Positions 1 through 64,000 of a DNA stretch of 64,000 bases are shown piece by piece. Below the pieces are notes generated by a model that saw nothing but the letters and a program-made list of their open reading frames with translations, did no database searches and was not told the origin of the DNA. This DNA is from an uncultured Coriobacteriaceae bacterium (lineage in GTDB: Bacteria; Actinomycetota; Coriobacteriia; Coriobacteriales; Coriobacteriaceae): the NCBI GenBank assembly GCA_944322305.1, contig CALUOP010000007.1, positions 1 to 64,000 of the forward strand, written 5' to 3'. The translations under genes were made by a program, and so were the position numbers. The stretch's first letter is position 1; each line of letters begins with the position of its first letter.

Positions 1-320
1 CGGCGCCGCCCCTCGCGCCCGCGCGCCTGCCCGCGCCGGCGCCCCGGCCGGCCGCGCGCCAGTTTAGGCGCGGCCTAGGCTGGCGCTTCGCTATCCTTAA
101 TGCTACAAGTGAATATACCTGTCTGCTTACTGAATTACCTGCGGATTTATCTAAGCTGCGCTTCTCGTCCAAAAGTGGCATTCCCCTCAGGCAAACCGCA
201 TTTCCTGCCCCCGAACATGCGGGGTCGGTGTAAAATTCTTAGATTGAATGGCGATTCTGTGTTTGCTCAAAGACGGTATATCGCTAACGTATCGGTTCTC
301 TGAAAACAGAGGGGGAGAGC
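1..320. other. Intergenic region upstream of the ech operon
   Basis: No convincing gene. The first 60 bases are extremely GC-rich; composition then becomes more balanced towards the hydrogenase operon, as expected of a promoter region. A strong ribosome binding site (GGGGGAG at about 310-316) sits just before the ATG at 321. I could not assign -35 and -10 boxes with confidence. Confidence 0.5.
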
Positions 321-3182
321 ATGGGACTCATAGCGTTTCTCATCGCTGCGCCGCTTGTAACGGCAGTCCTGCTGATGCTGTTCCGAAGCGACTCGGCGCG
401 TCGTGTTATCACCTCGGTCGCCGCAGTGGTTATCGGCCTGGCGTCGGTGGCGTTTGCTGTCACGTACATGGCGGGTGGTCTCACGTACTTCGGCTTGCCG
501 CAGGGGGTTACCTTCACGGTGTCGTGGGTGATGACTGCGGTTGACATCGTGCTGTGCGCGGTGATCCTGTGGTTCGCGGTGCGGTACAAGAACCGTATCG
601 CGCTGGTGCTCGGCCTGATCCAGACGGTGGGCGTTATCGTGTTTGCGAACATGACGCTTTCCGAGGGCGCCGAGCATATGCTCGAGCAACCGCTGTACCT
701 CGATCAGCTGTCGGTGATCATGGTGCTTATCGTGGGCCTGGTAGGCAGCGCTATCTGCGTGTACGCCCTGGGCTACATGCGCGACTTCCAGCATCACGAG
801 CCGGCTGACGCGCCCGATCGCCGTCACTTCTTCAGCGCGCTCATGTTCCTGTTCCTAGCGGCCATGTTCGTGATCGTGCTCTCCGACAACCTCGAGTGGA
901 TGTTCACCGGCTGGGAGATCACCACCACGTGCTCCTTCCTCATGATCGGTTACACCCGCACGTCCGAGGCCATCAAGAACTCCTTCCGTCAGATCAACCT
1001 CAACATGATCGGCGGCATTGCGTTCCTGGCGGCGCTGATCATCGTGCACCTGAGCGGCATCCCCATGAGCCTGTCCGCGCTTATCGCGCTGGGCGGCACC
1101 GTGGCGGCTCCGCTGCTCATCTTCCCGGTGATCCTGCTTTCGGTTGCCGGCCTCACCAAGGCCGCGCAGATGCCGTTCCACACTTGGCTGCTCGGCGCCA
1201 TGGTTGCTCCTACGCCCACCTCGGCGCTGCTGCACTCTTCCACCATGGTTAAGGCCGGCGTCTTCCTGCTTGTGAAGCTCGCCCCGCTGTACGCGGTTTT
1301 CCCGGCTGCTTCCGCCATGGTGGTCACCATCGGCGGCGTCACCTTCGTGCTGTGCTCGTTCATGGCCATCAGCCAGAGCAACGCCAAGCGCGTGCTGGCC
1401 TACTCCACCATCGCCAACCTCGGCCTCATTGCCGCCTGCGCTGGTGTGGGTACCGCCGAGGCCGTGTGGGCTGCTATCTTCCTGATCATCTTCCACACGG
1501 TTTCCAAGTCGATCCTGTTCCTGTGCGTCGGCACCGTGGAGCACCGCATCGGCTCGCGCAACATCGAGGACATGGACGGCCTCTTCAGCCGCCTGCCGCA
1601 CCTGACCCGCTTCATGATGCTCGGCATCCTCGGCATGTTCGTGGCGCCGTTCGGCATGCTCATCTCCAAGTGGGCCACGCTCGTTTCCTTTGCCGAGACG
1701 GGCAACGTCCTGTTCCTGATCCTTCTGGCCTTCGGCTCTGCGGCCACCTTCTTCTTCTGGGCCAAGTGGATCGGCAAGCTCTCCGGCGTTTCCCAGAAGG
1801 CTGAGAACGTCGAGAAGGGTGTGCATCGCTCCGAGTGGGTTGCTATCGGCTTCATCGCCCTGTGCCTGCTCGGCTGCTGCCTGGGCCTGCCGGCCATCTC
1901 GCTCAACGTGGTCTCGCCCTACCTGCTGCAGACCTTCGGGTCCAACCCGCAGTTCATCGGCGTTGACAACATGCTCATCATGGTCGTCATCGTTGCCTTT
2001 ATCGCCATCGTGCTGCTCACGCCCTTCGGCCGCACGCACAAGCGCCGCGTGGGCGTGTACCTGGCCGGTGCCACCGTCCAGAGCGACGACCGCACCTATC
2101 TGGGCTCCATGGAGCGCAAGATGACCTCCTCCAAGCGCAACTGGTACCTGGAGGACATCTTTGGCGAGAACGTCATCTCCAACGTGGGTACCGTGGTGTG
2201 CCTGGGCGTGCTCGTCATCGCTTTCGGCGCCTCTCTGGTGCTGAGCCCGATGTTCCTCGCCGGCGGCACGTTCATGGTCGACCGCGAGGTGCTGCTCGTC
2301 GGCCCGGATCTGTGGGGCCTGCTGCTGGGCATCGTGGTCTTCGCCATCTGCGCGCCGGTTATCGGCTGCCTGCTTGACGGCCTGGACCGCAAGATTTCCG
2401 CGCACATGCAGGGCCGTGTGGGTCCGCGCATCCTTCAGCCGTACTACGACATGCGCAAGCTCCTCTCCAAGGAGCAGGTCTCCGTCAACCAGGTTGACGA
2501 GGCGTACGTCACCTGCGCGCTTATCTTCGCCATTATCGCCGGCGGCATGTTCATCTCGGGCTCCAACCTGCTGATGACCATCTTCCTGGTGACGCTGGCC
2601 ACGCTCTTCGTGATCATCGCCGCCTACTCCGCGCGCTCCCCGTACGCCGATACCGGCGCTGACCGCGAGTGCCTGCAGGTCATGTCCTACGAGCCCATGC
2701 TGCTCATCATGTCTGTGGGCTTCTTCGTGGCCACCCAGTCCTTCGACACGGCGAGCCTGCTTCAGCTTGACGGCCCCATCATCTGGACCAACATCCCGAT
2801 CTTCTTGGGCCTGCTGTTCATCCTCACCATCAAGCTGCGCAAGAGCCCGTTCGACCTCTCCTACAGCCACCATGCGCACCAGGAGATCGTCAAGGGCATC
2901 ACCACCGAGATGAGCGGCCGCACCCTGGCCAAGGTCGACATCATGCATTGGTGCGAGACCGTGCTGTTCCTGCTGTGGGTGGGTATGTTCTTCGTGTGGT
3001 CCAACCCTGCCTCCATCGTGCTGGCGATCGTGGTCATGGCGGTGGCGTGGTTCTTCGAGGTGTGGATCGACAACAACTTCGCCCGCGTGAAGTGGCAGAC
3101 CTGCCTCAAGTCCGCGTGGCTGGTGGCGCTGGTCATGGGCGTCGTCAACCTGTTCCTCGTCCTCATCACCCCGTTCATCTAA
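321..3182 (+). CDS. Fused EchA-EchB membrane subunit of Ech-type [NiFe] hydrogenase
   Basis: A 953-aa polytopic membrane protein made of two complex-I-like modules. Residues about 1-620 are an antiporter-like NuoL/HycC/EchA module: Trp-Glu in a membrane helix near residue 199 and lysines near 280 and 310 within the conserved LTKAAQMPFHTWL and HSSTMVKAG segments, the residues expected for proton transfer. Residues about 660-953 match NuoH/HycD/EchB: GLDRKISAHMQGRVGPR, GADRECLQVMSYEP and KSPFDLSYS, the quinone-site helix region in complex I and the docking site for the soluble arm in hydrogenases. In typical ech operons these are two genes. The frame is open throughout with uniform codon use, so this is a true fusion. 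The role is coupling H2/ferredoxin chemistry to ion translocation. Start chosen from the GGGGGAG site 5 bases upstream. Confidence 0.9.
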   Translation: MGLIAFLIAAPLVTAVLLMLFRSDSARRVITSVAAVVIGLASVAFAVTYMAGGLTYFGLPQGVTFTVSWVMTAVDIVLCAVILWFAVRYKNRIALVLGLIQTVGVIVFANMTLSEGAEHMLEQPLYLDQLSVIMVLIVGLVGSAICVYALGYMRDFQHHEPADAPDRRHFFSALMFLFLAAMFVIVLSDNLEWMFTGWEITTTCSFLMIGYTRTSEAIKNSFRQINLNMIGGIAFLAALIIVHLSGIPMSLSALIALGGTVAAPLLIFPVILLSVAGLTKAAQMPFHTWLLGAMVAPTPTSALLHSSTMVKAGVFLLVKLAPLYAVFPAASAMVVTIGGVTFVLCSFMAISQSNAKRVLAYSTIANLGLIAACAGVGTAEAVWAAIFLIIFHTVSKSILFLCVGTVEHRIGSRNIEDMDGLFSRLPHLTRFMMLGILGMFVAPFGMLISKWATLVSFAETGNVLFLILLAFGSAATFFFWAKWIGKLSGVSQKAENVEKGVHRSEWVAIGFIALCLLGCCLGLPAISLNVVSPYLLQTFGSNPQFIGVDNMLIMVVIVAFIAIVLLTPFGRTHKRRVGVYLAGATVQSDDRTYLGSMERKMTSSKRNWYLEDIFGENVISNVGTVVCLGVLVIAFGASLVLSPMFLAGGTFMVDREVLLVGPDLWGLLLGIVVFAICAPVIGCLLDGLDRKISAHMQGRVGPRILQPYYDMRKLLSKEQVSVNQVDEAYVTCALIFAIIAGGMFISGSNLLMTIFLVTLATLFVIIAAYSARSPYADTGADRECLQVMSYEPMLLIMSVGFFVATQSFDTASLLQLDGPIIWTNIPIFLGLLFILTIKLRKSPFDLSYSHHAHQEIVKGITTEMSGRTLAKVDIMHWCETVLFLLWVGMFFVWSNPASIVLAIVVMAVAWFFEVWIDNNFARVKWQTCLKSAWLVALVMGVVNLFLVLITPFI

Positions 3183-3195
3183 AGGGAGCCGTCTT

Positions 3196-3639
3196 ATGGG
3201 TTATTCTTCCAAGTCACCCTGGCTCATCCATTACGATGGGTCGAGCTGCAACGGGTGCGACATCGAGGTGCTCGACAGCATGATGCCGCTGTACGACATC
3301 GAGCGCTTCGGCATCATCAACACCGGCAACCCCAAGCACGCGGATATCTTCCTCGTGACGGGTTCGGTGAACCATCAGAACATCAGCGTGGTCAAAGAGA
3401 TCTACGATCAGATGCTCGAGCCCAAGGTCGTGGTGGCCTGCGGTATCTGCGCCTGCACTGGCGGCGTTTTCCGCGACTGCTACAACGTGATCGGCGGCGT
3501 TGACAAGGCCATCCCGGTGGACGTGTATGCACCCGGCTGCGCCGTGCGTCCCGAGACCATCATCGACGCCGTGCTGAAAGCCGTTGACATCTTGGACGAG
3601 AAGGCCAAGAAGCTGAAGGCCGAGAAGGGGAGGGGCTAA
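3196..3639 (+). CDS. echC: Ech hydrogenase small subunit (EchC / NuoB-like, 4Fe-4S)
   Basis: 147 aa, the usual length for the electron-transferring small subunit of group 4 hydrogenases. It carries one proximal [4Fe-4S] cluster. Ligand cysteines are visible in CNGCD (C18, C21), CGICACTGG (C82 and neighbours) and APGCAVRPE (C115). It passes electrons between the large subunit active site and the EchF clusters, at the cytoplasmic face of the membrane arm. It starts 13 bases after the EchAB stop behind an AAGGGAG site and overlaps the next gene by one base (TAATG), indicating translational coupling. Confidence 0.92.
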   Translation: MGYSSKSPWLIHYDGSSCNGCDIEVLDSMMPLYDIERFGIINTGNPKHADIFLVTGSVNHQNISVVKEIYDQMLEPKVVVACGICACTGGVFRDCYNVIGGVDKAIPVDVYAPGCAVRPETIIDAVLKAVDILDEKAKKLKAEKGRG

Positions 3640-4256
3640 TGTACACCGTTGAGTTCGTGGAGTGCCCCCTGGGCGATCTTCTCACTCGCGTGCAGTCGCT
3701 CAAGCACGAGGGCCTGCGCTTTGTGCAGCTCTTTGCCGAGAAGCCCGAGGCCGGTATGGACCTCGTGTACACCTTCTACGACGTGGTGAACGACAACGCG
3801 CTGAACCTCGTGGTGAACGGCATCACCGAGGAGAGCGAGGTGCCCTCCATCCAGGGGCTGTACTTCGCGGCGTTCTCCTACGAGAACGAGGCGCACGACC
3901 TGTACGGCGTGAACTTTGTCAACATGAAGCTCGACTTCGGCGGACACTTCTTCAACGTGGGCATCGACGCGCCCATGGCCATCATCTCGCCCGAGCAGAA
4001 GGCCGCGCGCGAGAAGGCCGCCAAGGCCAAGGCCGCTGCCGCCGCCAAGGCTGCCAAGGCCGCCAAGGAGGCTGCCGAGAAGGCTGCCGCCGGCGACGCC
4101 GCGCCCGCTCCCAAGCCCGCCGCGATGACGGAGGAGGAGCGCGCCAAGAAGATGGAGGAGAAGCTCGCCGCCATGGATCCCGAGAAGGCAGCGAAGGTGC
4201 GTGCGGCCCTGGCCGCCCAGGCGGCGAAGAAGGCCGCCAAGAAGGACGGTGAGTAA
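3639..4256 (+). CDS. echD: Ech hydrogenase subunit D (NuoC-like) with Ala/Lys-rich tail
   Basis: 205 aa. The first ~115 residues are the NuoC/30-kDa fold found in Ech and formate hydrogenlyase complexes: an N-terminal alpha/beta domain ending in the conserved AAFSYENEAHDLYGVNF segment, then GGHFF. From about residue 120 the protein becomes a long charged Ala/Lys/Glu-rich helix (AKAKAAAAAKAAK and similar), which is not part of the family and roughly doubles its size. It carries no metal ligands and helps assemble the large and small subunits. EchF, two genes downstream, carries a similar tail. The start overlaps the echC stop by one base. Confidence 0.88.
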   Translation: MYTVEFVECPLGDLLTRVQSLKHEGLRFVQLFAEKPEAGMDLVYTFYDVVNDNALNLVVNGITEESEVPSIQGLYFAAFSYENEAHDLYGVNFVNMKLDFGGHFFNVGIDAPMAIISPEQKAAREKAAKAKAAAAAKAAKAAKEAAEKAAAGDAAPAPKPAAMTEEERAKKMEEKLAAMDPEKAAKVRAALAAQAAKKAAKKDGE

Positions 4257-4259
4257 GCT

Positions 4260-5354
4260 ATGGCACGTAAGACCATTCTCCCCTTCGGCCCGCAGCACCC
4301 GGTGCTGCCCGAGCCGGTTCATCTGGATCTGGTGGTAGAGGACGAGCACGTCATCGAGGCTATCCCGCAGATCGGCTTCGTGCATCGCGGTCTGGAAAAG
4401 CTCGTTGACACGCGCGACTACAACCAGTTCGTCTACATCGCCGAGCGCGTTTGCGGCATCTGCTCGTTCGGTCACGGCTACGGCTACGCCAGCGCCACCG
4501 AGCACCTGATGGGCCTCGAGATCCCGCGCCGCGCCCAGTACCTGCGCGCCATCCTCGAAGAGCTTTCGCGCATCCACTCGCACCTGCTGTGGCTGGGCCT
4601 TCTCGCCGACGCCTTCGGCTTCGAGAGCCTGTTCAACCACTGCTGGCGCCTGCGCGAGACCGTGCTCGACATTTTCCAGCGCACCTGCGGCGCGCGCATC
4701 ATCCTGTCCATCGTGATCGTGGGCGGCATGGCTCACGACATCGACGACTCCGAGCTCAAGGCCATCTGCGAGAAGCTCGACACGCTCAAGCGCGACTACC
4801 GCGAGATCGTTGACACGATGATGAACGACACGTCGGTCAAGAGCCGCCTGTGCGGCGTGGGCTATATCTCCTTCGAGGACGCCATGGAGCTCTCCATGGT
4901 GGGCCCGTTCGCCAAGGCTTCCGGCATCGAGCACGACATGCGCACCACCGGCTTCGACGCCTACGGCGACCTGGACCACTTCGAGCCCATCATCTCCAAC
5001 GAGTGCGACTGCTACGGCCGCTGCAAGGTTCGCTGCGCCGAGGTGTACCAGTCCATCGACATCATCAAGGAGCTCGTCTCCAAGATCCCGCACGACGGCA
5101 TCGGCGGCAAGCCGGGCCCCAAGATGGTTCCGCCGGAGAACGGCCAGAGCCACGTGCTCATCGAGCAGCCGCGCGGCGAGGCGTTCTACTACGTGCGCGG
5201 AAACGGCACCAAGAACATCGAGCGCTTCCGCATGCGCACGCCCACCTCGCAGAACCTCGCCGGCATGGTGCGGGCGCTGCAGGGCGTCGAGGTCGCCGAC
5301 GTTCCGATGATCATCCTCACCATCGACCCCTGCATCAGCTGCACGGAAAGGTAG
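4260..5354 (+). CDS. echE: Ech hydrogenase large subunit, [NiFe] active site (EchE)
   Basis: 364-aa catalytic subunit. Both nickel-binding pairs are present: RVCGICSFGHG near residues 64-67 and DPCISCTER at residues 357-360 of 364. Complex I NuoD proteins have lost these cysteines, so this is a hydrogenase rather than an NADH dehydrogenase subunit. The chain ends at CTER with no C-terminal extension, as I recall for the M. barkeri EchE and CooH classes, so maturation would not need the usual endopeptidase. It catalyses reversible proton/H2 conversion using electrons from ferredoxin through EchF and EchC. It begins three bases after the echD stop; a GGACGGTGAG stretch precedes it. Confidence 0.93.
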   Translation: MARKTILPFGPQHPVLPEPVHLDLVVEDEHVIEAIPQIGFVHRGLEKLVDTRDYNQFVYIAERVCGICSFGHGYGYASATEHLMGLEIPRRAQYLRAILEELSRIHSHLLWLGLLADAFGFESLFNHCWRLRETVLDIFQRTCGARIILSIVIVGGMAHDIDDSELKAICEKLDTLKRDYREIVDTMMNDTSVKSRLCGVGYISFEDAMELSMVGPFAKASGIEHDMRTTGFDAYGDLDHFEPIISNECDCYGRCKVRCAEVYQSIDIIKELVSKIPHDGIGGKPGPKMVPPENGQSHVLIEQPRGEAFYYVRGNGTKNIERFRMRTPTSQNLAGMVRALQGVEVADVPMIILTIDPCISCTER

Positions 5355-5360
5355 GCCGCC

Positions 5361-5882
5361 ATGGGAAGTTTCAAACTGGGAAAGATGACCATGCGGTCGC
5401 TGTTCAGCAAGCCCGCCACGGTTCGCTACCCCTACGAGAAGCGCGACATCGAGAAGCTCTTCCCGCACATGCGCGGCCACGTGGTCAACGACATGGACGT
5501 GTGCATCCTGTGCGGCATGTGCCAGCGCGCCTGCCCGGTGGGTGCCATCACCGTCGACCGCAAGAACGGCGACTGGACGATCGACCAGTATCGCTGCATC
5601 CAGTGCGCCCACTGCGTGCACGAGTGCCCCAAGAAGTGCCTCTCCATGGACGTGCATCCGGCTGAGGCCACCACGGAGCTCTACGTGACCAAGGAGCACA
5701 AGGACATGCCGGCTCCTGCGGCCAAGAAGCCCGCTGCGGGTGCTGCCGCCGGCGCTGCGAAGCCGAAGCCCAAGCTCACCCCCGAGCAGGAGGCGCGCGT
5801 GGCCGAGGCCCGCAAGAAGGCTGCGGCTAAGAAGGCCGCCGCTGCCAAGGCAGCCGCTGAGGGCGAGTCTGCGGAGGCGTAA
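5361..5882 (+). CDS. echF: Ech hydrogenase ferredoxin-like subunit (EchF / NuoI-like)
   Basis: 173 aa. Two [4Fe-4S] motifs are visible: CILCGMCQRACP from about residue 48 and CIQCAHCVHECPKKC from about residue 79. This polyferredoxin subunit accepts or donates electrons to soluble ferredoxin. Residues ~115-173 form an Ala/Lys/Pro-rich tail (AGAAAGAAKPKPKLTPEQE, then AKKAAAAKAAAE) that resembles the tail on EchD and is absent from short EchF proteins. It is the last gene of the operon and is followed by an intrinsic terminator at 5911-5946. Confidence 0.92.
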   Translation: MGSFKLGKMTMRSLFSKPATVRYPYEKRDIEKLFPHMRGHVVNDMDVCILCGMCQRACPVGAITVDRKNGDWTIDQYRCIQCAHCVHECPKKCLSMDVHPAEATTELYVTKEHKDMPAPAAKKPAAGAAAGAAKPKPKLTPEQEARVAEARKKAAAKKAAAAKAAAEGESAEA

Positions 5883-5910
5883 GCCTGCGGGTTCATGCAC
5901 GGAAGAACAC

Positions 5911-5946
5911 AAGCGCCGGGATCTCGTGCGAGGTTCCGGCGCTTTT
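5911..5946 (+). terminator. Intrinsic terminator of the ech operon
   Basis: A 9-bp perfect stem AAGCGCCGG (5911-5919) pairs with CCGGCGCTT (5936-5944), with an additional inner CTC/GAG pairing, followed by a short T run. It lies 29 bases after the echF stop. Confidence 0.85.
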
Positions 5947-6229
5947 GCGTTGTGTGGCAGGCTTGCGTAGTGCGGTGGTCTCGCGTCGCGCTTGCGTCGG
6001 CAGCGCTCCGTAGCGGGGTGGGGCATGGCGCTGCGTGGCTCGCGGCGGCGCGCGTGGAGCGGCAAGGTGCGGCGGCAGCTCGCGGCGGGACGGAGCCGCT
6101 GGATGCGGCAACGTGATTTCGCCCTTCGCGTGTCAGGTGCTTGCGGGGAGTGGCGGCCCTGCGGTACCGTTTTGACAACGGACAGTGCTTCTCGCCTTGG
6201 GGAGAAGCGTCACAACGGGGGAGGAAGGC
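5947..6229. other. Intergenic region before the aldo-keto reductase
   Basis: GC-rich spacer with no supported gene. Near its 3' end a TTGACA (6172-6177) resembles a -35 box. A 7-bp hairpin, GCTTCTC (6187-6193) with GAGAAGC (6202-6208), lies in the probable leader just before the ribosome binding site. Confidence 0.4.
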
Positions 6230-7168
6230 ATGAAGTACCAGGAGATAGGCCAAAGCGGCGTCACCGGCTCGCGCGTGGCGCTGGGCGTAATGCGCATCGG
6301 CGGCAAAACGCGCGAGGAGGCGGCCGAGGTGGTGCAGACCGCGCTCGACTGCGGCATCGACTTCTTCGACACCGCCGACATCTACGGTGCCGGCCGCAGC
6401 TCTATGATGCTCGGCCAGGCGCTGCGCGACGTGGGTGTGCCGCGCGAGCAGGTGAAGGTGCAGACCAAGTTCGGCATCTTCATGGATCACGAGCTCAAGT
6501 ACACCACGCGCTACGACTTCTCGCACGACCACCTCATGGAAGCGCTTGACCTGGAGCTCGAGCTGCTGCAGACCGACTACGTTGACTTTGCGCTGCTTCA
6601 CCGTCCCGACCCGCTGGTTGACCTCGAGGAGCTCGCCGACACGTTTGCGGAGATGGCGGACGCCGGCAAGGTGCGTCACTTTGGCGTGAGCAACATGGGG
6701 CCGTGGCAGGTCGAGATGCTGCAGGCCGCGGTTGGCCAGCGCTTGGAGGCCAACCAGCTCCAGTTTGGCCTCATGCACACGCACGCCATCCAGGCGGGCC
6801 TGCACGTGAACATGGAGGACGAGGCGAGCCTGGACCACGACGGCGGTGTCATCGAGCATGCGCGCCTGCGCCATATGACCATTCAGGCGTGGAGCCCCTT
6901 TCAGTACGGCACCTTCGAGGGGTGCTTCATCGACAACGAGAAGTTCCCGCAGCTCAACGCCAAGCTCGACGCGCTCGGCGGCGAGGTGGGCGCCACCAAG
7001 GAGGCGGTGGCCACCGCGTGGATCCTGCGCCATCCGGCAAAGATGCAGGTGGTGTGCGGCTCCATGACGCCTGAGCACATCAAGAACGCCTGCGCCGGCG
7101 CCGACGTTGAGTTCACCCGTCAGCAGTGGTGGGATCTCTACTTCGCCGCGGGGAACGATCTGCCGTAA
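6230..7168 (+). CDS. Aldo/keto reductase family oxidoreductase
   Basis: 312 aa, normal for the family. The AKR catalytic tetrad can be placed: Asp in FFDTADIYG, Tyr in the same segment, Lys in VQTKFGIF and His in LLHRPDPL. The C-terminal VVCGSMTPEHIKNA segment fits the NADP(H) phosphate-binding region. It probably reduces a carbonyl substrate in the cytoplasm; the substrate cannot be predicted. The start is ATG 6230, behind GGGGGAGGAAGG; an upstream in-frame ATG has no such site. It is monocistronic, ended by a strong hairpin at 7207. Confidence 0.88.
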   Translation: MKYQEIGQSGVTGSRVALGVMRIGGKTREEAAEVVQTALDCGIDFFDTADIYGAGRSSMMLGQALRDVGVPREQVKVQTKFGIFMDHELKYTTRYDFSHDHLMEALDLELELLQTDYVDFALLHRPDPLVDLEELADTFAEMADAGKVRHFGVSNMGPWQVEMLQAAVGQRLEANQLQFGLMHTHAIQAGLHVNMEDEASLDHDGGVIEHARLRHMTIQAWSPFQYGTFEGCFIDNEKFPQLNAKLDALGGEVGATKEAVATAWILRHPAKMQVVCGSMTPEHIKNACAGADVEFTRQQWWDLYFAAGNDLP

Positions 7169-7206
7169 ACGGTAAGGCGCGCGGGCACAGCGTCGTCCAA
7201 CGGAAG

Positions 7207-7246
7207 GCGGGCCGCAAGCACCTGATGCTTGCGGCCCGCTTGTTTC
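7207..7246. terminator. Intrinsic terminator between convergent genes
   Basis: A 14-bp perfect stem (7207-7220 pairing with 7226-7239) with a 5-base loop, followed by TTGTTT. It separates the aldo-keto reductase from the convergent RpiR-family gene and could serve both directions. Confidence 0.85.
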
Positions 7247-7264
7247 GTTGCGGAGCTTGTCGTT

Positions 7265-8002
7265 TTATCGGGCTGCTCCTGATTGGTATTTGTAGAGCAA
7301 GCGTTCAAACGCAAGGATGCAGCAGCCGGTAAAGCTTCCCGGCTCATAGTTCATGGAGTCAAGGGGCTGGTCATCTTCAACCAGGAAAACCATGTCGGCC
7401 AGACGCGCGACCGTGCTGTTGGCGTTTCCAACAAACGCTGCAAGGGGGATGTCGTGGTCGCAACACTCCTCGGCGGTGCGTACCGTGGCTTTGGTCATAC
7501 CTGATTTCGATACCACTATGACCATGGCGAGCTGCTCGGCGAGGCCGTGGATGAACTGATCCGAGTCAAGATAGCTTTGCTCGACTACCGGGTATCCGCG
7601 TCCCAGCAGTTTATGCTGCATGTATTCGCTGATGAGGTGGGAATATCCTTCACCTTTGATGCCAACCAAGCGCCTCGTACCGAGTAGCGCATAGAAACGC
7701 TCTTTTGCTTCGTTGCTGTACGTGAGGTTTGCGCGCAGTTCTTTAGATGAAATGATGCTGTGACGATTGCTGCCCTCGCTGATACGCAATCCGTACACCA
7801 TCTCGCGAAAACCGCCATAGCCGAGCTTTTTCGCCACGCGTGTGACGGTAGTCATGCTGGTGAAGCAGGCATCGGCAACCTGTCGTATGGAAGCGGGCTC
7901 TCCTTCTGACGCGCAGCTCACTAAGTAGTTCAGCACGTTCTCTTCGGTGCTTGTTAGATTGATGTTGGGGAAGAGCTTCTCAGCTTTGGATTCTTCTTTC
8001 AT
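7265..8002 (-). CDS. MurR/RpiR-family transcriptional regulator
   Basis: 245 aa. The N-terminal ~75 residues form the RpiR helix-turn-helix (EENVLNYLVS, then SIRQVADACFTSMTTVTRVAKKLGY read in sections). The rest is a SIS sugar-phosphate-binding domain (VGIKGEGYSHLISEYMQHKL, MVIVVSKSGMTKATV). It is divergently transcribed from the PTS EIIBC gene at 8266 and probably controls that operon in response to a phosphosugar. The start at 8002 is chosen from an AAAGGGG site about 10 bases upstream; a longer in-frame start at 8047 lacks one. A 14-bp palindrome at 8110 is a plausible operator. Confidence 0.87.
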   Translation of the reverse strand: MKEESKAEKLFPNINLTSTEENVLNYLVSCASEGEPASIRQVADACFTSMTTVTRVAKKLGYGGFREMVYGLRISEGSNRHSIISSKELRANLTYSNEAKERFYALLGTRRLVGIKGEGYSHLISEYMQHKLLGRGYPVVEQSYLDSDQFIHGLAEQLAMVIVVSKSGMTKATVRTAEECCDHDIPLAAFVGNANSTVARLADMVFLVEDDQPLDSMNYEPGSFTGCCILAFERLLYKYQSGAAR

Positions 8003-8109
8003 CAAACCGTTGCCCCTTTCTACCCCATTGCTGGCGTGGCTGGTCATACGGAAGATGGCTGTACGTAGCGTTGGCCCCGCCCGTCAATCGTACCATCGCA
8101 TGTTGCAAG

Positions 8110-8123
8110 CGTGAATATTCACG
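8110..8123. promoter_or_regulatory. Perfect palindrome, candidate RpiR operator
   Basis: CGTGAATATTCACG is a perfect 14-bp palindrome in the divergent region between the RpiR regulator and the PTS gene. A partial copy, CACGTGAATT, follows at 8141-8150. Position and symmetry fit an operator for the adjacent regulator; binding is inferred. Confidence 0.5.
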
Positions 8124-8265
8124 TAAAGATGAGGCCGTGTCACGTGAATTGGCGCGCCGCAAAAAAGTAGAATGCAGGATATCGACGATAACCGCAGATA
8201 ATCGCACCGGTGCGGAACATATCTGGAGCAACGTACACGCAACAATAGAGGGAGGAAGTGTCGCT

Positions 8266-9891
8266 GTGAAAGAAAAATCTGTCGCGGGTAAGCACCGCAT
8301 CGGTATGGCTGAGTTCCAGCGGTTCGGCGGAGCCATGCTCACCCCTGTGCTCTTCTTCATGTTCTCGGGCATCGTGGTCGCCATTACGTCGGTGTTGGTC
8401 AACCCCATGATCGTGGGCGACATAGCAACCGAGGGAACCGTTTGGTATGGATTCTGGACAACCGTGAACAACGGCGGTTGGACGGTCTTCAACAACATGG
8501 AGATCCTCTTCGCCATCGGTCTGGCTTACGGCTTGTCTAACGAAGCCAAGGGTCGCGCCGCTCTTGAGGCCTTCGTTCTCTACATGACCTTCAACGTGTT
8601 CGTCAACAACATCTTGACGTTCTTTGGGGGGACCTTTGGCATCGATCTTGCTACGGCGGAGACGGGCGTCAAGGCGATCGGCGGTGTCCAGACGCTCGAT
8701 ACGGGCTTCTTAGGGGCCATCTTCGTAGCGGCAGTTATCGTGTTCCTGCACAACCGCTTCTTCAACAAGCGCCTGCCCGAGTGGCTGGGCATCTTCCAGG
8801 GCTCTGCGCTGGTTGCTGCTGTTGGCTTTCCGGTCATGTTGGCCCTGGCGTTCCTGTTCTGCCTGGTGTGGCCCACTATTCAGATGGGCATCAACTCACT
8901 GCAGTACTTCATGTCAAACGCCGGTCTTGTGGGTGTGTGGCTCTACACCTTCCTGGAGAAGGCGCTGCTTCCCACGGGCCTTCATCACTTCATCTACTCG
9001 CCGTTCCAGTACGGCCCCGCGGTTGTTGAGGGCGGCATCACCTACTACTGGATGGAGCATCTGCAGGAATTCGCCACCTCGACGCAGGGTCTCACTACGA
9101 TCTTCCCCGAGGGCGGCTTCCAGCTGCAGGGCCTGTCGAACTTCTTCGGCATCCCCGGCATTGCTTTGGCGTTCTACTTCACCTCTAAGAAGGAGAACCG
9201 TCCCAAGATGCTCGCACTGTGCATCCCGGGCGTTATCACGGCGGCGCTCTGCGGCATCACCGAGCCGTTTGACTACACGTTCCTGTTTGTTGCCCCGCCG
9301 CTGTTCTTTGTGCATGCATTCTTGGCTGCAAGCTTTGCTACGCTGCAGTATGCCCTCGGCCTTTCCGGCGATATGGGTGGTGGCCTCATCGACATCTTCG
9401 CCAAGAACATCATCCCCATGTGGCAGAACCATTGGGGCTCCTATGTGATGATGTTCCTCATCGGTGCCCTGTCGATTCTGGTGTACTTCCTGGTCTTCCG
9501 CTTCTTGATTCTGAAATTCAATTTCCAGACGCCGGGTCGTGGTCAGGACGTTGAGTTCCATACCAAGGCCGACTATCGCGAGAAGCTCGCAGCAGGTGCC
9601 GAGTCTGACGCCGGCTTCATGGATGAGGCTGCTGGCTACCTGGTGGCGTTCGGCGGTGCTTCGAACATCGCATCGGTCACAAACTGCATGACCCGCCTGC
9701 GCGTGTCGGTTAAGGACGTCTCGTTGGTGAAAGACGACGCGGCCTTCCAGGAGTGGGGCGCCAAGGGTGTGGTTCGCAACGGCGACGCGTTCCAGGTGAT
9801 CGTGGGCCTGTCGGTTCCGCAGGTTACCGAGGCGTTTAAGAAGCTCGTTGAAGGGCGCGCGCCCATGCCTGAGGGCATCGAGGCCAAGTAA
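8266..9891 (+). CDS. PTS EIIBC, alpha-glucoside type
   Basis: 541 aa. The N-terminal ~430 residues are the multi-spanning EIIC permease (RFGGAMLTPVLFFMFSGI, later GITEPFDYTFLFVAPP, the conserved GITEP loop). The C-terminal EIIB domain has the phosphorylated cysteine in TNCMTRLR (C474). There is no EIIA, which must come from elsewhere. The closest family by memory is the alpha-glucoside EIIBC group. It imports and phosphorylates a glucoside, which the downstream family 4 glycosidase would split. A GTG start at 8266 is chosen from the GGGAGG at 8250-8255; the reading frame is open further upstream but has no comparable site. Confidence 0.87.
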   Translation: MKEKSVAGKHRIGMAEFQRFGGAMLTPVLFFMFSGIVVAITSVLVNPMIVGDIATEGTVWYGFWTTVNNGGWTVFNNMEILFAIGLAYGLSNEAKGRAALEAFVLYMTFNVFVNNILTFFGGTFGIDLATAETGVKAIGGVQTLDTGFLGAIFVAAVIVFLHNRFFNKRLPEWLGIFQGSALVAAVGFPVMLALAFLFCLVWPTIQMGINSLQYFMSNAGLVGVWLYTFLEKALLPTGLHHFIYSPFQYGPAVVEGGITYYWMEHLQEFATSTQGLTTIFPEGGFQLQGLSNFFGIPGIALAFYFTSKKENRPKMLALCIPGVITAALCGITEPFDYTFLFVAPPLFFVHAFLAASFATLQYALGLSGDMGGGLIDIFAKNIIPMWQNHWGSYVMMFLIGALSILVYFLVFRFLILKFNFQTPGRGQDVEFHTKADYREKLAAGAESDAGFMDEAAGYLVAFGGASNIASVTNCMTRLRVSVKDVSLVKDDAAFQEWGAKGVVRNGDAFQVIVGLSVPQVTEAFKKLVEGRAPMPEGIEAK

Positions 9892-9962
9892 GTTCCAGGC
9901 GCGCCGCCGTGCTTTGCCGGCGGTGCGCCCCGCAAGGGGTTCGAAACGATAAGGAGCACGTA

Positions 9963-11333
9963 ATGAAGTTGACGGTAATCGGCGGCGGCGGAGTGCGCTC
10001 GCTGTTCCTCGCGAAGAGCCTTGCCCAGCAGGCAAAGAAGCTGGGAATTACTTCGCTGGTCTTTATGGATAACGACGCTGACAAGCTCAGGATCTACGGC
10101 ACGCTTGCGCGTCATGTGGCCACTATGCTCGAGCCGAGCGTTGAGCTGACCCTGACGGCCGATCCGGTCGAGGCAGTCCGTGACGCCGATTACGTGATCA
10201 CGACCATTCGCGTGGGTGGTGACCACACGCGCGTGCGCGATGAGCGTATCGCCCTTTCGCGCAACGTCCTCGGCCAAGAGACTACGGGTGCCGCGGGCGT
10301 CTCGTTTGCCATGCGCTCCATTCCGGTGCTTGCCGAGTATTGCGAGCTCGTCAAGCGCTATGCCAGGCCTGGTGCGAAAGTCTTCAACTTCACCAACCCT
10401 GCCGGAGTTGTTTCTCAAGCCATGCACGATATGGGGTATGACTTTACCTACGGCATCTGCGACGCGCCAAGCGGCATGCTTCGCCAGTTCGCTGACCTGT
10501 ACGGCGCTGATCCCGCCAACGTGCAGGGCGAGTGCTACGGCCTCAACCACCTGTCGTTTTTCTCGAGCATTACCATCGACGGCCGCGAGGTGGTGCCGGA
10601 GCTTATCGAGAACGACGAGGCGTACATCCACACGGATTTGCACTTCTTTGACAAGGATTTGGTGCGCAGTCGCAAGAGCATCCTCAACGAGTATCTCTAC
10701 TACTTCTATTACCGCGAGCGTGCCGTCGAGAACATCCAGCGTGCGGGAATCACGCGCGGTGAGATGATCGAGGAGATTAACCGCAGCATGACGGCGGAGC
10801 TTGCAGGCGTTGACGTTGATAACGACTTTGACACGGCACTGGCGATCTACGAGAAGTGGTATGGAAAGCGCGAAAACGCTTACATGGCCAACGAGACGGG
10901 CATGAAGCGCGAAAAGCCTTGGAGCTTTGATGTGTTCAGCCCCGACGCCGGCGGTTATGCGGGTGTGGCCCTGCGTTATATCGAGCTTGAGCGTTCGGGG
11001 GAGCAGGGGAGCATGATCCTGTGTGCGCCGAACAACGGAGCCATCCCGACGCTCGAGAACGACGACGTCGTTGAGATCACTTGCGACGTCACGCCTGACG
11101 GTTGTACGCCGCACCGATTTGAGCTCGAGGATATTCCTGCCGGCAACCTGGAGCTTATCCGTCGCGTCAAGTATTATGAGCGGCTGGCCGCCCGCGGCAT
11201 CGTGAACCGTTCTCGCGCCGACATCGTGGAGTGCCTGACCATGCACCCCTTGGTTAACTCGTACTCCCTTGCAACCGATTTGGCCGACCGCTATATCGAG
11301 CTGAACGAGCCGTATATCAGCGGGTGGAAGTAA
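9963..11333 (+). CDS. Glycoside hydrolase family 4, 6-phospho-glucosidase
   Basis: 456 aa. It begins with a Rossmann NAD-binding motif (MKLTVIGGGGVRS). Family 4 metal ligands are visible: C166 in GICDAPSG and H196 in GLNHLSFF; the GQETTG segment follows IRVGGD. These enzymes need NAD+ and a divalent metal such as Mn2+ and hydrolyse 6-phospho-glycosides by redox elimination. Motif details (IRVGG, GQETTG, RSIPV) look closer to the beta-type members, while the neighbouring transporter looks alpha-type, so linkage specificity is open. The start is ATG 9963 behind AAGGAGCACGTA. It forms an operon with the EIIBC gene (71-base gap). Confidence 0.88.
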   Translation: MKLTVIGGGGVRSLFLAKSLAQQAKKLGITSLVFMDNDADKLRIYGTLARHVATMLEPSVELTLTADPVEAVRDADYVITTIRVGGDHTRVRDERIALSRNVLGQETTGAAGVSFAMRSIPVLAEYCELVKRYARPGAKVFNFTNPAGVVSQAMHDMGYDFTYGICDAPSGMLRQFADLYGADPANVQGECYGLNHLSFFSSITIDGREVVPELIENDEAYIHTDLHFFDKDLVRSRKSILNEYLYYFYYRERAVENIQRAGITRGEMIEEINRSMTAELAGVDVDNDFDTALAIYEKWYGKRENAYMANETGMKREKPWSFDVFSPDAGGYAGVALRYIELERSGEQGSMILCAPNNGAIPTLENDDVVEITCDVTPDGCTPHRFELEDIPAGNLELIRRVKYYERLAARGIVNRSRADIVECLTMHPLVNSYSLATDLADRYIELNEPYISGWK

Positions 11334-11378
11334 CGTCGGGCGCAGCGTGTTTTTGTAGCGTTCACATTGATTTACAGA

Positions 11379-11416
11379 AAAGGGCGACAGCACATGCGCT
11401 GTCGCCCTTTCGCGTT
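11379..11416. terminator. Bidirectional intrinsic terminator
   Basis: A 13-bp perfect stem AAAGGGCGACAGC (11379-11391) pairs with GCTGTCGCCCTTT (11398-11410), flanked by T-rich sequence on both strands. It ends the PTS/GH4 operon and the convergent lipoprotein gene. Confidence 0.88.
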
Positions 11417-11440
11417 TTTGGTGAGGTCTGGTTTGCGCGG

Positions 11441-12232
11441 TTAGGGGATGAGGTCGCGCAGCTTGGCCATGTCTGAGTCGGGGAGTTCGAAAGAGGCTGC
11501 GAGCCCGTTTACCGCGGTGACGTTTACCTGGATGACGTTGGAGTTCTCGTACAGAGTGAAGGTGCCGAGCTCCACACGCTGCACGCTCTCTTGGTCCTGC
11601 CCGGCCTTCTGGGTTTCGTTCTGCGTGAAGCGCAGCAGGTATTGGGCGGTGCCTTCGTCCGGATGGCTGGGCACGAGCTTCCAGGTGGTGTAGGTCAGGC
11701 CGTTCATCGTGTCGAGTAGGCCGTTGTCGCCGCCGTAGCTGGCGATGGTCGCGTTGCTGTTGAGGTCGACAACCTCCACGGTCTCGTCCTTGGAGGCCAG
11801 CGCGTCATCGCTCAGCATGCTGTGGAGCGCTTGGGGCAGGTTTGCTAGGTCGCTGATGGAAGAGCCGGCGTTGGCCAAGCTGCCCGCCATGCCGTCAAGG
11901 GCGTCGGCGATATCGGACTGTGCGCCGGAGAGCGCGTCGGTGACGTCTTGCGAGGCGTCCGACAGCTGGTTGGCGGCGTCGGACAGGGCGTCTTGCACGC
12001 TGGTGTTGGCGAGGTCGCCGACGGAGGCGCTGTTGCCGGTAATGACGCAGCCCGAAAGGCCGGCTACGGTGAGTGCGCAGCAGCCAACGATGATGAGGTG
12101 CGGCAGCCGGCGAGAAGCACGGTGCAGCGCCGTGCGCCTGCGCGGGCGGCAGGCGTCGATCGCGGCGGGCAGGGGCTTGGGAACGGTAGAGCCCTTGGCG
12201 TTTGGTGTGCGGGCGTCCGTGCTGTGGTGCAT
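11441..12232 (-). CDS. Predicted lipoprotein of unknown function
   Basis: 263 aa. A charged 40-residue N-terminus (Pro/Arg-rich) precedes a hydrophobic stretch ending in the lipobox LSGC, so the mature protein would be lipid-anchored outside the membrane. Next comes an Ala/Ser/Asp-rich region with a DALSDAANQLSDASQDV-like heptad pattern suggesting a coiled coil. A ~110-residue C-terminal domain (TYTTWKLVPSHP, LRFTQNETQ, VNVTAVNGLAASFELP) is not recognised. The start is ATG 12232, behind GGAG six bases upstream. It stands alone, convergent with the GH4 operon. Confidence 0.7.
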   Translation of the reverse strand: MHHSTDARTPNAKGSTVPKPLPAAIDACRPRRRTALHRASRRLPHLIIVGCCALTVAGLSGCVITGNSASVGDLANTSVQDALSDAANQLSDASQDVTDALSGAQSDIADALDGMAGSLANAGSSISDLANLPQALHSMLSDDALASKDETVEVVDLNSNATIASYGGDNGLLDTMNGLTYTTWKLVPSHPDEGTAQYLLRFTQNETQKAGQDQESVQRVELGTFTLYENSNVIQVNVTAVNGLAASFELPDSDMAKLRDLIP

Positions 12233-12432
12233 GGGAGCTCCAATCACCGAGGTTGTGAGGTTGCTTTTGTGCTGCTGCCCCTACTATATCCGCGGAGACA
12301 AGCGAAAACGCAGCGTTAAGGCTATCGCAAGCAAAGCTTAAGCGGGCTGCCCGGCGATCGGTAGAGGCAGGTCGACAGCCGGTTTGGGGCACGGCGGCGC
12401 GGCTGTGCGAAGGGTCGGGGTGGTTGCCCGCA
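12233..12432. other. Upstream region of the lipoprotein gene
   Basis: Non-coding. An ACTATATCC stretch near 12281-12289 could belong to the lipoprotein promoter. The following ~120 bases have no recognisable feature before the repeat array begins. Confidence 0.35.
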
Positions 12433-12990
12433 CTGGTGGCATGTAAGCGTTCGGCTGGGCGGCTGGCCTGCGCGCGGAGGGTCAGTTGGTCGCCTTGTCG
12501 ACATGCAAGGTCGCGGTTGGTCGCTGTTCCGACATCGGCCGAGCGGTTAGGAGCTGCGGCGGCATCTAATTCCCGATATTCTGGGGGATAGATGCGCTTT
12601 GCGCGACCAACCGCTTCTTAGACGTCGGATCAGCGTTCAACCGAGGCCTTAGATGACGGAGTGGCGGACAGAAATCGCTTAGATGTCGTTCTCGCGGGCA
12701 AGCGGGAAGGGCGCGCCAGCCTTGCGTGACGCATCCGCGACCAACCGAAATCTTATCGGACAGAATCGCGAGCGGAAATCTCTTAGCGGTCGTTTCCGCG
12801 ACCAAATGGGAGGGCTGCTGAAGGCTTGCAGGTCGTATCTGCGGGTAACCGAAACACTGGCGGCCGGAATCGCGGGTGGATGTTGCGTGGGAGTCATTCT
12901 CGCGATCAACCGGGGAGGGGCCAGCGGCCTTGGACGACAAGATCGCAGGAAGCTGAGCCGAGGGGCTTTGAGGTCGTGGAGAGCGTCGAC
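12433..12990. repeat. Mirrored degenerate ~30-bp tandem repeat array A
   Basis: The gap between the lipoprotein and ABC operon genes is filled by diverged units of mostly exactly 30 bp. Right-arm units start at 12601, 12631, 12661, 12691, 12735, 12765, 12839 and 12869 and begin like CGCGACCAACCG, with TTAGATGTCGG about 18 bases in. Left-arm units (12433-12584, e.g. starts at 12495, 12525, 12555) are the reverse complement: CCGACATC followed by CGGTTGGTCGC. The two arms meet near 12590. No reading frame, transposase or fixed spacer is seen. The same consensus recurs at 46.9 and 53.5 kb. Confidence 0.75.
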
Positions 12991-13135
12991 GCTATAGTTA
13001 AAAGAAAAGCACTCCGTGCGGGATTCCCTTGTTTAAAGCCGGGCGTAAGGCGTATCATCCCCTAGCGGTAACACGATTTGATCCATTCGTAACACTGATG
13101 GCCTGCTATGTGCCTGGCGCAAGGGGAGGAGCACC

Positions 13136-14947
13136 ATGGGGAAGCAGGGATCGTCGCTCTTATCGACCAGCGGCGCGGCGGCATCTGCGCCGGCTGTCGG
13201 CACGGCATCGCCCGCGTCGACTGGTGCCGCGGCATCGCCCGCCTCGTCTGCGCCGGTTGACGACGCGGCTGCGGCAGCTCGTGCTCGCGCCTGCGCCAAC
13301 GCTCGCGTCGCGCCGCTTACTCGTCGCGGCTTCGTGGGCGCAGCGGCGACAGTCGCAGCCGCCGCGGCGGCAACGCTTGCAGGCTGCGGCAACAACGCGG
13401 CAGGTCGAGCGGGCTCCTCGCAAGCCGCCGCCTCTGCGGACACCACCCAGGTGATTATCGCCATGGACCCGGCCAGCGAGCCGGCGGCGGGCTTCGACCC
13501 CACGCAGGCCTGGGGCTGCGGCGAGCACATGCACGAGCCGCTGATCCAGTCAACGCTCATCGTCACGGACGAGAACCTCGGCTTCAAAAACGACCTCGCA
13601 ACCGAGTACGCCTGCTCGGACGACCTGCTCACCTGGACGTTCACCATCCGCGACGACGTGGTCTTCTCCGACGGCGAGCCGCTCACCGCGCGCGACGTGG
13701 CCTTTACCGTAAACCAAGTCAAGCGCACGCCCTCCTCGCAGGTTGACCTCTCCATGGTGGAGGGCGCTGAGGCACTGAGCAACACGGTGGTCGAGATCCA
13801 CCTGACCAAGCCGTACAACGCGCTGCTCTATACGCTGGCGGTGCTGGGCATCGTGCCCGAGCACGCTTACGGCGACACCTACGGTGCCGAGCCGGTGGGT
13901 TCGGGCCGCTACATGCTGGAGCAGTGGGACCGCGGCCAGCAGGTTATCTTTGCGGCCAATCCGCGCTACTACGGCGAGGCACCCAAGATGCAGCGCGTGG
14001 TGGTGGTCTTCATGGACGAGGACGCCGCCGTGGCAGCGGTGCAGGCCGGCCAGGTTGACATCGCCTACACCTACGCCACGCACGCGGGTCAGACGGCGCA
14101 GGGCTACGAGCTCGTGAGCTACGCCACGGTGGACAGCCGCGGCGTGTCGCTGCCGGTGATCCCCGCCGGTGCCTCCCGCACGGTGGACGGCGACCTTTCC
14201 TACCCCGCGGGCAACGACGTGACCTGCGACCTTGCCGTGCGCCAGGCCATTAACCTGGCCGTTGACCGCCAAGCCATGATCGACGGCGTGCTGGCCGGCT
14301 ACGGCCACGCGGCCTACAGCGTGTCCGACGGCACCCCATGGGCCAGCGCCGCCATGCAGGTTGAGCAAGATCTGGGCAAGGCCCGCCGGGTGCTTGACGA
14401 GGCGGGCTGGCAGCTCGGCCAGGACGACGTGCGCGAGAAGGACGGCCAGCGCGCCGCCTTTGACGTCTGGTACTCATCGGGCGACTCGGTGCGCCAGGCG
14501 CTTTCCAACGAGTTCGCCAACCAGCTGGCCGAGATCGGCATCGAGGTCACGCCGCGCGGCGGCAGTTGGGACGAGATCTACCCCGAGGAGTTCCGGACGC
14601 CCATCATGTGGGGCTGGGGCGCCAACAGCCCTGTTGACCTGTACAGCCTGAACTACAGCTCCTCCGAGGGCAACTACTCCTGCTACGCAAGCGCCACGTG
14701 TGACCAGTACCTCGACGCCGCGCTGGCCCAGCCCGAGGTCGAGCAGAGCTACGACTATTGGCAGCGCGCGCAGTGGGACGGCGAGGAGGGCTTTGCCCCG
14801 CAGGGCGACGCCACGTGGGTGTGGCTCGTGAACGTTGACCACCTGTACTTCAAGCGCACGGGCCTCAACGTTGCCGACCAGAAGCCGCACCCCCACGGGC
14901 ACGGTTGGTCGCTTGCCAACAACGTGGATCAGTGGACCTGGTCCTAA
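13136..14947 (+). CDS. ABC transporter substrate-binding lipoprotein (SBP family 5; nickel or peptide)
   Basis: 603 aa. A long Ala/Ser-rich leader (about residues 1-60) precedes a twin-arginine-like segment LTRRGFVGAAA and a lipobox LAGC, so it is an exported lipoprotein. The mature part has family 5 features: LATEYACSDDLLTWTF, then IRDDVVFSDGEPLTARDV, and DLAVRQAINLAVDRQ. The C-terminus is His-rich (KPHPHGHGW). The family carries peptides, nickel or heme. His-rich segments here and in the ATPase at 17147, plus a [NiFe] hydrogenase in the same window, make nickel plausible. The start follows AAGGGGAGGAGCACC. It heads a five-gene operon running to 19013. Confidence 0.85.
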   Translation: MGKQGSSLLSTSGAAASAPAVGTASPASTGAAASPASSAPVDDAAAAARARACANARVAPLTRRGFVGAAATVAAAAAATLAGCGNNAAGRAGSSQAAASADTTQVIIAMDPASEPAAGFDPTQAWGCGEHMHEPLIQSTLIVTDENLGFKNDLATEYACSDDLLTWTFTIRDDVVFSDGEPLTARDVAFTVNQVKRTPSSQVDLSMVEGAEALSNTVVEIHLTKPYNALLYTLAVLGIVPEHAYGDTYGAEPVGSGRYMLEQWDRGQQVIFAANPRYYGEAPKMQRVVVVFMDEDAAVAAVQAGQVDIAYTYATHAGQTAQGYELVSYATVDSRGVSLPVIPAGASRTVDGDLSYPAGNDVTCDLAVRQAINLAVDRQAMIDGVLAGYGHAAYSVSDGTPWASAAMQVEQDLGKARRVLDEAGWQLGQDDVREKDGQRAAFDVWYSSGDSVRQALSNEFANQLAEIGIEVTPRGGSWDEIYPEEFRTPIMWGWGANSPVDLYSLNYSSSEGNYSCYASATCDQYLDAALAQPEVEQSYDYWQRAQWDGEEGFAPQGDATWVWLVNVDHLYFKRTGLNVADQKPHPHGHGWSLANNVDQWTWS

Positions 14948-14950
14948 CGA

Positions 14951-15001
14951 GATGGATGGGGACGGGTTCACTTCAACCCAGGGATGGATGGGGACGGGTT
15001 C
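14951..15001 (+). repeat. 19-bp direct repeat around the permease start
   Basis: GATGGATGGGGACGGGTTC occurs perfectly at 14951-14969 and 14983-15001, 32 bases apart. The second copy contains the start codon and first codons of the permease gene, so the first reads out of frame. It may be a small tandem duplication or a pair of short extragenic repeats. Confidence 0.8.
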
Positions 15002-16084
15002 GTTTTGGCTCAGGATAACAAGAACAACAGCTACGGCGGTGCGCGGGAGCAGGCGGATGCCCGCAAGGCCTCGCGCCGCCCCGCCCGCCCACCGCGCCTG
15101 CCGTGGTGGGCGCGCGAGCTTGTGCGCTTTGCCCTGCTCATGGCGGCCACCAGCTTCGTGACGTTTGCGCTGGTGAGCCTCTCGCCCATAGACCCGGTGC
15201 AGGCCAACGTGGGGCAGGCGGCCTACGCGTCCATGACGCCGGAGCGCCGCGCCGAGATGGCGGCGTACTGGGGGGCCGACACGCCGCTTCTCGAGCGCTA
15301 CGCGGCGTGGGCGGCCGGCGCGCTTACCGGCAACCTGGGGCTCTCGCTGCGCTTCAACGCGCCGGTGACCGAGGTTATCGCCCAACGCGCGGCGAGCTCG
15401 CTGGCGCTCATGGCAACGGCATGGGTGCTCGCCGGCGTGATCGGCCTTGCGCTGGGCGTCGCGGCCGGCGCCTGCCGCGACCGCCTGCCCGACCGGCTGG
15501 TGCGCGCGTATTGCTATCTCATATCGGCCACGCCCACGTTTTGGCTGGCCATGGTGGCGCTCATGGTGTTCGCGGTGATGCTGGGCTGGTTCCCCTTGGG
15601 CTTCTCGGCGCCCATCGGCGCGGCAGCCTCCAGCGTGACGCTTGCCGATCGGGCGTACCACCTGGTGCTCCCGGCGCTGGTGCTCTCGGTCACGGGGGTG
15701 GCCAACATTGCGCTGCACACGCGCGAAAAGGTGGTGGACGTGCTGCAAAGCGACTACGCCCGCTTCGCGCGGACGCGCGGCGAGGGCACGTGGGCCGTCG
15801 TGCGGCGCCATGGGCTGCGCAACCTGGTGATGCCCGCGCTGACCTTGCAGTTCGCCTCGATCAGCGAGATCTTCGGCGGCTCGGTGCTGGTGGAGCAGGT
15901 GTTCTCGTACCCGGGGCTGGGCCAGGCCGCGGTAACGGCAGGGCTGGGCGGCGACGCGCCGCTGCTGGTGGGGATCGCGCTGGCGTCCGCAGCGCTGGTG
16001 TTTGCGGGCAACCTCGCGGCCAACGTGCTGTACGGCGTGGTTGACCCGCGCGTGCGGGGAGGTGCGTCCCATGCCGTGCGATAA
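14984..16084 (+). CDS. ABC transporter permease (DppB/NikB type)
   Basis: 366 aa. About 45 hydrophilic Arg/Pro-rich residues precede the first membrane helix (LVRFALLMAATSFVTFALVS). The order is typical of DppB/NikB: a periplasmic loop with GALTGNLGLSLRFNAPVTEV, then five more helices, the LISATPTFWLAMVALM segment, and the EAA-like loop near DYARFARTRGEG. It pairs with the next permease to form the channel. The start lies inside a 19-bp duplication and has only a weak AGGG site; a start further downstream is possible. It overlaps the following gene by 14 bases. Confidence 0.87.
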   Translation: MDGDGFVLAQDNKNNSYGGAREQADARKASRRPARPPRLPWWARELVRFALLMAATSFVTFALVSLSPIDPVQANVGQAAYASMTPERRAEMAAYWGADTPLLERYAAWAAGALTGNLGLSLRFNAPVTEVIAQRAASSLALMATAWVLAGVIGLALGVAAGACRDRLPDRLVRAYCYLISATPTFWLAMVALMVFAVMLGWFPLGFSAPIGAAASSVTLADRAYHLVLPALVLSVTGVANIALHTREKVVDVLQSDYARFARTRGEGTWAVVRRHGLRNLVMPALTLQFASISEIFGGSVLVEQVFSYPGLGQAAVTAGLGGDAPLLVGIALASAALVFAGNLAANVLYGVVDPRVRGGASHAVR

Positions 16085-17105
16085 GCGCGAGAAGCGCACC
16101 CTCCTGCGCCCGCGGGCAGGCGCCCCCGCACCCGCGGCCAGAGGTGCTGCCGAGCCGAGCCCGGTGGCACCCAAGCCTGCGGCAGGAGACGCTGCGGCCA
16201 CCGCGTCCGCATGCCCCGCCCTGCCCTTTGCCGCCCCGGCCCCTGAGCCCCCGCTCACGGTGTTCCACGCGCCCGCGCGCTGCGCGCTCGGCGGCAACCG
16301 CCGCCGTACGCTCGCTGCGCTTATCGCAGCCGCGACGGTGCTTGTCGCCGTTGTGGTTGCCGGCCGCATCTTGGCGCCGGCCGCGCAGGCAACCGACTTC
16401 TCCCAGGTGAACCTCGCCCCATGCCCGGCGCATCCGTTTGGCACCGACTGGATGGGGCGCGACATGCTCGCCCGCACGCTGGCGGGCCTGGCCACCTCGG
16501 TGCTGGTGGGGCTTGCGGCTGCGGTGGTTTCGTCGCTTATCGCCCTGGGGCTGGCGGCAGTGGCGGCGCTCGGCGGCCACCGCGCCGACGCAGCGGTTTC
16601 GTGGCTGATCGACCTGGTGATGGGCATCCCGCACATCGTGCTGCTCATCCTTGTCAGCTACGCGTTGGGGCGCGGCGCGGTGGGCGTTACCGTGGGCGTG
16701 GCGGTAACGCATTGGCCCAGCCTGGCGCGCGTGCTGCGTGCCGAGACCCTGCAGCTGCGAGCGCAGCCCTATCTGGCGCACGCCCGCGCGCTGGGCGTGT
16801 CGCGCTGGCGGATCTTTGCCGACCACCTGGTGCCCTACCTGCTGCCGCAGTACGTGGTGGGGCTGGTGCTGATGTTCCCGCACGCGATCCTGCACGAGGC
16901 GTCGGTGACGTTTCTGGGCTTCGGCCTGCCGCCCGAGCAGCCGGCCATCGGCGTGATCCTCTCCGAGGCCATGAGCTACCTCACGGCGGGTGCGTGGTGG
17001 CTCGCGGTGTTTCCCGGCCTGGCGCTGCTGGCCGTGGTGCTGCTGTTCGACCGCGTGGGCGCGGGCATCCGCCGCCTGCTCGACGCGCGCACCGTGCAGG
17101 AGTAG
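16071..17105 (+). CDS. ABC transporter permease (DppC/NikC type)
   Basis: 344 aa. A 70-residue Pro/Ala-rich cytoplasmic leader precedes the first helix (LAALIAAATVLVAVVVAG). The DppC/NikC hallmarks follow: HPFGTDWMGRDMLARTLAG, then LIDLVMGIPHIVLLILVSY and HEASVTFLGFGLPPEQPAIG. ATG 16071 is chosen for its GGGAGG site and because it overlaps the upstream permease end by 14 bases, normal in such operons. It works with the 14984 permease and the two ATPases downstream. Confidence 0.9.
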   Translation: MPCDKREKRTLLRPRAGAPAPAARGAAEPSPVAPKPAAGDAAATASACPALPFAAPAPEPPLTVFHAPARCALGGNRRRTLAALIAAATVLVAVVVAGRILAPAAQATDFSQVNLAPCPAHPFGTDWMGRDMLARTLAGLATSVLVGLAAAVVSSLIALGLAAVAALGGHRADAAVSWLIDLVMGIPHIVLLILVSYALGRGAVGVTVGVAVTHWPSLARVLRAETLQLRAQPYLAHARALGVSRWRIFADHLVPYLLPQYVVGLVLMFPHAILHEASVTFLGFGLPPEQPAIGVILSEAMSYLTAGAWWLAVFPGLALLAVVLLFDRVGAGIRRLLDARTVQE

Positions 17106-17146
17106 GTGCTTGGTTGGAGGTTGAGCGCAACGTGAGGGAGGTTTCT

Positions 17147-18196
17147 GTGGCCGAGAAGAGCAGACGCGCGTCGGAGTGCGCAGACGCGGCGGGAGAGCCC
17201 AAAGGCACGGCTTTAGCGCCGGCGGGGAAGCACGCGCGCGCCGCGCGGGCGTCCGGCGCGCAGGCGGCTGCGAATCCTGGCGTTTTGCCCGCCGCAGAGG
17301 CTCCGCGCGCCGCTCACCGCGCGCATGTGGACGCCGAGCGCCATCACCACCACACGCACGCCGCCGGCTCGCACCACCCGGGCGGGCACCACCTGCTTTC
17401 GGTGGAGCACCTGAGCGTGTCGTTTACCCTGTACGACCCTGCGGCGCCGTTTTTCAGCGCCCCGCGCGTGGAGAGCCGCGTGATAAACGATCTCTCGCTT
17501 TCGGTGCACGCGGGCGAGATCTTGGCCGTGGTGGGCGCAAGCGGCTCGGGCAAGACGCTCCTGGCGGACGCGATTCTCGGCCTGTACGAGCCAAACTCCC
17601 GGGTAACCGGCACGATCTGGTTTGACGGCGCGCGGCAGGACGCGGCGGGGCTGCAGGCGCTGCGCGGGCACGGCATCTCGCTTGTGCCGCAAAGCGTGAC
17701 GAACCTCGACCCGCTCATGCGGGTGGGGCGCCAGATCGTGGGCAACGCCCGGGGCGAGGAGCGCCGCCGGCGCACGGAGCGCATGCGTGAGCTTATGGCG
17801 GCCTACGGGCTGCCGCCCGAGATTGAGCGCCTGTACCCGCACGAGCTTTCGGGCGGCATGGCGCGCCGCGTGCTGCTGCTGTGCGCGCTGATAGACCAGC
17901 CGCGCCTGATCGTGGCCGACGAGCCCACGCCGGGCCTCGACCTCGACCTGGCGGTGCGCGCCGTCTCCGATCTGCGGCGCTTTGCCGACGAGGGCGGTGG
18001 GGTGCTGCTCATCACGCACGACATCGAGCTGGCCCTGCGGGTGGCCGACCGCGTGGCGGTGTTTCGCGACGGCGCGGTGGTGGAGGAGACGGCGCGCGAG
18101 AACTTCGACGCGCCCGAGCTGCTGGAGCATCCGTTTAGCCGCGCGTTGTGGCATGCGATGCCCGAGCACGATTTCGACGACGCGCCGGCGTGCTAG
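17147..18196 (+). CDS. ABC transporter ATPase (DppD/NikD type) with His-rich leader
   Basis: 349 aa. Residues 1-85 are an unusual leader ending in a His-rich stretch (HHHHTHAAGSHHPGGHH, about residues 66-82); the ATPase domain begins at LLSVEHLSVSF. Walker A is GASGSGKT, the signature is LSGGMARR, and Walker B is LIVADEPTPGLD. The leader could bind or store a metal ion, supporting nickel as substrate, but this is inference. A GTG start at 17147 is chosen from GGGAGG five bases upstream. The reading frame is open far upstream through the permease gene, which is a shadow and not coding. Confidence 0.87.
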   Translation: MAEKSRRASECADAAGEPKGTALAPAGKHARAARASGAQAAANPGVLPAAEAPRAAHRAHVDAERHHHHTHAAGSHHPGGHHLLSVEHLSVSFTLYDPAAPFFSAPRVESRVINDLSLSVHAGEILAVVGASGSGKTLLADAILGLYEPNSRVTGTIWFDGARQDAAGLQALRGHGISLVPQSVTNLDPLMRVGRQIVGNARGEERRRRTERMRELMAAYGLPPEIERLYPHELSGGMARRVLLLCALIDQPRLIVADEPTPGLDLDLAVRAVSDLRRFADEGGGVLLITHDIELALRVADRVAVFRDGAVVEETARENFDAPELLEHPFSRALWHAMPEHDFDDAPAC

Positions 18197-18251
18197 GGAG
18201 GCGCCGGTTCCGCCGGGCAGCCAGGCGCCGCAACGCGGAAAAGGAGGAGCT

Positions 18252-19013
18252 ATGAGCCTGCAGGCGTGCGACATAACGTTTGCCTACGACGGTGCCCAGC
18301 CGCTGTACCAGGGGCTTTCGCTTGACGTGGAGCCGGGTGAGCGCGTGGCGCTGGCGGCTCCCTCGGGCGCGGGCAAGACCACGCTGTGCCGGATTCTGGC
18401 GGGATACGTGGAGCCGCAGGCGGGGCGCGTGCTGGTAGACGGCGCGCCGTTGGTGCCGCTGGCGCGCCGCCGCGGGGCGGTTGCGCGCACGTCGCAGCCG
18501 GTGCAGCTGCTGGCCCAGCACCCCGAGCAGGCCTTTGACCCGCGGCTCCGCGTGGGCAAGAGTCTGCGCGAGGGCGTTGCCGGCCTGCCAGGAGCCGTGC
18601 GTGCCGAGGCGGAGGCTGCGCTGGCGGCCTACGCCGGCGCCGGCGCGGGCCGTCCGGGCGATTCAGACGGCGCGTGCGGCCCGGCCGGCCCGGCCGGTCC
18701 GGCTGCCGCAGCCGCCGCGCGTCCGTGCACCGCGCTGCTCGAGCGCTTCGGCGTCCGCCCGGCATGGCTCACGCGGTTCCCGCACGAGCTCTCGGGCGGC
18801 GAGCTCATGCGCTGCGCGATGGTGCGGGCGCTTCTCGCCCGCCCGCGCTACCTCATCGCCGACGAGTCAACGGCCATGCTTGACGCCCTCACGCAGGCAC
18901 AGCTGTGGCGCGCGCTTATCGCCGAGGCCGACGCCCGGGGCTTGGGGCTCGTGCTGGTTTCGCACGCGCCGGCGCTGGTGAGCCGCGTAGCCACGCGCGT
19001 GGTCGAGCTGTAG
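18252..19013 (+). CDS. ABC transporter ATPase (DppF/NikE type)
   Basis: 253 aa. Walker A is APSGAGKTT, the signature LSGGELMR, and Walker B YLIADESTAML. Between the helical subdomain and the signature there is a Gly/Ala/Pro-rich insert (about residues 125-155, GAGAGRPGDSDGACGPAGP) not usual for the family. It is short because it lacks the C-terminal oligopeptide-binding extension (no CxxRCP-type motif seen). The start follows AAAGGAGGAGCT. It is the last gene of the ABC operon. Confidence 0.88.
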   Translation: MSLQACDITFAYDGAQPLYQGLSLDVEPGERVALAAPSGAGKTTLCRILAGYVEPQAGRVLVDGAPLVPLARRRGAVARTSQPVQLLAQHPEQAFDPRLRVGKSLREGVAGLPGAVRAEAEAALAAYAGAGAGRPGDSDGACGPAGPAGPAAAAAARPCTALLERFGVRPAWLTRFPHELSGGELMRCAMVRALLARPRYLIADESTAMLDALTQAQLWRALIAEADARGLGLVLVSHAPALVSRVATRVVEL

Positions 19014-19233
19014 GGGCGCGCCACCCGCCCGCCGCGCGCCGGCGTTGCCCGCATCCACCCACTGCGCCGGCCCCTGGCAGGCCGAGGGGCTCCGCCCGCC
19101 GCTTTTCTCGCCCGCCAGCGGCTGCGTCCGTTCATCATGTTACTTCGCCGGGACGGGCTACCCGCCGCCCCGCCGCCGTACTAAGATAGAAAGCCTAGAC
19201 GCCAGCCGCGCATGCGCAAGCAAAGGAGCCGCC

Positions 19234-20454
19234 ATGGGGGACGTTCGCTACAACTTTGACGAGGCCATCGATCGCCGCCATGACCCGCTGAGCTTTTCGG
19301 AGAAGTGGAGCACCGCCGCCGCCATAGCCCGCGCCAACGGCGTGGCCGCCATCACCGACGAGCACCTGGCGCTTTCCACCGCCGACATGGACTTCCGCTG
19401 CGCCGAGCCCATCCTCGCGGCCCTGCGCGCCACCGTTGACCACGGCGTGTTCGGGTATTCGACCCTCGCCGGCAACAGCCGCTACACCCGCGCCATCCGC
19501 AACTGGTTCGCCGCGCGTGACGGCTGGGACATCGACCTCGATCGCATCGTGTTCTCCAACGGCACCACGGCCGCCGTCAACCGCCTGGTGCGCACCTTCA
19601 CGCGCCCGGGCGACTCGGTCATCGTGCAGCCGCCGGTGTACCCGCCGTTCTTCTCGGCGGTCACGGCCAACGGGCGCAAGCTGGCGCTCAACCCGCTCGT
19701 GCCGGACGAGAACCTGCGCTACACCATAGACTTCGACGGCTTCGAGGCCCTGGCGGCCGAGAAGCGCACGCGCCTGTTTTTGCTGTGCAATCCCCAGAAC
19801 CCCACCGGTCGCGTGTGGACGCCCGAGGAGCTGGGCCGGCTTGCCGAGATCTGCGCGCGCCACAACGTGCTGGTGGTGGCCGACGAGATCCACGGCGACC
19901 TCACGCGCCGCGACGTGCGCATGCGCCACTTTGCCGAGGTGGCGCCCGACGTGCGCGCGATCACGTGCACCTCGGTTGACAAGAGCTTCAACCTGTCGGG
20001 GCTTTCCTCGGCCAACCTGGTGTTCTTCTCGGCCGACGACCAGGAGAAGTACCTGGAGGAGACCTGCCACGTGGATCCGAGCCCGTTTGCCATCAGCGCG
20101 GTGATCGCCGCGTACGAGGAGGGCGAGGACTGGCTGGACCAGCTGCTCGACTACCTTGACGGCAACATTGCCGCGGCGCTTGAGATCTTTGCCGACCAGC
20201 TGCCCGACGTGCGGGCAACCAGGCCCGAGGGCACCTATATGCTGTGGCTCGACTTTGAGCGCGCGGCGCGCCGGCGCGGCCTTGCGCCCGAGGACCTGCA
20301 CCGCGTCATCTACGACGGCGCCAAGGTCATCCTGCGCGACGGCGCGGCGTTTGACCCCGAGCGCGGTGCGTACTTCCAGCGTATGTGCGTGCCGGCGACC
20401 CGCCAGCTGGTGGCCGAGGCCTGCATGCGCATCGCCCGCGTCCTGAACGCATAG
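19234..20454 (+). CDS. MalY/PatB-type PLP aminotransferase or C-S beta-lyase
   Basis: 406 aa. Fold-type I aminotransferase signature residues are present: NPQNPTGR, VVADEIHGDL and the Schiff-base lysine K250 in TSVDKSFNLSGL. The N-terminal YNFDEAIDRRHDPLSFSEKW and HGVFGYSTL segments are typical of MalY/PatB, which cleave cystathionine or cysteine to pyruvate, ammonia and a thiol. The start is ATG 19234, after AAAGGAGCCGCC. A 220-base GC-rich gap separates it from the ABC operon, so it may have its own promoter. Substrate is not determined. Confidence 0.87.
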   Translation: MGDVRYNFDEAIDRRHDPLSFSEKWSTAAAIARANGVAAITDEHLALSTADMDFRCAEPILAALRATVDHGVFGYSTLAGNSRYTRAIRNWFAARDGWDIDLDRIVFSNGTTAAVNRLVRTFTRPGDSVIVQPPVYPPFFSAVTANGRKLALNPLVPDENLRYTIDFDGFEALAAEKRTRLFLLCNPQNPTGRVWTPEELGRLAEICARHNVLVVADEIHGDLTRRDVRMRHFAEVAPDVRAITCTSVDKSFNLSGLSSANLVFFSADDQEKYLEETCHVDPSPFAISAVIAAYEEGEDWLDQLLDYLDGNIAAALEIFADQLPDVRATRPEGTYMLWLDFERAARRRGLAPEDLHRVIYDGAKVILRDGAAFDPERGAYFQRMCVPATRQLVAEACMRIARVLNA

Positions 20455-20561
20455 CGCCGGTCTGCCACGGGGCTTGCCCCGGCGGGCCGATGAGCCGGGG
20501 CCGTCCCCGCGGCGGGCCCGTTAGGGGGGGCAGGCCGCGGGTGGGCCAGCCGCATCCGCGG

Positions 20562-21284
20562 CTAGACCGTGCTTCTCACCGCGGTGTCGCGGAAGCAGAA
20601 CATGTCGGGACGGTGGTGCGACTGCGTGCACTCAAACATGATGCCCTGCGCGTTGAAGGCCTGCGTGGTCATCACCGCCACGTAGTCGATCCCGTTGAGG
20701 TCGAGCATCTCCTTGTCGTGGTGCGTGGCGCGCTCCACGGTGATGGTGCGCTTGCCCATGGCCACGATGCAGCCCAGCTCGTTTTCCAAGAAGTTGTAGA
20801 TGGACTGCCCGGCGATCTCGGCGGTGAGCCCGGGCACCTGCTCGTCCAGGAAGTAGCTGCGGTCGAGAATGGCTGCCACGCCGTTGAGGCGCCGCACGCG
20901 CTCCACGTACACGAGCTTGTCGCCCACGGCGTAGCCGGTGGCTGCGGCGACACGCTCGTCGGCCACCACGTGCTCGAAGGCGCCCACCTCGGTTGAGGAG
21001 GAGAGGTGGTTGCGCGCGCTGGTCTCGGCAAACGACTCGATGCCGCCCACGGTGAACGAGGCGCGCTCGGCCGGCTGGTAGATGACGCGCACGCCTTTGC
21101 CGTGGATGGGCTGCACGTAGCCCTGGTCGCGCAGCAGCGACAACGCGCGCCGCAGCGTGTTGTGCGAGCACCCGTAGGCCTTTACCAGCACGCTTTCCGA
21201 GGGGAGGAACGACTGGTAAGGGTACGTGCCGTCCTCGATGTTGGCGCGGATGTCGCGGAATATGGCGTCGTAGAGTGCTTTCAT
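20562..21284 (-). CDS. treR: GntR-family repressor, probable trehalose operon regulator TreR
   Basis: 240 aa. The N-terminal winged helix (LPSESVLVKAYGCSHNTLRRALSLL read in parts, then HGKGVRVIY) is followed by a UTRA effector domain (LNGVAAILDRSYFLDEQVPG, TITVERATHHDKEML). The gene is divergent from the trehalose PTS and hydrolase genes, so trehalose 6-phosphate is the likely inducer. The start at 21284 has AAAGGA six bases upstream. Three near-identical palindromes in the intervening region are probable binding sites, one close to its own start, implying autoregulation. Confidence 0.87.
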   Translation of the reverse strand: MKALYDAIFRDIRANIEDGTYPYQSFLPSESVLVKAYGCSHNTLRRALSLLRDQGYVQPIHGKGVRVIYQPAERASFTVGGIESFAETSARNHLSSSTEVGAFEHVVADERVAAATGYAVGDKLVYVERVRRLNGVAAILDRSYFLDEQVPGLTAEIAGQSIYNFLENELGCIVAMGKRTITVERATHHDKEMLDLNGIDYVAVMTTQAFNAQGIMFECTQSHHRPDMFCFRDTAVRSTV

Positions 21285-21326
21285 GCGGATCCTTTCGCCC
21301 GGTGAGAACAACCTACCAGATGCAGA

Positions 21327-21344
21327 AACTCATTTGAATAACTT
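21327..21344. promoter_or_regulatory. Candidate TreR operator 1
   Basis: AACTCATTTGAATAACTT, an imperfect palindrome 43 bases upstream of the treR start. It matches the other two copies at 21428 and 21472. Confidence 0.65.
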
Positions 21345-21427
21345 TCTCGTCTACGGTACTATGAAAACGATACCACTACCGTTTGCGGGTGATTATGCCC
21401 CGTTTGCCGGAGTTTTTCTCAACGGCA

Positions 21428-21445
21428 AACTTATTTGAATGAGTT
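21428..21445. promoter_or_regulatory. Candidate TreR operator 2
   Basis: AACTTATTTGAATGAGTT, one mismatch away from operator 3. It lies in the treR/treP intergenic region. Confidence 0.7.
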
Positions 21446-21471
21446 AGGTCGCAGATGTGCCACAATAAGCT

Positions 21472-21491
21472 CAACTTATTTAAATGAGTTG
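21472..21491. promoter_or_regulatory. Candidate TreR operator 3
   Basis: CAACTTATTTAAATGAGTTG, a near-perfect 20-bp palindrome 44 bases from operator 2 (start to start) and about 130 bases before the treP start. Confidence 0.72.
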
Positions 21492-21620
21492 CTGGACACG
21501 GTGGGGTGGCGGCGCGAAGGGACGAAAAGGGCGCGCTACCACGCAGGAGAGAAGGTTGCCCGCCCAGGAGCACGGAGGTTCCCGCCCAGCAGCGCAGACG
21601 GTTACGAGGGAGGTAACTGC

Positions 21621-23606
21621 ATGGCAAAGTACACGGAGGATGCGGCCAAGCTCCTCGAGCTTGTGGGCGGGAAGGAGAACATCTCCGCCGTTACCCACTG
21701 CATGACGCGCATGCGCTTCGTGCTGGTGGACGGGTCCAAGGCCGACGTGAAAGCCATCGAGGATCTGCCGGCGGCGAAGGGTACCTTCACCCAGGCGGGT
21801 CAGTTCCAGGTCATCATCGGCAACGACGTGGCCGACTTCTATCAGGAGTTTACGGCCATCTCGGGCATCGAGGGCGTGTCCAAGGAGGCCGCCAAGGCCG
21901 CGGCGGGCGCCAACCAGAACCCGCTGCAGCGCGCCATGGGCGTTCTCGGCGAGATCTTCGCACCGCTCATCCCGGCTCTTATCTGCGGCGGTCTGATCCT
22001 GGGCTTCCGCAACATCATCGGCGAGGTCAACTTCTTCAACGACGCCGGCGCCTTCGACCTTGAGCACGGCACCCTGTCCATCGCCGACATCTCCACCTTC
22101 TGGATGGGCATGTACAACTTCCTGTGGGTCATCGGCGAGGCCGTGTTCCACATGCTGCCCGTGGGCATCTGCTGGTCGGTCACCCGCAAGATGGGCACCA
22201 CCCCGATCCTGGGCATCGTGCTCGGCCTCACGCTCGTGAGCCCGCAGCTGCTCAACGGCTTCTCCGTTGCCACCGCCACGCCTGAGGAGATCGCCGCCCA
22301 CACCTACGACTTCGGCTTCTACTCCTTCGTGGGCACCGGCTACCAGGGCCAGGTCATCGCCGCCCTCATGGCTGCCTTCGTGCTCGTGTGGCTCGAGAAG
22401 TTCTTCACCAAGGTCACGCTCGAGGTCGTGCGCATGATCGTGGTGCCGTTCATGTCGCTCGTGCCGGCTGTGTTTATCGCCCACCTCATCGTCGGCCCCA
22501 TCGGCTGGGCCATCGGCGACGCCATCGCCAACGTGGTCAACGCCGGCCTGTCCTCCAACTTCCGCGTGGTCTTCGCCGCCATCTTCGGCGCCCTGTACGC
22601 CCCGCTCGTGATGACCGGCCTGCACCACATGACCAACGCTATCGACACCCAGCTCGTCAACAACCTCGGCTACACCACTCTGTGGCCCATGATCGCGCTG
22701 TCCAACATCGCGCAGGGCTCCGCCGTGCTCGCCATGATCGTGCTCCAGAAGAAGAACGAGCGCGTCCAGCAGGTCAACATCCCCGCGTGCGTCTCGTGCT
22801 ACCTGGGCGTTACCGAGCCTGCGCTGTTCGGCGTCAACCTCAAGTACAAGTTCCCGCTGCTCTGCGGCATGGCCGGCTCCGCGGTTGCCGCCATGGTCTG
22901 CACCGGCTTCTCCGTCAAGGCCCTCTCCATCGGCGTCGGCGGCCTGCCCGGCATCCTGTCCATCATGTTCAACTACTGGGGCATCTTCGCGCTGTGCATG
23001 CTCATCGCCATCGTGATCCCGTTCGCCCTCACCATGTTCGTGGGCATGCAGAAGCTCTCCGCCTCTGAGCGCGGCCTGGTTGCCCTCGAGGCCGCCGCGG
23101 TCGCCGAGGCCCCGGCCGCCGAGGCCGCCCCGGTTGCTTCGGGGCCCGGCGAACTGGTGTGCCCCGTGACCGGCTCCGTCAAGCCCATCGAGGACATGCC
23201 CGACCCGGTCTTCTCCAGCAAGTGCATGGGCGACGGCGTGTGCATCGAGCCCGCCTCCGGCGCCGACACCGTGGTTGCCCCGGCCGACGCCACCGTCACC
23301 GTGACCATGCCGGCCTCCAACCACGCCGTGGGCCTCACGCTCGCCAACGGCATGGAGCTCCTCATCCACGTGGGCATCGACACCGTGGACATGGGCGGCG
23401 ACGGCTTTGCCTGCTTCGTCAAGCAGGGTGACGCCGTCAAGGCCGGCCAGAAGCTCCTGACCTTCTCGCAGGACAAGATCAAGGCCGCCGGCCACCCCAC
23501 GGCCACCGCGTTCGTGGTGTCCGCGCCCGGCAGCGCCAAGAGCGTGTCCTACACCAGCGGCATGGACGCCGAAGCCGGCGCCACCGCCGTGGTGAGCTAC
23601 GAGTAA
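21621..23606 (+). CDS. treP: PTS trehalose-specific EIIBCA
   Basis: 661 aa with three domains in order. EIIB (1-85) has the phosphorylated cysteine C27 in VTHCMTRMR. EIIC spans about 105-490 with NIIGEVNFF and GVTEPALFGVNLKYKFP. A C-terminal EIIA-Glc-like domain (about 510-661) has the active histidine H583 in LLIHVGIDTVDMGGDGF. Alternating Ala/Glu linkers separate C and A. It takes up trehalose and delivers trehalose 6-phosphate. Having its own EIIA makes it independent of other EIIA proteins and a possible donor to the EIIA-less system at 8266. The start ATG 21621 follows GAGGGAGG; an upstream open frame lacks a signal. Confidence 0.92.
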   Translation: MAKYTEDAAKLLELVGGKENISAVTHCMTRMRFVLVDGSKADVKAIEDLPAAKGTFTQAGQFQVIIGNDVADFYQEFTAISGIEGVSKEAAKAAAGANQNPLQRAMGVLGEIFAPLIPALICGGLILGFRNIIGEVNFFNDAGAFDLEHGTLSIADISTFWMGMYNFLWVIGEAVFHMLPVGICWSVTRKMGTTPILGIVLGLTLVSPQLLNGFSVATATPEEIAAHTYDFGFYSFVGTGYQGQVIAALMAAFVLVWLEKFFTKVTLEVVRMIVVPFMSLVPAVFIAHLIVGPIGWAIGDAIANVVNAGLSSNFRVVFAAIFGALYAPLVMTGLHHMTNAIDTQLVNNLGYTTLWPMIALSNIAQGSAVLAMIVLQKKNERVQQVNIPACVSCYLGVTEPALFGVNLKYKFPLLCGMAGSAVAAMVCTGFSVKALSIGVGGLPGILSIMFNYWGIFALCMLIAIVIPFALTMFVGMQKLSASERGLVALEAAAVAEAPAAEAAPVASGPGELVCPVTGSVKPIEDMPDPVFSSKCMGDGVCIEPASGADTVVAPADATVTVTMPASNHAVGLTLANGMELLIHVGIDTVDMGGDGFACFVKQGDAVKAGQKLLTFSQDKIKAAGHPTATAFVVSAPGSAKSVSYTSGMDAEAGATAVVSYE

Positions 23607-23696
23607 GCGCTTCCGTGCTCCAGCGCCGGGCGGCCCGGGTCTTCGGGCCCGGGCTTCCCGGCGCGTCCCTTAAGGGCGTGAGGTGCAGACCTCCGA
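23607..23696 (+). terminator. GC-rich hairpin after treP
   Basis: GCGCCGGG (23623-23630) pairs with CCCGGCGC (23657-23664), enclosing CCCGGG/CCCGGG. There is no strong T run, so it may attenuate between treP and treC rather than fully terminate. Confidence 0.5.
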
Positions 23697-23820
23697 GTTA
23701 TATTGCGGTTCAGCGGCGCGCCGCACTGCGGGCTGGCCCCGGGAAGCCGCAAACGCGCAGGTAACGCGCGGACGGCTTCCTTCCTACTCCTTGGGATAGA
23801 CCCGAGAACCGCAATATAAC
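23697..23820. repeat. Nested inverted-repeat element, 124 bp
   Basis: A perfect 15-bp inverted repeat, GTTATATTGCGGTTC (23697-23711) and GAACCGCAATATAAC (23806-23820), encloses an inner hairpin GGAAGCCG/CGGCTTCC followed by TTCCT. Size and layout match the elements at 37374 and 53839, though the end sequence differs. It sits between treP and treC; the remaining ~135 bases before treC hold nothing recognisable apart from its ribosome binding site. Confidence 0.75.
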
Positions 23821-23955
23821 GCGAAGGTTTGCGCAAAGGCGGGGTGCAACCCGCATCGCGGGACGATATTCGCGCCCGCCCGCGCGCCGAAGCGCGTACG
23901 CACGCACGATCCCGCCGGCTTTCGGCCGGCTGTGAAAGAAAGGGGCAAGGCTCTC

Positions 23956-25677
23956 ATGCCTGAACTCGAACGCGATTTCAGAAAAGCCGTCGTGTACCAG
24001 GTCTACGTCAAGAGCTTCTGCGACACTAACGGCGACGGCTTGGGCGATCTGCCGGGCATCACCTCCAAGCTCGACTATCTTAAGCACCTGGGCATCGACT
24101 ATCTGTGGCTCACGCCGTTTTACCCATCGCCCCAGCGCGACAACGGCTACGACGTGTCCGATTACTGCGCGGTGGATCCCACCTACGGCACCATGGCCGA
24201 CTTCGAGGAGCTGGTGGCCCAGGCGCGCAAGCGCGGCATCGGCATCATGCTCGACATGGTGCTGTGCCACACCTCTGTCAAGCACGAGTGGTTCCGCCGC
24301 GCCCTGATGGGCGAGGAGCGCTACCGCAACTACTACATCCTGCGCGACGGCCGCGGCTCCACCGGCCCGGATGACCCCGGCGAGCCGCCCACCAATTGGC
24401 AGTGCGTCTTTGGCGGCAGCGCCTGGGAGTGGGTGCCGCGCTTGGGCAAGTGGTACCTGCACCTGCATGACCGCAGCCAGCCCGACCTCGACTGGCGCAA
24501 CCCCGAGGTGCGCGACGAGCTGGTGAACGTGGTGCGCTTCTGGCGCGAGAAGGGCGTCAGCGGCTTCCGCTTCGACGTGGTGAACCTCATCTCCAAGCCG
24601 GAGGTCTTCGAGGACGTGCCGGGCTCAGGCAGCGCCTGCCGCTCGCTCGTTGCCGACGGCCCGCACGTGCACGAGTTTCTGAAGGAGCTCGTTGAGCGCT
24701 CGGGCATCGACGGCATGATGACCGTGGGCGAGATGGCCTCCACCAACCTCAAGAACTGCGTGCGCTACACCAATCCCGCCGAGCACGAGCTGGGGCAGGT
24801 CTTCAACTTCCACCACCTCAAGGTGGACTACAAAGACGGCAACAAGTGGGCCCTGCAGGAGCCCGACATCGCCAAGATGCGCGCTATCTTCAGCACCTGG
24901 CAGGAGGGCATGCAGATGGGCGGCGGCACCAACGCGCTGTTCTGGTGCAACCACGACCAGCCCCGCGCCATCACGCGCTTCGGCGGCCGCGAGCGCGTGG
25001 GCGAGCTCGGCGGCAGCTGGGAGAAGGTGGGCAAAACGCTTGCGCTGTGCACGCACCTGATGCAGGGCGTTCCCTACATCTTCCAGGGCGAGGAGATCGG
25101 CACCACCAACGCCGGCTTCACCGCCATCGACCAGTTCCGCGACGTGGAAACCTTCAACAACTACCGCACCCTGCTTTCCGAGGGCAAGACCGAGGCCGAG
25201 GCGCTTACCATCGTCAACGAGCGCTCGCGTGACAACGGCCGCACCCCCATGCAGTGGACGGCCGAGAAGAACGCGGGCTTCACCACCGGCAAGCCGTGGA
25301 TCGGCTTGCCCGACAACTACGACCGCGTCAACGTGGAGGCTGAGATCGACAAGCCCGGCACCCTCTGGAGCTTCTACCGCGAGCTTATCGCCCTGCGCAA
25401 GGAGCACGAGGTGATCTCGCACGGGACGGTGCGCTTTGTGGACGCCGGGCCCGCCGCGCCGAAGGTGGTTGCCTACGAGCGCGGCGTAGCGGGCGAGCAC
25501 CTGCTGGTGCTGTGCTCGTTCGACGGGGCGCCGTGCCGCGTGAGCTGCGAGGACTCCGTGGTCGACCTGGCACGCTCCGAGGTGCTCGTGGGCAACTACG
25601 ACGACGTGCAGGCAGACGCGGCGTCCGACACCGTGACGCTCAGGCCGTACGAGTCGGTGGCGTTCATCCAGCGCTGA
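23956..25677 (+). CDS. treC: Trehalose-6-phosphate hydrolase (GH13)
   Basis: 573 aa, the usual length for TreC or oligo-1,6-glucosidase. GH13 regions are in order: DMVLCHTS (region I), GFRFDVVNLI with the nucleophile Asp (II), TVGEMAS with the acid/base Glu (III), and NHDQPRAITRFG (IV). It starts KAVVYQVYVKSFCDTNGDGLGDL. It hydrolyses trehalose 6-phosphate to glucose and glucose 6-phosphate in the cytoplasm. Substrate assignment rests on position behind treP; sequence alone would also allow an alpha-1,6-glucosidase. ATG 23956 is chosen over the GTG at 23932 because GGGGCAAGG precedes it. Confidence 0.88.
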   Translation: MPELERDFRKAVVYQVYVKSFCDTNGDGLGDLPGITSKLDYLKHLGIDYLWLTPFYPSPQRDNGYDVSDYCAVDPTYGTMADFEELVAQARKRGIGIMLDMVLCHTSVKHEWFRRALMGEERYRNYYILRDGRGSTGPDDPGEPPTNWQCVFGGSAWEWVPRLGKWYLHLHDRSQPDLDWRNPEVRDELVNVVRFWREKGVSGFRFDVVNLISKPEVFEDVPGSGSACRSLVADGPHVHEFLKELVERSGIDGMMTVGEMASTNLKNCVRYTNPAEHELGQVFNFHHLKVDYKDGNKWALQEPDIAKMRAIFSTWQEGMQMGGGTNALFWCNHDQPRAITRFGGRERVGELGGSWEKVGKTLALCTHLMQGVPYIFQGEEIGTTNAGFTAIDQFRDVETFNNYRTLLSEGKTEAEALTIVNERSRDNGRTPMQWTAEKNAGFTTGKPWIGLPDNYDRVNVEAEIDKPGTLWSFYRELIALRKEHEVISHGTVRFVDAGPAAPKVVAYERGVAGEHLLVLCSFDGAPCRVSCEDSVVDLARSEVLVGNYDDVQADAASDTVTLRPYESVAFIQR

Positions 25678-26010
25678 CGCAAGCGCAGCCGGCGGTGCCT
25701 GCGGGGTGTTCCCGGCTCCTGCGCCTCTTGCCCCTCACGCCCGCGGCGCTTGCCGCGCGCCTCCCTTGCGTGCCCGCGGCTTTGTGCCGGCCGCATGCCG
25801 AAAACCTGGCAGGCCCCGTATTGCCTGCCAGGCACTTTTGTATGCGGGCAAGGTATGGCCGGTCATGAAAAACGGGTATTTTCGCGGGGTCACCCGTTGT
25901 GGAATACTGTTTTGGGAGAGCATGGGACACTGCTCTCCCAAAACGCCGCCGCGTGCCACCGTCGCCAAGGCCGCGCCGGGCGGGTATCGACCAAAAGGGG
26001 AGGGTCACGT
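25678..26010. other. Gap with terminator and two upstream hairpins
   Basis: Holds the treC terminator (25805-25839), then two consecutive stem-loops. AACGGGT (25871-25877) pairs with ACCCGTT (25891-25897), and a 14-bp perfect stem GTTTTGGGAGAGCA (25909-25922) pairs with 25931-25944. The latter lies ~67 bases before the DUF362 start and is not followed by Ts. No gene is supported. Confidence 0.6.
25805..25839 (+). terminator. Intrinsic terminator downstream of treC
   Basis: A 9-bp perfect stem CCTGGCAGG (25805-25813) with CCTGCCAGG (25824-25832), followed by CACTTTTG. Confidence 0.8.
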
Positions 26011-27201
26011 ATGGCAGACGAGAAGGCCAAGGTTTACTTCACCAACCTGCGCACCTACGGCCGCGAGAGCCAGCTCGACAAGCTCAAGCGCCTCATCAAG
26101 AAGGCGGGCATCGGTGAGATCGACTTCGAGAACAAGTTCGTGGCGATCAAGATCCACTTCGGCGAGCTGGGCAACCTGAGCTTTTTGCGTCCCAACTACG
26201 CCCGCGCCGTTGCCGACGTGGTGAAGGAGCTGGGCGGCAAGCCCTTCCTCACCGACTGCAACACGCTGTACGTGGGCAGCCGCAAAAACGCGCTCGAACA
26301 CATCGACGCCGCCTATCAGAACGGCTTCACGCCCTACGCCACCGGCTGCCACGTGATCATCGCCGACGGCCTCAAGGGTACCGACGAGACGCTCGTGCCG
26401 GTGAAGAACGGCGAGTACGTCAAGGAGGCCAAGATCGGCCACGCTCTCATGGACGCCGACATCGTGATCAGCCTCACGCACTTCAAGGGTCACGAGCAGG
26501 CCGGTTTCGGCGGTTGCATGAAGAACCTCGGCATGGGCGGCGGCAGCCGCGCCGGCAAGATGGAGCAGCACGCCGCCGGCAAGCCCAGCGTGCACACCGA
26601 GAGCTGCATCGGCTGCCGCGCGTGCGAGCGCATCTGCGCCCACGGCGCCATCAGCTTCGAGGGCACGCGCGAGCGTGAGCTGGCAAACGGCGCCACGCGC
26701 ACCGTGCACGTGGCCTCGATCGACCACGACCGCTGCGTGGGTTGCGGTCGCTGCATCGGCGCCTGCAACCAGGACGCCATCAAGCCCGACTTCGACGCCG
26801 CGGTTGACGTGCTGAACTACAAGATCGCCGAGTATACGCAGGCTATCGTGCAGGACCGTCCGCAGTTCCACATCTCGCTGGCCATGGACATCAGCCCCAA
26901 CTGCGACTGCCATCCCGAGAACGACACACCCATCCTGCCCGACCTGGGCATGTTCGCGAGCTTCGACCCGGTGGCCATCGACCAGGCCGCCATCGACATG
27001 GCGCTGGCCCAGCAGCCGCTGCCCAACACCGAGCTCACCGACATGCGCGCCAAGCTGGAGGCCGAGGGCGGCGTGCCCGAGCGCTGCGAGCACGACCACT
27101 TCAACCTGACGCACCCCGACACCAATTGGCGGAGCATGATCGAGCACGCCGAGAAGATCGGCTTGGGCACGAGCCACTACGAGCTGATCGAGGTCAAGTA
27201 G
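26011..27201 (+). CDS. DUF362 domain protein with two 4Fe-4S motifs
   Basis: 396 aa. The DUF362 module (AIKIHFGELGNLSFLRP, KPFLTDCNTLYVG, GFGGCMKNLGMGGGSRAGK) is interrupted near residue 190 by a ferredoxin insert: CIGCRACERICAHGAI and CVGCGRCIGACNQDAI, two [4Fe-4S] sites. After it the DUF362 fold resumes (MDISPNCDCHPENDTPILPD). Such proteins are common in anaerobes and are thought to be redox or metal-related; no reaction is established. It could connect to the ferredoxin pool used by Ech. The start at 26011 follows AAAAGGGGAGGGTCACGT; terminator at 27243. Confidence 0.85.
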   Translation: MADEKAKVYFTNLRTYGRESQLDKLKRLIKKAGIGEIDFENKFVAIKIHFGELGNLSFLRPNYARAVADVVKELGGKPFLTDCNTLYVGSRKNALEHIDAAYQNGFTPYATGCHVIIADGLKGTDETLVPVKNGEYVKEAKIGHALMDADIVISLTHFKGHEQAGFGGCMKNLGMGGGSRAGKMEQHAAGKPSVHTESCIGCRACERICAHGAISFEGTRERELANGATRTVHVASIDHDRCVGCGRCIGACNQDAIKPDFDAAVDVLNYKIAEYTQAIVQDRPQFHISLAMDISPNCDCHPENDTPILPDLGMFASFDPVAIDQAAIDMALAQQPLPNTELTDMRAKLEAEGGVPERCEHDHFNLTHPDTNWRSMIEHAEKIGLGTSHYELIEVK

Positions 27202-27242
27202 CGCGCGACGCCAAAGCGCGCGGCAGCAGCACATGCGTCTGC

Positions 27243-27273
27243 GGCGTCCCGTTTCGGCGGGGCGCCGTTTTTT
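27243..27273 (+). terminator. Intrinsic terminator after DUF362 gene
   Basis: Stem GGCGTCCCG (27243-27251) with CGGGGCGCC (27258-27266), one G-T pair, followed by GTTTTTT. Confidence 0.85.
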
Positions 27274-27415
27274 ATCGCCCGGGAGGCGCTGCGCTTGCAC
27301 ATATGTTGCCCGGGGCGCTGCGCGTGCGGAAATGTCACGCTAAAACGCCGCGCCAGCACCGTTTTTCTGCTATAGTGTTGCGGACTTCATTCATTTTTGG
27401 AGGCTTGCTCAAGCT

Positions 27416-28300
27416 ATGCCCGCATCTGGCGACAAACCCAAGCCGCGAAGTACCTTCGCGGCGGCCCCCGACGCAACCGACGGCGCTGCTGCGCCTGCGG
27501 CTGCCCCTGAACCTGCGGCTTCGGCTATGCCCGCCGCGTCTTTCTCTCACAGCCAAATGACTGACGAGGCCCAGGTGCCTGCCGCGTCTCTGTCCGAAAG
27601 CGGCGCGCGCGCCGGCACGCCCGTCGATCCCGCGCCTGCTGTCAACGCCCCCGCCCGCGACGACGCCCCGCTCTACACGGTGGGCGAGGAGATCGCCAAC
27701 GCCGTGACGCACGGTCTGGGCGCCATGCTCGGCGTGGCGGCGCTCGTGCTGCTCATCGTGAAGGCCGTGGCCGACGGCGGCGGCCCGGTAGCGCTTACCT
27801 CGGCCATCGTGTTCGGTATCTCGCTCATCTTGGAGTACAGTGCCTCGACGCTTTACCACGCCATCACGTACCCGCCGGTCAAGCGCGTGCTGCGCATCAT
27901 CGACCACAGCTGCATCTACCTGCTGATCGCCGGCAGCTACACGCCGTTCACGCTGGGGCCCCTGCTCGACCACGGCGGCCTGGTGATCTTCGGCACCGTG
28001 TGGGTCATGGCCATCGCTGGCATCGTGCTCGAGCTCTTCTGGCGCGAGCGCCAGCCCCGCTGGCTCACCGTGGCCATCTACCTGGTGATGGGGTGGCTCG
28101 TCATCTTCGAGCTTCCCACGCTGCTGGCGGTTCTGCCGCTGCCCTGCCTGGTGCTGGTGGCGGCCGGCGGCCTGTGCTACACCGTGGGCACCGCCTTCTA
28201 CCTCATGAAGCGCATCCGCTACATGCACAGCATCTGGCACCTGTGGGTGCTGGCGGGTAGCATCTGCCAGTTTTTGGCGGTGATCCTCTTCATCATCTGA
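27416..28300 (+). CDS. Hemolysin III / PAQR family membrane protein
   Basis: 294 aa. An 85-residue Ala/Pro-rich N-terminus precedes a seven-helix membrane domain. Family motifs with likely metal ligands are ILEYSASTLYHA, IDHSCIYLLIAGSYTPF and YMHSIWHLWVLAGS (conserved Ser, His, Asp and His). Bacterial members resemble YqfA/HlyIII; their physiological role is unclear despite the name. The long N-terminus is unusual for the family, and an internal start near the first helix cannot be excluded. The chosen ATG follows TGGAGGC; a TATAGT at 27370 may be the -10 box. Confidence 0.86.
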   Translation: MPASGDKPKPRSTFAAAPDATDGAAAPAAAPEPAASAMPAASFSHSQMTDEAQVPAASLSESGARAGTPVDPAPAVNAPARDDAPLYTVGEEIANAVTHGLGAMLGVAALVLLIVKAVADGGGPVALTSAIVFGISLILEYSASTLYHAITYPPVKRVLRIIDHSCIYLLIAGSYTPFTLGPLLDHGGLVIFGTVWVMAIAGIVLELFWRERQPRWLTVAIYLVMGWLVIFELPTLLAVLPLPCLVLVAAGGLCYTVGTAFYLMKRIRYMHSIWHLWVLAGSICQFLAVILFII

Positions 28301-28456
28301 TCCTGCTTCCGGCCTGGTTGCCGCCAGCTGCCTGCGCCCGGCCTTGCCGCCGCAGCGCCGCTTCCGCGGTAAGCCCGGTCTGTCCCGCGCGGCAGCGCCA
28401 TCCGGCGCCGCCCACCCTCGTTCCGCTCACGTACCAGGAGGTTTGATCTCCGCTCT

Positions 28457-29842
28457 ATGGAAGTCTTTCTGAGCATCCTCGCAACGTTCGTTCTCACCTT
28501 GGTCAACGGCTACTTCTCCATGTCCGAGATGGCGCTGACCACCGCCAAGCGCGCCAGCCTCGAGCACGACGCCGACGAGGGCGACAAGCGCGCGCAGAAG
28601 GCGCTCAAGCTCGCCGCCGACTCGGCCAACTTCCTCGCCACCATCCAGGTGGCCATCACCTTTGTCGGGTTCTTCTCGGCTATGGTGTCCTCCACCACGC
28701 TGTCCGAGCCGCTCTCCGCATGGCTTTCGAGCTTCGGCCTGGCGCCGCTCACCGCGGTGGCCCCCGTGATCTCGCCCATCATCATCACAGTTATCGTGTC
28801 GTACCTGTCCATCGTCATCGGCGAGCTCGTGCCCAAGCGCATCGGCCTCACCGACGCCGAGGGCATGGCCAAGAGCGTGGCCGGCCCGCTGGCGGCGTTC
28901 GCCAAGGTGGCGCGCCCGCTGGTGTGGCTCACCGGCGCGAGCGCCAACGGCATCTCCAAGCTTTTGGGCATCAAGAGCGCCGACGACCGCCAGAACGTGT
29001 CGGAAGAGGAGATCAAGTACATGATCGCCGAGCAGGACACCCTGCTTGACGAGGAGAAGCGCATGATCCACGAGGTATTCGACCTGGGCGACACCATCGC
29101 ACGCGAGGTCATGGTGCCGCGCGTCGACACCACCATGGCCGAGGACACCGCCACCGTGGCCGAGGTTCTCGACCTCATGCGCCACACGGGCTTCTCGCGC
29201 GTGCCGGTGTTCCACGACGACCCCGACCGCATCGTGGGCATCGCGCACATCAAGGACCTGCTGGCGCCGGCGCTCTCGGACGCCGAGGCCGAGCCGGTGG
29301 CCAAGTACCTGCGCGAGCCCGACTTCGTGCCCGACACCAAGGACATCCTGCCCTTGCTCTCCGAGATGCAGGCTGCGCACGACCAGATGGTCATCGTGGT
29401 GGACGAGTACGGCGGTACGGCGGGCGTGATCACCATCGAGGACATCGTTGAGGAGATCGTCGGCGAGATCGAGGACGAGTTCGACCCCGACAACAAGTAC
29501 CTCACGCGGCTCTCGCGCCGCGAGTGGCTCGTAGACGGCCGCTTTAGCTGCGACGACGCCATCGAGCTGGGTTGGCCCATCCAGGAGTCCGACGAGTACG
29601 AGACCCTGGCCGGCTGGATTTTGGAGTACGTGGACTCGGTGCCCGACATCGGCGAGGTCTTCGAGGTCGAGGGTTACCGCTTCAAGATCCAGAGCATGCG
29701 CGGCCATCGCATCTCGCTGGTACGCGTGGTGGCGCCCGAGGAGCCTGAGCCCGAGGTTGAGGGCGAGGGTGCCGCCGAGGGCGAGAAGCGCGCTGCGGCC
29801 GAGGACGCGCCCGAGCCTGCGACCAAGGCCGCCGAGAAGTAA
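28457..29842 (+). CDS. CNNM/CBS domain transporter-like protein (HlyC/CorC family)
   Basis: 461 aa. The N-terminal DUF21/CNNM membrane domain (LTLVNGYFSMSEMALTTAKRA, then VAITFVGFFSAMVSS) is followed by a CBS pair (about residues 205-330: EVMVPRVDTTMAED, VPVFHDDPDRIVGI, MVIVVDEYGGTAGVITIEDI) and a C-terminal CorC/HlyC domain (GRFSCDDAIEL, IGEVFEVEGYRFKI). The family is linked to Mg2+ or other divalent-cation efflux. A charged Glu/Ala-rich tail ends the protein. The start follows AGGAGG; a terminator lies at 29851. Confidence 0.9.
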   Translation: MEVFLSILATFVLTLVNGYFSMSEMALTTAKRASLEHDADEGDKRAQKALKLAADSANFLATIQVAITFVGFFSAMVSSTTLSEPLSAWLSSFGLAPLTAVAPVISPIIITVIVSYLSIVIGELVPKRIGLTDAEGMAKSVAGPLAAFAKVARPLVWLTGASANGISKLLGIKSADDRQNVSEEEIKYMIAEQDTLLDEEKRMIHEVFDLGDTIAREVMVPRVDTTMAEDTATVAEVLDLMRHTGFSRVPVFHDDPDRIVGIAHIKDLLAPALSDAEAEPVAKYLREPDFVPDTKDILPLLSEMQAAHDQMVIVVDEYGGTAGVITIEDIVEEIVGEIEDEFDPDNKYLTRLSRREWLVDGRFSCDDAIELGWPIQESDEYETLAGWILEYVDSVPDIGEVFEVEGYRFKIQSMRGHRISLVRVVAPEEPEPEVEGEGAAEGEKRAAAEDAPEPATKAAEK

Positions 29843-29850
29843 GCGGTTTC

Positions 29851-29888
29851 GCCGCGCCCGCCCCGGGGGTGGGCGCGGCTTCGTTTTT
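29851..29888 (+). terminator. Intrinsic terminator after the CNNM/CBS gene
   Basis: Stem GCCGCGCCC (29851-29859) with GGGCGCGGC (29871-29879), extended inside by CCCC/GGGG, followed by TTCGTTTTTG. Confidence 0.85.
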
Positions 29889-29920
29889 GCTGCGGCGCGT
29901 TCGTCCGCCGCGCGCCCGGG

Positions 29921-29940
29921 TCGCGCGTTCGGGGTATCAT
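29921..29940 (+). promoter_or_regulatory. Putative promoter segment
   Basis: TCGCGCGTTCGGGGTATCAT, with TATCAT as a possible -10. It nearly matches the segment before the YtxH gene at 32799-32818 (TTCGCGCATTCGGGGTATAAT in two parts). It lies 60 bases upstream of the next start. Confidence 0.4.
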
Positions 29941-29998
29941 GAAGCGCATCAAGGCGATATCGTCGCGGCGGCAAGCCGCGTAAGGGGAGAGAGGGACC

Positions 29999-30556
29999 AT
30001 GGCCGGTTTGTTTGACATCCGCTCGATTACCGTAGGCCCCGAGAAGTGCACGGCCACCGTTGCGGTGGTGCTCGGCGCGCCGCTGATGACCTCCGACGAC
30101 CTGGAGGCCGCCGCCGCGGTGTACTACCTGGCGCCCGGCATCGTTGACCAGGCTTGTCTGGGCGACGCCGGCAAGACCTTCAAGGACTGCATGGGCTCAA
30201 CCGAGATCGCGCACCTGCTCGAGCACCTCACCATCGAGATCATGAGCAAGACCGGCTTGGCCGGCAAGGTGGTCTGCGGCCGCACGCGCACGGTTTCCAC
30301 CGAGCGCGCCTCCGAGCTCATGGGTGAGCAGTACGCCGGCCGCGTCTTCGAGATCGACCTGTCGTGCCCCGACGACGTGCTGGCCATCGGCGCGCTTTCC
30401 TCGGCAGCCTTCATCATGGAGTGGGCCTTCTTCCACCGCGACCAGCCGGCGCCCGACTTCAAGGGCACGGTGGCGGCGCTCGCTCAGCTGGTGGAGAGCC
30501 TGTCCGGCACCACGGCCGACCAGGGCGCTGACTCTGCGGGGGACGCAGAGGCGTAA
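29999..30556 (+). CDS. Stand-alone protein resembling the cyanophycin synthetase N-terminal domain
   Basis: 185 aa. Its centre (STEIAHLLEHLTIEIMSKTG, then CGRTR and EQYAGRVFEIDL) closely resembles the N-terminal domain of cyanophycin synthetase CphA, as I recall it: MGHIVEHVALELQ, FGRTR and AGRYAGRAAVRL. The ATP-grasp and Mur-ligase-like domains of CphA are absent, so it cannot polymerise cyanophycin alone. It could be a polymer- or peptide-binding module, or an unrelated family that reuses the fold. It starts after GGGGAGAGAGGGACC and stands alone between the CNNM/CBS gene and the two-component system. A GC-rich hairpin follows at 30564. Confidence 0.6.
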   Translation: MAGLFDIRSITVGPEKCTATVAVVLGAPLMTSDDLEAAAAVYYLAPGIVDQACLGDAGKTFKDCMGSTEIAHLLEHLTIEIMSKTGLAGKVVCGRTRTVSTERASELMGEQYAGRVFEIDLSCPDDVLAIGALSSAAFIMEWAFFHRDQPAPDFKGTVAALAQLVESLSGTTADQGADSAGDAEA

Positions 30557-30563
30557 GGGCGCC

Positions 30564-30586
30564 CTGCGCGGGTGGTGCCCGCGCAG
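30564..30586 (+). terminator. GC-rich hairpin, possible terminator
   Basis: A 9-bp perfect stem CTGCGCGGG (30564-30572) with CCCGCGCAG (30578-30586), loop TGGTG. No T run follows, so factor-independent termination is uncertain. Confidence 0.5.
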
Positions 30587-30712
30587 TCGCTTGGCAGCCG
30601 CCCGCCCACGCGCATGCCCGTCCGTGCGGTGGCGTGTGTGGAGAAGCCATGGTTCAGGGGAAGTTCAGTGCCGCTGGGTAGAATAAAGCATCCCAACGGC
30701 ATGGAGGATCCC

Positions 30713-31390
30713 ATGAACATCCTGATCGTAGAAGACGAACCCCGCCTGGCCGAGGCGCTGGCGCACATCCTCGAAGAGTCCGATTACCACACCGAGATCG
30801 TGGGCAACGGCAACGACGCGCTCTCATACGCCCGCTCCCAGCTCTACGATCTGGTTCTGCTCGACATCATGCTGCCGGGCATCGACGGCTTGGAAGTGGT
30901 GCGCACCATGCGCCACGAGAACATCTCCACGCCGGTGCTTTTGCTCACCGCCCGCACTGAGACGGCCGACAAGGTCAAGGGCCTGGACGCCGGCGCCGAC
31001 GACTACATGACCAAGCCGTTCGAGGCGGAAGAGCTTCTCGCCCGTGTGCGAGCGCTGCTCCGCCGCCAGGGCGAGGTGGTTTTTGACGAGATCACCTGCG
31101 GCGACCTCACGCTCAACCTCTCCACGCACGAGCTGGTGTGCGGCTCTAAGAAGGTGCACCTCTCGCACAAGGAGTTCGAGGTGGCCAAGCTCCTTATGAG
31201 CTCGCCCAACCAGGTGTTCTCCAAAGAGACGCTGCTCAACAAGGTGTGGGGCATCGACGCCGACGCCACCGAGAACAGCGTGGAGGCCTACATCTCGTTC
31301 TTACGCAAGAAGCTGCGCTTTTTGAACTCCACGGTGGACATCAACACCATCCGCATGCTGGGGTACCGCATCTCTCTGCCCGAAGCGTAA
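30713..31390 (+). CDS. OmpR-family two-component response regulator
   Basis: 225 aa, typical length. The receiver domain has the acidic pair in VEDEP, phospho-acceptor D51 in LVLLDIMLPG, the conserved Thr in LLLTARTE and Lys in YMTKPFEAEELLARV. The C-terminal winged helix (LTLNLSTHELVCGSKKVHLS, FSKETLLNKVWG) is OmpR/PhoB type. ATG 30713 is chosen for the GGAGG five bases upstream. The kinase gene follows after 15 bases, so the two are co-transcribed. Target genes and stimulus are unknown. Confidence 0.93.
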   Translation: MNILIVEDEPRLAEALAHILEESDYHTEIVGNGNDALSYARSQLYDLVLLDIMLPGIDGLEVVRTMRHENISTPVLLLTARTETADKVKGLDAGADDYMTKPFEAEELLARVRALLRRQGEVVFDEITCGDLTLNLSTHELVCGSKKVHLSHKEFEVAKLLMSSPNQVFSKETLLNKVWGIDADATENSVEAYISFLRKKLRFLNSTVDINTIRMLGYRISLPEA

Positions 31391-31405
31391 CGGCGCGCGC
31401 CTGCC

Positions 31406-32698
31406 ATGCTCAAGCGCCTGCGCCGCAAGATCGTCATCCTCATCACGAGCCTCGTCGGCATCATCTTGGTTGTCTCGGTGCTGGCGGGGCCGCTGTGGCT
31501 GGGTGTGAAGATAAACGCGGCCGCCGGGAAGGTGCTGCACCTCTCGGCCGAGATAGGGCCGACCGCCCTCTTGCTGCCGCGCATCGGGCGCACGCCCTCG
31601 CAGGAGGGGGACGCGCTGCGCGACGCCGCCAGCACCCTCGACGACCTGGCCGGCTCGGGTTACCCCGTGTACTGCGCCAGCGTCACAACCGACGGGCTGG
31701 TTATCGCGAGCAACGCCGACACGGTCGACATCTACCCCGAGGTGCTTTCGGAGGCGCTCGACCGCGCGCTTGAGAGCCCGTCGGACAGCGGGCGCCTCAC
31801 CGACCTGCGCATCATGTACGCCCGCGTTGAGACGGACGACGGCTACAACGTGGCGTTTCTTGACACCGGCGCCATCGACAGCAACATCGAGAGCTCGATT
31901 GGCGACGCCCTGTTCCGCGTGGTGGTGGGGCTCGCGTTGCTCTTTGGGCTGGCGGTGCTGTTTGCCCGCTACGTGACCCGCCCGGTCGAGAACGCCTGGA
32001 GCCAGCAGCAGCGCTTCGTGGCCGACGCCTCGCACGAGCTCAAGACCCCGCTCACGGTGATCTTGGCCAGCGCCGACATCATGCGCCAGCATCCCGAGAA
32101 GACGGTGGGCGACCAAGACACGTGGCTCGCCGCCATAGAGGACGAGGGCAAGCGCATGAAGAAGCTGGTGGAGGAGCTTTTGGCTGCCGCCCGCGCCGGC
32201 GAGGAAGAGGAGAGCGCCGCCGCGCGCAAGCACGAGCCTGCCGCGCGCGTGGACGTGAGCGAGCTTGCCGAGGGCTCGTGCCTGCAGTTCGAGGCCGTGG
32301 CCTTCGACAAGGGCATCGACTTTGACTGGAGCGTTGCGCCGGGCCTTGCCTGCATGGGTGACACGGACTCCCTCGAGCGGCTGGTGCGCATTCTGCTCGA
32401 CAACGCCATGAAGTACGCCGGCCCGCCCGGCAAGGCGCGCGTGGAGCTGGCAGCCGAGCACCAGGGCACGCGCGTGGTGATCGGCGTGCGCAACTCCGGC
32501 GACCCCATCGACCCCGAGGTGCTGCCGCACCTGTTCGACCGCTTTTACCGTGCGGACTCGTCGCGCACCGACGGCAGCTCGTTTGGGCTGGGGCTCTTCA
32601 TCGCGCAGTCCATCGCGCACGCGCACAAGGGCAAGATTAGCGTCACGAGCACCGCCGAGGACGGCACGCGCTTCACCTGCTCGTTGCCGGCCGCCTGA
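31406..32698 (+). CDS. Sensor histidine kinase
   Basis: 430 aa. A first membrane helix (IVILITSLVGIILVVSVLAG) is followed by an extracytoplasmic sensor region (about 35-170), a second helix (ALFRVVVGLALLFGLAVLF read in part), and the HisKA domain with H210 in ASHELKTPLTVI. The ATPase domain shows N (ILLDNAMKYA), G1 region, F (FDRFYRADSS) and G2 (GLGLF) boxes. No clear HAMP domain is seen. It phosphorylates the response regulator encoded just upstream. The start has only a weak site, consistent with translational coupling. Confidence 0.92.
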   Translation: MLKRLRRKIVILITSLVGIILVVSVLAGPLWLGVKINAAAGKVLHLSAEIGPTALLLPRIGRTPSQEGDALRDAASTLDDLAGSGYPVYCASVTTDGLVIASNADTVDIYPEVLSEALDRALESPSDSGRLTDLRIMYARVETDDGYNVAFLDTGAIDSNIESSIGDALFRVVVGLALLFGLAVLFARYVTRPVENAWSQQQRFVADASHELKTPLTVILASADIMRQHPEKTVGDQDTWLAAIEDEGKRMKKLVEELLAAARAGEEEESAAARKHEPAARVDVSELAEGSCLQFEAVAFDKGIDFDWSVAPGLACMGDTDSLERLVRILLDNAMKYAGPPGKARVELAAEHQGTRVVIGVRNSGDPIDPEVLPHLFDRFYRADSSRTDGSSFGLGLFIAQSIAHAHKGKISVTSTAEDGTRFTCSLPAA

Positions 32699-32812
32699 CG
32701 GCCGTCTAAGGGGTCGGTGCCCGGACTGGAACGTTTTGCCGGCGCGCGGTTGCTGTTGCGGCCGCTCTGTTACCGTCTGCCCGAACGATCGAGGGCGTTC
32801 GCGCATTCGGGG

Positions 32813-32818
32813 TATAAT
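32813..32818 (+). promoter_or_regulatory. Putative -10 box of the YtxH/PRC-barrel operon
   Basis: Consensus TATAAT 46 bases before the YtxH start, preceded by CGCGCATTCGGGG, a context shared with 29921-29940. No obvious -35 box was found at standard spacing. Confidence 0.45.
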
Positions 32819-32858
32819 CAACGTCACGTACGCACTCCCTTATTGCTAGGAGGAAGCT

Positions 32859-33233
32859 ATGAGCAAGTTCACCTTAGGTTTCTTCACCGGCGCCCTCATG
32901 GGCGCTGCCGCCGGCGCCGTTGCCGGCATTCTGCTCGCTCCCCGCTCGGGCGCTGAGACCCGCGCCATGGCCGCCGACGCTGCCAACGACGCGTGGGACA
33001 GCGCTGTTGACATGTACGAGAGCACGCGCGACCAGGTGCGCTCCGCCGTTGACGACTTCGGTCCCATGGTCGACGCCAAGACCGATCAGCTCCGTGCCAA
33101 GGTCGACCTCGCCCGCGAGCGCATGGACCAGCTGCGCGAGAGCCTGAACGACGCCGTGGCCTCTACCACCCCCGCCGCCGACGTGGTGGTTGAGCCGGTT
33201 GCCCCCACGGCCGACATGCCCGTCGAGGCGTAA
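32859..33233 (+). CDS. YtxH domain-containing protein
   Basis: 124 aa. A Gly/Ala-rich N-terminal hydrophobic segment (LGFFTGALMGAAAGAVAGILLAP, shown in part) followed by RSGAETR is the YtxH/gas-vesicle-like stress protein signature. The rest is a charged amphipathic helix (about 35-105) and a short acidic tail. Such proteins are membrane-associated stress or envelope factors of unknown mechanism. It follows AGGAGGAAGCT and ends with TAATG, overlapping the next start by one base. Confidence 0.85.
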   Translation: MSKFTLGFFTGALMGAAAGAVAGILLAPRSGAETRAMAADAANDAWDSAVDMYESTRDQVRSAVDDFGPMVDAKTDQLRAKVDLARERMDQLRESLNDAVASTTPAADVVVEPVAPTADMPVEA

Positions 33234-34021
33234 TGCTCTCCGTACGGGAGCTGCAGCGCCTGCGCGTGTGCCGCGACCTGCCCGAGAAGCGCCGCACCGA
33301 CAAGGACGGCGTGCCCCGCACGTTGCCGCGCCTGGGAAAGATCCACCACGCGGTTTTCTCGCCTGACGGAACCCGCGCGGTGGGTTTCATGGTGCGCCAG
33401 CCCGACATCGCCGGCATGATCAAGCAGCCCGACGTGTTCGTGGCGCTGGACTCCCTGGGCTACCGCGACGGCGCGCTGGTGGTTGACGCGCGCAAAGACG
33501 CGTGCGACAAGCGCGCGATCGACCGCCTGGGCCTCGACTTCGACCGCTGCATCCTGTGGGTGGGCATGGACGTGCGCACCGAGGACGGCAAGAAGATGGG
33601 GTACTGCTCGGACGCGGTCATAGACTTCAAAACCGGCGCGGTGGGTTACTTCGAGGTGACCGAGGGCGCTGCCGCCGAGGCGCTGCTCGGCACCGTTGAG
33701 CTGCCGGCGTCCTACATCGTGGGGTACGAAAGCGGCTTTATGGTGGTGCGCAACGAAGCGCGCGAGCTTGCGCCCAAGGGGGGCGCCGCCGCCAAGGCCG
33801 CCGAGGCCAGCGTGGTGGTGGGCGCCAAAGCCAAAGAGGCTGGCGAGATGATCGGCGCGCAAGCCAGCAAGGCTGCCAAGAAGTTCGACGACTCCGCCTC
33901 CGTGGCGGTGAGCAAGGGCGGCCGCGCGCTGGGACGCCAGCTCAAGAAGACGCACGGGATGTTCTCGGCCTTCAAGAGCGAGTACCAAAAGGCCGCGGGC
34001 ACCTCCAAAAAGAAACACTGA
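33233..34021 (+). CDS. PRC-barrel-like domain protein
   Basis: 262 aa. The N-terminal ~180 residues appear to be PRC-barrel-like beta domains: LGKIHHAVFSPDGTRAVGFMV, then GKKMGYCSDAVIDFKTGAVGYFEV, both 'feature-then-strand' units typical of the fold. Residues ~180-240 are an Ala/Lys-rich helix like that of YtxH. It is translationally coupled to the YtxH gene, suggesting that the two act together at the membrane or envelope. Function is unknown; the domain call is from pattern only. Confidence 0.65.
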   Translation: MLSVRELQRLRVCRDLPEKRRTDKDGVPRTLPRLGKIHHAVFSPDGTRAVGFMVRQPDIAGMIKQPDVFVALDSLGYRDGALVVDARKDACDKRAIDRLGLDFDRCILWVGMDVRTEDGKKMGYCSDAVIDFKTGAVGYFEVTEGAAAEALLGTVELPASYIVGYESGFMVVRNEARELAPKGGAAAKAAEASVVVGAKAKEAGEMIGAQASKAAKKFDDSASVAVSKGGRALGRQLKKTHGMFSAFKSEYQKAAGTSKKKH

Positions 34022-34111
34022 CGCGCTCAGCGCGCAAACGCTTGCCGCGCGGGGGTGCGCGGGCACCAAGGCCCGCCAACGCCTGCCGGCAAGTTTACGC
34101 TGGGAGAAACG

Positions 34112-35530
34112 ATGCCCAAATACACCACCTCCTACCAGCAGAATCCCCGGATGCGCCGCCATCGGCAACCGCGCGGCCGCGCTGCGGGGCGGCACCTGCC
34201 CTCGCGCCGCTCGCACATGGCCAACCTGCGGCCGGTGCAAAGCGGCATGCCCGACCTGCGCCATTCGCAGGGGTTCGGCCGCCGCGCGCCGCGTCGGCCC
34301 AAGAACAGCCGCCTGCCCTACGTGCTTATCGCTCTGGGCGTTGCGGTGGTGCTGTTCGGCGCGAGCGTGGTTCTGTACCTTAACCGCTCGGTGGCCATCA
34401 CCCTCAACGGCGAGGCGGCCAATGTGCGCATCAACTCAACCATCGACCAGGTGATCTCCGCGCAGGGCCTCGAGCCTGACCCGGGCGACCTGCTCGCCGT
34501 GGACGACTCGGTGCTCGAGAAAGACGGCGGCGAGCCCTTTGAGGCCGAGCTCAACGGCGAGAAGCTCACCGGCGACGCCAAGCACGCCACGCAGCTCACC
34601 GGCGGCGAGGAGCTTACCGTGAAGGACGGTGACGACACCTACGAGGCGCATCAGGTGCAGGCGACCGAGATCCAGCCCAAACTCACCGTGGAGGGCTCGG
34701 GCGCCGTGCAGTACGTTGCGCAGTGGGGCGTGCCGGGCCGCAGCGAGGTGTGGACCGGCGAGGTTTCCGGCAAGACGCAGGACCGCGGCGTGGTGCGCGA
34801 GGTGCAGGACTGTGTCGTGCGCTGCAAGAACGTGATCCCCGAGGAGGGCTCCTACGTTGCGCTGACCTTCAACCTGGGGCCGAGCTCCGAGACCGAGGAG
34901 ATCCTCTCCGTGCTCGAGGACAGGGGCATTAAGGCCACGTTCTTCCTGGTGGGCGAGGAGGTTGCGAGGCGAAGCGACACGGCCCGCGCGATCGTTGACG
35001 CGGGATGCGAGGTGGGCTCCATGGGCATGGAGAACGCGAGCCTGGCCAAGCTTTCCTCCGCCGCGCTGCGCGAGCGCATTTCCGAGAGCTTCAGCGCCCT
35101 GCAAGACGCCACGGGCGCAACGACGCGCTACTTCCGCGGGCCGCTGCAGTCGTTTGGCGAGGAGCAGTGGGCAGACGCCATGGATCTGGTGGCGTGCAAC
35201 ATCCAGTGGAACGTCGACTCCGGCGACTGGCTGCTGCCCGGCGCGGACGCCGTGGTGTCCAACGTGGTCGACTATGCCTCCAACGGCGACATCATCCTGC
35301 TGAGCGACAGCGGCGCCACCGACGGCGAGACCCTTGCCGCCCTGCCGAGCGTCATCGACGGGCTTGCCACCAAGGGCTACCAGATCGTGACGCTTTCCGA
35401 GCTGTTGGCCACCGATCCGGACATCCCGCAGGAGGTGGCGCAGGGCACGGCCGAGATGCCCAAGGACGCCGTGCTGCCGCAGGTGGAGAAGAAAGACGAC
35501 GCCGACACCGCGCACGCGGCGGAAGAGTAG
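34112..35530 (+). CDS. Polysaccharide deacetylase-like protein lacking catalytic residues
   Basis: 472 aa, paralogous to the next gene over nearly its full length. An Arg-rich cytoplasmic N-terminus and one membrane helix (LPYVLIALGVAVVLFGASVVL, in part) precede a ~130-residue extracellular domain, then a NodB-like domain. The NodB catalytic motifs are changed: TFDDGPS is TFNLGPS (N254, L255), the zinc motif SHTNQH is GSMGMENA, RAPYG is RGPLQ, and the HDGGGN segment is SDSGATD. It is therefore probably a non-enzymatic binding or regulatory paralogue. ATG 34112 is chosen for GGGAG six bases upstream. Confidence 0.8.
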   Translation: MPKYTTSYQQNPRMRRHRQPRGRAAGRHLPSRRSHMANLRPVQSGMPDLRHSQGFGRRAPRRPKNSRLPYVLIALGVAVVLFGASVVLYLNRSVAITLNGEAANVRINSTIDQVISAQGLEPDPGDLLAVDDSVLEKDGGEPFEAELNGEKLTGDAKHATQLTGGEELTVKDGDDTYEAHQVQATEIQPKLTVEGSGAVQYVAQWGVPGRSEVWTGEVSGKTQDRGVVREVQDCVVRCKNVIPEEGSYVALTFNLGPSSETEEILSVLEDRGIKATFFLVGEEVARRSDTARAIVDAGCEVGSMGMENASLAKLSSAALRERISESFSALQDATGATTRYFRGPLQSFGEEQWADAMDLVACNIQWNVDSGDWLLPGADAVVSNVVDYASNGDIILLSDSGATDGETLAALPSVIDGLATKGYQIVTLSELLATDPDIPQEVAQGTAEMPKDAVLPQVEKKDDADTAHAAEE

Positions 35531-35799
35531 GGCGGCTGCGGCGAGCCCGTTGGGCTGTGCACAAATCTCAACGTATCGTTGAGCAGTGTGCTGCTTTGAG
35601 GCTGCGCGTTGCCGATGGCCGCGCGTTGGCTATGATGAGACGTGCGGCACCGCGCTCTGCCCTCGGTTGCTACGGGCTTTTGCGGTGCGGTATCTGCGCT
35701 TTTCCGATTGAGAGCGCTTTGGTGCGATTTCTGTCCGGGCGGCGTGGTATGCTCACCAATACATCACCGCTTAAACAACTCTGAAAGTAAGGTATTCCA
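35531..35799. other. Intergenic region with an operator-like dyad
   Basis: No gene seen. CTCAACGTATCGTTGAG (35567-35583) is a perfect dyad with a 3-base centre. A TATGCT at about 35749 could be a -10 box for the active deacetylase. Confidence 0.4.
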
Positions 35800-37341
35800 A
35801 TGGGGCAGCAACATCGTCCTGGATTCGGCAACGCTCCCTCGTCACCCCATCCCACTATGCGCTACGTAGAGCATCCGCACGGCCACGGTGCCGCTGCCGG
35901 AGCGAACGCCGCCTCCAACCATGGTGCCGCGCATCCAGGCGGCCGCGCGTCCTCTTCGCACGGACCGGCCCGCGGGGCTGCTCGTCCGCCGGCGGCGTAC
36001 ACACCCGATGCGGGCGCTGCTCGTCCGCAGGGGCGCGTCGGCGCAGCGGGCGGTGCGCCGGGCACGAGCGCCCCGGAGGCGTTCGGCCGTGTTTCTCGCG
36101 CAAACATGCAAGCGGGGTACAACCATCCTTATCGCAAGCCGCCGCGCCGTCAGGGCAACCCCACCGCCGCGTTAGCGCTTGTGGCGGGCTTGGCCGTGGT
36201 GCTTGTTGCTGTGGGCGTGTGGTGGTTCGTGCTGCGCACAGTGCCGGTTACGGTGAACGCGCAGGAGCTCAACGTGCACGAGGGCGTGACGGTTGAGCAG
36301 CTGCTGAGCGACAACGACAGCTTCGGCGCCAAGCCGGGCAACCTGCTCTCGGTTTCCGAGAACGTCATCACCGAGGGTGGCGGAACCCCGGCCACCGTGG
36401 TGGTGAACGGCGAGGAGCTGCCGGTCGACCAGTTTGCCAGCCGGGGTGTGTTCTCGGGCGACACGCTCGAGGTCACCGACGGCGTGGACACGCACGAGGA
36501 GCACGAGGTCTCCACCGAGGTCGTGGCGCCGAGCGTTGAGGCCAACGGCACGGGTGCGATCCAGTTTGTGTCGCAGTGGGGCAAGGCGGGCGAGAAGGAG
36601 GTCTGGACTGGCAAGACCTCGGGCGAGAAGGTGGACAAGAAGGTCACCAAGGAGCCGCAGAACATGGTGGTCTCCTACCTCAACCCCAAGCCCCAGGACG
36701 GCAAGAAGTACATGGCGCTCACCTTTGACGACGGCCCGAGCGAGTACACCGGCAAGATCTTGGACATTCTGAAAGAGAAGGGCGTGCACGCCACGTTCTA
36801 CAATCTGGGAGAGAACGCCGAGAACTACGCCAAGTTGTGCAAGCGCGTGGCCGACGAGGGGCACGAGCTGGCAAGCCACACCAACCAGCACATGAACCTG
36901 CCTGAGCAGGACCGCGACGGCCTGCGCAGCGAGATCAGCTCGGCGGCCGACCGGATCGAGCAGGCGTCGGGCTCCCGCCCGCAGATGATCCGCGCGCCTT
37001 ACGGGGCCTTTACCACGACGGAGTGGGGTCGTGCCGGCGACCTTATCAGCTGCAACGTGCTGTGGAACATCGACACGCTCGACTGGAAGCGCCCCGGCGC
37101 CGACGCGATCGTGAACACGGTGGTGGGCAACGCCTACAACGGGGCTATCGCGCTGATGCACGACGGCGGCGGCAACCGCTCGCAGGACGTTGAGGCCCTG
37201 CCGCAGATCATCGACCAGCTCAAAGAGGCTGGCTACCAGCTGGTGACGGTCGGCGAGCTCATGAAGCTCGACGGGCGGTTCCCCGAGGAGGTCGTGGAAG
37301 GCAAGGTGTCCATGCCCGAGGACGCGGTGCTGCCTGAGTAG
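35800..37341 (+). CDS. Polysaccharide deacetylase (NodB domain), membrane-anchored
   Basis: 513 aa. A ~115-residue Ala/His/Pro-rich cytoplasmic N-terminus is followed by one membrane helix (ALALVAGLAVVLVAVGVWWF), a ~150-residue extracellular domain shared with the upstream paralogue, and a complete NodB domain. Catalytic features are TFDDGPS (D310, D311), SHTNQHMN (H360, H364 as zinc ligands), RAPYG, and LMHDGGGN. It probably deacetylates peptidoglycan or another surface glycan. The start follows AAGG weakly. The transcript ends at the hairpin at 37430 inside the inverted-repeat element. Confidence 0.9.
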   Translation: MGQQHRPGFGNAPSSPHPTMRYVEHPHGHGAAAGANAASNHGAAHPGGRASSSHGPARGAARPPAAYTPDAGAARPQGRVGAAGGAPGTSAPEAFGRVSRANMQAGYNHPYRKPPRRQGNPTAALALVAGLAVVLVAVGVWWFVLRTVPVTVNAQELNVHEGVTVEQLLSDNDSFGAKPGNLLSVSENVITEGGGTPATVVVNGEELPVDQFASRGVFSGDTLEVTDGVDTHEEHEVSTEVVAPSVEANGTGAIQFVSQWGKAGEKEVWTGKTSGEKVDKKVTKEPQNMVVSYLNPKPQDGKKYMALTFDDGPSEYTGKILDILKEKGVHATFYNLGENAENYAKLCKRVADEGHELASHTNQHMNLPEQDRDGLRSEISSAADRIEQASGSRPQMIRAPYGAFTTTEWGRAGDLISCNVLWNIDTLDWKRPGADAIVNTVVGNAYNGAIALMHDGGGNRSQDVEALPQIIDQLKEAGYQLVTVGELMKLDGRFPEEVVEGKVSMPEDAVLPE

Positions 37342-37373
37342 CGGGTATCTGTCGGGTAGTATGCGCCCAGAGT

Positions 37374-37500
37374 GAAAATGGATGTGGTTTAAGCGTGTCC
37401 CGCTGAGTAGAGCGCCTTTCCGCACAAAGAAAGCCGCAGGTAGAAGGCCTGCGGCTTTTCTGTCTACTTCGAAGGTGGCGGCTAAACCACATCCATTTCC
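37374..37500. repeat. Nested inverted-repeat element, 127 bp
   Basis: The ends GAAAATGGATGTGGTTTA (37374-37391) and TAAACCACATCCATTTCC (37483-37500) are inverted copies with one mismatch. The inner hairpin AAAGCCGCAGG (37430-37440) with CCTGCGGCTTT (37448-37458) ends in TTC and looks like a terminator. The same end sequence recurs at 53839-53963. It lies between convergent genes. Confidence 0.8.
37430..37460. terminator. Terminator between deacetylase and lemA
   Basis: An 11-bp perfect stem with a 7-base loop (37430-37440/37448-37458), A-rich before and T-rich after, so it may work on both strands. Confidence 0.75.
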
Positions 37501-37556
37501 AGCTTGGGGCATCAACCTGCCGTCTGCGCTCGCCCAGCGGCAGGTCAGAGCCTCTG

Positions 37557-38108
37557 CTAGAAGCGCACCTCGGGGACGTTGCGGCTCTCCTCGGCGGCCT
37601 CGAAGCCCTGGCGGGGCTGGAAGTGGAAGATCCCGCCGAACACGTTGCCCGGGAAGGTCTGGATGGCGTTGTTGTAGTTCAGCACGCAGTCGTTGTAGCT
37701 CTGGCGGGCGTAGCTGATCTTGTCCTCGGTGGTCTCGAGCGAGGTCTGGAGCTGCGCAAAGTTCTGGTTGGCCTTGAGGTCGGGGTAGCTTTCGGCCACA
37801 GCGAAAAGCTGACGCAGGGCACCAGCCACCGCGCCCTCGGCGGCCATCTTGGCCTCGGGCGTGGGGGCGGCGATGCTGGCGTTGCGGGCGCTCACCACGG
37901 CGTCGAGCGTGCTCTTCTCGTGCGCGGCATAGCCCTTGACCGTTTCCACCAGGTTGGGGATGAGGTCGTTGCGGCGCTGCAGCTGAGTGTCGATGTTCTG
38001 CCAGGCGTTGTCGATGCGGTTGCGCAGGGTGACGATGTTGTTGTACATGCTGACGCAGATCGCGACCAGCACCACCACAACCACAACGGCGATAATAACG
38101 GGAAGCAT
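37557..38108 (-). CDS. lemA: LemA family protein
   Basis: 183 aa, the standard length. One N-terminal membrane helix ([20 protein letters not shown]) is followed by the LemA helical domain: [39 protein letters not shown], then [20 protein letters not shown] and FPGNVFGG. The function of the family is not settled; it is often tied to envelope processes. It starts after AAAGGAG and is convergent with the deacetylase gene. Confidence 0.94.
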
Positions 38109-38418
38109 GGGATCTCCTTTGCGGACGTCCGTTACCGTTCGTTCAGTATACCCACTAACGCTGCGGTGTTTGGGAGGAGCGGGGATGCGGGCCGCTGCGG
38201 GCGCGCGTGTTGCCGCTCAGCGCGAGGCTTGCGGTTCGGGCTGGATCTCGGCTGCGCGGGGGCGCCGCGGGTCGGGCCCCGGTGCTGCGCGGGGAGGGGT
38301 GCTTCGGGCCGGCCCTGAGGTTGCGCGCAGCGGTGTCCCGGGCAAGGCTTCGGCGTTGGGCAAGTTTGAAGGCGGCGCCATCCTGCCGTTTGCCGGGTGC
38401 GGGGGTAGCGGCAATCGC

Positions 38419-38424
38419 TATACT
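38419..38424 (+). promoter_or_regulatory. Putative -10 box for purE
   Basis: TATACT 40 bases before the purE start in GCTATACTTGTCAGG. The nearest TTGCCG (38390) is too far upstream for a standard -35. Confidence 0.4.
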
Positions 38425-38463
38425 TGTCAGGTGTTAGGAAATCGCTACTGGGGAGGTATCCGC

Positions 38464-38925
38464 ATGGCTGAGACGCCGCTGGTTGGAATCATCATGGGCT
38501 CCAAGTCCGACATGCCGGTAATGGAGGCGTGCACCGCCGAGCTCGAGGCGCTGGGCGTTCCCTACGAGCTCATGATCGCGAGCGCGCACCGCACTCCCGC
38601 CAAGGTCCACGAGTGGGCTAGCTCCGCCGCCGACCGCGGCATGAAGGTCATCATCGCTGCCGCCGGCAAGGCCGCGCACCTGGGCGGCGTGGTTGCCGCC
38701 TACACCAGCCTGCCCGTGGTGGGCGTGCCCATGAAGACGTCCGACCTGGGCGGCATGGACTCGCTGCTTTCGATGGTGCAGATGCCCTCCGGCGTACCGG
38801 TGGCGTGCGTTGCCATCAACGGTGCCAAGAACGCGGCCATCTATGCCACGCAGATCCTCGGCGCGACCATGCCCGAGTACCGCGCGGCTATCGACGCCAT
38901 GAAGAAGGAAATGGCCGAGGCCTAA
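38464..38925 (+). CDS. purE: 5-(carboxyamino)imidazole ribonucleotide mutase PurE
   Basis: 153 aa, full length. Signature segments are [36 protein letters not shown] and PVVGVPM. It interconverts N5-CAIR and CAIR in de novo purine synthesis; no PurK is seen in the window. The start follows GGGGAGG. It leads a cluster with purF, purM and purN, with a sortase gene inserted between purE and purF. Confidence 0.95.
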
Positions 38926-40692
38926 ATGTCCGATCACTTCAAACAGCGCGCCGAGGTTTCGCCTGCATGCGCGGGCGAGGCTTCGGCTGCGCCGTATCCG
39001 CGCGGGAACCATTTCCGTCCGGCGGGTAACGCGCCTGCGACGGGCAATGCAAGCGCGGCGGGCAACGCGCCTGCAGTGGGCAACGCGCCTGCGACGGGCG
39101 ATGCAGGCGCGGTGGGCGAGAACCGCGCGGTGCCCGCGCATTTTGCCCGCCCGGCTTCCGGTAGTGCGGCGGTTGCGCATGCTGTTAACGGCGCTGCAAA
39201 CGGCGGGGGCTCCGCGGGTGCGGCCGTCTCTGCCGCCGCGTCCGCGCCTAGGCGCTCGCGCGCGGGCGGCGAGCCACCTAAGGTGGCGCCCACCACCACG
39301 GCGGGCTGGCTTGCGCTGGCAGCCGCGCGGGGTACGGTTTCGCGCCCGTCAAGCGCTGGCAGCGCAGAGGCGAGCCCCGGGGCGGTCGCTGCCGTTTCTG
39401 CTGGTACGGCTGCGCATTCCGCACCTGCCAACGAGACGGCGGACGCGGCAGCCGTCATGCCCTCCGGCGCGGCGGCGCATGCGGCGCCCGCGCCGCGCGC
39501 TGCTCGGTCGGCCGTCGCGGCAACACCTGCGGGTCCGGTCTCGCGTCCGGCGCACGCTGACCCGCCGTCCGTGCGGCCTGCGACCCTTTCCCCGGCAGCG
39601 CGGCGAGATCGCGCGCGACGCCTTGCGGCGCTGGCCGACCCTGCGCAGCCTGTGCGTGCGTCAGCCCCCGCGGCGGTGGCGTCGTCGTCAGCCCCCGCGC
39701 CCGCGGCCTCCGCGTCCCGCCCCGGGCGCCTCTCGTCCAACCGCGCCGACGCCGACGGTGACGCAGCCGTAACGGCCCAGCTGCCCGCCATGCCCAGCTC
39801 CACCCCCTCACCCAAGGCGGTTTCCATGCCCCGCAACCCCGCCCCCAACAACCAGCCGCAGCCAAGCGGCTCCGCTTCCAAACGCGCCCCGCGTGCAAAA
39901 CGCTCGGCTTCGTCGGTGCTCTCCACGGTGCTTATCGTGCTGGGCGTGGCGCTTTTGCTGGTGGCCGGCGGGCTGTTCGTGGTCACGCAGATGGGGTACC
40001 GCCAGGCGCGCGAGTCCTACGACACGCTGGACCAGTACGCGGTGTCAGACACGGCCGCTACCGACGAGCTCGCCGGCCTGCCGCGCATCGACTTCGACGG
40101 GCTCGCGGCGGTGAACCCCGACATCGTGGGCTGGATCTACTGCCCCAACAACGAGCTGAACTATCCCGTGGTGCAGACCGACAACAACACCACCTACCTC
40201 AACACGCTGTTCGACGGCACGTCCAACAGCACCGGCAGCATCTTCATGGACATGGACGACACGGCGCCGGGTTGTGTGGACCCGCAGACCACGCTGTACG
40301 GCCACCACATGCTGAGCGGCATGATGTTCAACTTCGTGGACGCGGCCGAGCACGACCAGGCAACGTTTGACCAGGTGCAGACCGTGTACTACTTTACACG
40401 CGACGCTACCTACGTGTTCGAGCCCCTGTTCTGCGCGCGCGTGGCACCCGACAACCTGCAGGTGCGCGCGCCCTCGCCCGAGGGCGGGCTGCAAGCCTAC
40501 CTCACCGGGCTTTTCGCCGATGCGGCCACGCAGGCGCAGGACGCCTCGACCAGGATCTCCTCGGCCGAGAAGATCCTCACGCTTGTGACCTGCAACTACG
40601 ACCTGTCCGAGAAGCAGCGCTCAGCGATGTTCCTTACCCTTGCGGACACGCTGCCCGCTTCCGTGGCGACCGGGTCCACGGCAACCGAGTAG
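38926..40692 (+). CDS. Class B-type sortase with a long low-complexity N-terminus
   Basis: 588 aa. About 320 Ala/Pro/Ser-rich residues with short Gly-Asn-Ala repeats precede a membrane helix (VLSTVLIVLGVALLLVAGGLF in part) and a C-terminal sortase domain. Class B features are NPDIVGWIYCPNNELNYPVVQ (shown to 20), catalytic His in YGHHM (H460 or H461), Cys in TLVTCNYD (C556) and Arg in SEKQR (R565). It anchors or cross-links surface proteins. It begins directly after the purE stop, with GAGG in the purE end, so it is probably co-transcribed with purE. The cytoplasmic leader is far longer than usual for sortases. Confidence 0.87.
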   Translation: MSDHFKQRAEVSPACAGEASAAPYPRGNHFRPAGNAPATGNASAAGNAPAVGNAPATGDAGAVGENRAVPAHFARPASGSAAVAHAVNGAANGGGSAGAAVSAAASAPRRSRAGGEPPKVAPTTTAGWLALAAARGTVSRPSSAGSAEASPGAVAAVSAGTAAHSAPANETADAAAVMPSGAAAHAAPAPRAARSAVAATPAGPVSRPAHADPPSVRPATLSPAARRDRARRLAALADPAQPVRASAPAAVASSSAPAPAASASRPGRLSSNRADADGDAAVTAQLPAMPSSTPSPKAVSMPRNPAPNNQPQPSGSASKRAPRAKRSASSVLSTVLIVLGVALLLVAGGLFVVTQMGYRQARESYDTLDQYAVSDTAATDELAGLPRIDFDGLAAVNPDIVGWIYCPNNELNYPVVQTDNNTTYLNTLFDGTSNSTGSIFMDMDDTAPGCVDPQTTLYGHHMLSGMMFNFVDAAEHDQATFDQVQTVYYFTRDATYVFEPLFCARVAPDNLQVRAPSPEGGLQAYLTGLFADAATQAQDASTRISSAEKILTLVTCNYDLSEKQRSAMFLTLADTLPASVATGSTATE

Positions 40693-40780
40693 CCCCGGCT
40701 GACCCCGGCTGCTCCCGGCCAACCCTGGCTGATCCCAGCTGACCTCACCACCGAACCTCACCACCGAAGGAGCTTGACTG
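40693..40780 (+). repeat. Short 10-bp tandem repeats before purF
   Basis: Five imperfect 10-bp units like CCCGGCTGAC fill 40691-40742, followed by two copies of ACCTCACCACCGA. The purF ribosome binding site AAGGAG follows. Confidence 0.6.
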
Positions 40781-42556
40781 ATGGCATACGAGGACCTGCA
40801 CGAGGAGTGCGGCGTTTTTGGCGTGTTCGCCCCGGACCGCGACGTGGCGCGCTTGGCCTACTTCGGCCTGCACGCGCTGCAGCACCGCGGCCAGGAGTCT
40901 GCCGGCATCGCCGTGGGCGACGGCGGCACGGTGCTCGTGCGCAAGGACATGGGCCTGGTGACGCAGGTGTTCACCGACGCCGACCTGGCGGCGCTGCCCG
41001 GCCAGCTTGCCGTGGGCCACGTGCGCTACGGCACAGCGGGCGCCAAGAGCTGGGAGGCGGCGCAACCGCACCTCTCCACCATCAACGACGTGATTATCGC
41101 CTTGGCGCACAACGGCACGCTGGTGAATACCGACGAGCTGCGCCGGCAGCTCATCGACCTGGGGGTGAACTTCCTCTCCAACTCCGACTCCGAGGTGGCG
41201 GCCAAGCTCATCGGCTACTTCACGCAGCAGTCGCACCACCTGCGCGAGGGCATCCGCAAAACCATGGAGCTTGTGCGCGGCGGCTACGCCATGGCGCTTA
41301 TCAACGAGCAGGCGCTTTACGCCTTCCGCGACCCGTTTGGCATCCGCCCGCTGGTGCTGGGCTATCTGCCCGCCGACGAGCAGGGCGCGGACGGGGCCGT
41401 TTTTGCCCACGACGCCGAGGGCGAGGGCGTCCCCGCGCGCGTGGCCGGCTGGGTGGTGGCGAGCGAGACCTGCGCGCTCGACATCGTGGGCGCCGTGTAC
41501 GTGCGCGACATCCGCCCCGGCGAGATCCTGCGCATATCCGCGGCCGGCCTGGTGAGCGAGCAGGGCGTGCCCGCCGCGCGCGAGAGCGCCGAGTGCATCT
41601 TCGAGCAGGTGTACTTTGCACGCCCCGATTCTATGATGGGGGGCAAGTCGGTGTACGCTTGCCGCTACGACATGGGACGGCGCCTGGCGCACGAGGCGCC
41701 GGTGGACGCCGACATGGTGATCGGTGTGCCCGACTCCGGCATGCCGCCGGCCGAGGGCTTTGCGCACGAGTCCGGCATCCCCTTTGGCGAGGGGCTCATC
41801 AAGAACCGTTACGTGGCGCGCACGTTCATCCAGCCCACGCAGGAGCTGCGCGCCATGGGCGTGCGCATGAAGCTCAACCCCTTGCACGACAACATCGCGG
41901 GCAAGCGGCTGGTGGTTATCGACGACTCCATCGTGCGCGGCACCACCATGGTGCAGCTGGTGCGGATGCTGCGCCAGGCGGGGGCCGCCGAGGTGCACGT
42001 GCGCATCAACAGCCCCGAGGTGGTGTGGCCGTGCTTCTACGGCATCGACACCGACGTACAGAGCCAGCTCATCAGCGCCAACAAGAGCGTGGAGGAGATT
42101 TGCGCCTACATCGGGGCGGATTCGCTGGCGTTTCTCTCGGTTGACGGGCTGCTGGCCTGCGTGCCGTCGTGCGGAGGTTGCGCCGGGAGCGCGGACGGCG
42201 CTGCGGCGGCCGGCGCGGGGACGGATGACGTTGCAACCGGGGCGGTAGGCGTAGCTGATGCCGAGGCCGGGGCTGCGGGCGCGGTTGACGCCGGCGCGGC
42301 CGGGGCGGCAGGCGCGGCTGATGCCGAGACGACTGTCGAGCGTCTGGCGCCGGTTGCCACGGGCTGCCCGGCGCGCGGGTATTGCACGGCATGCTTTACC
42401 GGTGTGTATCCGGTGGCCATTCCCGAGAGCTTTGGGCGCGACAAGTTCATGCCCGGTTACGACCCGTGCAACCTCACGGAGAACCCGCCGCTCGCGCGCG
42501 ACGTGGTGGTAGAGAAGGGGCACGACCACAGCTGGGAAGCCCGCCACGCGCAGTAA
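40781..42556 (+). CDS. purF: Amidophosphoribosyltransferase PurF with a Gly/Ala insert
   Basis: 591 aa, some 100 longer than usual. A short propeptide precedes C10 (EECGVFGVF), the N-terminal nucleophile of the glutaminase domain. HALQHRGQESAG and GTLVNTDEL follow. The phosphoribosyltransferase part has the PRPP motif VVIDDSIVRGTT. Cysteines for a Bacillus-type [4Fe-4S] cluster are visible (VVWPCFYG, GYCTACFTG). Between LLACVPSC and GYCTAC lies a ~65-residue Gly/Ala/Asp-rich insert not found in typical PurF, and a ~35-residue tail ends the protein. It catalyses the first committed step of purine synthesis. The start follows AAGGAGCTTGACTG. Confidence 0.93.
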   Translation: MAYEDLHEECGVFGVFAPDRDVARLAYFGLHALQHRGQESAGIAVGDGGTVLVRKDMGLVTQVFTDADLAALPGQLAVGHVRYGTAGAKSWEAAQPHLSTINDVIIALAHNGTLVNTDELRRQLIDLGVNFLSNSDSEVAAKLIGYFTQQSHHLREGIRKTMELVRGGYAMALINEQALYAFRDPFGIRPLVLGYLPADEQGADGAVFAHDAEGEGVPARVAGWVVASETCALDIVGAVYVRDIRPGEILRISAAGLVSEQGVPAARESAECIFEQVYFARPDSMMGGKSVYACRYDMGRRLAHEAPVDADMVIGVPDSGMPPAEGFAHESGIPFGEGLIKNRYVARTFIQPTQELRAMGVRMKLNPLHDNIAGKRLVVIDDSIVRGTTMVQLVRMLRQAGAAEVHVRINSPEVVWPCFYGIDTDVQSQLISANKSVEEICAYIGADSLAFLSVDGLLACVPSCGGCAGSADGAAAAGAGTDDVATGAVGVADAEAGAAGAVDAGAAGAAGAADAETTVERLAPVATGCPARGYCTACFTGVYPVAIPESFGRDKFMPGYDPCNLTENPPLARDVVVEKGHDHSWEARHAQ

Positions 42557-42664
42557 GGAGCGCGTGTGTCGCGCGGCTCGCGTCGCGCGGCTCGCGTCGC
42601 GCGGCTTGTTCTCATGGTGCTTTTTGGCCGCCCTTGCCCTGTATCCCACGGGGCCGGGCGGCTT
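42557..42664. other. Start of the purF-purM gap
   Basis: GC-rich; a direct repeat of CGCGCGGCTCGCGT-like sequence (about 42571-42605) occurs, but no gene or clear terminator. Confidence 0.35.
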
Positions 42665-43268
42665 GCTTGTGCGCGCGAAAAGCACGTTCGCACGAGCCGC
42701 TTGGGCGAAAACCATACTCATACGAATCACTTGCGCGAAGAGCGCGCTCATACGAGCCGCTTGGGCGAGAATTGCACTCGTACGGTCGCGATCTTGCCGG
42801 CTCAGGTTAGTGCTGCTTGAAATATACCGCTATGCGTTCTTCTCGCCGTTGCAATGAGCGGTAATGCGTTCAGTATTGCGCGCCGGGTGAAACGCCCCTT
42901 CGTATGAGTGTTCTTTTCGCCCAGGCGATTCGTATGAGTGTGTTTTTCGCCCGCACGCGTCGTATGGGTGCAGTTTTCGGGCGCAGCGTTCGTATGAGCA
43001 GGCTTTTCGCGCACGGAGGTTCGTACAAGCACGTCTTTCTCCCACAGGAGGTTCGTGCAAGCACGCTTTTCGCGCACGGGGGGTTCGTGCAAGCAGGTCT
43101 TTCGCCCACGCGCAGTTCGAGCAGCAGCACTTCTCGCCTGCGGCGCTCGTTCGGATTCACTTCTCGCCCGCGCCACTCGCATGGATGCACTTCTTGCCCG
43201 CGGCGCTTGCACGAGCGCGCATTTTACCCGCAACGGTTGCGCGGCTCCGGGTTTGCTCGCGTTGCAAT
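42665..43268. repeat. Mirrored degenerate 30-bp tandem repeat array D
   Basis: Left arm: four consecutive 30-bp units (42665-42694, 42695-42724, 42725-42754, 42755-42784) of the form GGGCGAAAA followed by CTCATACG. Right arm: about 11 units in the opposite orientation starting at 42901, 42931, 42961, 42991, 43022, 43054, 43086, 43118, 43148, 43178 and 43209, of the form CGTATGAG then TTTTCGCCC. Units are 30 bp, with four of 31-32 bp. The centre (42785-42900) has a 7-bp hairpin TACCGCT/AGCGGTA. Unit length changes shift the frame, so this is not coding. Confidence 0.85.
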
Positions 43269-43456
43269 GTCGGCATCAAGTCGTGGCAAACCACCGCCGC
43301 GGAAACGCCAGTCCCTCGCTCAGCCACCGCCCCCGCCCCGCAGAACCCGAGCGCCGACAGTGATGTGCGCCGCGCGACTTGGTGTCCGGGCGCGTGCGGC
43401 TTCGGCGCACCTGCTATGATTTGACTATCTGAGAGCTTCTCCAGAAAGGACCGCCG
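43269..43456. promoter_or_regulatory. purM upstream region
   Basis: Non-coding. A TATGAT at about 43415 (CTGCTATGATTTGAC) may be the -10 box, and AGAAAGGA precedes the purM ATG. Confidence 0.35.
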
Positions 43457-44572
43457 ATGAGCGATACACCTAAACACGTGACATACGAGGACGCTGGCGT
43501 AGACACCGCCGAAGGCGGGCGCGCGGTTGACGCCATCAAGCAGATGGTTGCCGAGACCAACCGCCCCGAGGTTGTCGGCGGCATCGGCGGTTTCGGCGGG
43601 CTCTTCTCGGCTGCCGCGCTCAAAGACATGGAGGATCCCATCCTCATCAGCGGCACTGACGGCGTGGGCACCAAGCTCGTGCTGGCGCAGCTGCTCGACC
43701 GCCACGAGACGGTGGGCCAAGACCTGGTGGCCATGTGCGTCAACGACATCCTGGCCAGCGGTGCCGAGCCGCTGTTCTTCCTGGATTACGTGGCGATCGG
43801 CCACATCGAGGCCGCGCACATGGCCAAGATCGTGAAGGGCGTGGCCGACGGCTGCAAGCTCGCGGGCTGCGCGCTTGTGGGCGGCGAGATGGCCGAGCAC
43901 CCCGGCGTCATGCGTCCGGATGACTACGACCTGGCCGGCTTCACCGTGGGTGTGGTTGACCGCCCCAAGATGCTCGACCCGGCCAGCGTGCGTCCCGGCG
44001 ACGTGATCGTCGGCCTGCCTTCCACGGGCATCCACTCCAACGGGTACTCGCTGGTGCGCAAGGTTATCGGTGTTGACGGCATCGTGCCCGGTACACCCGA
44101 GGCGGCCGAGAAGCGCGCCGAGTTGGAGCAGCCGCTCGAAGCGTTGGGCGGCGCCAGCCTGGCCGACGCGCTGCTGGTCCCCACGCGCATCTACGTGAAG
44201 CCCGTCCTGGAGCTGCTGCGCGGCGCGGGCGCCGGCAAGGTGCACGCCATCGCGCACATCACGGGCGGCGGCATCACCGAGAACCTCAACCGCGCGCTGG
44301 CCTCCGACGTTGACGCCGTGGTTGACCGCGCTTCCGACGGCAGCTTTGCGTGGGACGTGCCGCCGGTCATCACCTATATATGCGAGCAGGCCGGCCTTAG
44401 CCCTGACGAGGCGTGCAAGACCTTCAACATGGGTGTGGGCCTCATGTTCATCTGCGCGCCTGAGGACGCCGACGCGGTAACCGCCGCGCTTGAGGCGCTG
44501 GGCGAGAAGCCCTTCCGCGTGGGCACCTGCGTTGCGGGCAGCGGCAAGGTGGTGTACGCCGATGAGCGCTAG
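43457..44572 (+). CDS. purM: Phosphoribosylformylglycinamidine cyclo-ligase PurM
   Basis: 371 aa. Family segments are YEDAGVDTAEGGRAVDAIK, GIGGFGGLF, ISGTDGVGTKLVLA, MCVNDILASGAEPLFFLDY, LVGGEMAEHPGVM, STGIHSNGYSLVRKV and GGGITENLNR. It forms AIR from FGAM using ATP. Slightly longer than the E. coli enzyme. It overlaps the purN start by 11 bases, so the two are coupled. Confidence 0.95.
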   Translation: MSDTPKHVTYEDAGVDTAEGGRAVDAIKQMVAETNRPEVVGGIGGFGGLFSAAALKDMEDPILISGTDGVGTKLVLAQLLDRHETVGQDLVAMCVNDILASGAEPLFFLDYVAIGHIEAAHMAKIVKGVADGCKLAGCALVGGEMAEHPGVMRPDDYDLAGFTVGVVDRPKMLDPASVRPGDVIVGLPSTGIHSNGYSLVRKVIGVDGIVPGTPEAAEKRAELEQPLEALGGASLADALLVPTRIYVKPVLELLRGAGAGKVHAIAHITGGGITENLNRALASDVDAVVDRASDGSFAWDVPPVITYICEQAGLSPDEACKTFNMGVGLMFICAPEDADAVTAALEALGEKPFRVGTCVAGSGKVVYADER

Positions 44573-45485
44573 CGAAGAGTACCGCCGCGCCGTTGAGGTG
44601 GCCGGGCTGCCGCCCGAGGCGCTGCCGAGCGAGCAGTTCTTCTCTGGCGGGGCCGAGCGCGAAGTGGCGCGCGCCCTTGCCGCCAACGCCGTTGCGGGCG
44701 ATAAGCTCGCGGACGCTGCGGCGGTGGCCAGCGCCGGGGCTGGAGACGCCGGGTACGATGCGGCGTTGAAGGACCTGCTGGAGCGTTTGGAGCGCGCGCC
44801 GCGGGTGCCGAGCAACAACGACATCCAGGCCGCCCGCGTTGCAGCGCGCGAGGCGGGCGAGAACCTCGCGCCGCTCAAGATCGGCGTGCTCATCTCTGGC
44901 TCGGGCACCAACCTGCAGGCGCTTATCGACGAGATCGCTGCGGGCAACCTCAACGCCGAGATCGTGCTCGTGGTGTCCAGCCGCCCCGACGCGGCGGGCC
45001 TCAAGCGCGCAGCCAAGGCCGGCATCCAGACGCTGGCCCTTTCCAAGGAGATTTACGCGGCGGACCCGTGGGACGCCGACGAAGTTATCGCCACCGAGCT
45101 CAAGCGCGTGGGCGCCGAGTACGTCATCATGGCCGGCTACATGCGCATGGTGCACACGCCGCTGCTGGCGCTGTGGCCCAACCGCGTGGTGAACATCCAT
45201 CCGGCGCTGCTGCCCAGCTTCCAGGGTGCGCACGGCATCCAGGACGCCTACGATCGCGGCGTCAAGATCACCGGCGTGACCGTGCACTTTGCCAACGCCG
45301 TGTACGACCAGGGGCCCATTATCGCGCAGGAGCCCGTGCGCGTGGAGGAGGGTTGGACGGTTGACGAGCTGGAAGAGCACATCCACGCCGTCGAGCACCG
45401 TCTGTACCCGCACGTGGTGAGGCTGCTGTCCGAGGGTCGCGTGCACGTGTGCGAAGACCTTAGGGTGGCGATAAACGAGGCGTAG
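44562..45485 (+). CDS. purN: Phosphoribosylglycinamide formyltransferase PurN with a 105-aa N-terminal extension
   Basis: 307 aa, against about 200 for usual PurN. The catalytic domain starts at residue 106 (KIGVLISGSGTNLQALID) and keeps N211 and H213 in NIHPALLPSF and D249 in VYDQGPII, so it should be active in transferring formyl from 10-formyl-THF to GAR. Residues 1-105 (EYRRAVEVAGLPPEALPSEQ, an Ala-rich stretch, LKDLLERLERAPRVPSNND) are an extra mostly helical region of unknown role. ATG 44562 lies inside the purM end; there is no internal start with a good site before the catalytic domain. Confidence 0.9.
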   Translation: MSASEEYRRAVEVAGLPPEALPSEQFFSGGAEREVARALAANAVAGDKLADAAAVASAGAGDAGYDAALKDLLERLERAPRVPSNNDIQAARVAAREAGENLAPLKIGVLISGSGTNLQALIDEIAAGNLNAEIVLVVSSRPDAAGLKRAAKAGIQTLALSKEIYAADPWDADEVIATELKRVGAEYVIMAGYMRMVHTPLLALWPNRVVNIHPALLPSFQGAHGIQDAYDRGVKITGVTVHFANAVYDQGPIIAQEPVRVEEGWTVDELEEHIHAVEHRLYPHVVRLLSEGRVHVCEDLRVAINEA

Positions 45486-45634
45486 CTGCTGCGCGTGCGC
45501 CAAATTAGGCCGTGCTTAATTTGGCGCATGGCGCTGAGGAGGGTTATGCGCAACGCAGCGCGCGGTCGGGTGCTGGCAAGGGCGCCCGGCCGCGCGTTGC
45601 GTTGCGGACGATGCGGTTCGCCGGCGCGCCGCGC
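45486..45634. other. purN 3' region
   Basis: A hairpin-like inverted repeat TGCGCCAAATTA (about 45497) and TAATTTGGCGCA (about 45517) forms a near-perfect 12-bp stem just after purN; it could be a terminator without a T run. The rest is non-coding and leads into repeat array E. Confidence 0.6.
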
Positions 45635-46078
45635 GCTTTTCTCGGCAGGTGCAAGGCGGGGAGCCCGTTGCAAGCCCTCGCTGCGCATTTCACTCAACAG
45701 GTACGGGGTGAAACGTCCTCATGCACCCTCGCCGCGCATGCTTCTCGATAGGCGCTAGGGCGGGGCGCCCCCCCCGCTGGCTCCCGTTGCACATTCTTCT
45801 CAACAGGCACAAGCGACGGTCCTCCTGCGGATGGGCTTCGCACATTTCACTCGACAGATGCAAGGAACATGACGGTTTCGCGGCGTTTTCTGCGAACTCT
45901 TCTCGACAGGTGCAAACCTCGAGACACCAGGAGTGCCCTTTCGCCACGTTCTTCTCGACAGATGCAACTGTTTGCGCCCTGGCAGCCTCATGCAGCGTGC
46001 ATCTGTCGAGAAGAAGGTGCAGGATCGCCCCGATACACCGTGATGCTTCCGTACCTGTCGAGATGAATTTGCACCGCG
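45635..46078. repeat. Mirrored degenerate ~52-bp tandem repeat array E
   Basis: Seven diverged copies of a core like TTCTCGACAGGTGCAAG start near 45638, 45689, 45741, 45794, 45845, 45897 and 45950, at steps of 51-53 bp. Sequence just before the core is also partly conserved (GCGCA or GCACA). Two inverted copies follow, TGCATCTGTCGAGAAGAA near 46000 and TACCTGTCGAGATGAA near 46052. The variable parts are not fixed-length spacers and the cores diverge gradually, unlike a CRISPR array. No reading frame is supported. Confidence 0.82.
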
Positions 46079-46162
46079 AACGGGACGGGTAGCGGACCGC
46101 GCCTGCCCGCCGTTCTGTTATGCTCGTTCCAGCACATACGCAGCCAGTAAGGAGGGCATTTC

Positions 46163-46759
46163 ATGCTCAAGCGCACGTTGCAGGAGGATCTTGACCGCGC
46201 GGTGGCCTACCACGGGCACCTGTGCGGCGGCCAGTACATCGGAACGCGCATTGCGCGGCTGGCGCTCAGCTACTTCCATATCGACGATGCCGACACGTAC
46301 CGCGACCTCATTGCCTTCGTGGAGTGCGACCGCTGCCTGGCGGACGCCATCTGCTCGGTGGCCAACTGCAAGCTGGGTCGCCGCCGGCTCAAGTGGTTCG
46401 ACTACGGCATCATGAGCGCGAGCTTTTACGACATCGCCTCGGGTCGCGCCATCCGCATTTCGCAGCGCTCCGACGTGCCGCGTTGTCCCAAAGACCAGAG
46501 CTACGTGGACTTTTACGCGCCGTACACCGACGCGCAGATGTTCCGCGTGCACGAGATCGAGCTGCCCGATCTTACCGAGTGTGACCTGCCGGGCAAGCCG
46601 CGCAAGACCGCGGTGTGCGAGAAGTGCGGTGAGCGCGTGCACGACGGCCGCGCGGTCGAGCGCGACGGGCACGTGTACTGCAAGAAGTGCGCTGGTGAGC
46701 ACGTGTATTACCGGGAGGTGCGCGAGCTCAGCGCCGACGAGATGGCCGCCGGCATCTAG
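46163..46759 (+). CDS. FmdE-family protein with C-terminal zinc-ribbon
   Basis: 198 aa. The N-terminal ~145 residues match FmdE (YHGHLCGGQYIGTRIARLAL, ECDRCLADAICSVANC, WFDYGIMSASFYD), with conserved His and Cys as metal ligands. A C-terminal zinc-ribbon-like pair (CEKCGERV and CKKCAG, about residues 153-177) follows. FmdE proteins are linked to molybdenum or tungsten formylmethanofuran dehydrogenase operons in archaea, but bacterial members have no settled function. The start follows AAGGAGG; a terminator is at 46790. Confidence 0.85.
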   Translation: MLKRTLQEDLDRAVAYHGHLCGGQYIGTRIARLALSYFHIDDADTYRDLIAFVECDRCLADAICSVANCKLGRRRLKWFDYGIMSASFYDIASGRAIRISQRSDVPRCPKDQSYVDFYAPYTDAQMFRVHEIELPDLTECDLPGKPRKTAVCEKCGERVHDGRAVERDGHVYCKKCAGEHVYYREVRELSADEMAAGI

Positions 46760-46789
46760 CTTGTCGGTTGGGTGATAAGGGCGTTTACG

Positions 46790-46833
46790 GCCCCGGCTCG
46801 CTGCGGTTGCTCGCGGCGGACCGGGGCTGTTTT
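46790..46833 (+). terminator. Intrinsic terminator after the FmdE gene
   Basis: Stem GCCCCGG (46790-46796) with CCGGGGC (46821-46827), enclosing a further partial stem, followed by TGTTTT. Confidence 0.7.
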
Positions 46834-46869
46834 GTGCGTGGCGGGCTGGGCCGGGTCGGGCAGGGCGGC

Positions 46870-47262
46870 CGCAGTTACGCGGTCGCGGTTGCCCGCGGAA
46901 ACGACGCGCAAGCCCTGGTTGTCCGCTTCGGCGACATGAAGGCCCTCGGTTGAACGCTCCGACGTCATCTAATATCGCGTTAACCGCGGAGACGTCATCC
47001 AAATCCGGGAATTTTGCCTTTTATGGGTCGCGCTCGCGACTAACTAAATCGGCGGCGACAGAAGCGCGACCAACCGCGCCCGCCAGCGCCGGAGCCGTGG
47101 CCAACTGCTTTGTCAACGTCGAACCCGCGACCAGCCGCGCCTGCCAAAGGCGACCAGTCGTGCTCGTCAACGTCGAAGCGGCCGGCCATATCGTCGGCAG
47201 CGGAATCGTGGCCAAACAGCATCGCAGCCGGAGTTTTGACCAGTTGGCATCGCTCAGACGCG
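46870..47262. repeat. Mirrored degenerate ~30-bp tandem repeat array B
   Basis: Same consensus family as array A. The left arm is inverted: units near 46926-46955, 46956-46985 and 46986-47015 read like TCCGACGTCATCTAA followed by CGCGTTAACCG. The right arm is direct: units start near 47034, 47064, 47094, 47124, 47148, 47178, 47205 and 47233 and read CGCGACCAACCG, then GTCAACGTCGAA. Units are 24-30 bp. Confidence 0.72.
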
Positions 47263-47503
47263 CTCAGGCGGGTGGAGTCGTCCCCGGCGGTCCGGACTGT
47301 GCCGTCCGCCCAACCTTCGCTGCGCCCAAGCGACCGCCCGCAACTCACCAACGCCCGCCCGCACGGCCCCAACATGTCATAACTGGTCGGTTTTATGTAA
47401 CAACGTGCACTCGCTGTTCTCCCTGCTCAGGGGCCTATGGTGAGAAAATTATCTACATTCATGCACCTTTCAGGATGTTCCCCATTGGCAGAAGGGCTCG
47501 GGT
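47263..47503. promoter_or_regulatory. Upstream region of the LRR surface protein
   Basis: Non-coding. Composition falls in GC from about 47375. A plausible leader lies before ATG 47504, but the ribosome binding site is weak (GGCTCGGGT). No clear promoter boxes were assigned. Confidence 0.35.
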
Positions 47504-50500
47504 ATGAAGAGGAGAACAGCAAAGATAGCGCTTGTGATGGCGCTGGCGGCCGTGCTGGGTGTGCTCACAACAGCGTTGCCGCAGCGCGCTGCAGCGGAAG
47601 AAGCCGTCAAGCTGTCGCTTTCAAGCGACAAGGACGCTTACGCGGCGGGCGAGAGCGCAACGTTTACGCTGACGGTCGTGAACAGCGGTTCTGCAGTCGC
47701 ACAGAATGCGACCTATACGGTTGAGCTGCCGAAGGGTTTTGAGCCGACCGAGGGCCAGCGTCTCACGGGGTCGCTTGGTGACCTTGAGCCCGGCGAGACG
47801 CAAGTCATCGAGATTTCAGCAAAAACAACGGCGGCCACTGCGGGGAGCAACGGGGGCGGCGCGGCGTCTACCGAAGAGAATACTCGGGCGGACAACCAGG
47901 ATTCTGATAAGAACCAGACCCCTGACGAGAAGAACCTTCCTACCACGAGCGATGCTGCAGCGTGGATCTTGCCGCTTGCGGTTGTGCTTGCCGCCGGCGG
48001 CGTAGCCGCGATTATTGCCGCAAAGCGCCTGCGCAAGGGTGCGTTTACCGTCCTTTTGGTTGCCGGCGTAGCGGCGTCGATGGCGCTTGTAGGCTCTGCT
48101 CCCGCGTACGCCGAAACCATCCAGCACACGGCAAGCGCAACCCGCACTGTTACTATCGATGGCAAAGAGCTCACTGCTAAGGCGCAGCTTACCTACCTTA
48201 TGGACGATGGTTCCACCACCGAAGAGCCTACCGATCCGGAGAACCCTGAGGATCCGGGCACTGACGAGCCGGCTGAGCCTGGTGAGCAGATGCTGACTCG
48301 CGCTGAGTGGATCCACCGGCTGCTTGCGGCAACGGAGGAAGATCCCATTGCCTATGCCGAGGATCCGTTTGACGACGTTGCCGGCCACGCGTACGAGCAG
48401 GATATCCTTACGGCATACGCTCTCGGCATTTTGCCCGACAACTCGGATGCGTTTGAGCCTGATGTGGTGGCAACGCGTGACTTCGCGTTTGCAACGGCAA
48501 CGCTGCACGCTGGGTTTGCCGACGCCGGCTCTGCTCTCGGCACCGCTGACGCAGCCGAGTCAAGTTATCCCTCGCTGCTTGCTGTTGCCGTGGACGAGGG
48601 GATTGCCCAGCCTGATGCGAGCAACAAGCTCTACCCGAAGCAGGGCCTGACGCAGGATGTTGCGGACGCTGTTTCCGCCCAAGTCGCCGACCTGCGCACC
48701 GTCGAGGAAATTCCTGGCGGAGAACCGGTTATGGAAGCCGTGCTGCAGGATGATGTTATCGCCCTGAGCGATTACGAGCTGCAGCCTGATGGCAGCATTC
48801 TTGTTGACGAGGCCGATCTTGAGCAGGCGGTTGCCGCTCGACCTGCCGCGGCAAGCACAAACAGTGTTGCACGTGCGGTTCCAACCTTGCAGGTGGGACA
48901 GAAGATTGTTGTAAGGGGTAACGAGAACGATCTCGAAGGCGAGGCGGGTACGGTTGCCTCGTTTGAGCCTGTTGCGAGGGGTTTATACCGCATCGATGTG
49001 AACCAGACGGACGATCCGGGCTTTGTATATCGCGAGATTACCATCCGCAAGAAAGACGCCAAAGGCATCTCAGGCGATTTTGAGCCGGTCGATGGGGTTC
49101 AGGTAACTTCTTCCAGTGAGACCGCCGCTGCTTCTGCGTCGAGTCGGAAGACGACTCTTGAAGCCATCGACTTCGATATCGCTGATTTGAAAATCGAAGC
49201 CGTCGGCACTTTAAAGGGGAAACTGCATCTCGTTCCTTCGGTCGACGTTGATTTTAAATGGTCGGCTGGGTCCATCAAGAAGTGCAAGGTTGTTGCCGAT
49301 CTCGACGGCTACCTTGACGTTAACTTTGATATCCAGCCTATAGAGGACACACCGGTCGACCTTCTCAAGGAGCCCCTCACCCTTAACATCGGATATGGGT
49401 TCAACATCGCCTTTATGCCGAAGCTGGTTGTTGGCGCAAGTGGCGAGGTGTCGCTGAGGGTTGATATAGACCAGCGGGTTGGCACGCAGTATAAGAACGG
49501 CCATTTCCAAAAATTCAACGGCGGCAAGGGCTTTAGCGTCCCCGATGATAAAGAGCCTTCGCTTAACGCCAACTTGAAGCTGGGCGTTCGCCCGGTCGTG
49601 AGTATTCGTCTCACGAAGATCGATCTGTGCGACGTTGACGTTGAGGTTGGCGTAAACGCTGACGGCGTGTGGACGCCGGACGTTGACCGACCGGTAAGCT
49701 GCCTGGATTTTTCTGCGTATGTGTACGGAAAGCTTGGCGTCGGTCAGAATACGCCGTGGATGCAAAAGGTTGGGCTCGAATTGCCGACGTTTGACTTCTG
49801 GAAGGAGAGTACCTCGCCGTTACATTGGCATTATCATTTTGAGGACGGAAAGAGAACGCCGAACGACAAGTGCACTGTGGGGGACGGCGCGGTTCTTCCC
49901 GAAAATCGGGAGCCAACTTCTTCCGACAACTTCCTTTACGACGTTATCGACAACAAGGTTTACATCATGGGCTACGTGGGCAAGGACGCGAGCATCATGA
50001 TCCCTGCAAGGATTGACGGGAAAAACGTGGTGTCGGTGAACCTGTTGGGAGGAGAGTATCCCGAGGGCCGCGCGGTCAGGGAGGTAAGCCTGCAAAAGGG
50101 ATCCAAGGTGCGCGATTTCTATACAGGAGAGTATTGGGCGCAGGCTATAGACCTGCAAGAGCTCGATCTCAGCGCGTCGAAGAAGCTTGAGACAGTATGC
50201 GTGGGCGATAATGGCGGCTCTGACTTAGCTGAGATGGATCTCGGTGAAGGGGCGAATCTTAAAGAGCTACGTGTGAACGGTTTCCTTGAGGAGCTTGATA
50301 TCAGCGATTACAACGCTCTGGAGGAAGTCGATCTTAGCTGGAACGATTTAACCAAGCTTACGGTGGGCAAGCTGCCCAACCTGAAGAGCCTGGATGTGAA
50401 CAACAACCAGCTCAAGAAACTCAACGTGTCTGGTTGTCCCAAGCTGGAAGAGCTTGATTGCAGCTATAACCTCCTGACAGCCTTAGATGTTTCGGCGTGC

Positions 50501-51307
50501 CCGGAGCTCGTTACGCTTTCGTGCGGGTACGGTAAATTCAACGCCAAGACGTTGGAGAAGCTTACGCTGAACAATCCGAAGCTGCGCAGCTTGGACGCGG
50601 GCCTTACCAAGCTCACGGAGCTCGATCTCAGCTCGTGTGGGAACATCGAGACGGTTGACGCTCAGCTGAGCGAACTGACGTCGATAGATCTTACTGGCTG
50701 CAAGAACCTCAAAAGTCTTTGGATCAATTCGAACGATATCGGTGCTATCGACCTGTCTGATTGCGTAAGCCTTGAGGAGCTGTGCTGTGGCGCTAATTCG
50801 CTTGGGACGCTCGATGTGTCTGCATGCAAGAACCTACGCGTTTTGGACTGCTGGGGATGCGATCTCGATCAACTCGATGTAAGCGGCAACGCAAAGCTCG
50901 AGGAGCTCGATTGCGGTCACAATAATCTGACAGAGCTGGACATTAGCGCCAATCCGAACCTCGTTACGCTCAAGTGCGCAGAAAATCCTATTGAGGATAC
51001 GTCCGCGCTTGAAGAATGGATGGCGGTAGATGGCCACACGGGAGAGCTTCCCGAGAGCGCGCCTAACGAGGATGCGCCTGTCGAGACCGACGGCGCGGCT
51101 GAGGTAGAGGCATTGAGCCTCGACGCCGCCGGTGCTGACGAGAGTGTTGATTCTCAGGCGCTTACCAATGACAGTGCCGGGGCGGAGACTAGCAATGAGG
51201 ACGCCGCGGCCGATTTGATGGCCAAGCAGAGCGGACAGCCCGAGGACGCGCAAAGAGACAGCAACACTTTTGACGCCGAAGAGACTGAGCTGCCTCTGGC
51301 TGCTTAG
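47504..51307 (+). CDS. Large surface protein: sortase-like motif, second signal-like helix, SLH-like domain and leucine-rich repeats
   Basis: 1267 aa. Order: signal peptide (1-32, ending AAAEE), a CARDB/DUF11-like beta domain (33-110), a Ser/Asn/Asp linker, LPTTSD (145-150) with a membrane helix and KRLRK, exactly like a sortase sorting tail, then a second hydrophobic segment ending in PAYAE (about 203) like a signal peptide, a Pro/Glu linker, an SLH-like domain (~263-400; DPFDDVAGHAYEQDI), a ~450-residue beta-rich part, and from ~880 to ~1190 about 14 leucine-rich repeats of ~21 aa (LEELDCSYNLLTALDVSACP). An acidic tail follows with no C-terminal anchor. It probably acts at the surface in adhesion. 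GC and codon use look lower than neighbours, suggesting transfer. Confidence 0.8.
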   Translation: MKRRTAKIALVMALAAVLGVLTTALPQRAAAEEAVKLSLSSDKDAYAAGESATFTLTVVNSGSAVAQNATYTVELPKGFEPTEGQRLTGSLGDLEPGETQVIEISAKTTAATAGSNGGGAASTEENTRADNQDSDKNQTPDEKNLPTTSDAAAWILPLAVVLAAGGVAAIIAAKRLRKGAFTVLLVAGVAASMALVGSAPAYAETIQHTASATRTVTIDGKELTAKAQLTYLMDDGSTTEEPTDPENPEDPGTDEPAEPGEQMLTRAEWIHRLLAATEEDPIAYAEDPFDDVAGHAYEQDILTAYALGILPDNSDAFEPDVVATRDFAFATATLHAGFADAGSALGTADAAESSYPSLLAVAVDEGIAQPDASNKLYPKQGLTQDVADAVSAQVADLRTVEEIPGGEPVMEAVLQDDVIALSDYELQPDGSILVDEADLEQAVAARPAAASTNSVARAVPTLQVGQKIVVRGNENDLEGEAGTVASFEPVARGLYRIDVNQTDDPGFVYREITIRKKDAKGISGDFEPVDGVQVTSSSETAAASASSRKTTLEAIDFDIADLKIEAVGTLKGKLHLVPSVDVDFKWSAGSIKKCKVVADLDGYLDVNFDIQPIEDTPVDLLKEPLTLNIGYGFNIAFMPKLVVGASGEVSLRVDIDQRVGTQYKNGHFQKFNGGKGFSVPDDKEPSLNANLKLGVRPVVSIRLTKIDLCDVDVEVGVNADGVWTPDVDRPVSCLDFSAYVYGKLGVGQNTPWMQKVGLELPTFDFWKESTSPLHWHYHFEDGKRTPNDKCTVGDGAVLPENREPTSSDNFLYDVIDNKVYIMGYVGKDASIMIPARIDGKNVVSVNLLGGEYPEGRAVREVSLQKGSKVRDFYTGEYWAQAIDLQELDLSASKKLETVCVGDNGGSDLAEMDLGEGANLKELRVNGFLEELDISDYNALEEVDLSWNDLTKLTVGKLPNLKSLDVNNNQLKKLNVSGCPKLEELDCSYNLLTALDVSACPELVTLSCGYGKFNAKTLEKLTLNNPKLRSLDAGLTKLTELDLSSCGNIETVDAQLSELTSIDLTGCKNLKSLWINSNDIGAIDLSDCVSLEELCCGANSLGTLDVSACKNLRVLDCWGCDLDQLDVSGNAKLEELDCGHNNLTELDISANPNLVTLKCAENPIEDTSALEEWMAVDGHTGELPESAPNEDAPVETDGAAEVEALSLDAAGADESVDSQALTNDSAGAETSNEDAAADLMAKQSGQPEDAQRDSNTFDAEETELPLAA

Positions 51308-51330
51308 GTGCTTGATCTAGAGCAAGCCGT

Positions 51331-51367
51331 TAAGGGCCTCGCTGATCCGCGGGGCCCTTTCTTTTAG
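51331..51367 (+). terminator. Intrinsic terminator after the LRR protein
   Basis: Stem AAGGGCC (51332-51338) with GGCCCTT (51353-51359), followed by TCTTTTAG. Confidence 0.8.
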
Positions 51368-51372
51368 TTAAA

Positions 51373-51424
51373 ATGCCTAACTTAACTTTGCTAAAGTATA
51401 CTTAGGCAAAGTGAACTTAGGCAA
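51373..51424. promoter_or_regulatory. AT-rich promoter with ACTTAGGCAA repeats
   Basis: ACTTAGGCAA occurs at 51400-51409 and 51415-51424, with an inverted near-copy ATGCCTAACT at 51373-51382. TATACT (51397-51402) overlaps the first copy and may be the -10 box. This looks like a regulated promoter for the ATPase gene. Confidence 0.55.
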
Positions 51425-51444
51425 TTTGTCACCAGGTGATGCGC

Positions 51445-52851
51445 ATGTTTATCGGTCGCGAGCGCGAGTTGGCCCTTCTCGAGAAACGCTATCAGTCCAA
51501 CCGCTTCGAGTTCGTAGGCGTGTACGGACGTCGCCGCGTGGGCAAGACGACGCTGCTCAGCGAGTTCACGCGGGGACGACGCACGGGATGGTGTGCCGCA
51601 GTTGAGGACGACGCGGCCGTGAACCTCAAGATGCTCAGCCAGGCGGTCTTCTCGCTTCAAGCGCCCGATGCCGACCCGGCCCTCGCGCCAGTGTACCCGG
51701 ATTTCCGCACGGCGCTCGAGGTGGCATTTGCCGCATGCGCTCATGAGCGGGCGGTTCTCGTCATCGACGAGTTCCCGTACCTTGCAAAGGCCGACACCAG
51801 CTTCGCCTCCGTACTCCAAGCGGTTATCGATGCCAACCAAGCTACGTCAAAGCTCATGCTGATCCTCTGTGGATCTTCGCTGTCGTTCATGAAGGAGCAG
51901 CTGCTCAGCCGTAACAGCCCACTCTACGGTCGCCGCACCGCCCAGATCGAGCTCAAGCCGTTTGACTTCTTTGAGGCGCGTGCGTTCTTTCCCGACCTCG
52001 ACCCGGCGGAGGCCTTGGCGCTGTACGGCGCAGTGGGTGGCGTGCCTCTGTATCTGCGGCAGTTCTCGGAAAGCGTAACGCTTGCGGACAACATTGCCGG
52101 GGCGTTTCTCGATCCTGGTTCCATTTTGTACGAGGAGCCCATCAACCTTATAAAGCAGGAGGTCAGCAAGGCGGCTCCCTACAACGCCGTTATCGCCGCC
52201 ATGGCAAGCGGTGCTTCGCAGCATAACGAGATCGCGACCAAGGCGGGGCTTGGGCGCAGTGCGCTCGATTACTACCTGCGCGAGCTGGTGCGTCTTGGGC
52301 TGATATACCGCGAGGAGCCCATCACGGGGCGCGGAAGCCGCAAGGCGGTGTGGCGCTTGGCCGACAATCTCTTCCGCTTCTGGTACCGCTTTGTGCGCCC
52401 GCGCCAAGCGCTTGTTGAGCGTGGTCTAGGCGCTAACGTGGCTCCGCGTATCGTTGAGGCGCTGCCTGACTACTTGGGCCCCATCTTTGAGGAGGTATGC
52501 CGCGACTGGCTGTGGCGCCAGCTCGCGTGTGGAACGCTGCCGTTTGAGATGACCGACGTAGGGCGCTGGTGGGGGAACGACCCCTCTGTGCGCGCCCAGG
52601 CCGAGATTGACGTAGTGGCCGTAAACGACGACACGGCCGTTATGGTGGGGGAGTGCAAGTGGCAGAAAGATCTCACGGGGGCCGATCAGCTCGACAAGCT
52701 CGATCGTCGCGCGCACCTTGCCGGAGCGACCGCCGTTACGCCACGCTGGATGTTCTCGCGCGCAGGGTTCACGGCGGGCTGTGTTGGGCTGGCCAAGAAC
52801 ATGCGCGGTGCGCGCTTGGTTACGTTTGCGGAGATGGTGACAGGCGCATAG
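51445..52851 (+). CDS. AAA ATPase of the archaeal ATPase/DUF234 group
   Basis: 468 aa. It begins FIGRERELALLE, typical of this class. Walker A is YGRRRVGKTTLL, Walker B AVLVIDEFPYL, and a sensor-like LILCGSSLSFM follows. A winged-helix segment (HNEIATKAGLGRSALDYYLR, about 255-300) precedes a C-terminal DUF234 domain with a PD-(D/E)XK nuclease-like pattern (AEIDVVAVN, VGECKWQ). These ATPases are mobile and common in archaea and anaerobes; the role is unknown, with defence or addiction suggested by domain make-up. ATG 51445 is chosen for AGGTG six bases upstream; 51439 is possible. Confidence 0.85.
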   Translation: MFIGRERELALLEKRYQSNRFEFVGVYGRRRVGKTTLLSEFTRGRRTGWCAAVEDDAAVNLKMLSQAVFSLQAPDADPALAPVYPDFRTALEVAFAACAHERAVLVIDEFPYLAKADTSFASVLQAVIDANQATSKLMLILCGSSLSFMKEQLLSRNSPLYGRRTAQIELKPFDFFEARAFFPDLDPAEALALYGAVGGVPLYLRQFSESVTLADNIAGAFLDPGSILYEEPINLIKQEVSKAAPYNAVIAAMASGASQHNEIATKAGLGRSALDYYLRELVRLGLIYREEPITGRGSRKAVWRLADNLFRFWYRFVRPRQALVERGLGANVAPRIVEALPDYLGPIFEEVCRDWLWRQLACGTLPFEMTDVGRWWGNDPSVRAQAEIDVVAVNDDTAVMVGECKWQKDLTGADQLDKLDRRAHLAGATAVTPRWMFSRAGFTAGCVGLAKNMRGARLVTFAEMVTGA

Positions 52852-52894
52852 CGGTTTTGCGAGAACCTCTGAAGTGCGTCGCCCATCCCTCGGT

Positions 52895-52900
52895 TATACT
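52895..52900 (+). promoter_or_regulatory. Putative -10 box for the MoaE-like gene
   Basis: TATACT in CGGTTATACTCATGTG, about 100 bases before the MoaE-like start. No good -35 was found. Confidence 0.35.
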
Positions 52901-53000
52901 CATGTGAGAATAACTTGCGCCAGGGCGGTTGCACCGCCGCGCCGCCGCGTTTGGTGGCGATGGTGGCAGCCTACGCCCGTCTGCGAAAGGAGTCCTGCTC

Positions 53001-53402
53001 ATGTCCCTCCCTTCTCCTTCGATGGATCAGTGGCTTGCCGAGGCCAAGGCCGACCCGAGCTTCCGCGCGTGCGGCATGTACCTCGTTCACAACGGCACGG
53101 TGCGCGAAACGCCCAAGCAGCAGGTGCGCGCCGGCATAGATGACGGCACCAAGGTTGCCGGCATGACCTTCTCATACGACCGCGCCAAGGTCGACGCTGC
53201 GGTGGAGGCGTGCCGCGCGCTGCCGGGCATCGAGTACGTGCGCGTCTGGCTGAACGAGGGCGAACTCACGTTGGGCGACGACATCATGTACGTCCTCATC
53301 GGCGGCGACATTCGCCCGCGGGTGATCGACGCGCTCCAGCAGCTTGTGGGCACCATCAAGAACGAGTGCGTGCAGGAGATCGAGCAGCGCGTGGAGGCGT
53401 AA
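53001..53402 (+). CDS. Divergent MoaE-like protein
   Basis: 133 aa. It resembles the molybdopterin synthase large subunit MoaE in order: GTKVAGMTFSYD, VEACRALPGIEYVRVWLNEG, ELTLGDDIMYVLIGGDIRPR, then LVGTIKNECVQEIEQ. The HR pair and the IDxLKxxxPIWKKE end of active MoaE are not kept; only one Lys matches. It may have another function or be a diverged enzyme. No moaA, moaC or moaD is in the window. The start follows AAAGGAG. It is isolated between the ATPase and repeat array C. Confidence 0.6.
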   Translation: MSLPSPSMDQWLAEAKADPSFRACGMYLVHNGTVRETPKQQVRAGIDDGTKVAGMTFSYDRAKVDAAVEACRALPGIEYVRVWLNEGELTLGDDIMYVLIGGDIRPRVIDALQQLVGTIKNECVQEIEQRVEA

Positions 53403-53477
53403 CCGCAGCGCTGGGCACAGGCGTGCCCTTCCGCGAGAAGCACCCAGGCGGTTACTCGCGCTCAGGTAACCCAACGG

Positions 53478-53830
53478 GCGGTCGGTCGCACTGCCGACTG
53501 CTCGTGAGTGCGCCGGTCGCGATAGCTGGCCGCCCGGGGGTGCTGGCCGCCTTGACGACCGATAAGGCTGCGTTGGTCGCATTTTTGGCCGCTAAGGGTT
53601 GCGTTGATCGCCTTTGCCGCATCTAAAAAGTGGTTAGCCGTGCTTACGTTATCTAAATTGCTGGCCAGAGGCCTTTTACGTGCGGTTTGAACGGCCAACC
53701 ACTCAGCCGATGTCGTGATTGCGGCCAACTTCGCCCTACGGCAACAAAACCGCGGGTAACGGACGGGCGCGAAGCCATCAGGCAAGCTTGCGGCGATGTT
53801 CTTGTGGCCGCCGCGAGGCCTGCGCACCGC
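53478..53830. repeat. Mirrored degenerate 30-bp tandem repeat array C
   Basis: Same family as arrays A and B. Left-arm inverted units of exactly 30 bp: 53552-53581, 53582-53611, 53612-53641 and 53642-53671 (approximate edges), reading like CCGCATCTAAAAAG then TTGGTCGC, with weaker ones from 53478. The right arm in direct orientation starts about 53688 (GAACGGCCAACC, then CCGATGTCG), next about 53718 and 53748. No reading frame is supported. Confidence 0.72.
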
Positions 53831-53838
53831 GTTTTCTT

Positions 53839-53963
53839 AAAATGGATGTTGTTTTGAGCCGCCCCGCAAAGTAGGCCGAGTTTTGGCAACTCTTCTACCT
53901 GCGCTTTTGTGCTGGCGATCCTGCTGTATACTCAGGAATCCCTTCCAAAACCACATCCATTTT
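53839..53963. repeat. Nested inverted-repeat element, 125 bp
   Basis: AAAATGGATGTTGTTTTG (53839-53856) and CAAAACCACATCCATTTT (53946-53963) are inverted copies with one mismatch, and match the ends of the 37374 element. An inner hairpin pairs AGTAG..GAGTT with AACTC..CTAC around 53870-53902. Confidence 0.8.
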
Positions 53964-54279
53964 TGCTGACGGGGCCTCATGGGCGCTCCTCGCGAGAGGA
54001 TGGCGTGAAACTGACAAGCAAAACGTGCGCAGCATACTCCTTTTGCGGGGTGCATCCGGCTTTGGCGGCCCGCTCATGCCTGCGGACAAGAGCCGCATCT
54101 CGCTGCAGCCCGCGTTGCTGATGGAGGCGGACGGGCTTGGCGGGTCCGACCGCGCTCCGCCTTACCGCGCGGGTCGACGCGCTGTTTTTCTAAGGGAATC
54201 GTAAGACGGGCTTCACATGTGCTGCCTGTTTTAATGTGACAATGCAGGTCGAGATAAAGCGTTGCAAAAGGAGGGCGCT
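53964..54279. other. Gap before the lipase gene
   Basis: No gene is supported. A run GGGCTTCACATGTG and TGACAATGC before 54245 may include promoter parts. AAAAGGAGGG at 54267-54274 is the ribosome binding site of the next gene. Confidence 0.35.
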
Positions 54280-55797
54280 ATGATGGGCTACCTGCGTCTT
54301 GCCGGTGCGTTTGGCCTCGCCGTAGCGGTTGCCTGTACGGTGGGGACCTGCCTGCTGCTGGCGTATCGCGCTGCGGATCGCGCGTTTGCGGACGCACCTT
54401 TGCTCGAGACTCTTGCCAGCACGCTCTGGCCCGAGCGCGCCGAGGCCCTTACGCTTTCCGGGGTCGCGTCCGCCGCCGCGGGCTCCGCTGATTCGAGCGC
54501 CGGCCAGCCTGCCGCCGACGCAAGCGCTGCGGCTTCGGATGCCACCCAGCCCGCCGCCTCTGCTGACACGGGCGCCGCCCAGGCGCCGGACGCCGTCGCA
54601 CCGTCCTCCACCGCCGACGCACCCGCGTCCGCCCGCACCGTACGCATCGACTACACCTCCATGGCGGCTACGGGCACGGTTTCCACCGAGGTTACCTGGG
54701 ATGACGCCTGGTTCTTCCAGGATCCGTCAACCTACAACCACGAGCTCGCCACCACCTGCTCGGTGCTTGCCGCCCTCGCCAACTCGGAGTCGGGCTACTA
54801 CCAGGCGGGCAGCGACTCGCCGGCCTACGTTGAGGACGCGCTCGGCGCGCTGGGCTTCACCGACGTCGACACCTCGTCCTACGTTGAGCGCAGCGAGGTC
54901 ATCGACCAGATGCTCGACTTCGTGACGCAGACCAACGACGTGGCCGCGTACGCTTCGGCGCGCAAAACCGTGCACAGCGCCGACGGGGCCGAGCGCACGC
55001 TGCTGCTGGTCACCATCCGCGGCTCGTACGGGGCCGAGTGGCTCAGCAACCTCAACATGGAGGGCACGCTCGGAGGCGCCCGGGCTTCCGACCACGCAGG
55101 CTACGCCCGTGCCGCGCGCGAGATTTACGACCACGTGGCCACGCAGATGGCCCAGGAGCAGACAGCGGGCCGCAGCGTCTCCGTGCTGCTGTGCGGCCAC
55201 AGCCGCGGCGGGGCGCTGGCGGGCATGGTGGCCGCCTGGCTTACCGACCGCCTGAATATTCCCGCAGGTACACAGACCTTCTCCGCGGCGGACGGAGCCC
55301 AGGCCGTCCATGCCTCCGCCCAGGTTCCAGGCGCAAGCGTGTACGCCTACACGTTCGCCTCGCCGGCGGTCACCACGCATGAGGACGCGGACGCCCCGCG
55401 TTACACGCACATCTTCAATATCGTGAACCCGTCGGACCCCATGCCGCGCCTGCCGCTCGCCAGCTGGGGTTACCGCCGCTACGGGCGCACGATCGAGCTC
55501 CCCGGCGCGGGCGACGACGGCTTTGATCGGGCCCATGCGACCATGTGCGAGAAGTTTACGGCCAACGTGGGCGTGGCAAGCCCCTACGACCCTGAGGACC
55601 GCACCGTGGTCGATAGCCTGATCGACCACTTGGAGGGGCGTTTTGCCAGCCCGTCGGCGGTTGCCACGCCCGAGGGCGCGGTTGAGATCGTGCGCACGCT
55701 CGCTACCGAGGTAGACGTGCAGAGTCTGCTCTACAGCCACTATCCGGATACCTACATCGCTTGGATGCAGGCCCTGCGCCCCGCCAGCGCTACATAA
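54280..55797 (+). CDS. Secreted or membrane-anchored lipase-like alpha/beta hydrolase
   Basis: 505 aa. An N-terminal helix (LRLAGAFGLAVAVACTVGTC) acts as signal or anchor, followed by a ~80-residue Ala/Ser/Asp-rich linker. The hydrolase domain (about 120-480) has the class 3 lipase nucleophile elbow GHSRGGALAGMVAAWL, a preceding LLVTIRGSYG strand and a likely acid Asp in NPSDPMPRLP; a His in CEKFTANVG region or later is not clear. It may hydrolyse lipids or other esters outside the cell. ATG 54280 follows AAAAGGAGGGCGCT. Its 3' end overlaps the convergent gene by 8 bases. Confidence 0.8.
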   Translation: MMGYLRLAGAFGLAVAVACTVGTCLLLAYRAADRAFADAPLLETLASTLWPERAEALTLSGVASAAAGSADSSAGQPAADASAAASDATQPAASADTGAAQAPDAVAPSSTADAPASARTVRIDYTSMAATGTVSTEVTWDDAWFFQDPSTYNHELATTCSVLAALANSESGYYQAGSDSPAYVEDALGALGFTDVDTSSYVERSEVIDQMLDFVTQTNDVAAYASARKTVHSADGAERTLLLVTIRGSYGAEWLSNLNMEGTLGGARASDHAGYARAAREIYDHVATQMAQEQTAGRSVSVLLCGHSRGGALAGMVAAWLTDRLNIPAGTQTFSAADGAQAVHASAQVPGASVYAYTFASPAVTTHEDADAPRYTHIFNIVNPSDPMPRLPLASWGYRRYGRTIELPGAGDDGFDRAHATMCEKFTANVGVASPYDPEDRTVVDSLIDHLEGRFASPSAVATPEGAVEIVRTLATEVDVQSLLYSHYPDTYIAWMQALRPASAT

Positions 55798-56902
55798 GCC
55801 CCAGCCCCTTGGCCACGATGGTGATGAAGTCCTGCACGTTGGCGATGATGGGGGTGGCGGACAAGCTCCCGCGGTCGCGCAGCTTGTTGGTGGCGAACTC
55901 CGAGATGTCCACGGTGTAGAAGAACACGGGCCGCACGGTGCCGTCGTCCTCCACGGTGTAGCTGGGCGTCATGTTGCCTGCGGCGATGGTGTGCAGCATC
56001 GTCGCCAGGCAGATCATGGTGGTGGCGCCGGTGATCATCTCGCGCATGGCGCCCTGCGCGTCGTACACGTTGCCGATCACGCTGGGCAGCGGCCCGTCGT
56101 CGCGGATCGACCCCGCAAGCACCAGCGGCACGCCCGCGCGCACGCAGCTCGCCACGATGCCGTCGGCGAGGTTGTTCTCGCGCACGAACGCCTCGATGGA
56201 GCCGGCGCGGCGCACGCGGTTGATCACGTCCAGGTGGTTGTAGTGCCCGTTTTTCTGCGAGCGCTGCGTGTAGATGTCCTGCCCCAGCGCGGTATGCAGC
56301 GTGGCGGCCTCGAGGTCGTGGGTGGCCAGCGCGTTGCCCGCCATGATGCCGTCAACATAGCCGTTCTCCACCATGAGCCGCATGGCGTGCCGCGCGTCGG
56401 CGTCAAAGGCAAACGCCGGGCCCATCACCCACACGATCTTGCCGTGGTCGCGCTCGTGCCGCAGCAGCTCGTACAGGCGGTCGTAGTCGCGCGCAAACGA
56501 GGTCTCGCGGCTGCGCCCCTGGCGGAACGCGAACTTGTCGTCCTCGGCGTCCTCGCCCGCACGCTGCTCAAAGCCGTCCGGGTGCACGTAGATGCCCTCT
56601 TCGGCGTCCTCGGTGCGCCCGAGCACCACCCTGTCGCCCACGCGCAGGTTGCGGTTCTCCACCACGCGCAGGTACGGGGTGCCGCTCTCGTCGCGCTCCA
56701 CCACCATGCTCGAGTCCATGCGGCTGTGGCGCGCCAGCAGCCAGCGGCCCTCCACCTTCACGTACTCGGGGTACATCGAGGTGCTGTGGAAGCCCTCGGG
56801 CGCTACGCCGTCCTGCTCAACGGGGACCAGCGTGGCGTCGGGTGCCTCGACAAACGGCTTCTGCGTAAAGTCGGGCGCATGGTAAACGGGCATGGTGAAC
56901 AT
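55790..56902 (-). CDS. TIGR00300 / LOR-SDH domain protein, possible nickel-pincer-dependent ornithine cyclodeaminase
   Basis: 370 aa. Segments such as HGKIVWVMGPAFAFDADA and YVDGIMAGNALATHDLEAAT resemble the LOR/SDH conserved domain family TIGR00300, whose archaeal members include an ornithine cyclodeaminase. I recall some being annotated as dependent on the nickel-pincer nucleotide cofactor, but cofactor genes (larB, larC, larE) are not here, so this is tentative. The N-terminal ~120 residues hold an extra domain (YVKVEGRWLLARHSRMDSSM). The start follows AGGAGGACCC. It is divergent from no gene; the YtcJ-like gene upstream runs in the same direction. Confidence 0.7.
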   Translation of the reverse strand: MFTMPVYHAPDFTQKPFVEAPDATLVPVEQDGVAPEGFHSTSMYPEYVKVEGRWLLARHSRMDSSMVVERDESGTPYLRVVENRNLRVGDRVVLGRTEDAEEGIYVHPDGFEQRAGEDAEDDKFAFRQGRSRETSFARDYDRLYELLRHERDHGKIVWVMGPAFAFDADARHAMRLMVENGYVDGIMAGNALATHDLEAATLHTALGQDIYTQRSQKNGHYNHLDVINRVRRAGSIEAFVRENNLADGIVASCVRAGVPLVLAGSIRDDGPLPSVIGNVYDAQGAMREMITGATTMICLATMLHTIAAGNMTPSYTVEDDGTVRPVFFYTVDISEFATNKLRDRGSLSATPIIANVQDFITIVAKGLGLM

Positions 56903-57119
56903 GGGTCCTCCTTAAGGGTGGTGTCTGAGGGTGGCGTCTGCCTCGGCGCCCGGGCACGGCCACGACGCGCGCCGCGTCCGCCGCAGGCGCCAGGCCCCGC
57001 GCAGGCAACCAGGCAGGCCGGTCCAAAGGCCGCCCGGCTTACAGCGCCGGGCAAGAAGAGCAACACGGTACGCGCTCCGGCAGGGTGTCAAACCGCGTCC
57101 GCACGCGGCGCTCCAGTCG

Positions 57120-58754
57120 TTACGCCTGGTAGACCTTCTCGCCGCGCAGATAGGTGGCGGCAACCTTCACCTGGTCGATCTCCTCGGCCGGCACGCTCAG
57201 GATGTCGCGGTCGAGCACGGCGAAGCTCGCCTGGTAGCCGGCCTTGAGCATGCCCAGGCCCTCGAAGCCCAGCGCGCGGGCGGGCTCGCGCGTGTAGCGG
57301 GCGAGCGCTTCCTCAACGGTAAGCGCCTCGGCGGCGTTGAAGTCGAACCCGTTGAAGGCGCGGCGCGTCACGGCGCTCTTGATGTTGGGGAAGGGGTCCG
57401 AGGGCACCGCCCACGAGGTGGCCGGCGCGTCGGTGGACACGCACACGGTCACGCCGGCGTCCACCATGGTGCGGAGGGGGTAGCACGAGCGCGTGCGCCT
57501 CTCGCCGAGGTTGGCCACGTAGGTGCCGACCTCTGCGTACGGGAAGATCGGCTGTGTGACGACGACCATGCCGTGCTCGGCCATGGCGGCAACGGCGCGC
57601 TCCGACGGCGCGGTGACGTGCTCGATGCGCACGGGCGGCACGGGGCCCGCGTCCCACAGGCCGGCGGCGAGCACCCGGTCAACCACGCGGTCGATGGCGC
57701 GCGTGCCCATGGCGTGCAGCGAGAGCTGGCAGCCGTGCGCCCGGCAAAACGCCAAGGCGGCGTCTATGTCCTCGTCCGTGCAGGTGGGCATGCCGCAGCT
57801 TTTGGTGCCGAGGTCGCGGTCGCTCGGCAAAAACGGCTCGTAGAACCATGCTGTGCGTCCCGACACGCTGCCGTCGGTCAGCACCTTGACGCCTGCGGCG
57901 AACACCTGCTGGCCGCGGTCCATCTCGGCGGCGCCCAGCCGGTAGGCCTCCGGGTCCGCCTTGATGTAGTCCCACAGCATGTAGGTGGCCACGTCCTGCT
58001 TAAAGCCCTCGCGCGCGGCGGCCGCCAGCAGGGGGTAGGTGTCGGTGCCGTCGACGCTGCACATGTCGGTGGTCGCCACGATGCCCTGCGACGACAAGAG
58101 CCTCCCCAGGCTCACGATGTTGCGCACGGCGTCGGCCTTGCTGGGCTTGGGGATGAACGGCGTCACCAGGTCGCGGGCGGTTTCCTTGAGCACGCCGTTG
58201 GGCTCGCCGTCAGCGTCGCGCTCGATCTCGCCGCCCACGGGGTCGGGCGTGTCGCGCGTGATGCCCGCGATCTCGAGCGCGCGGCTGTTCACGCAGCGGA
58301 TGTGCCCGCACGTGCGCATGATGCACGCCGGCGCGTCGGGGCTGCCGGCGTCCAGGTCCCAGCGGGTGGGGGAGCGCTTCTCGGCCAGCAGCGCCTCGTC
58401 GTAGCCCCAGCCCTCTATCCAGGTGTCTGGCCCCTGCTCGGCGCGGCGCCGGCGCACCGCCTCGGTGAGCTCGGCAAGGGAGTTCACGGCCGGCGGCAGC
58501 GCGGAGATCTGCGGCGCGAAGTTGGCGAGCATCACGGCGTGCATGTGCGCGTCCACAAAGCCCGGGATCACGCGCGCGCCGTTCAGGTCCTCAACCTGGC
58601 AGGCGCCGCCCGCATAGGCTTCGGGCAGATCGTGCTCCCAGCCTATCCAGGCAACGCGGCCGTTCTCAACCACCATGGTGTCGGCCTCGGGTTGCGCGGG
58701 GTCCTCGGTGAGGATGCGCCCGCGCGTGAAACGCGTTCGTTCGGCTTCGGTCAT
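57120..58754 (-). CDS. YtcJ-like metal-dependent amidohydrolase
   Basis: 544 aa. The amidohydrolase-superfamily metal motif HxH is in GFVDAHMHAVM; later family segments are IEGWGYDEALL, SLHAMGTRAIDRVVDR and RIEHV, and VSTDAPATSWAVPSDPF carries the conserved Asp. The C-terminus (LTVEEALARYTREPARALGF, FAVLDRDILSVPAEEI) matches YtcJ/exoenzyme regulatory-type proteins. Substrate unknown. ATG 58754 is chosen for GGGAG seven bases upstream; an earlier in-frame ATG at 58775 has a worse site. About 200 bases separate it from the TIGR00300-type gene; they may be co-transcribed. Confidence 0.88.
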   Translation of the reverse strand: MTEAERTRFTRGRILTEDPAQPEADTMVVENGRVAWIGWEHDLPEAYAGGACQVEDLNGARVIPGFVDAHMHAVMLANFAPQISALPPAVNSLAELTEAVRRRRAEQGPDTWIEGWGYDEALLAEKRSPTRWDLDAGSPDAPACIMRTCGHIRCVNSRALEIAGITRDTPDPVGGEIERDADGEPNGVLKETARDLVTPFIPKPSKADAVRNIVSLGRLLSSQGIVATTDMCSVDGTDTYPLLAAAAREGFKQDVATYMLWDYIKADPEAYRLGAAEMDRGQQVFAAGVKVLTDGSVSGRTAWFYEPFLPSDRDLGTKSCGMPTCTDEDIDAALAFCRAHGCQLSLHAMGTRAIDRVVDRVLAAGLWDAGPVPPVRIEHVTAPSERAVAAMAEHGMVVVTQPIFPYAEVGTYVANLGERRTRSCYPLRTMVDAGVTVCVSTDAPATSWAVPSDPFPNIKSAVTRRAFNGFDFNAAEALTVEEALARYTREPARALGFEGLGMLKAGYQASFAVLDRDILSVPAEEIDQVKVAATYLRGEKVYQA

Positions 58755-58996
58755 GCCGCCGCTCCCTTCTCGCATGCGAGCCCGCGGGCTCTTCTCAAGC
58801 ATAGCCCATGGGGCACCTGCGCGCGGCGCGGTGCGGCGACGGTTGGGGCGAGGTCGTCTTGCGGTTTCCGTTGCGTTGCCGACGGGTTGCCGGCAGGCTA
58901 ACACTTGGCGCGGCGCGGGGTTGCGCTTCACGCTCCCGGCTCAAGGTGGACGATAATGGCCGCCATAGTGCACGGCAAGCGCAAGGGAGGGCGCCT

Positions 58997-60238
58997 ATGG
59001 CCTTGGAGAACCTCGTAGAGATGATCGCCGCGGAGGCTCGCGCGCTGCAAGATACGCTGGTGGCCGACCGGCGCCGGCTGCACCAGATCCCTGAAGTGGG
59101 CATGGACGTGCCGGAAACCGCGGCGTACGTGGCGCGCCGCCTGGGTGAGATGGGCATTGCCTGGAGCCCGTGCGGCACGGTCGCGCCGGCGCTGACCGAG
59201 AAGTACGCGGCGCTGGGCTACCCCGGCGTCACGCGGTCCACGGGCGTCGTGGCCACCGTGGGCTCGGGCGACCGCTGCTTTTTGCTGCGCGCGGACATGG
59301 ACGCGCTGCCCATCGTCGAGGAGAACGACCTGCCGTTTCGCTCGGAGCGCCCCTGCAGCCACATGTGCGGGCACGACGCGCACGCCGCCATGCTGCTGGG
59401 CGCCGCCGCGCTGCTCAAGAAGCACGAGGGCGAGCTTCCCGGCACGGTGAAGCTCATGTTCCAGCCGGGGGAGGAGATGGGCTACGGCTCGCAGACCATG
59501 ATCGACGACGGCGTGCTGGAGCACCCGCATGTTGACGCCGCCTTTGCCCTGCACGTCATGGCCACCGAGCCGGTGGGCAGCGTAAGCTACGCGCCGGGGG
59601 TTACCAGCTCGTCGCTCGACACCGTGGCCGTAACCGTGCGCGGGCGCGGCGGCCACACCTCCGCGCCGCAGCAGTGCGTCGACCCGGTCATGGTGGCCAA
59701 CCAGGTGTATGGGGCCGTGAACCTGCTCATGACGCGCGAGGTCGACCCGGCGGCGTGCATCACGCTGTCATGCGGAGCGTTCAGCGCCGGCACGGTGCCC
59801 AACGCCCTGCCCGACACCGCCGAGCTCAAGATCGGCCTGCGCAGCTTCGACGTCGAGGCGCGCGCCCACGTGCTCAAACGCCTGCCCGAGCTCGTGGAGG
59901 GGTACGTGCGCGCGTGGCGCGCCGACTGCTCCCTGGTCACCTTCAGCTGTCCGTGCACCTACACCAACCCCGAGCTTGCAGCCGAGCTGCTGCCTGCGTT
60001 CGAGGCGGTAGCCGGTGCGGAGCACGTGCGCGAGAGCGGCCCGATGCCCGCCACCGAGGACTTCTCCTACGTGTCCGAGGCGGTGCCCAGCGTGTACGCG
60101 GTGCTGGGCGCCGGAGGCCCCGACCACGCCCCGCACCACAACCCGCACATGCAGCTCGACGAGAGCGTGCTGTGGATGGGCGCCGCGCTGCACGCGGCCT
60201 GCGCCGTCATGTGGCTTGGCCGGCGCGTAGCTTGGTAG
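58997..60238 (+). CDS. M20-family amidohydrolase / peptidase (HipO or AbgB type)
   Basis: 413 aa. Metal-site motifs are present: RADMDALPIVEEN, MCGHDAHAAMLLGAA, FQPGEEMGYGS and ALHVMA. The lid domain follows (VTVRGRGGHTSAPQQCVDPV) and APHHNPHMQLDES carries a late ligand. The family cleaves N-acyl amino acids or small peptides. ATG 58997 follows AAGGGAGGGCGCCT. It is divergent from the YtcJ-like gene. Directly downstream is a decayed MFS gene that may once have supplied substrate. Confidence 0.88.
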   Translation: MALENLVEMIAAEARALQDTLVADRRRLHQIPEVGMDVPETAAYVARRLGEMGIAWSPCGTVAPALTEKYAALGYPGVTRSTGVVATVGSGDRCFLLRADMDALPIVEENDLPFRSERPCSHMCGHDAHAAMLLGAAALLKKHEGELPGTVKLMFQPGEEMGYGSQTMIDDGVLEHPHVDAAFALHVMATEPVGSVSYAPGVTSSSLDTVAVTVRGRGGHTSAPQQCVDPVMVANQVYGAVNLLMTREVDPAACITLSCGAFSAGTVPNALPDTAELKIGLRSFDVEARAHVLKRLPELVEGYVRAWRADCSLVTFSCPCTYTNPELAAELLPAFEAVAGAEHVRESGPMPATEDFSYVSEAVPSVYAVLGAGGPDHAPHHNPHMQLDESVLWMGAALHAACAVMWLGRRVAW

Positions 60239-60266
60239 CGCATAGCGCAGAAAGGAAGCGAGCAGA

Positions 60267-60610
60267 TTGCGTAAAGAGAGAAGCGCCGCGCAAAAGAGAA
60301 AGGCGCCGCGCAAGGCGGCAAGTTCTTCTACGGGTGGTGGCTCGTTGCGGCGGGCTTCCTCGTTATGGCGACGTGCTACACCGTCATGGTGAGCGGCATG
60401 GCGCTCTTCCAACCGCACATCGTGGCCGACCTCGGCATCACGGTGGGCACGCACAACACGGCCAACTCGCTGTCCACGCTCGTCTCCATCGTGGGCGCGC
60501 TCGTGATCGGCAACGTGGTGGACCGCGTGCCCGGCCGCTTGCTCGGCGGCGTCACCGTGGCTGTTACCGTGCTGGCGCTTGTGGGGTTTCGCCTTCCATG
60601 GCGCGGTTGA
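60267..60610 (+). pseudogene. MFS transporter remnant, frameshifted and truncated
   Basis: A TTG start at 60267 with AAAGGAAG upstream opens LRKERSAAQKRKAPRK. The frame must shift near 60310-60325 to reach GKFFYGWWLVAAGFLVMATC, a typical OFA-type MFS first helix, and the HIVADLGITVG and DRVPGRLLGGV segments. Translation then stops at 60608-60610, after about two or three membrane helices; the remaining ten or so are missing. A hairpin at 60615 follows, consistent with an internal deletion that kept the original end. Confidence 0.75.
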
Positions 60611-60614
60611 ACGG

Positions 60615-60653
60615 GCACCCCGCGCTGTGCCGTCCGGTTCCGCGGGGTGCTTT
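60615..60653 (+). terminator. Hairpin after the MFS remnant
   Basis: GCACCCCGCG (60615-60624) pairs with CGCGGGGTGC (60641-60650), followed by TTT. Confidence 0.65.
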
Positions 60654-60713
60654 GACGCGCACCGCGCCTTCCGTCCGCATCTCACCGGGCGTCCCGCGCC
60701 GGCTCCGGCCTGG

Positions 60714-61568
60714 CTAGCTGCCGCGCGCGTGCTCTTTGCGCCACTCGCGCGGCGCCATGCCGTACACGCACTTGAACGCGCGCGAGAAATGCAGCTGGTT
60801 GGGGTAGCCCACGGCCTTGCCCACGTCGCCCACCGGCAGCGAGGTGAGCTTCAGCAGCTCGGCGGCCCGTGTCATGCGGTAGTTGATGAGGTACTGCTGG
60901 GGGCTCTTGTTCAGCACGTTCTTGAAGACCTTGCCAAAGTAGCTGCGGTTGAGCCCGGTTTGCTTGGCGATGTCCTCAACGGTGATGTCGTTCTGGTAGT
61001 TCTGCTTGATAAACGAAAGCGCCTCGCGGATATAGAAGTCCTGCAGCTTGTTGGTTGAGTTCTGCGATTGCTCAACGGACTCCAGCAGGTAGTCGAAGAA
61101 CAGGTAGGTGTGCCCGATCAGGTGGAACGCCGAGACGTCGCGGTGTCCCACGAGGTAGCGCATCTCGTTTTCCATGGCCTGGCGGTTCACGGGGTCCTGC
61201 GAGCGGTATATGGGCGAGGACGGCGAGAACCCTGCGAGCTCCAGCGCCTCCTTCACGCGGATGCCGTCGAACTCGATCCAGATGTACTCCCACGGGTTCT
61301 CGAGGTCGGCCACGTAGGTGTTGATCTGGCCGGGGTAGATGAGGAAGCCCTCGCCGCCGCTCAGCGTGTAGCTCGTTTTGGTGCCGGAATGGTCGGTTGA
61401 GATGAGCGTGCCCTTGCCGGTGATGATGTAGTGAAACAGATAGTGGCTGCGGCGTGCCGGGCCGAAGGCATGGCCGGGCTCGCAGTACTCGCGGCCGTAC
61501 TGGAACGGCATGAGGTCTACGAAGTTCTCGTTGGGGAACGTGGAAAACTCCAACTCGTGAAAGTGCAT
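60714..61568 (-). CDS. AraC-family transcriptional regulator
   Basis: 284 aa. The N-terminal cupin-like sensor (HYIITGKGTLIS, GEGFLIYPGQINTYVAD, PWEYIWIEF) is followed by two AraC helix-turn-helix motifs (DITVEDIAKQTGLNRSYFG and VGDVGKAVGYPNQLHFSRAF). It is typical of MsmR/RafR-type activators of sugar ABC operons and is divergent from the msmK-like gene at 62008. The start at 61568 is chosen for GAGGAG seven bases upstream, in place of the in-frame start at 61592. Confidence 0.9.
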   Translation of the reverse strand: MHFHELEFSTFPNENFVDLMPFQYGREYCEPGHAFGPARRSHYLFHYIITGKGTLISTDHSGTKTSYTLSGGEGFLIYPGQINTYVADLENPWEYIWIEFDGIRVKEALELAGFSPSSPIYRSQDPVNRQAMENEMRYLVGHRDVSAFHLIGHTYLFFDYLLESVEQSQNSTNKLQDFYIREALSFIKQNYQNDITVEDIAKQTGLNRSYFGKVFKNVLNKSPQQYLINYRMTRAAELLKLTSLPVGDVGKAVGYPNQLHFSRAFKCVYGMAPREWRKEHARGS

Positions 61569-62007
61569 GGCAAACTCCTCAGCTTTAGGCAAAATGCGTC
61601 ACGTGCCACTCGGACGCATTGCGTCGTGCTAAATATACCATAAAGATGTTAAACAGACCTATTATGGTATAAATATATATGCTAAATACGTTGTTCTGAC
61701 ATATGTATCTATGCGTTCGATCGTGTTAGCACACCGACAAACTTTACCCTAATGAGGACAGAATTCAATATAATCCCTGTTATTTAGCTATACTACCGTC
61801 CAAGGGGAGTTTTGCACCGTTTACCGAAAGAGCTTATTGATGCTCACGTTTCCAGCCCGAAATTCATCAGGGAAAACGCGCAAAAAGATAGTTTATATAC
61901 CATAGATACGATATTTAGAAGAAAATTGATAGATTATACTGGCCTCACGTTACAAGATTGCGTGTTGCGAGCGCAGGCGCGGCACGCACATCGGAAGGAG
62001 CTGTTGT
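61569..62007. promoter_or_regulatory. AT-rich divergent control region
   Basis: Much more AT-rich than the rest of the window. A perfect inverted repeat TATACCATAA (61634-61643) and TTATGGTATA (61662-61671) with an 18-base centre, and a third TATACCATA at 61896-61904, are candidate AraC sites. TATAAT (61769-61774) and TATACT (61789-61794) may be -10 boxes. A small in-frame stretch from TTG 61812 (AAGGGGAG upstream) to 62060 could encode 82 aa but overlaps the msmK start and is not accepted as a gene. Confidence 0.6.
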
Positions 62008-63123
<1,116 letters not shown>

Positions 63124-63143
63124 CGCAGAAGAGGAGCAATCAT

Positions 63144-64000
63144 ATGCTGAACAAAGCTATATCGCGCCGCTCCCTCTTGGGCTTGGGCGCTGCGGCTGCG
63201 GCAGCGGCTGCGCTCCCCGGCTGCTCCACCGAGCGGAGCGACGGCAAGGTGGAGGTGGAGGTTGTCTGCTACAAGCAGGAGGCCGTCAACATCTTCCAGG
63301 AGCTGGCTGAGAAGTTCAACGCCACCCACGACGACATCTACCTCAACTTCTCCTGCCCCAACGACGCCGTCACGATCATGAAGACGCGCTTCGTCCGCGA
63401 GAACTACCCCGACATCATCGGCATCGGCGGCGACGGCGACTACGCGAGCTTCGTCGACTCCGACATCCTCGCCGACGTGTCCGACTACCCGGGCCTCTCC
63501 GACGTGTCGGAAGCTTACACGGAGATCCTGAAGAGCATCACCTACGTGCCGATGGACGGCATCTACGGCGTTCCCTATGTGGCCAACGCCGCCGGCATGC
63601 TCTACAACGTCGACATGTTCGAGGAGCACGGCTGGGAGATCCCGACCACCTGGGACGAGATGATCGCCCTGTTCAAGCAGATCCAGTCCGAGGGTATCCT
63701 TCCCATCTACCTGGGCTACCTCGACACCTGGACGATCCTCTCGCCGTGGAACTCCATCACCACCAACCTGGTGCCCGCCGACCTCGCCCGTCAGGTCAAC
63801 GCCGGCGAGGCCAAGTTCGCCGACTACTACGCCGAGCCCGCTGAGAAGATGCTCGAGCTTCTCGACTACGCGGAGGAGGGCCCGTTCGCCTACAGCTACA
63901 ACGACGCCTGCATCAACTTCGCCAACGGCGAGAGCGCCATGTACCCCTGCGGCAGCTTCGCGGTGCCTCAGATCCTGAGCTCCAACGATCAGATCAACGT
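63144..64000 (+). CDS. Sugar ABC transporter substrate-binding lipoprotein (partial)
   Basis: At least 285 residues, cut by the window end. The N-terminus has a twin-arginine-like motif SRRSLLGLG and a lipobox LPGC, so it is an exported lipoprotein. The mature part resembles family 1 sugar-binding proteins: GKVEVEVVCYKQEAVNIFQE, FNATHDDIYLNF, GIGGDGDYASF, GIYGVPYVANAAGMLYNVDM, FANGESAMYPCGSF. It belongs to the operon led by the msmK-like gene, controlled by the AraC-type regulator. The start follows AGAGGAGCAATCAT. Sugar specificity cannot be told. Confidence 0.9.
   Translation, partial: MLNKAISRRSLLGLGAAAAAAAALPGCSTERSDGKVEVEVVCYKQEAVNIFQELAEKFNATHDDIYLNFSCPNDAVTIMKTRFVRENYPDIIGIGGDGDYASFVDSDILADVSDYPGLSDVSEAYTEILKSITYVPMDGIYGVPYVANAAGMLYNVDMFEEHGWEIPTTWDEMIALFKQIQSEGILPIYLGYLDTWTILSPWNSITTNLVPADLARQVNAGEAKFADYYAEPAEKMLELLDYAEEGPFAYSYNDACINFANGESAMYPCGSFAVPQILSSNDQIN

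Follow-up and report, generated by a model that had tools for sequence, protein, structure and literature searches.

Inverted, dispersed intergenic repeats that belong with one gene flanked by its own repeats are known from the REPIN/RAYT systems, in which the gene co-evolves with the word of the repeats. RAYTs themselves are tyrosine transposases of the HUH/Y1 type, and their substrates are single-stranded hairpins. The arrays described here, termed D arrays, resemble these systems in that repeat copies lie on both sides of a cognate gene and further copies are dispersed through the genome. Unlike REPIN/RAYT, the D family has no Y1/HUH transposase and a DUF559/EDxHD-like protein instead; its unit is bipartite and repeated directly within an arm, and the sites appear to be double-stranded and phased, with a core that shows no hairpin (fold z = +1.1). 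By analogy, the family is best read as a REPIN/RAYT-like partnership that may have been assembled from unrelated parts. With BIME/REP clusters the arrays share the intergenic location and the inverted short units, whereas the sequence of the D unit is a different one and the unit is not a palindromic hairpin. We know of no 10.5-bp quantised spacing in BIME/REP clusters.

On the protein side, DUF559, REase_MTES_1575 and Vsr-like proteins are comparable through C-terminal matches to PF04480 and PF18741, most of which are weak, and the titles and abstracts found describe no cognate repeat arrays for such proteins. Pfam lists DUF559 as a family of unknown function. For the homing endonuclease I-Bth0305I, a review describes dimerisation on a target just under 60 bp long (PMC3943268), which is about the length of two 30-bp D units. 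This enzyme is intron-encoded (phage-type) and has one target, whereas the D-family genes are free-standing and chromosomal and have many arrayed target-like sites in the genome that carries them. The spread of homing endonucleases into empty alleles would be compatible with the block replacement between rpsI and nagB reported below. No earlier description of the arrays together with the gene was found in the open-access literature.

The window, that is, the whole stretch of 64,000 nucleotides that was analysed, belongs to a genome of 15 contigs and 2.35 Mb (G000). It was compared with a sister species (G003) and two further species (G001 and G002). The PurM protein of G000 is 84-87% identical to Collinsella proteins and the host is therefore regarded as a member of the Coriobacteriaceae near Collinsella. 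Genes were called with a codon-usage-based caller. The array lies between purF (40781..42556, plus strand; Pfam GATase_6/7 and Pribosyltran) and purM (43457..44572, plus strand; Pfam AIRS/AIRS_C, with orthologues in G001 and G003), which is followed by purN. A position weight matrix scan confirmed four left-arm and eleven right-arm units at 30-32 bp, which are reverse complements of each other, and the original prediction was also right that they read outward from a centre inside the gap, in the order minus-strand units, core and plus-strand units. The left arm (42673..42785, minus strand) has units at 42673, 42703, 42733 and 42763 in exact 30-bp steps. It is followed back to back by a degenerate plus-strand unit (42778..42800), which has the word TCGTACG(A) in common with the innermost left unit and whose counterpart is intact in the purF-purM array of G003. 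The right arm (42900..43236, plus strand) proceeds in 30-32-bp steps with units starting at 42900, 42930, 42960, 42990, 43021, 43053, 43085, 43117, 43147, 43177 and 43207; the best matches are found beside the core and the units decay outward. When up to 3 mismatches were allowed, the pattern TCGTATGAG-N5-TTTTCGCCC matched seven times in the window, each time within this array (0.01 expected). The core between the arms (42786..42899, 114 bp) had been taken for a hairpin centre, a view that did not hold, as its DNA does not form a hairpin beyond chance (z = +1.1).

A search for promoters and terminators found none inside the array, and the terminator-like stem after purF (42582-42605) was no better than shuffled sequences. 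This stem is formed by a tandem 14-bp repeat (GTCGCGCGGCTCGC) located directly 3' of purF (42568-42606). No match to a known structured RNA in Rfam was obtained in the window, and the reading of the array as tRNA was rejected along with the Rfam reading. A CRISPR array was ruled out by the diverged bipartite units, the linkers of 5-7 bp and the opposite arms.

The array is one copy of a dispersed family and is not specific to purine genes. When the purF-purM gap was used as a blastn query against G000, 76 matches were obtained at 18 places; including an array at C4:195 kb that was found by the exact pattern, the genome holds at least 19 two-armed D arrays. About as many are present in G003, one of them inside its own purF-purM gap. 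The exact unit, YTCGTAYSARYGnnnTTYTCGCCCR, occurs 71 times in G000 and 47 times in G003 and was absent from 394 other Coriobacteriia genomes; a reversed control pattern gave 0 matches. All D arrays follow the same plan of minus-strand units, core and plus-strand units. The innermost unit is often TCGTACGA, a palindrome, so that a second unit begins back to back 15 bp on. Steps between units are mostly 30 bp (202 cases), followed by 60 (18), 31 (12) and 61 bp (5). In 35 of the 42 arms, units near the core fit the consensus, which was derived from all units, better than the outer ones (Wilcoxon 4e-7). At least five array positions are common to G000 and G003. The arrays lie in long intergenic gaps between co-directional, convergent or divergent genes with unrelated neighbours such as rplL, ftsY, hypC and upp, and a consistent neighbour gene or orientation was not found among them. 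The D array is absent from the purF-purM gap of G001, whose PurM is 90% identical. The comparison of this gap in related genomes, which had been proposed earlier, thus gave a divided answer: the gap is unrelated in G001 and in named Collinsella genomes, and holds a D-family array in G003. A different inverted repeat set, TCTCTCnnAT / ATnnGAGAGA, precedes purM in G003, G001 and two Collinsella genomes and is not evident in the gap of the window.

The distances between the two arms are not arbitrary. From the inner plus-unit to the first outer plus-unit, 70, 112-114, 121-125, 133-136, 143-144 or 166-167 bp were measured. For 22 non-redundant arrays, the best period among those scanned (5-25 bp) was 10.5-10.6 bp with R = 0.80, a value that 0 of 4000 jittered sets reached; 18 strictly collapsed arrays gave R = 0.79 (0 of 4000 nulls). 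The core distances of the corresponding words T (n = 5) and C (n = 9), which are introduced below, give weak support for phasing when taken alone (null fractions 0.06 and 0.02, respectively; best period for C 9.45). In other word families (L and K in G000, TTTGGTGTG in G003), units follow each other at 21, 30/31, 41/42, 52, 62, 83 and 104 bp, and the best periods are 10.45-10.5 bp. The DNA helical repeat is 10.5 bp, and the quantisation of the arm-to-arm distances at this value argues that the D array is a double-stranded DNA-protein array with its units on one face of the helix. The helical phasing makes the geometry of such an assembly testable.

The same gene sits between two D arrays in G000 (C7, about 90.8-91.9 kb, outside the window) and in G003 (C3; protein P0001), the two proteins being 72% identical over 325 amino acids. 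A family profile detected 7, 6, 4 and 6 members in G000, G001, G002 and G003, respectively, and the nuclease-like family is present in 64 of 65 Coriobacteriaceae genomes. Matches to Pfam, mostly weak, concern the C-terminal region (PF18741, MTES_1575, in 12 of 22 members; PF04480, DUF559, in 9 of 22), and the cognate proteins of the arrays score under the Pfam cut-offs. The best PDB match of the family profile, 3r3p (E = 0.0013), covers 56 positions of the nuclease domain with weak sequence similarity; this entry bears the title 'Mobile intron protein' and we take it to be the EDxHD homing endonuclease I-Bth0305I. In the family alignment E209, D259 and H276 are invariant and E270 and R288 nearly so, which makes them candidate catalytic residues. 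Structure prediction from two family sequences yielded a pLDDT of 32. None of the 22 members had a transposase match in Pfam, and no viral relatives of the protein were found. Judged by these matches, a distant relationship between the family protein and the EDxHD/DUF559 nucleases is probable.

The association between gene and flanking words extends beyond the D arrays. Words that recur on both flanks were scored for the 23 family genes of the four genomes and for 308 control genes; 8 of the 23 lie above the 99th percentile of the controls (binomial 4e-11; 6 of 15 and 5e-9 after collapsing orthologues). In a stricter test, which asked for the same inverted word pair with the same spacing on both flanks, 4 of the 23 members were positive (p = 2e-5) as opposed to 0 of 309 controls; in other genera, 3 of 26 were positive (p = 4e-4). 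Members with their own word on both flanks include those with word K at G000:C4:183 kb and TCTCCCAA at G001:C85; AAAACAACAGG pairs flank the member at G000:C5:134 kb and AATGGATGT inverted pairs the member at G000:C3:193 kb. In more than half of the 23 family genes a recognisable flanking array is absent. DUF559-like genes in other Coriobacteriaceae genera were seen with inverted word pairs on both sides at identical spacings of 149, 58 and 115 bp.

Word and gene were found to change together between G001 and G002. Both genomes are close, with the neighbours of the rpsI-nagB locus 96-100% identical where complete, whereas the family genes located between rpsI and nagB are only 51% identical. 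This locus differs from the gene locus of G000 and G003. In G001, the gene (on C2) is bordered on either side by word T (TTAGGATCGAcGnnnTTYTCGCCA) in 30-bp steps; in G002 (C60), word C (CCCGTATCGAgnnnnTTTTTGCGCA) takes this place, likewise on both sides and in 30-bp steps. Dispersed copies of T (16 exact) were detected in G001 only, and near-matches to C number 68 in G002 and 26 in G001. At two further syntenic sites, a T array in G001 stands against a C array in G002 between flanks that are 91-95% identical; at four others, C is present in both genomes. The block swapped in one T/C pair measures approximately 0.5 kb and retains no residual similarity. An array 3' of a gene for a peptidoglycan-binding-domain protein is found in all four species, with TCGTATGA (D) in G000 and G003, TAGGATCG (T) in G001 and CCGTATCG (C) in G002. 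The four cognate proteins are mutual best matches among the members compared. Taken together with the presence of T, C and D at the same sites, this indicates that positions are partly stable and that the word changes along with the gene version; the occurrence of a different word with a different gene version in relatives suggests a protein-DNA partnership. These natural word swaps (D, T and C) would provide matched protein-target pairs for reading the recognition code. C arrays in G001, the resident gene of which is T-type, showed no extra decay in comparison with their counterparts in G002 (p = 0.91), and relaxed selection on arrays lacking a matching resident gene was accordingly discarded. 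The undecayed C arrays of G001 may reflect a recent swap, binding by another protein or independence from the gene.

With dispersal, phasing, the presence of the word on both flanks of its gene and the coupled change of gene and word established at the level of sequence, we consider it likely that the purF-purM block is a solo phased double-stranded target array, which would be read by a fast-evolving DUF559/EDxHD-fold protein encoded between two copies. Each bipartite unit of 23-25 bp would be bound by one protein or one dimer, which would read a variable block and a more constant one (TTYTCGCC in D and T). The units might be occupied on one face and both arms joined in a single nucleoprotein complex with the core looped. 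More speculatively, nicking or cleavage inside the arrays could drive copying and block replacement by recombination, similar to homing endonucleases and RAYT/REPIN, and gene and arrays would then evolve together as a repeat family that is largely selfish. The copy between purF and purM would be one tolerated insertion, and any effect on purM would be secondary. For the wider picture we lean towards an undescribed intragenomic partnership: fast-evolving, free-standing DUF559/EDxHD-like genes would exist in several copies per genome across the Coriobacteriaceae, at least some of them owning lineage-specific phased two-armed word arrays, both at their flanks and at tens of other sites; gene and word would be block-replaced at conserved positions. 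If true, proteins of the DUF559 type would gain a partner relevant to their function, REPIN/RAYT-type repeat-gene partnerships would have a second, unrelated solution, and part of the repeat-rich intergenic DNA in these bacteria would be explained.

A host-serving role is a possible, though less probable, alternative. The arrays would then be maintained because they serve a domesticated, non-cleaving DNA-binding protein as operators or loop anchors, and would contribute to chromosome organisation or gene insulation. Phasing and exact spacing do imply selection for assembly, several sites are kept between species and the arrays avoid genes. However, the sites are only partly common to the species, words and gene are block-swapped between close relatives, neighbouring genes and their orientations are inconsistent, and the catalytic-looking acidic, His and Arg residues show little or no variation.

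The inverted arms of repeated sites and the gene between two arrays are also reminiscent of transposons, with the arms as multi-site transposase ends and the solo arrays as MITE-like deletion derivatives. The core of the purF-purM array belongs to subfamily A, which recurs at eight G003 loci that are alike over the core and the first units. Nevertheless, these eight copies have no fixed outer end, and neither a sharp element end nor a common outer boundary was found among them; arm length is not fixed, outer units decay, and the gene matches no known transposase. The pattern of subfamily A is better explained by recombinational copying than by a cut-and-paste mechanism, and we regard transposon remnants as quite unlikely.

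The original prediction had suggested that the array may affect purM-purN expression, since transcripts from purF into purM pass through it. As an RNA element of the purine operon, the transcribed arms would fold into a long hairpin by which this expression is tuned. RNA of the array in the window indeed folds better than shuffled controls (z = -7.4), as had been asked; the strong predicted fold, however, follows from the inverted orientation of the arms. Where units would pair, their linkers are no more alike than others (0.374 vs 0.351), so the arms lack linker complementarity, and RNA pairing between them is not under selection. Moreover, the core forms no hairpin, the spacing tracks the 10.5-bp repeat of DNA, and most of the at least 19 arrays are located outside the purine operon beside unrelated genes, also between divergent ones. 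An RNA element as the main function is thus unsupported and very improbable, and any effect of the array on purM is likely to be incidental. An origin as neutral tandem repeats through slippage can practically be dismissed: some adjacent units are near-identical and adjacent linkers are slightly more alike (0.42 vs 0.37), but linkers have diverged while two blocks stayed fixed, and helical quantisation and the match of word and gene contradict this origin.

Besides the D arrays, the window and the related genomes contain other phased words. No family gene was found beside arrays of L, TTTGGTGTG or TGCATGCA. Family L (CTTAGATGTCG-n5-GCGACCAACCG) forms arrays at 12420-12955 and 46885-47140 of the window, with divergent arms 42 bp apart and steps of 30/31, 41-43, 52, 61-63 and 104 bp; it is dispersed in G000 (C3, C4, C8 and others) and was undetected in G001-G003. 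A family K array (TTYTTCTCGRCAGRTGCAA) is located after purN (45635-46069), with convergent arms and 52-bp steps. In addition to the DUF559-like gene at C4:183 kb, K arrays flank a candidate AAA-ATPase-like gene, named from its sequence, at G000:C3:264.6-265.7 kb. An inverted-repeat element with a fixed length of about 120 bp, AATGGATGT...ACATCCATT with CAGGTAGA inside, is present at 37377-37497 and 53841-53961 of the window; seven copies are found in C3 of G000 plus the window, two of which flank the DUF559-like gene at 193 kb. On C3 of G003, family TTTGGTGTG is phased in 21-bp steps with convergent arms, and the palindrome TGCATGCA is phased in steps of 29/30, 54 and 83 bp.
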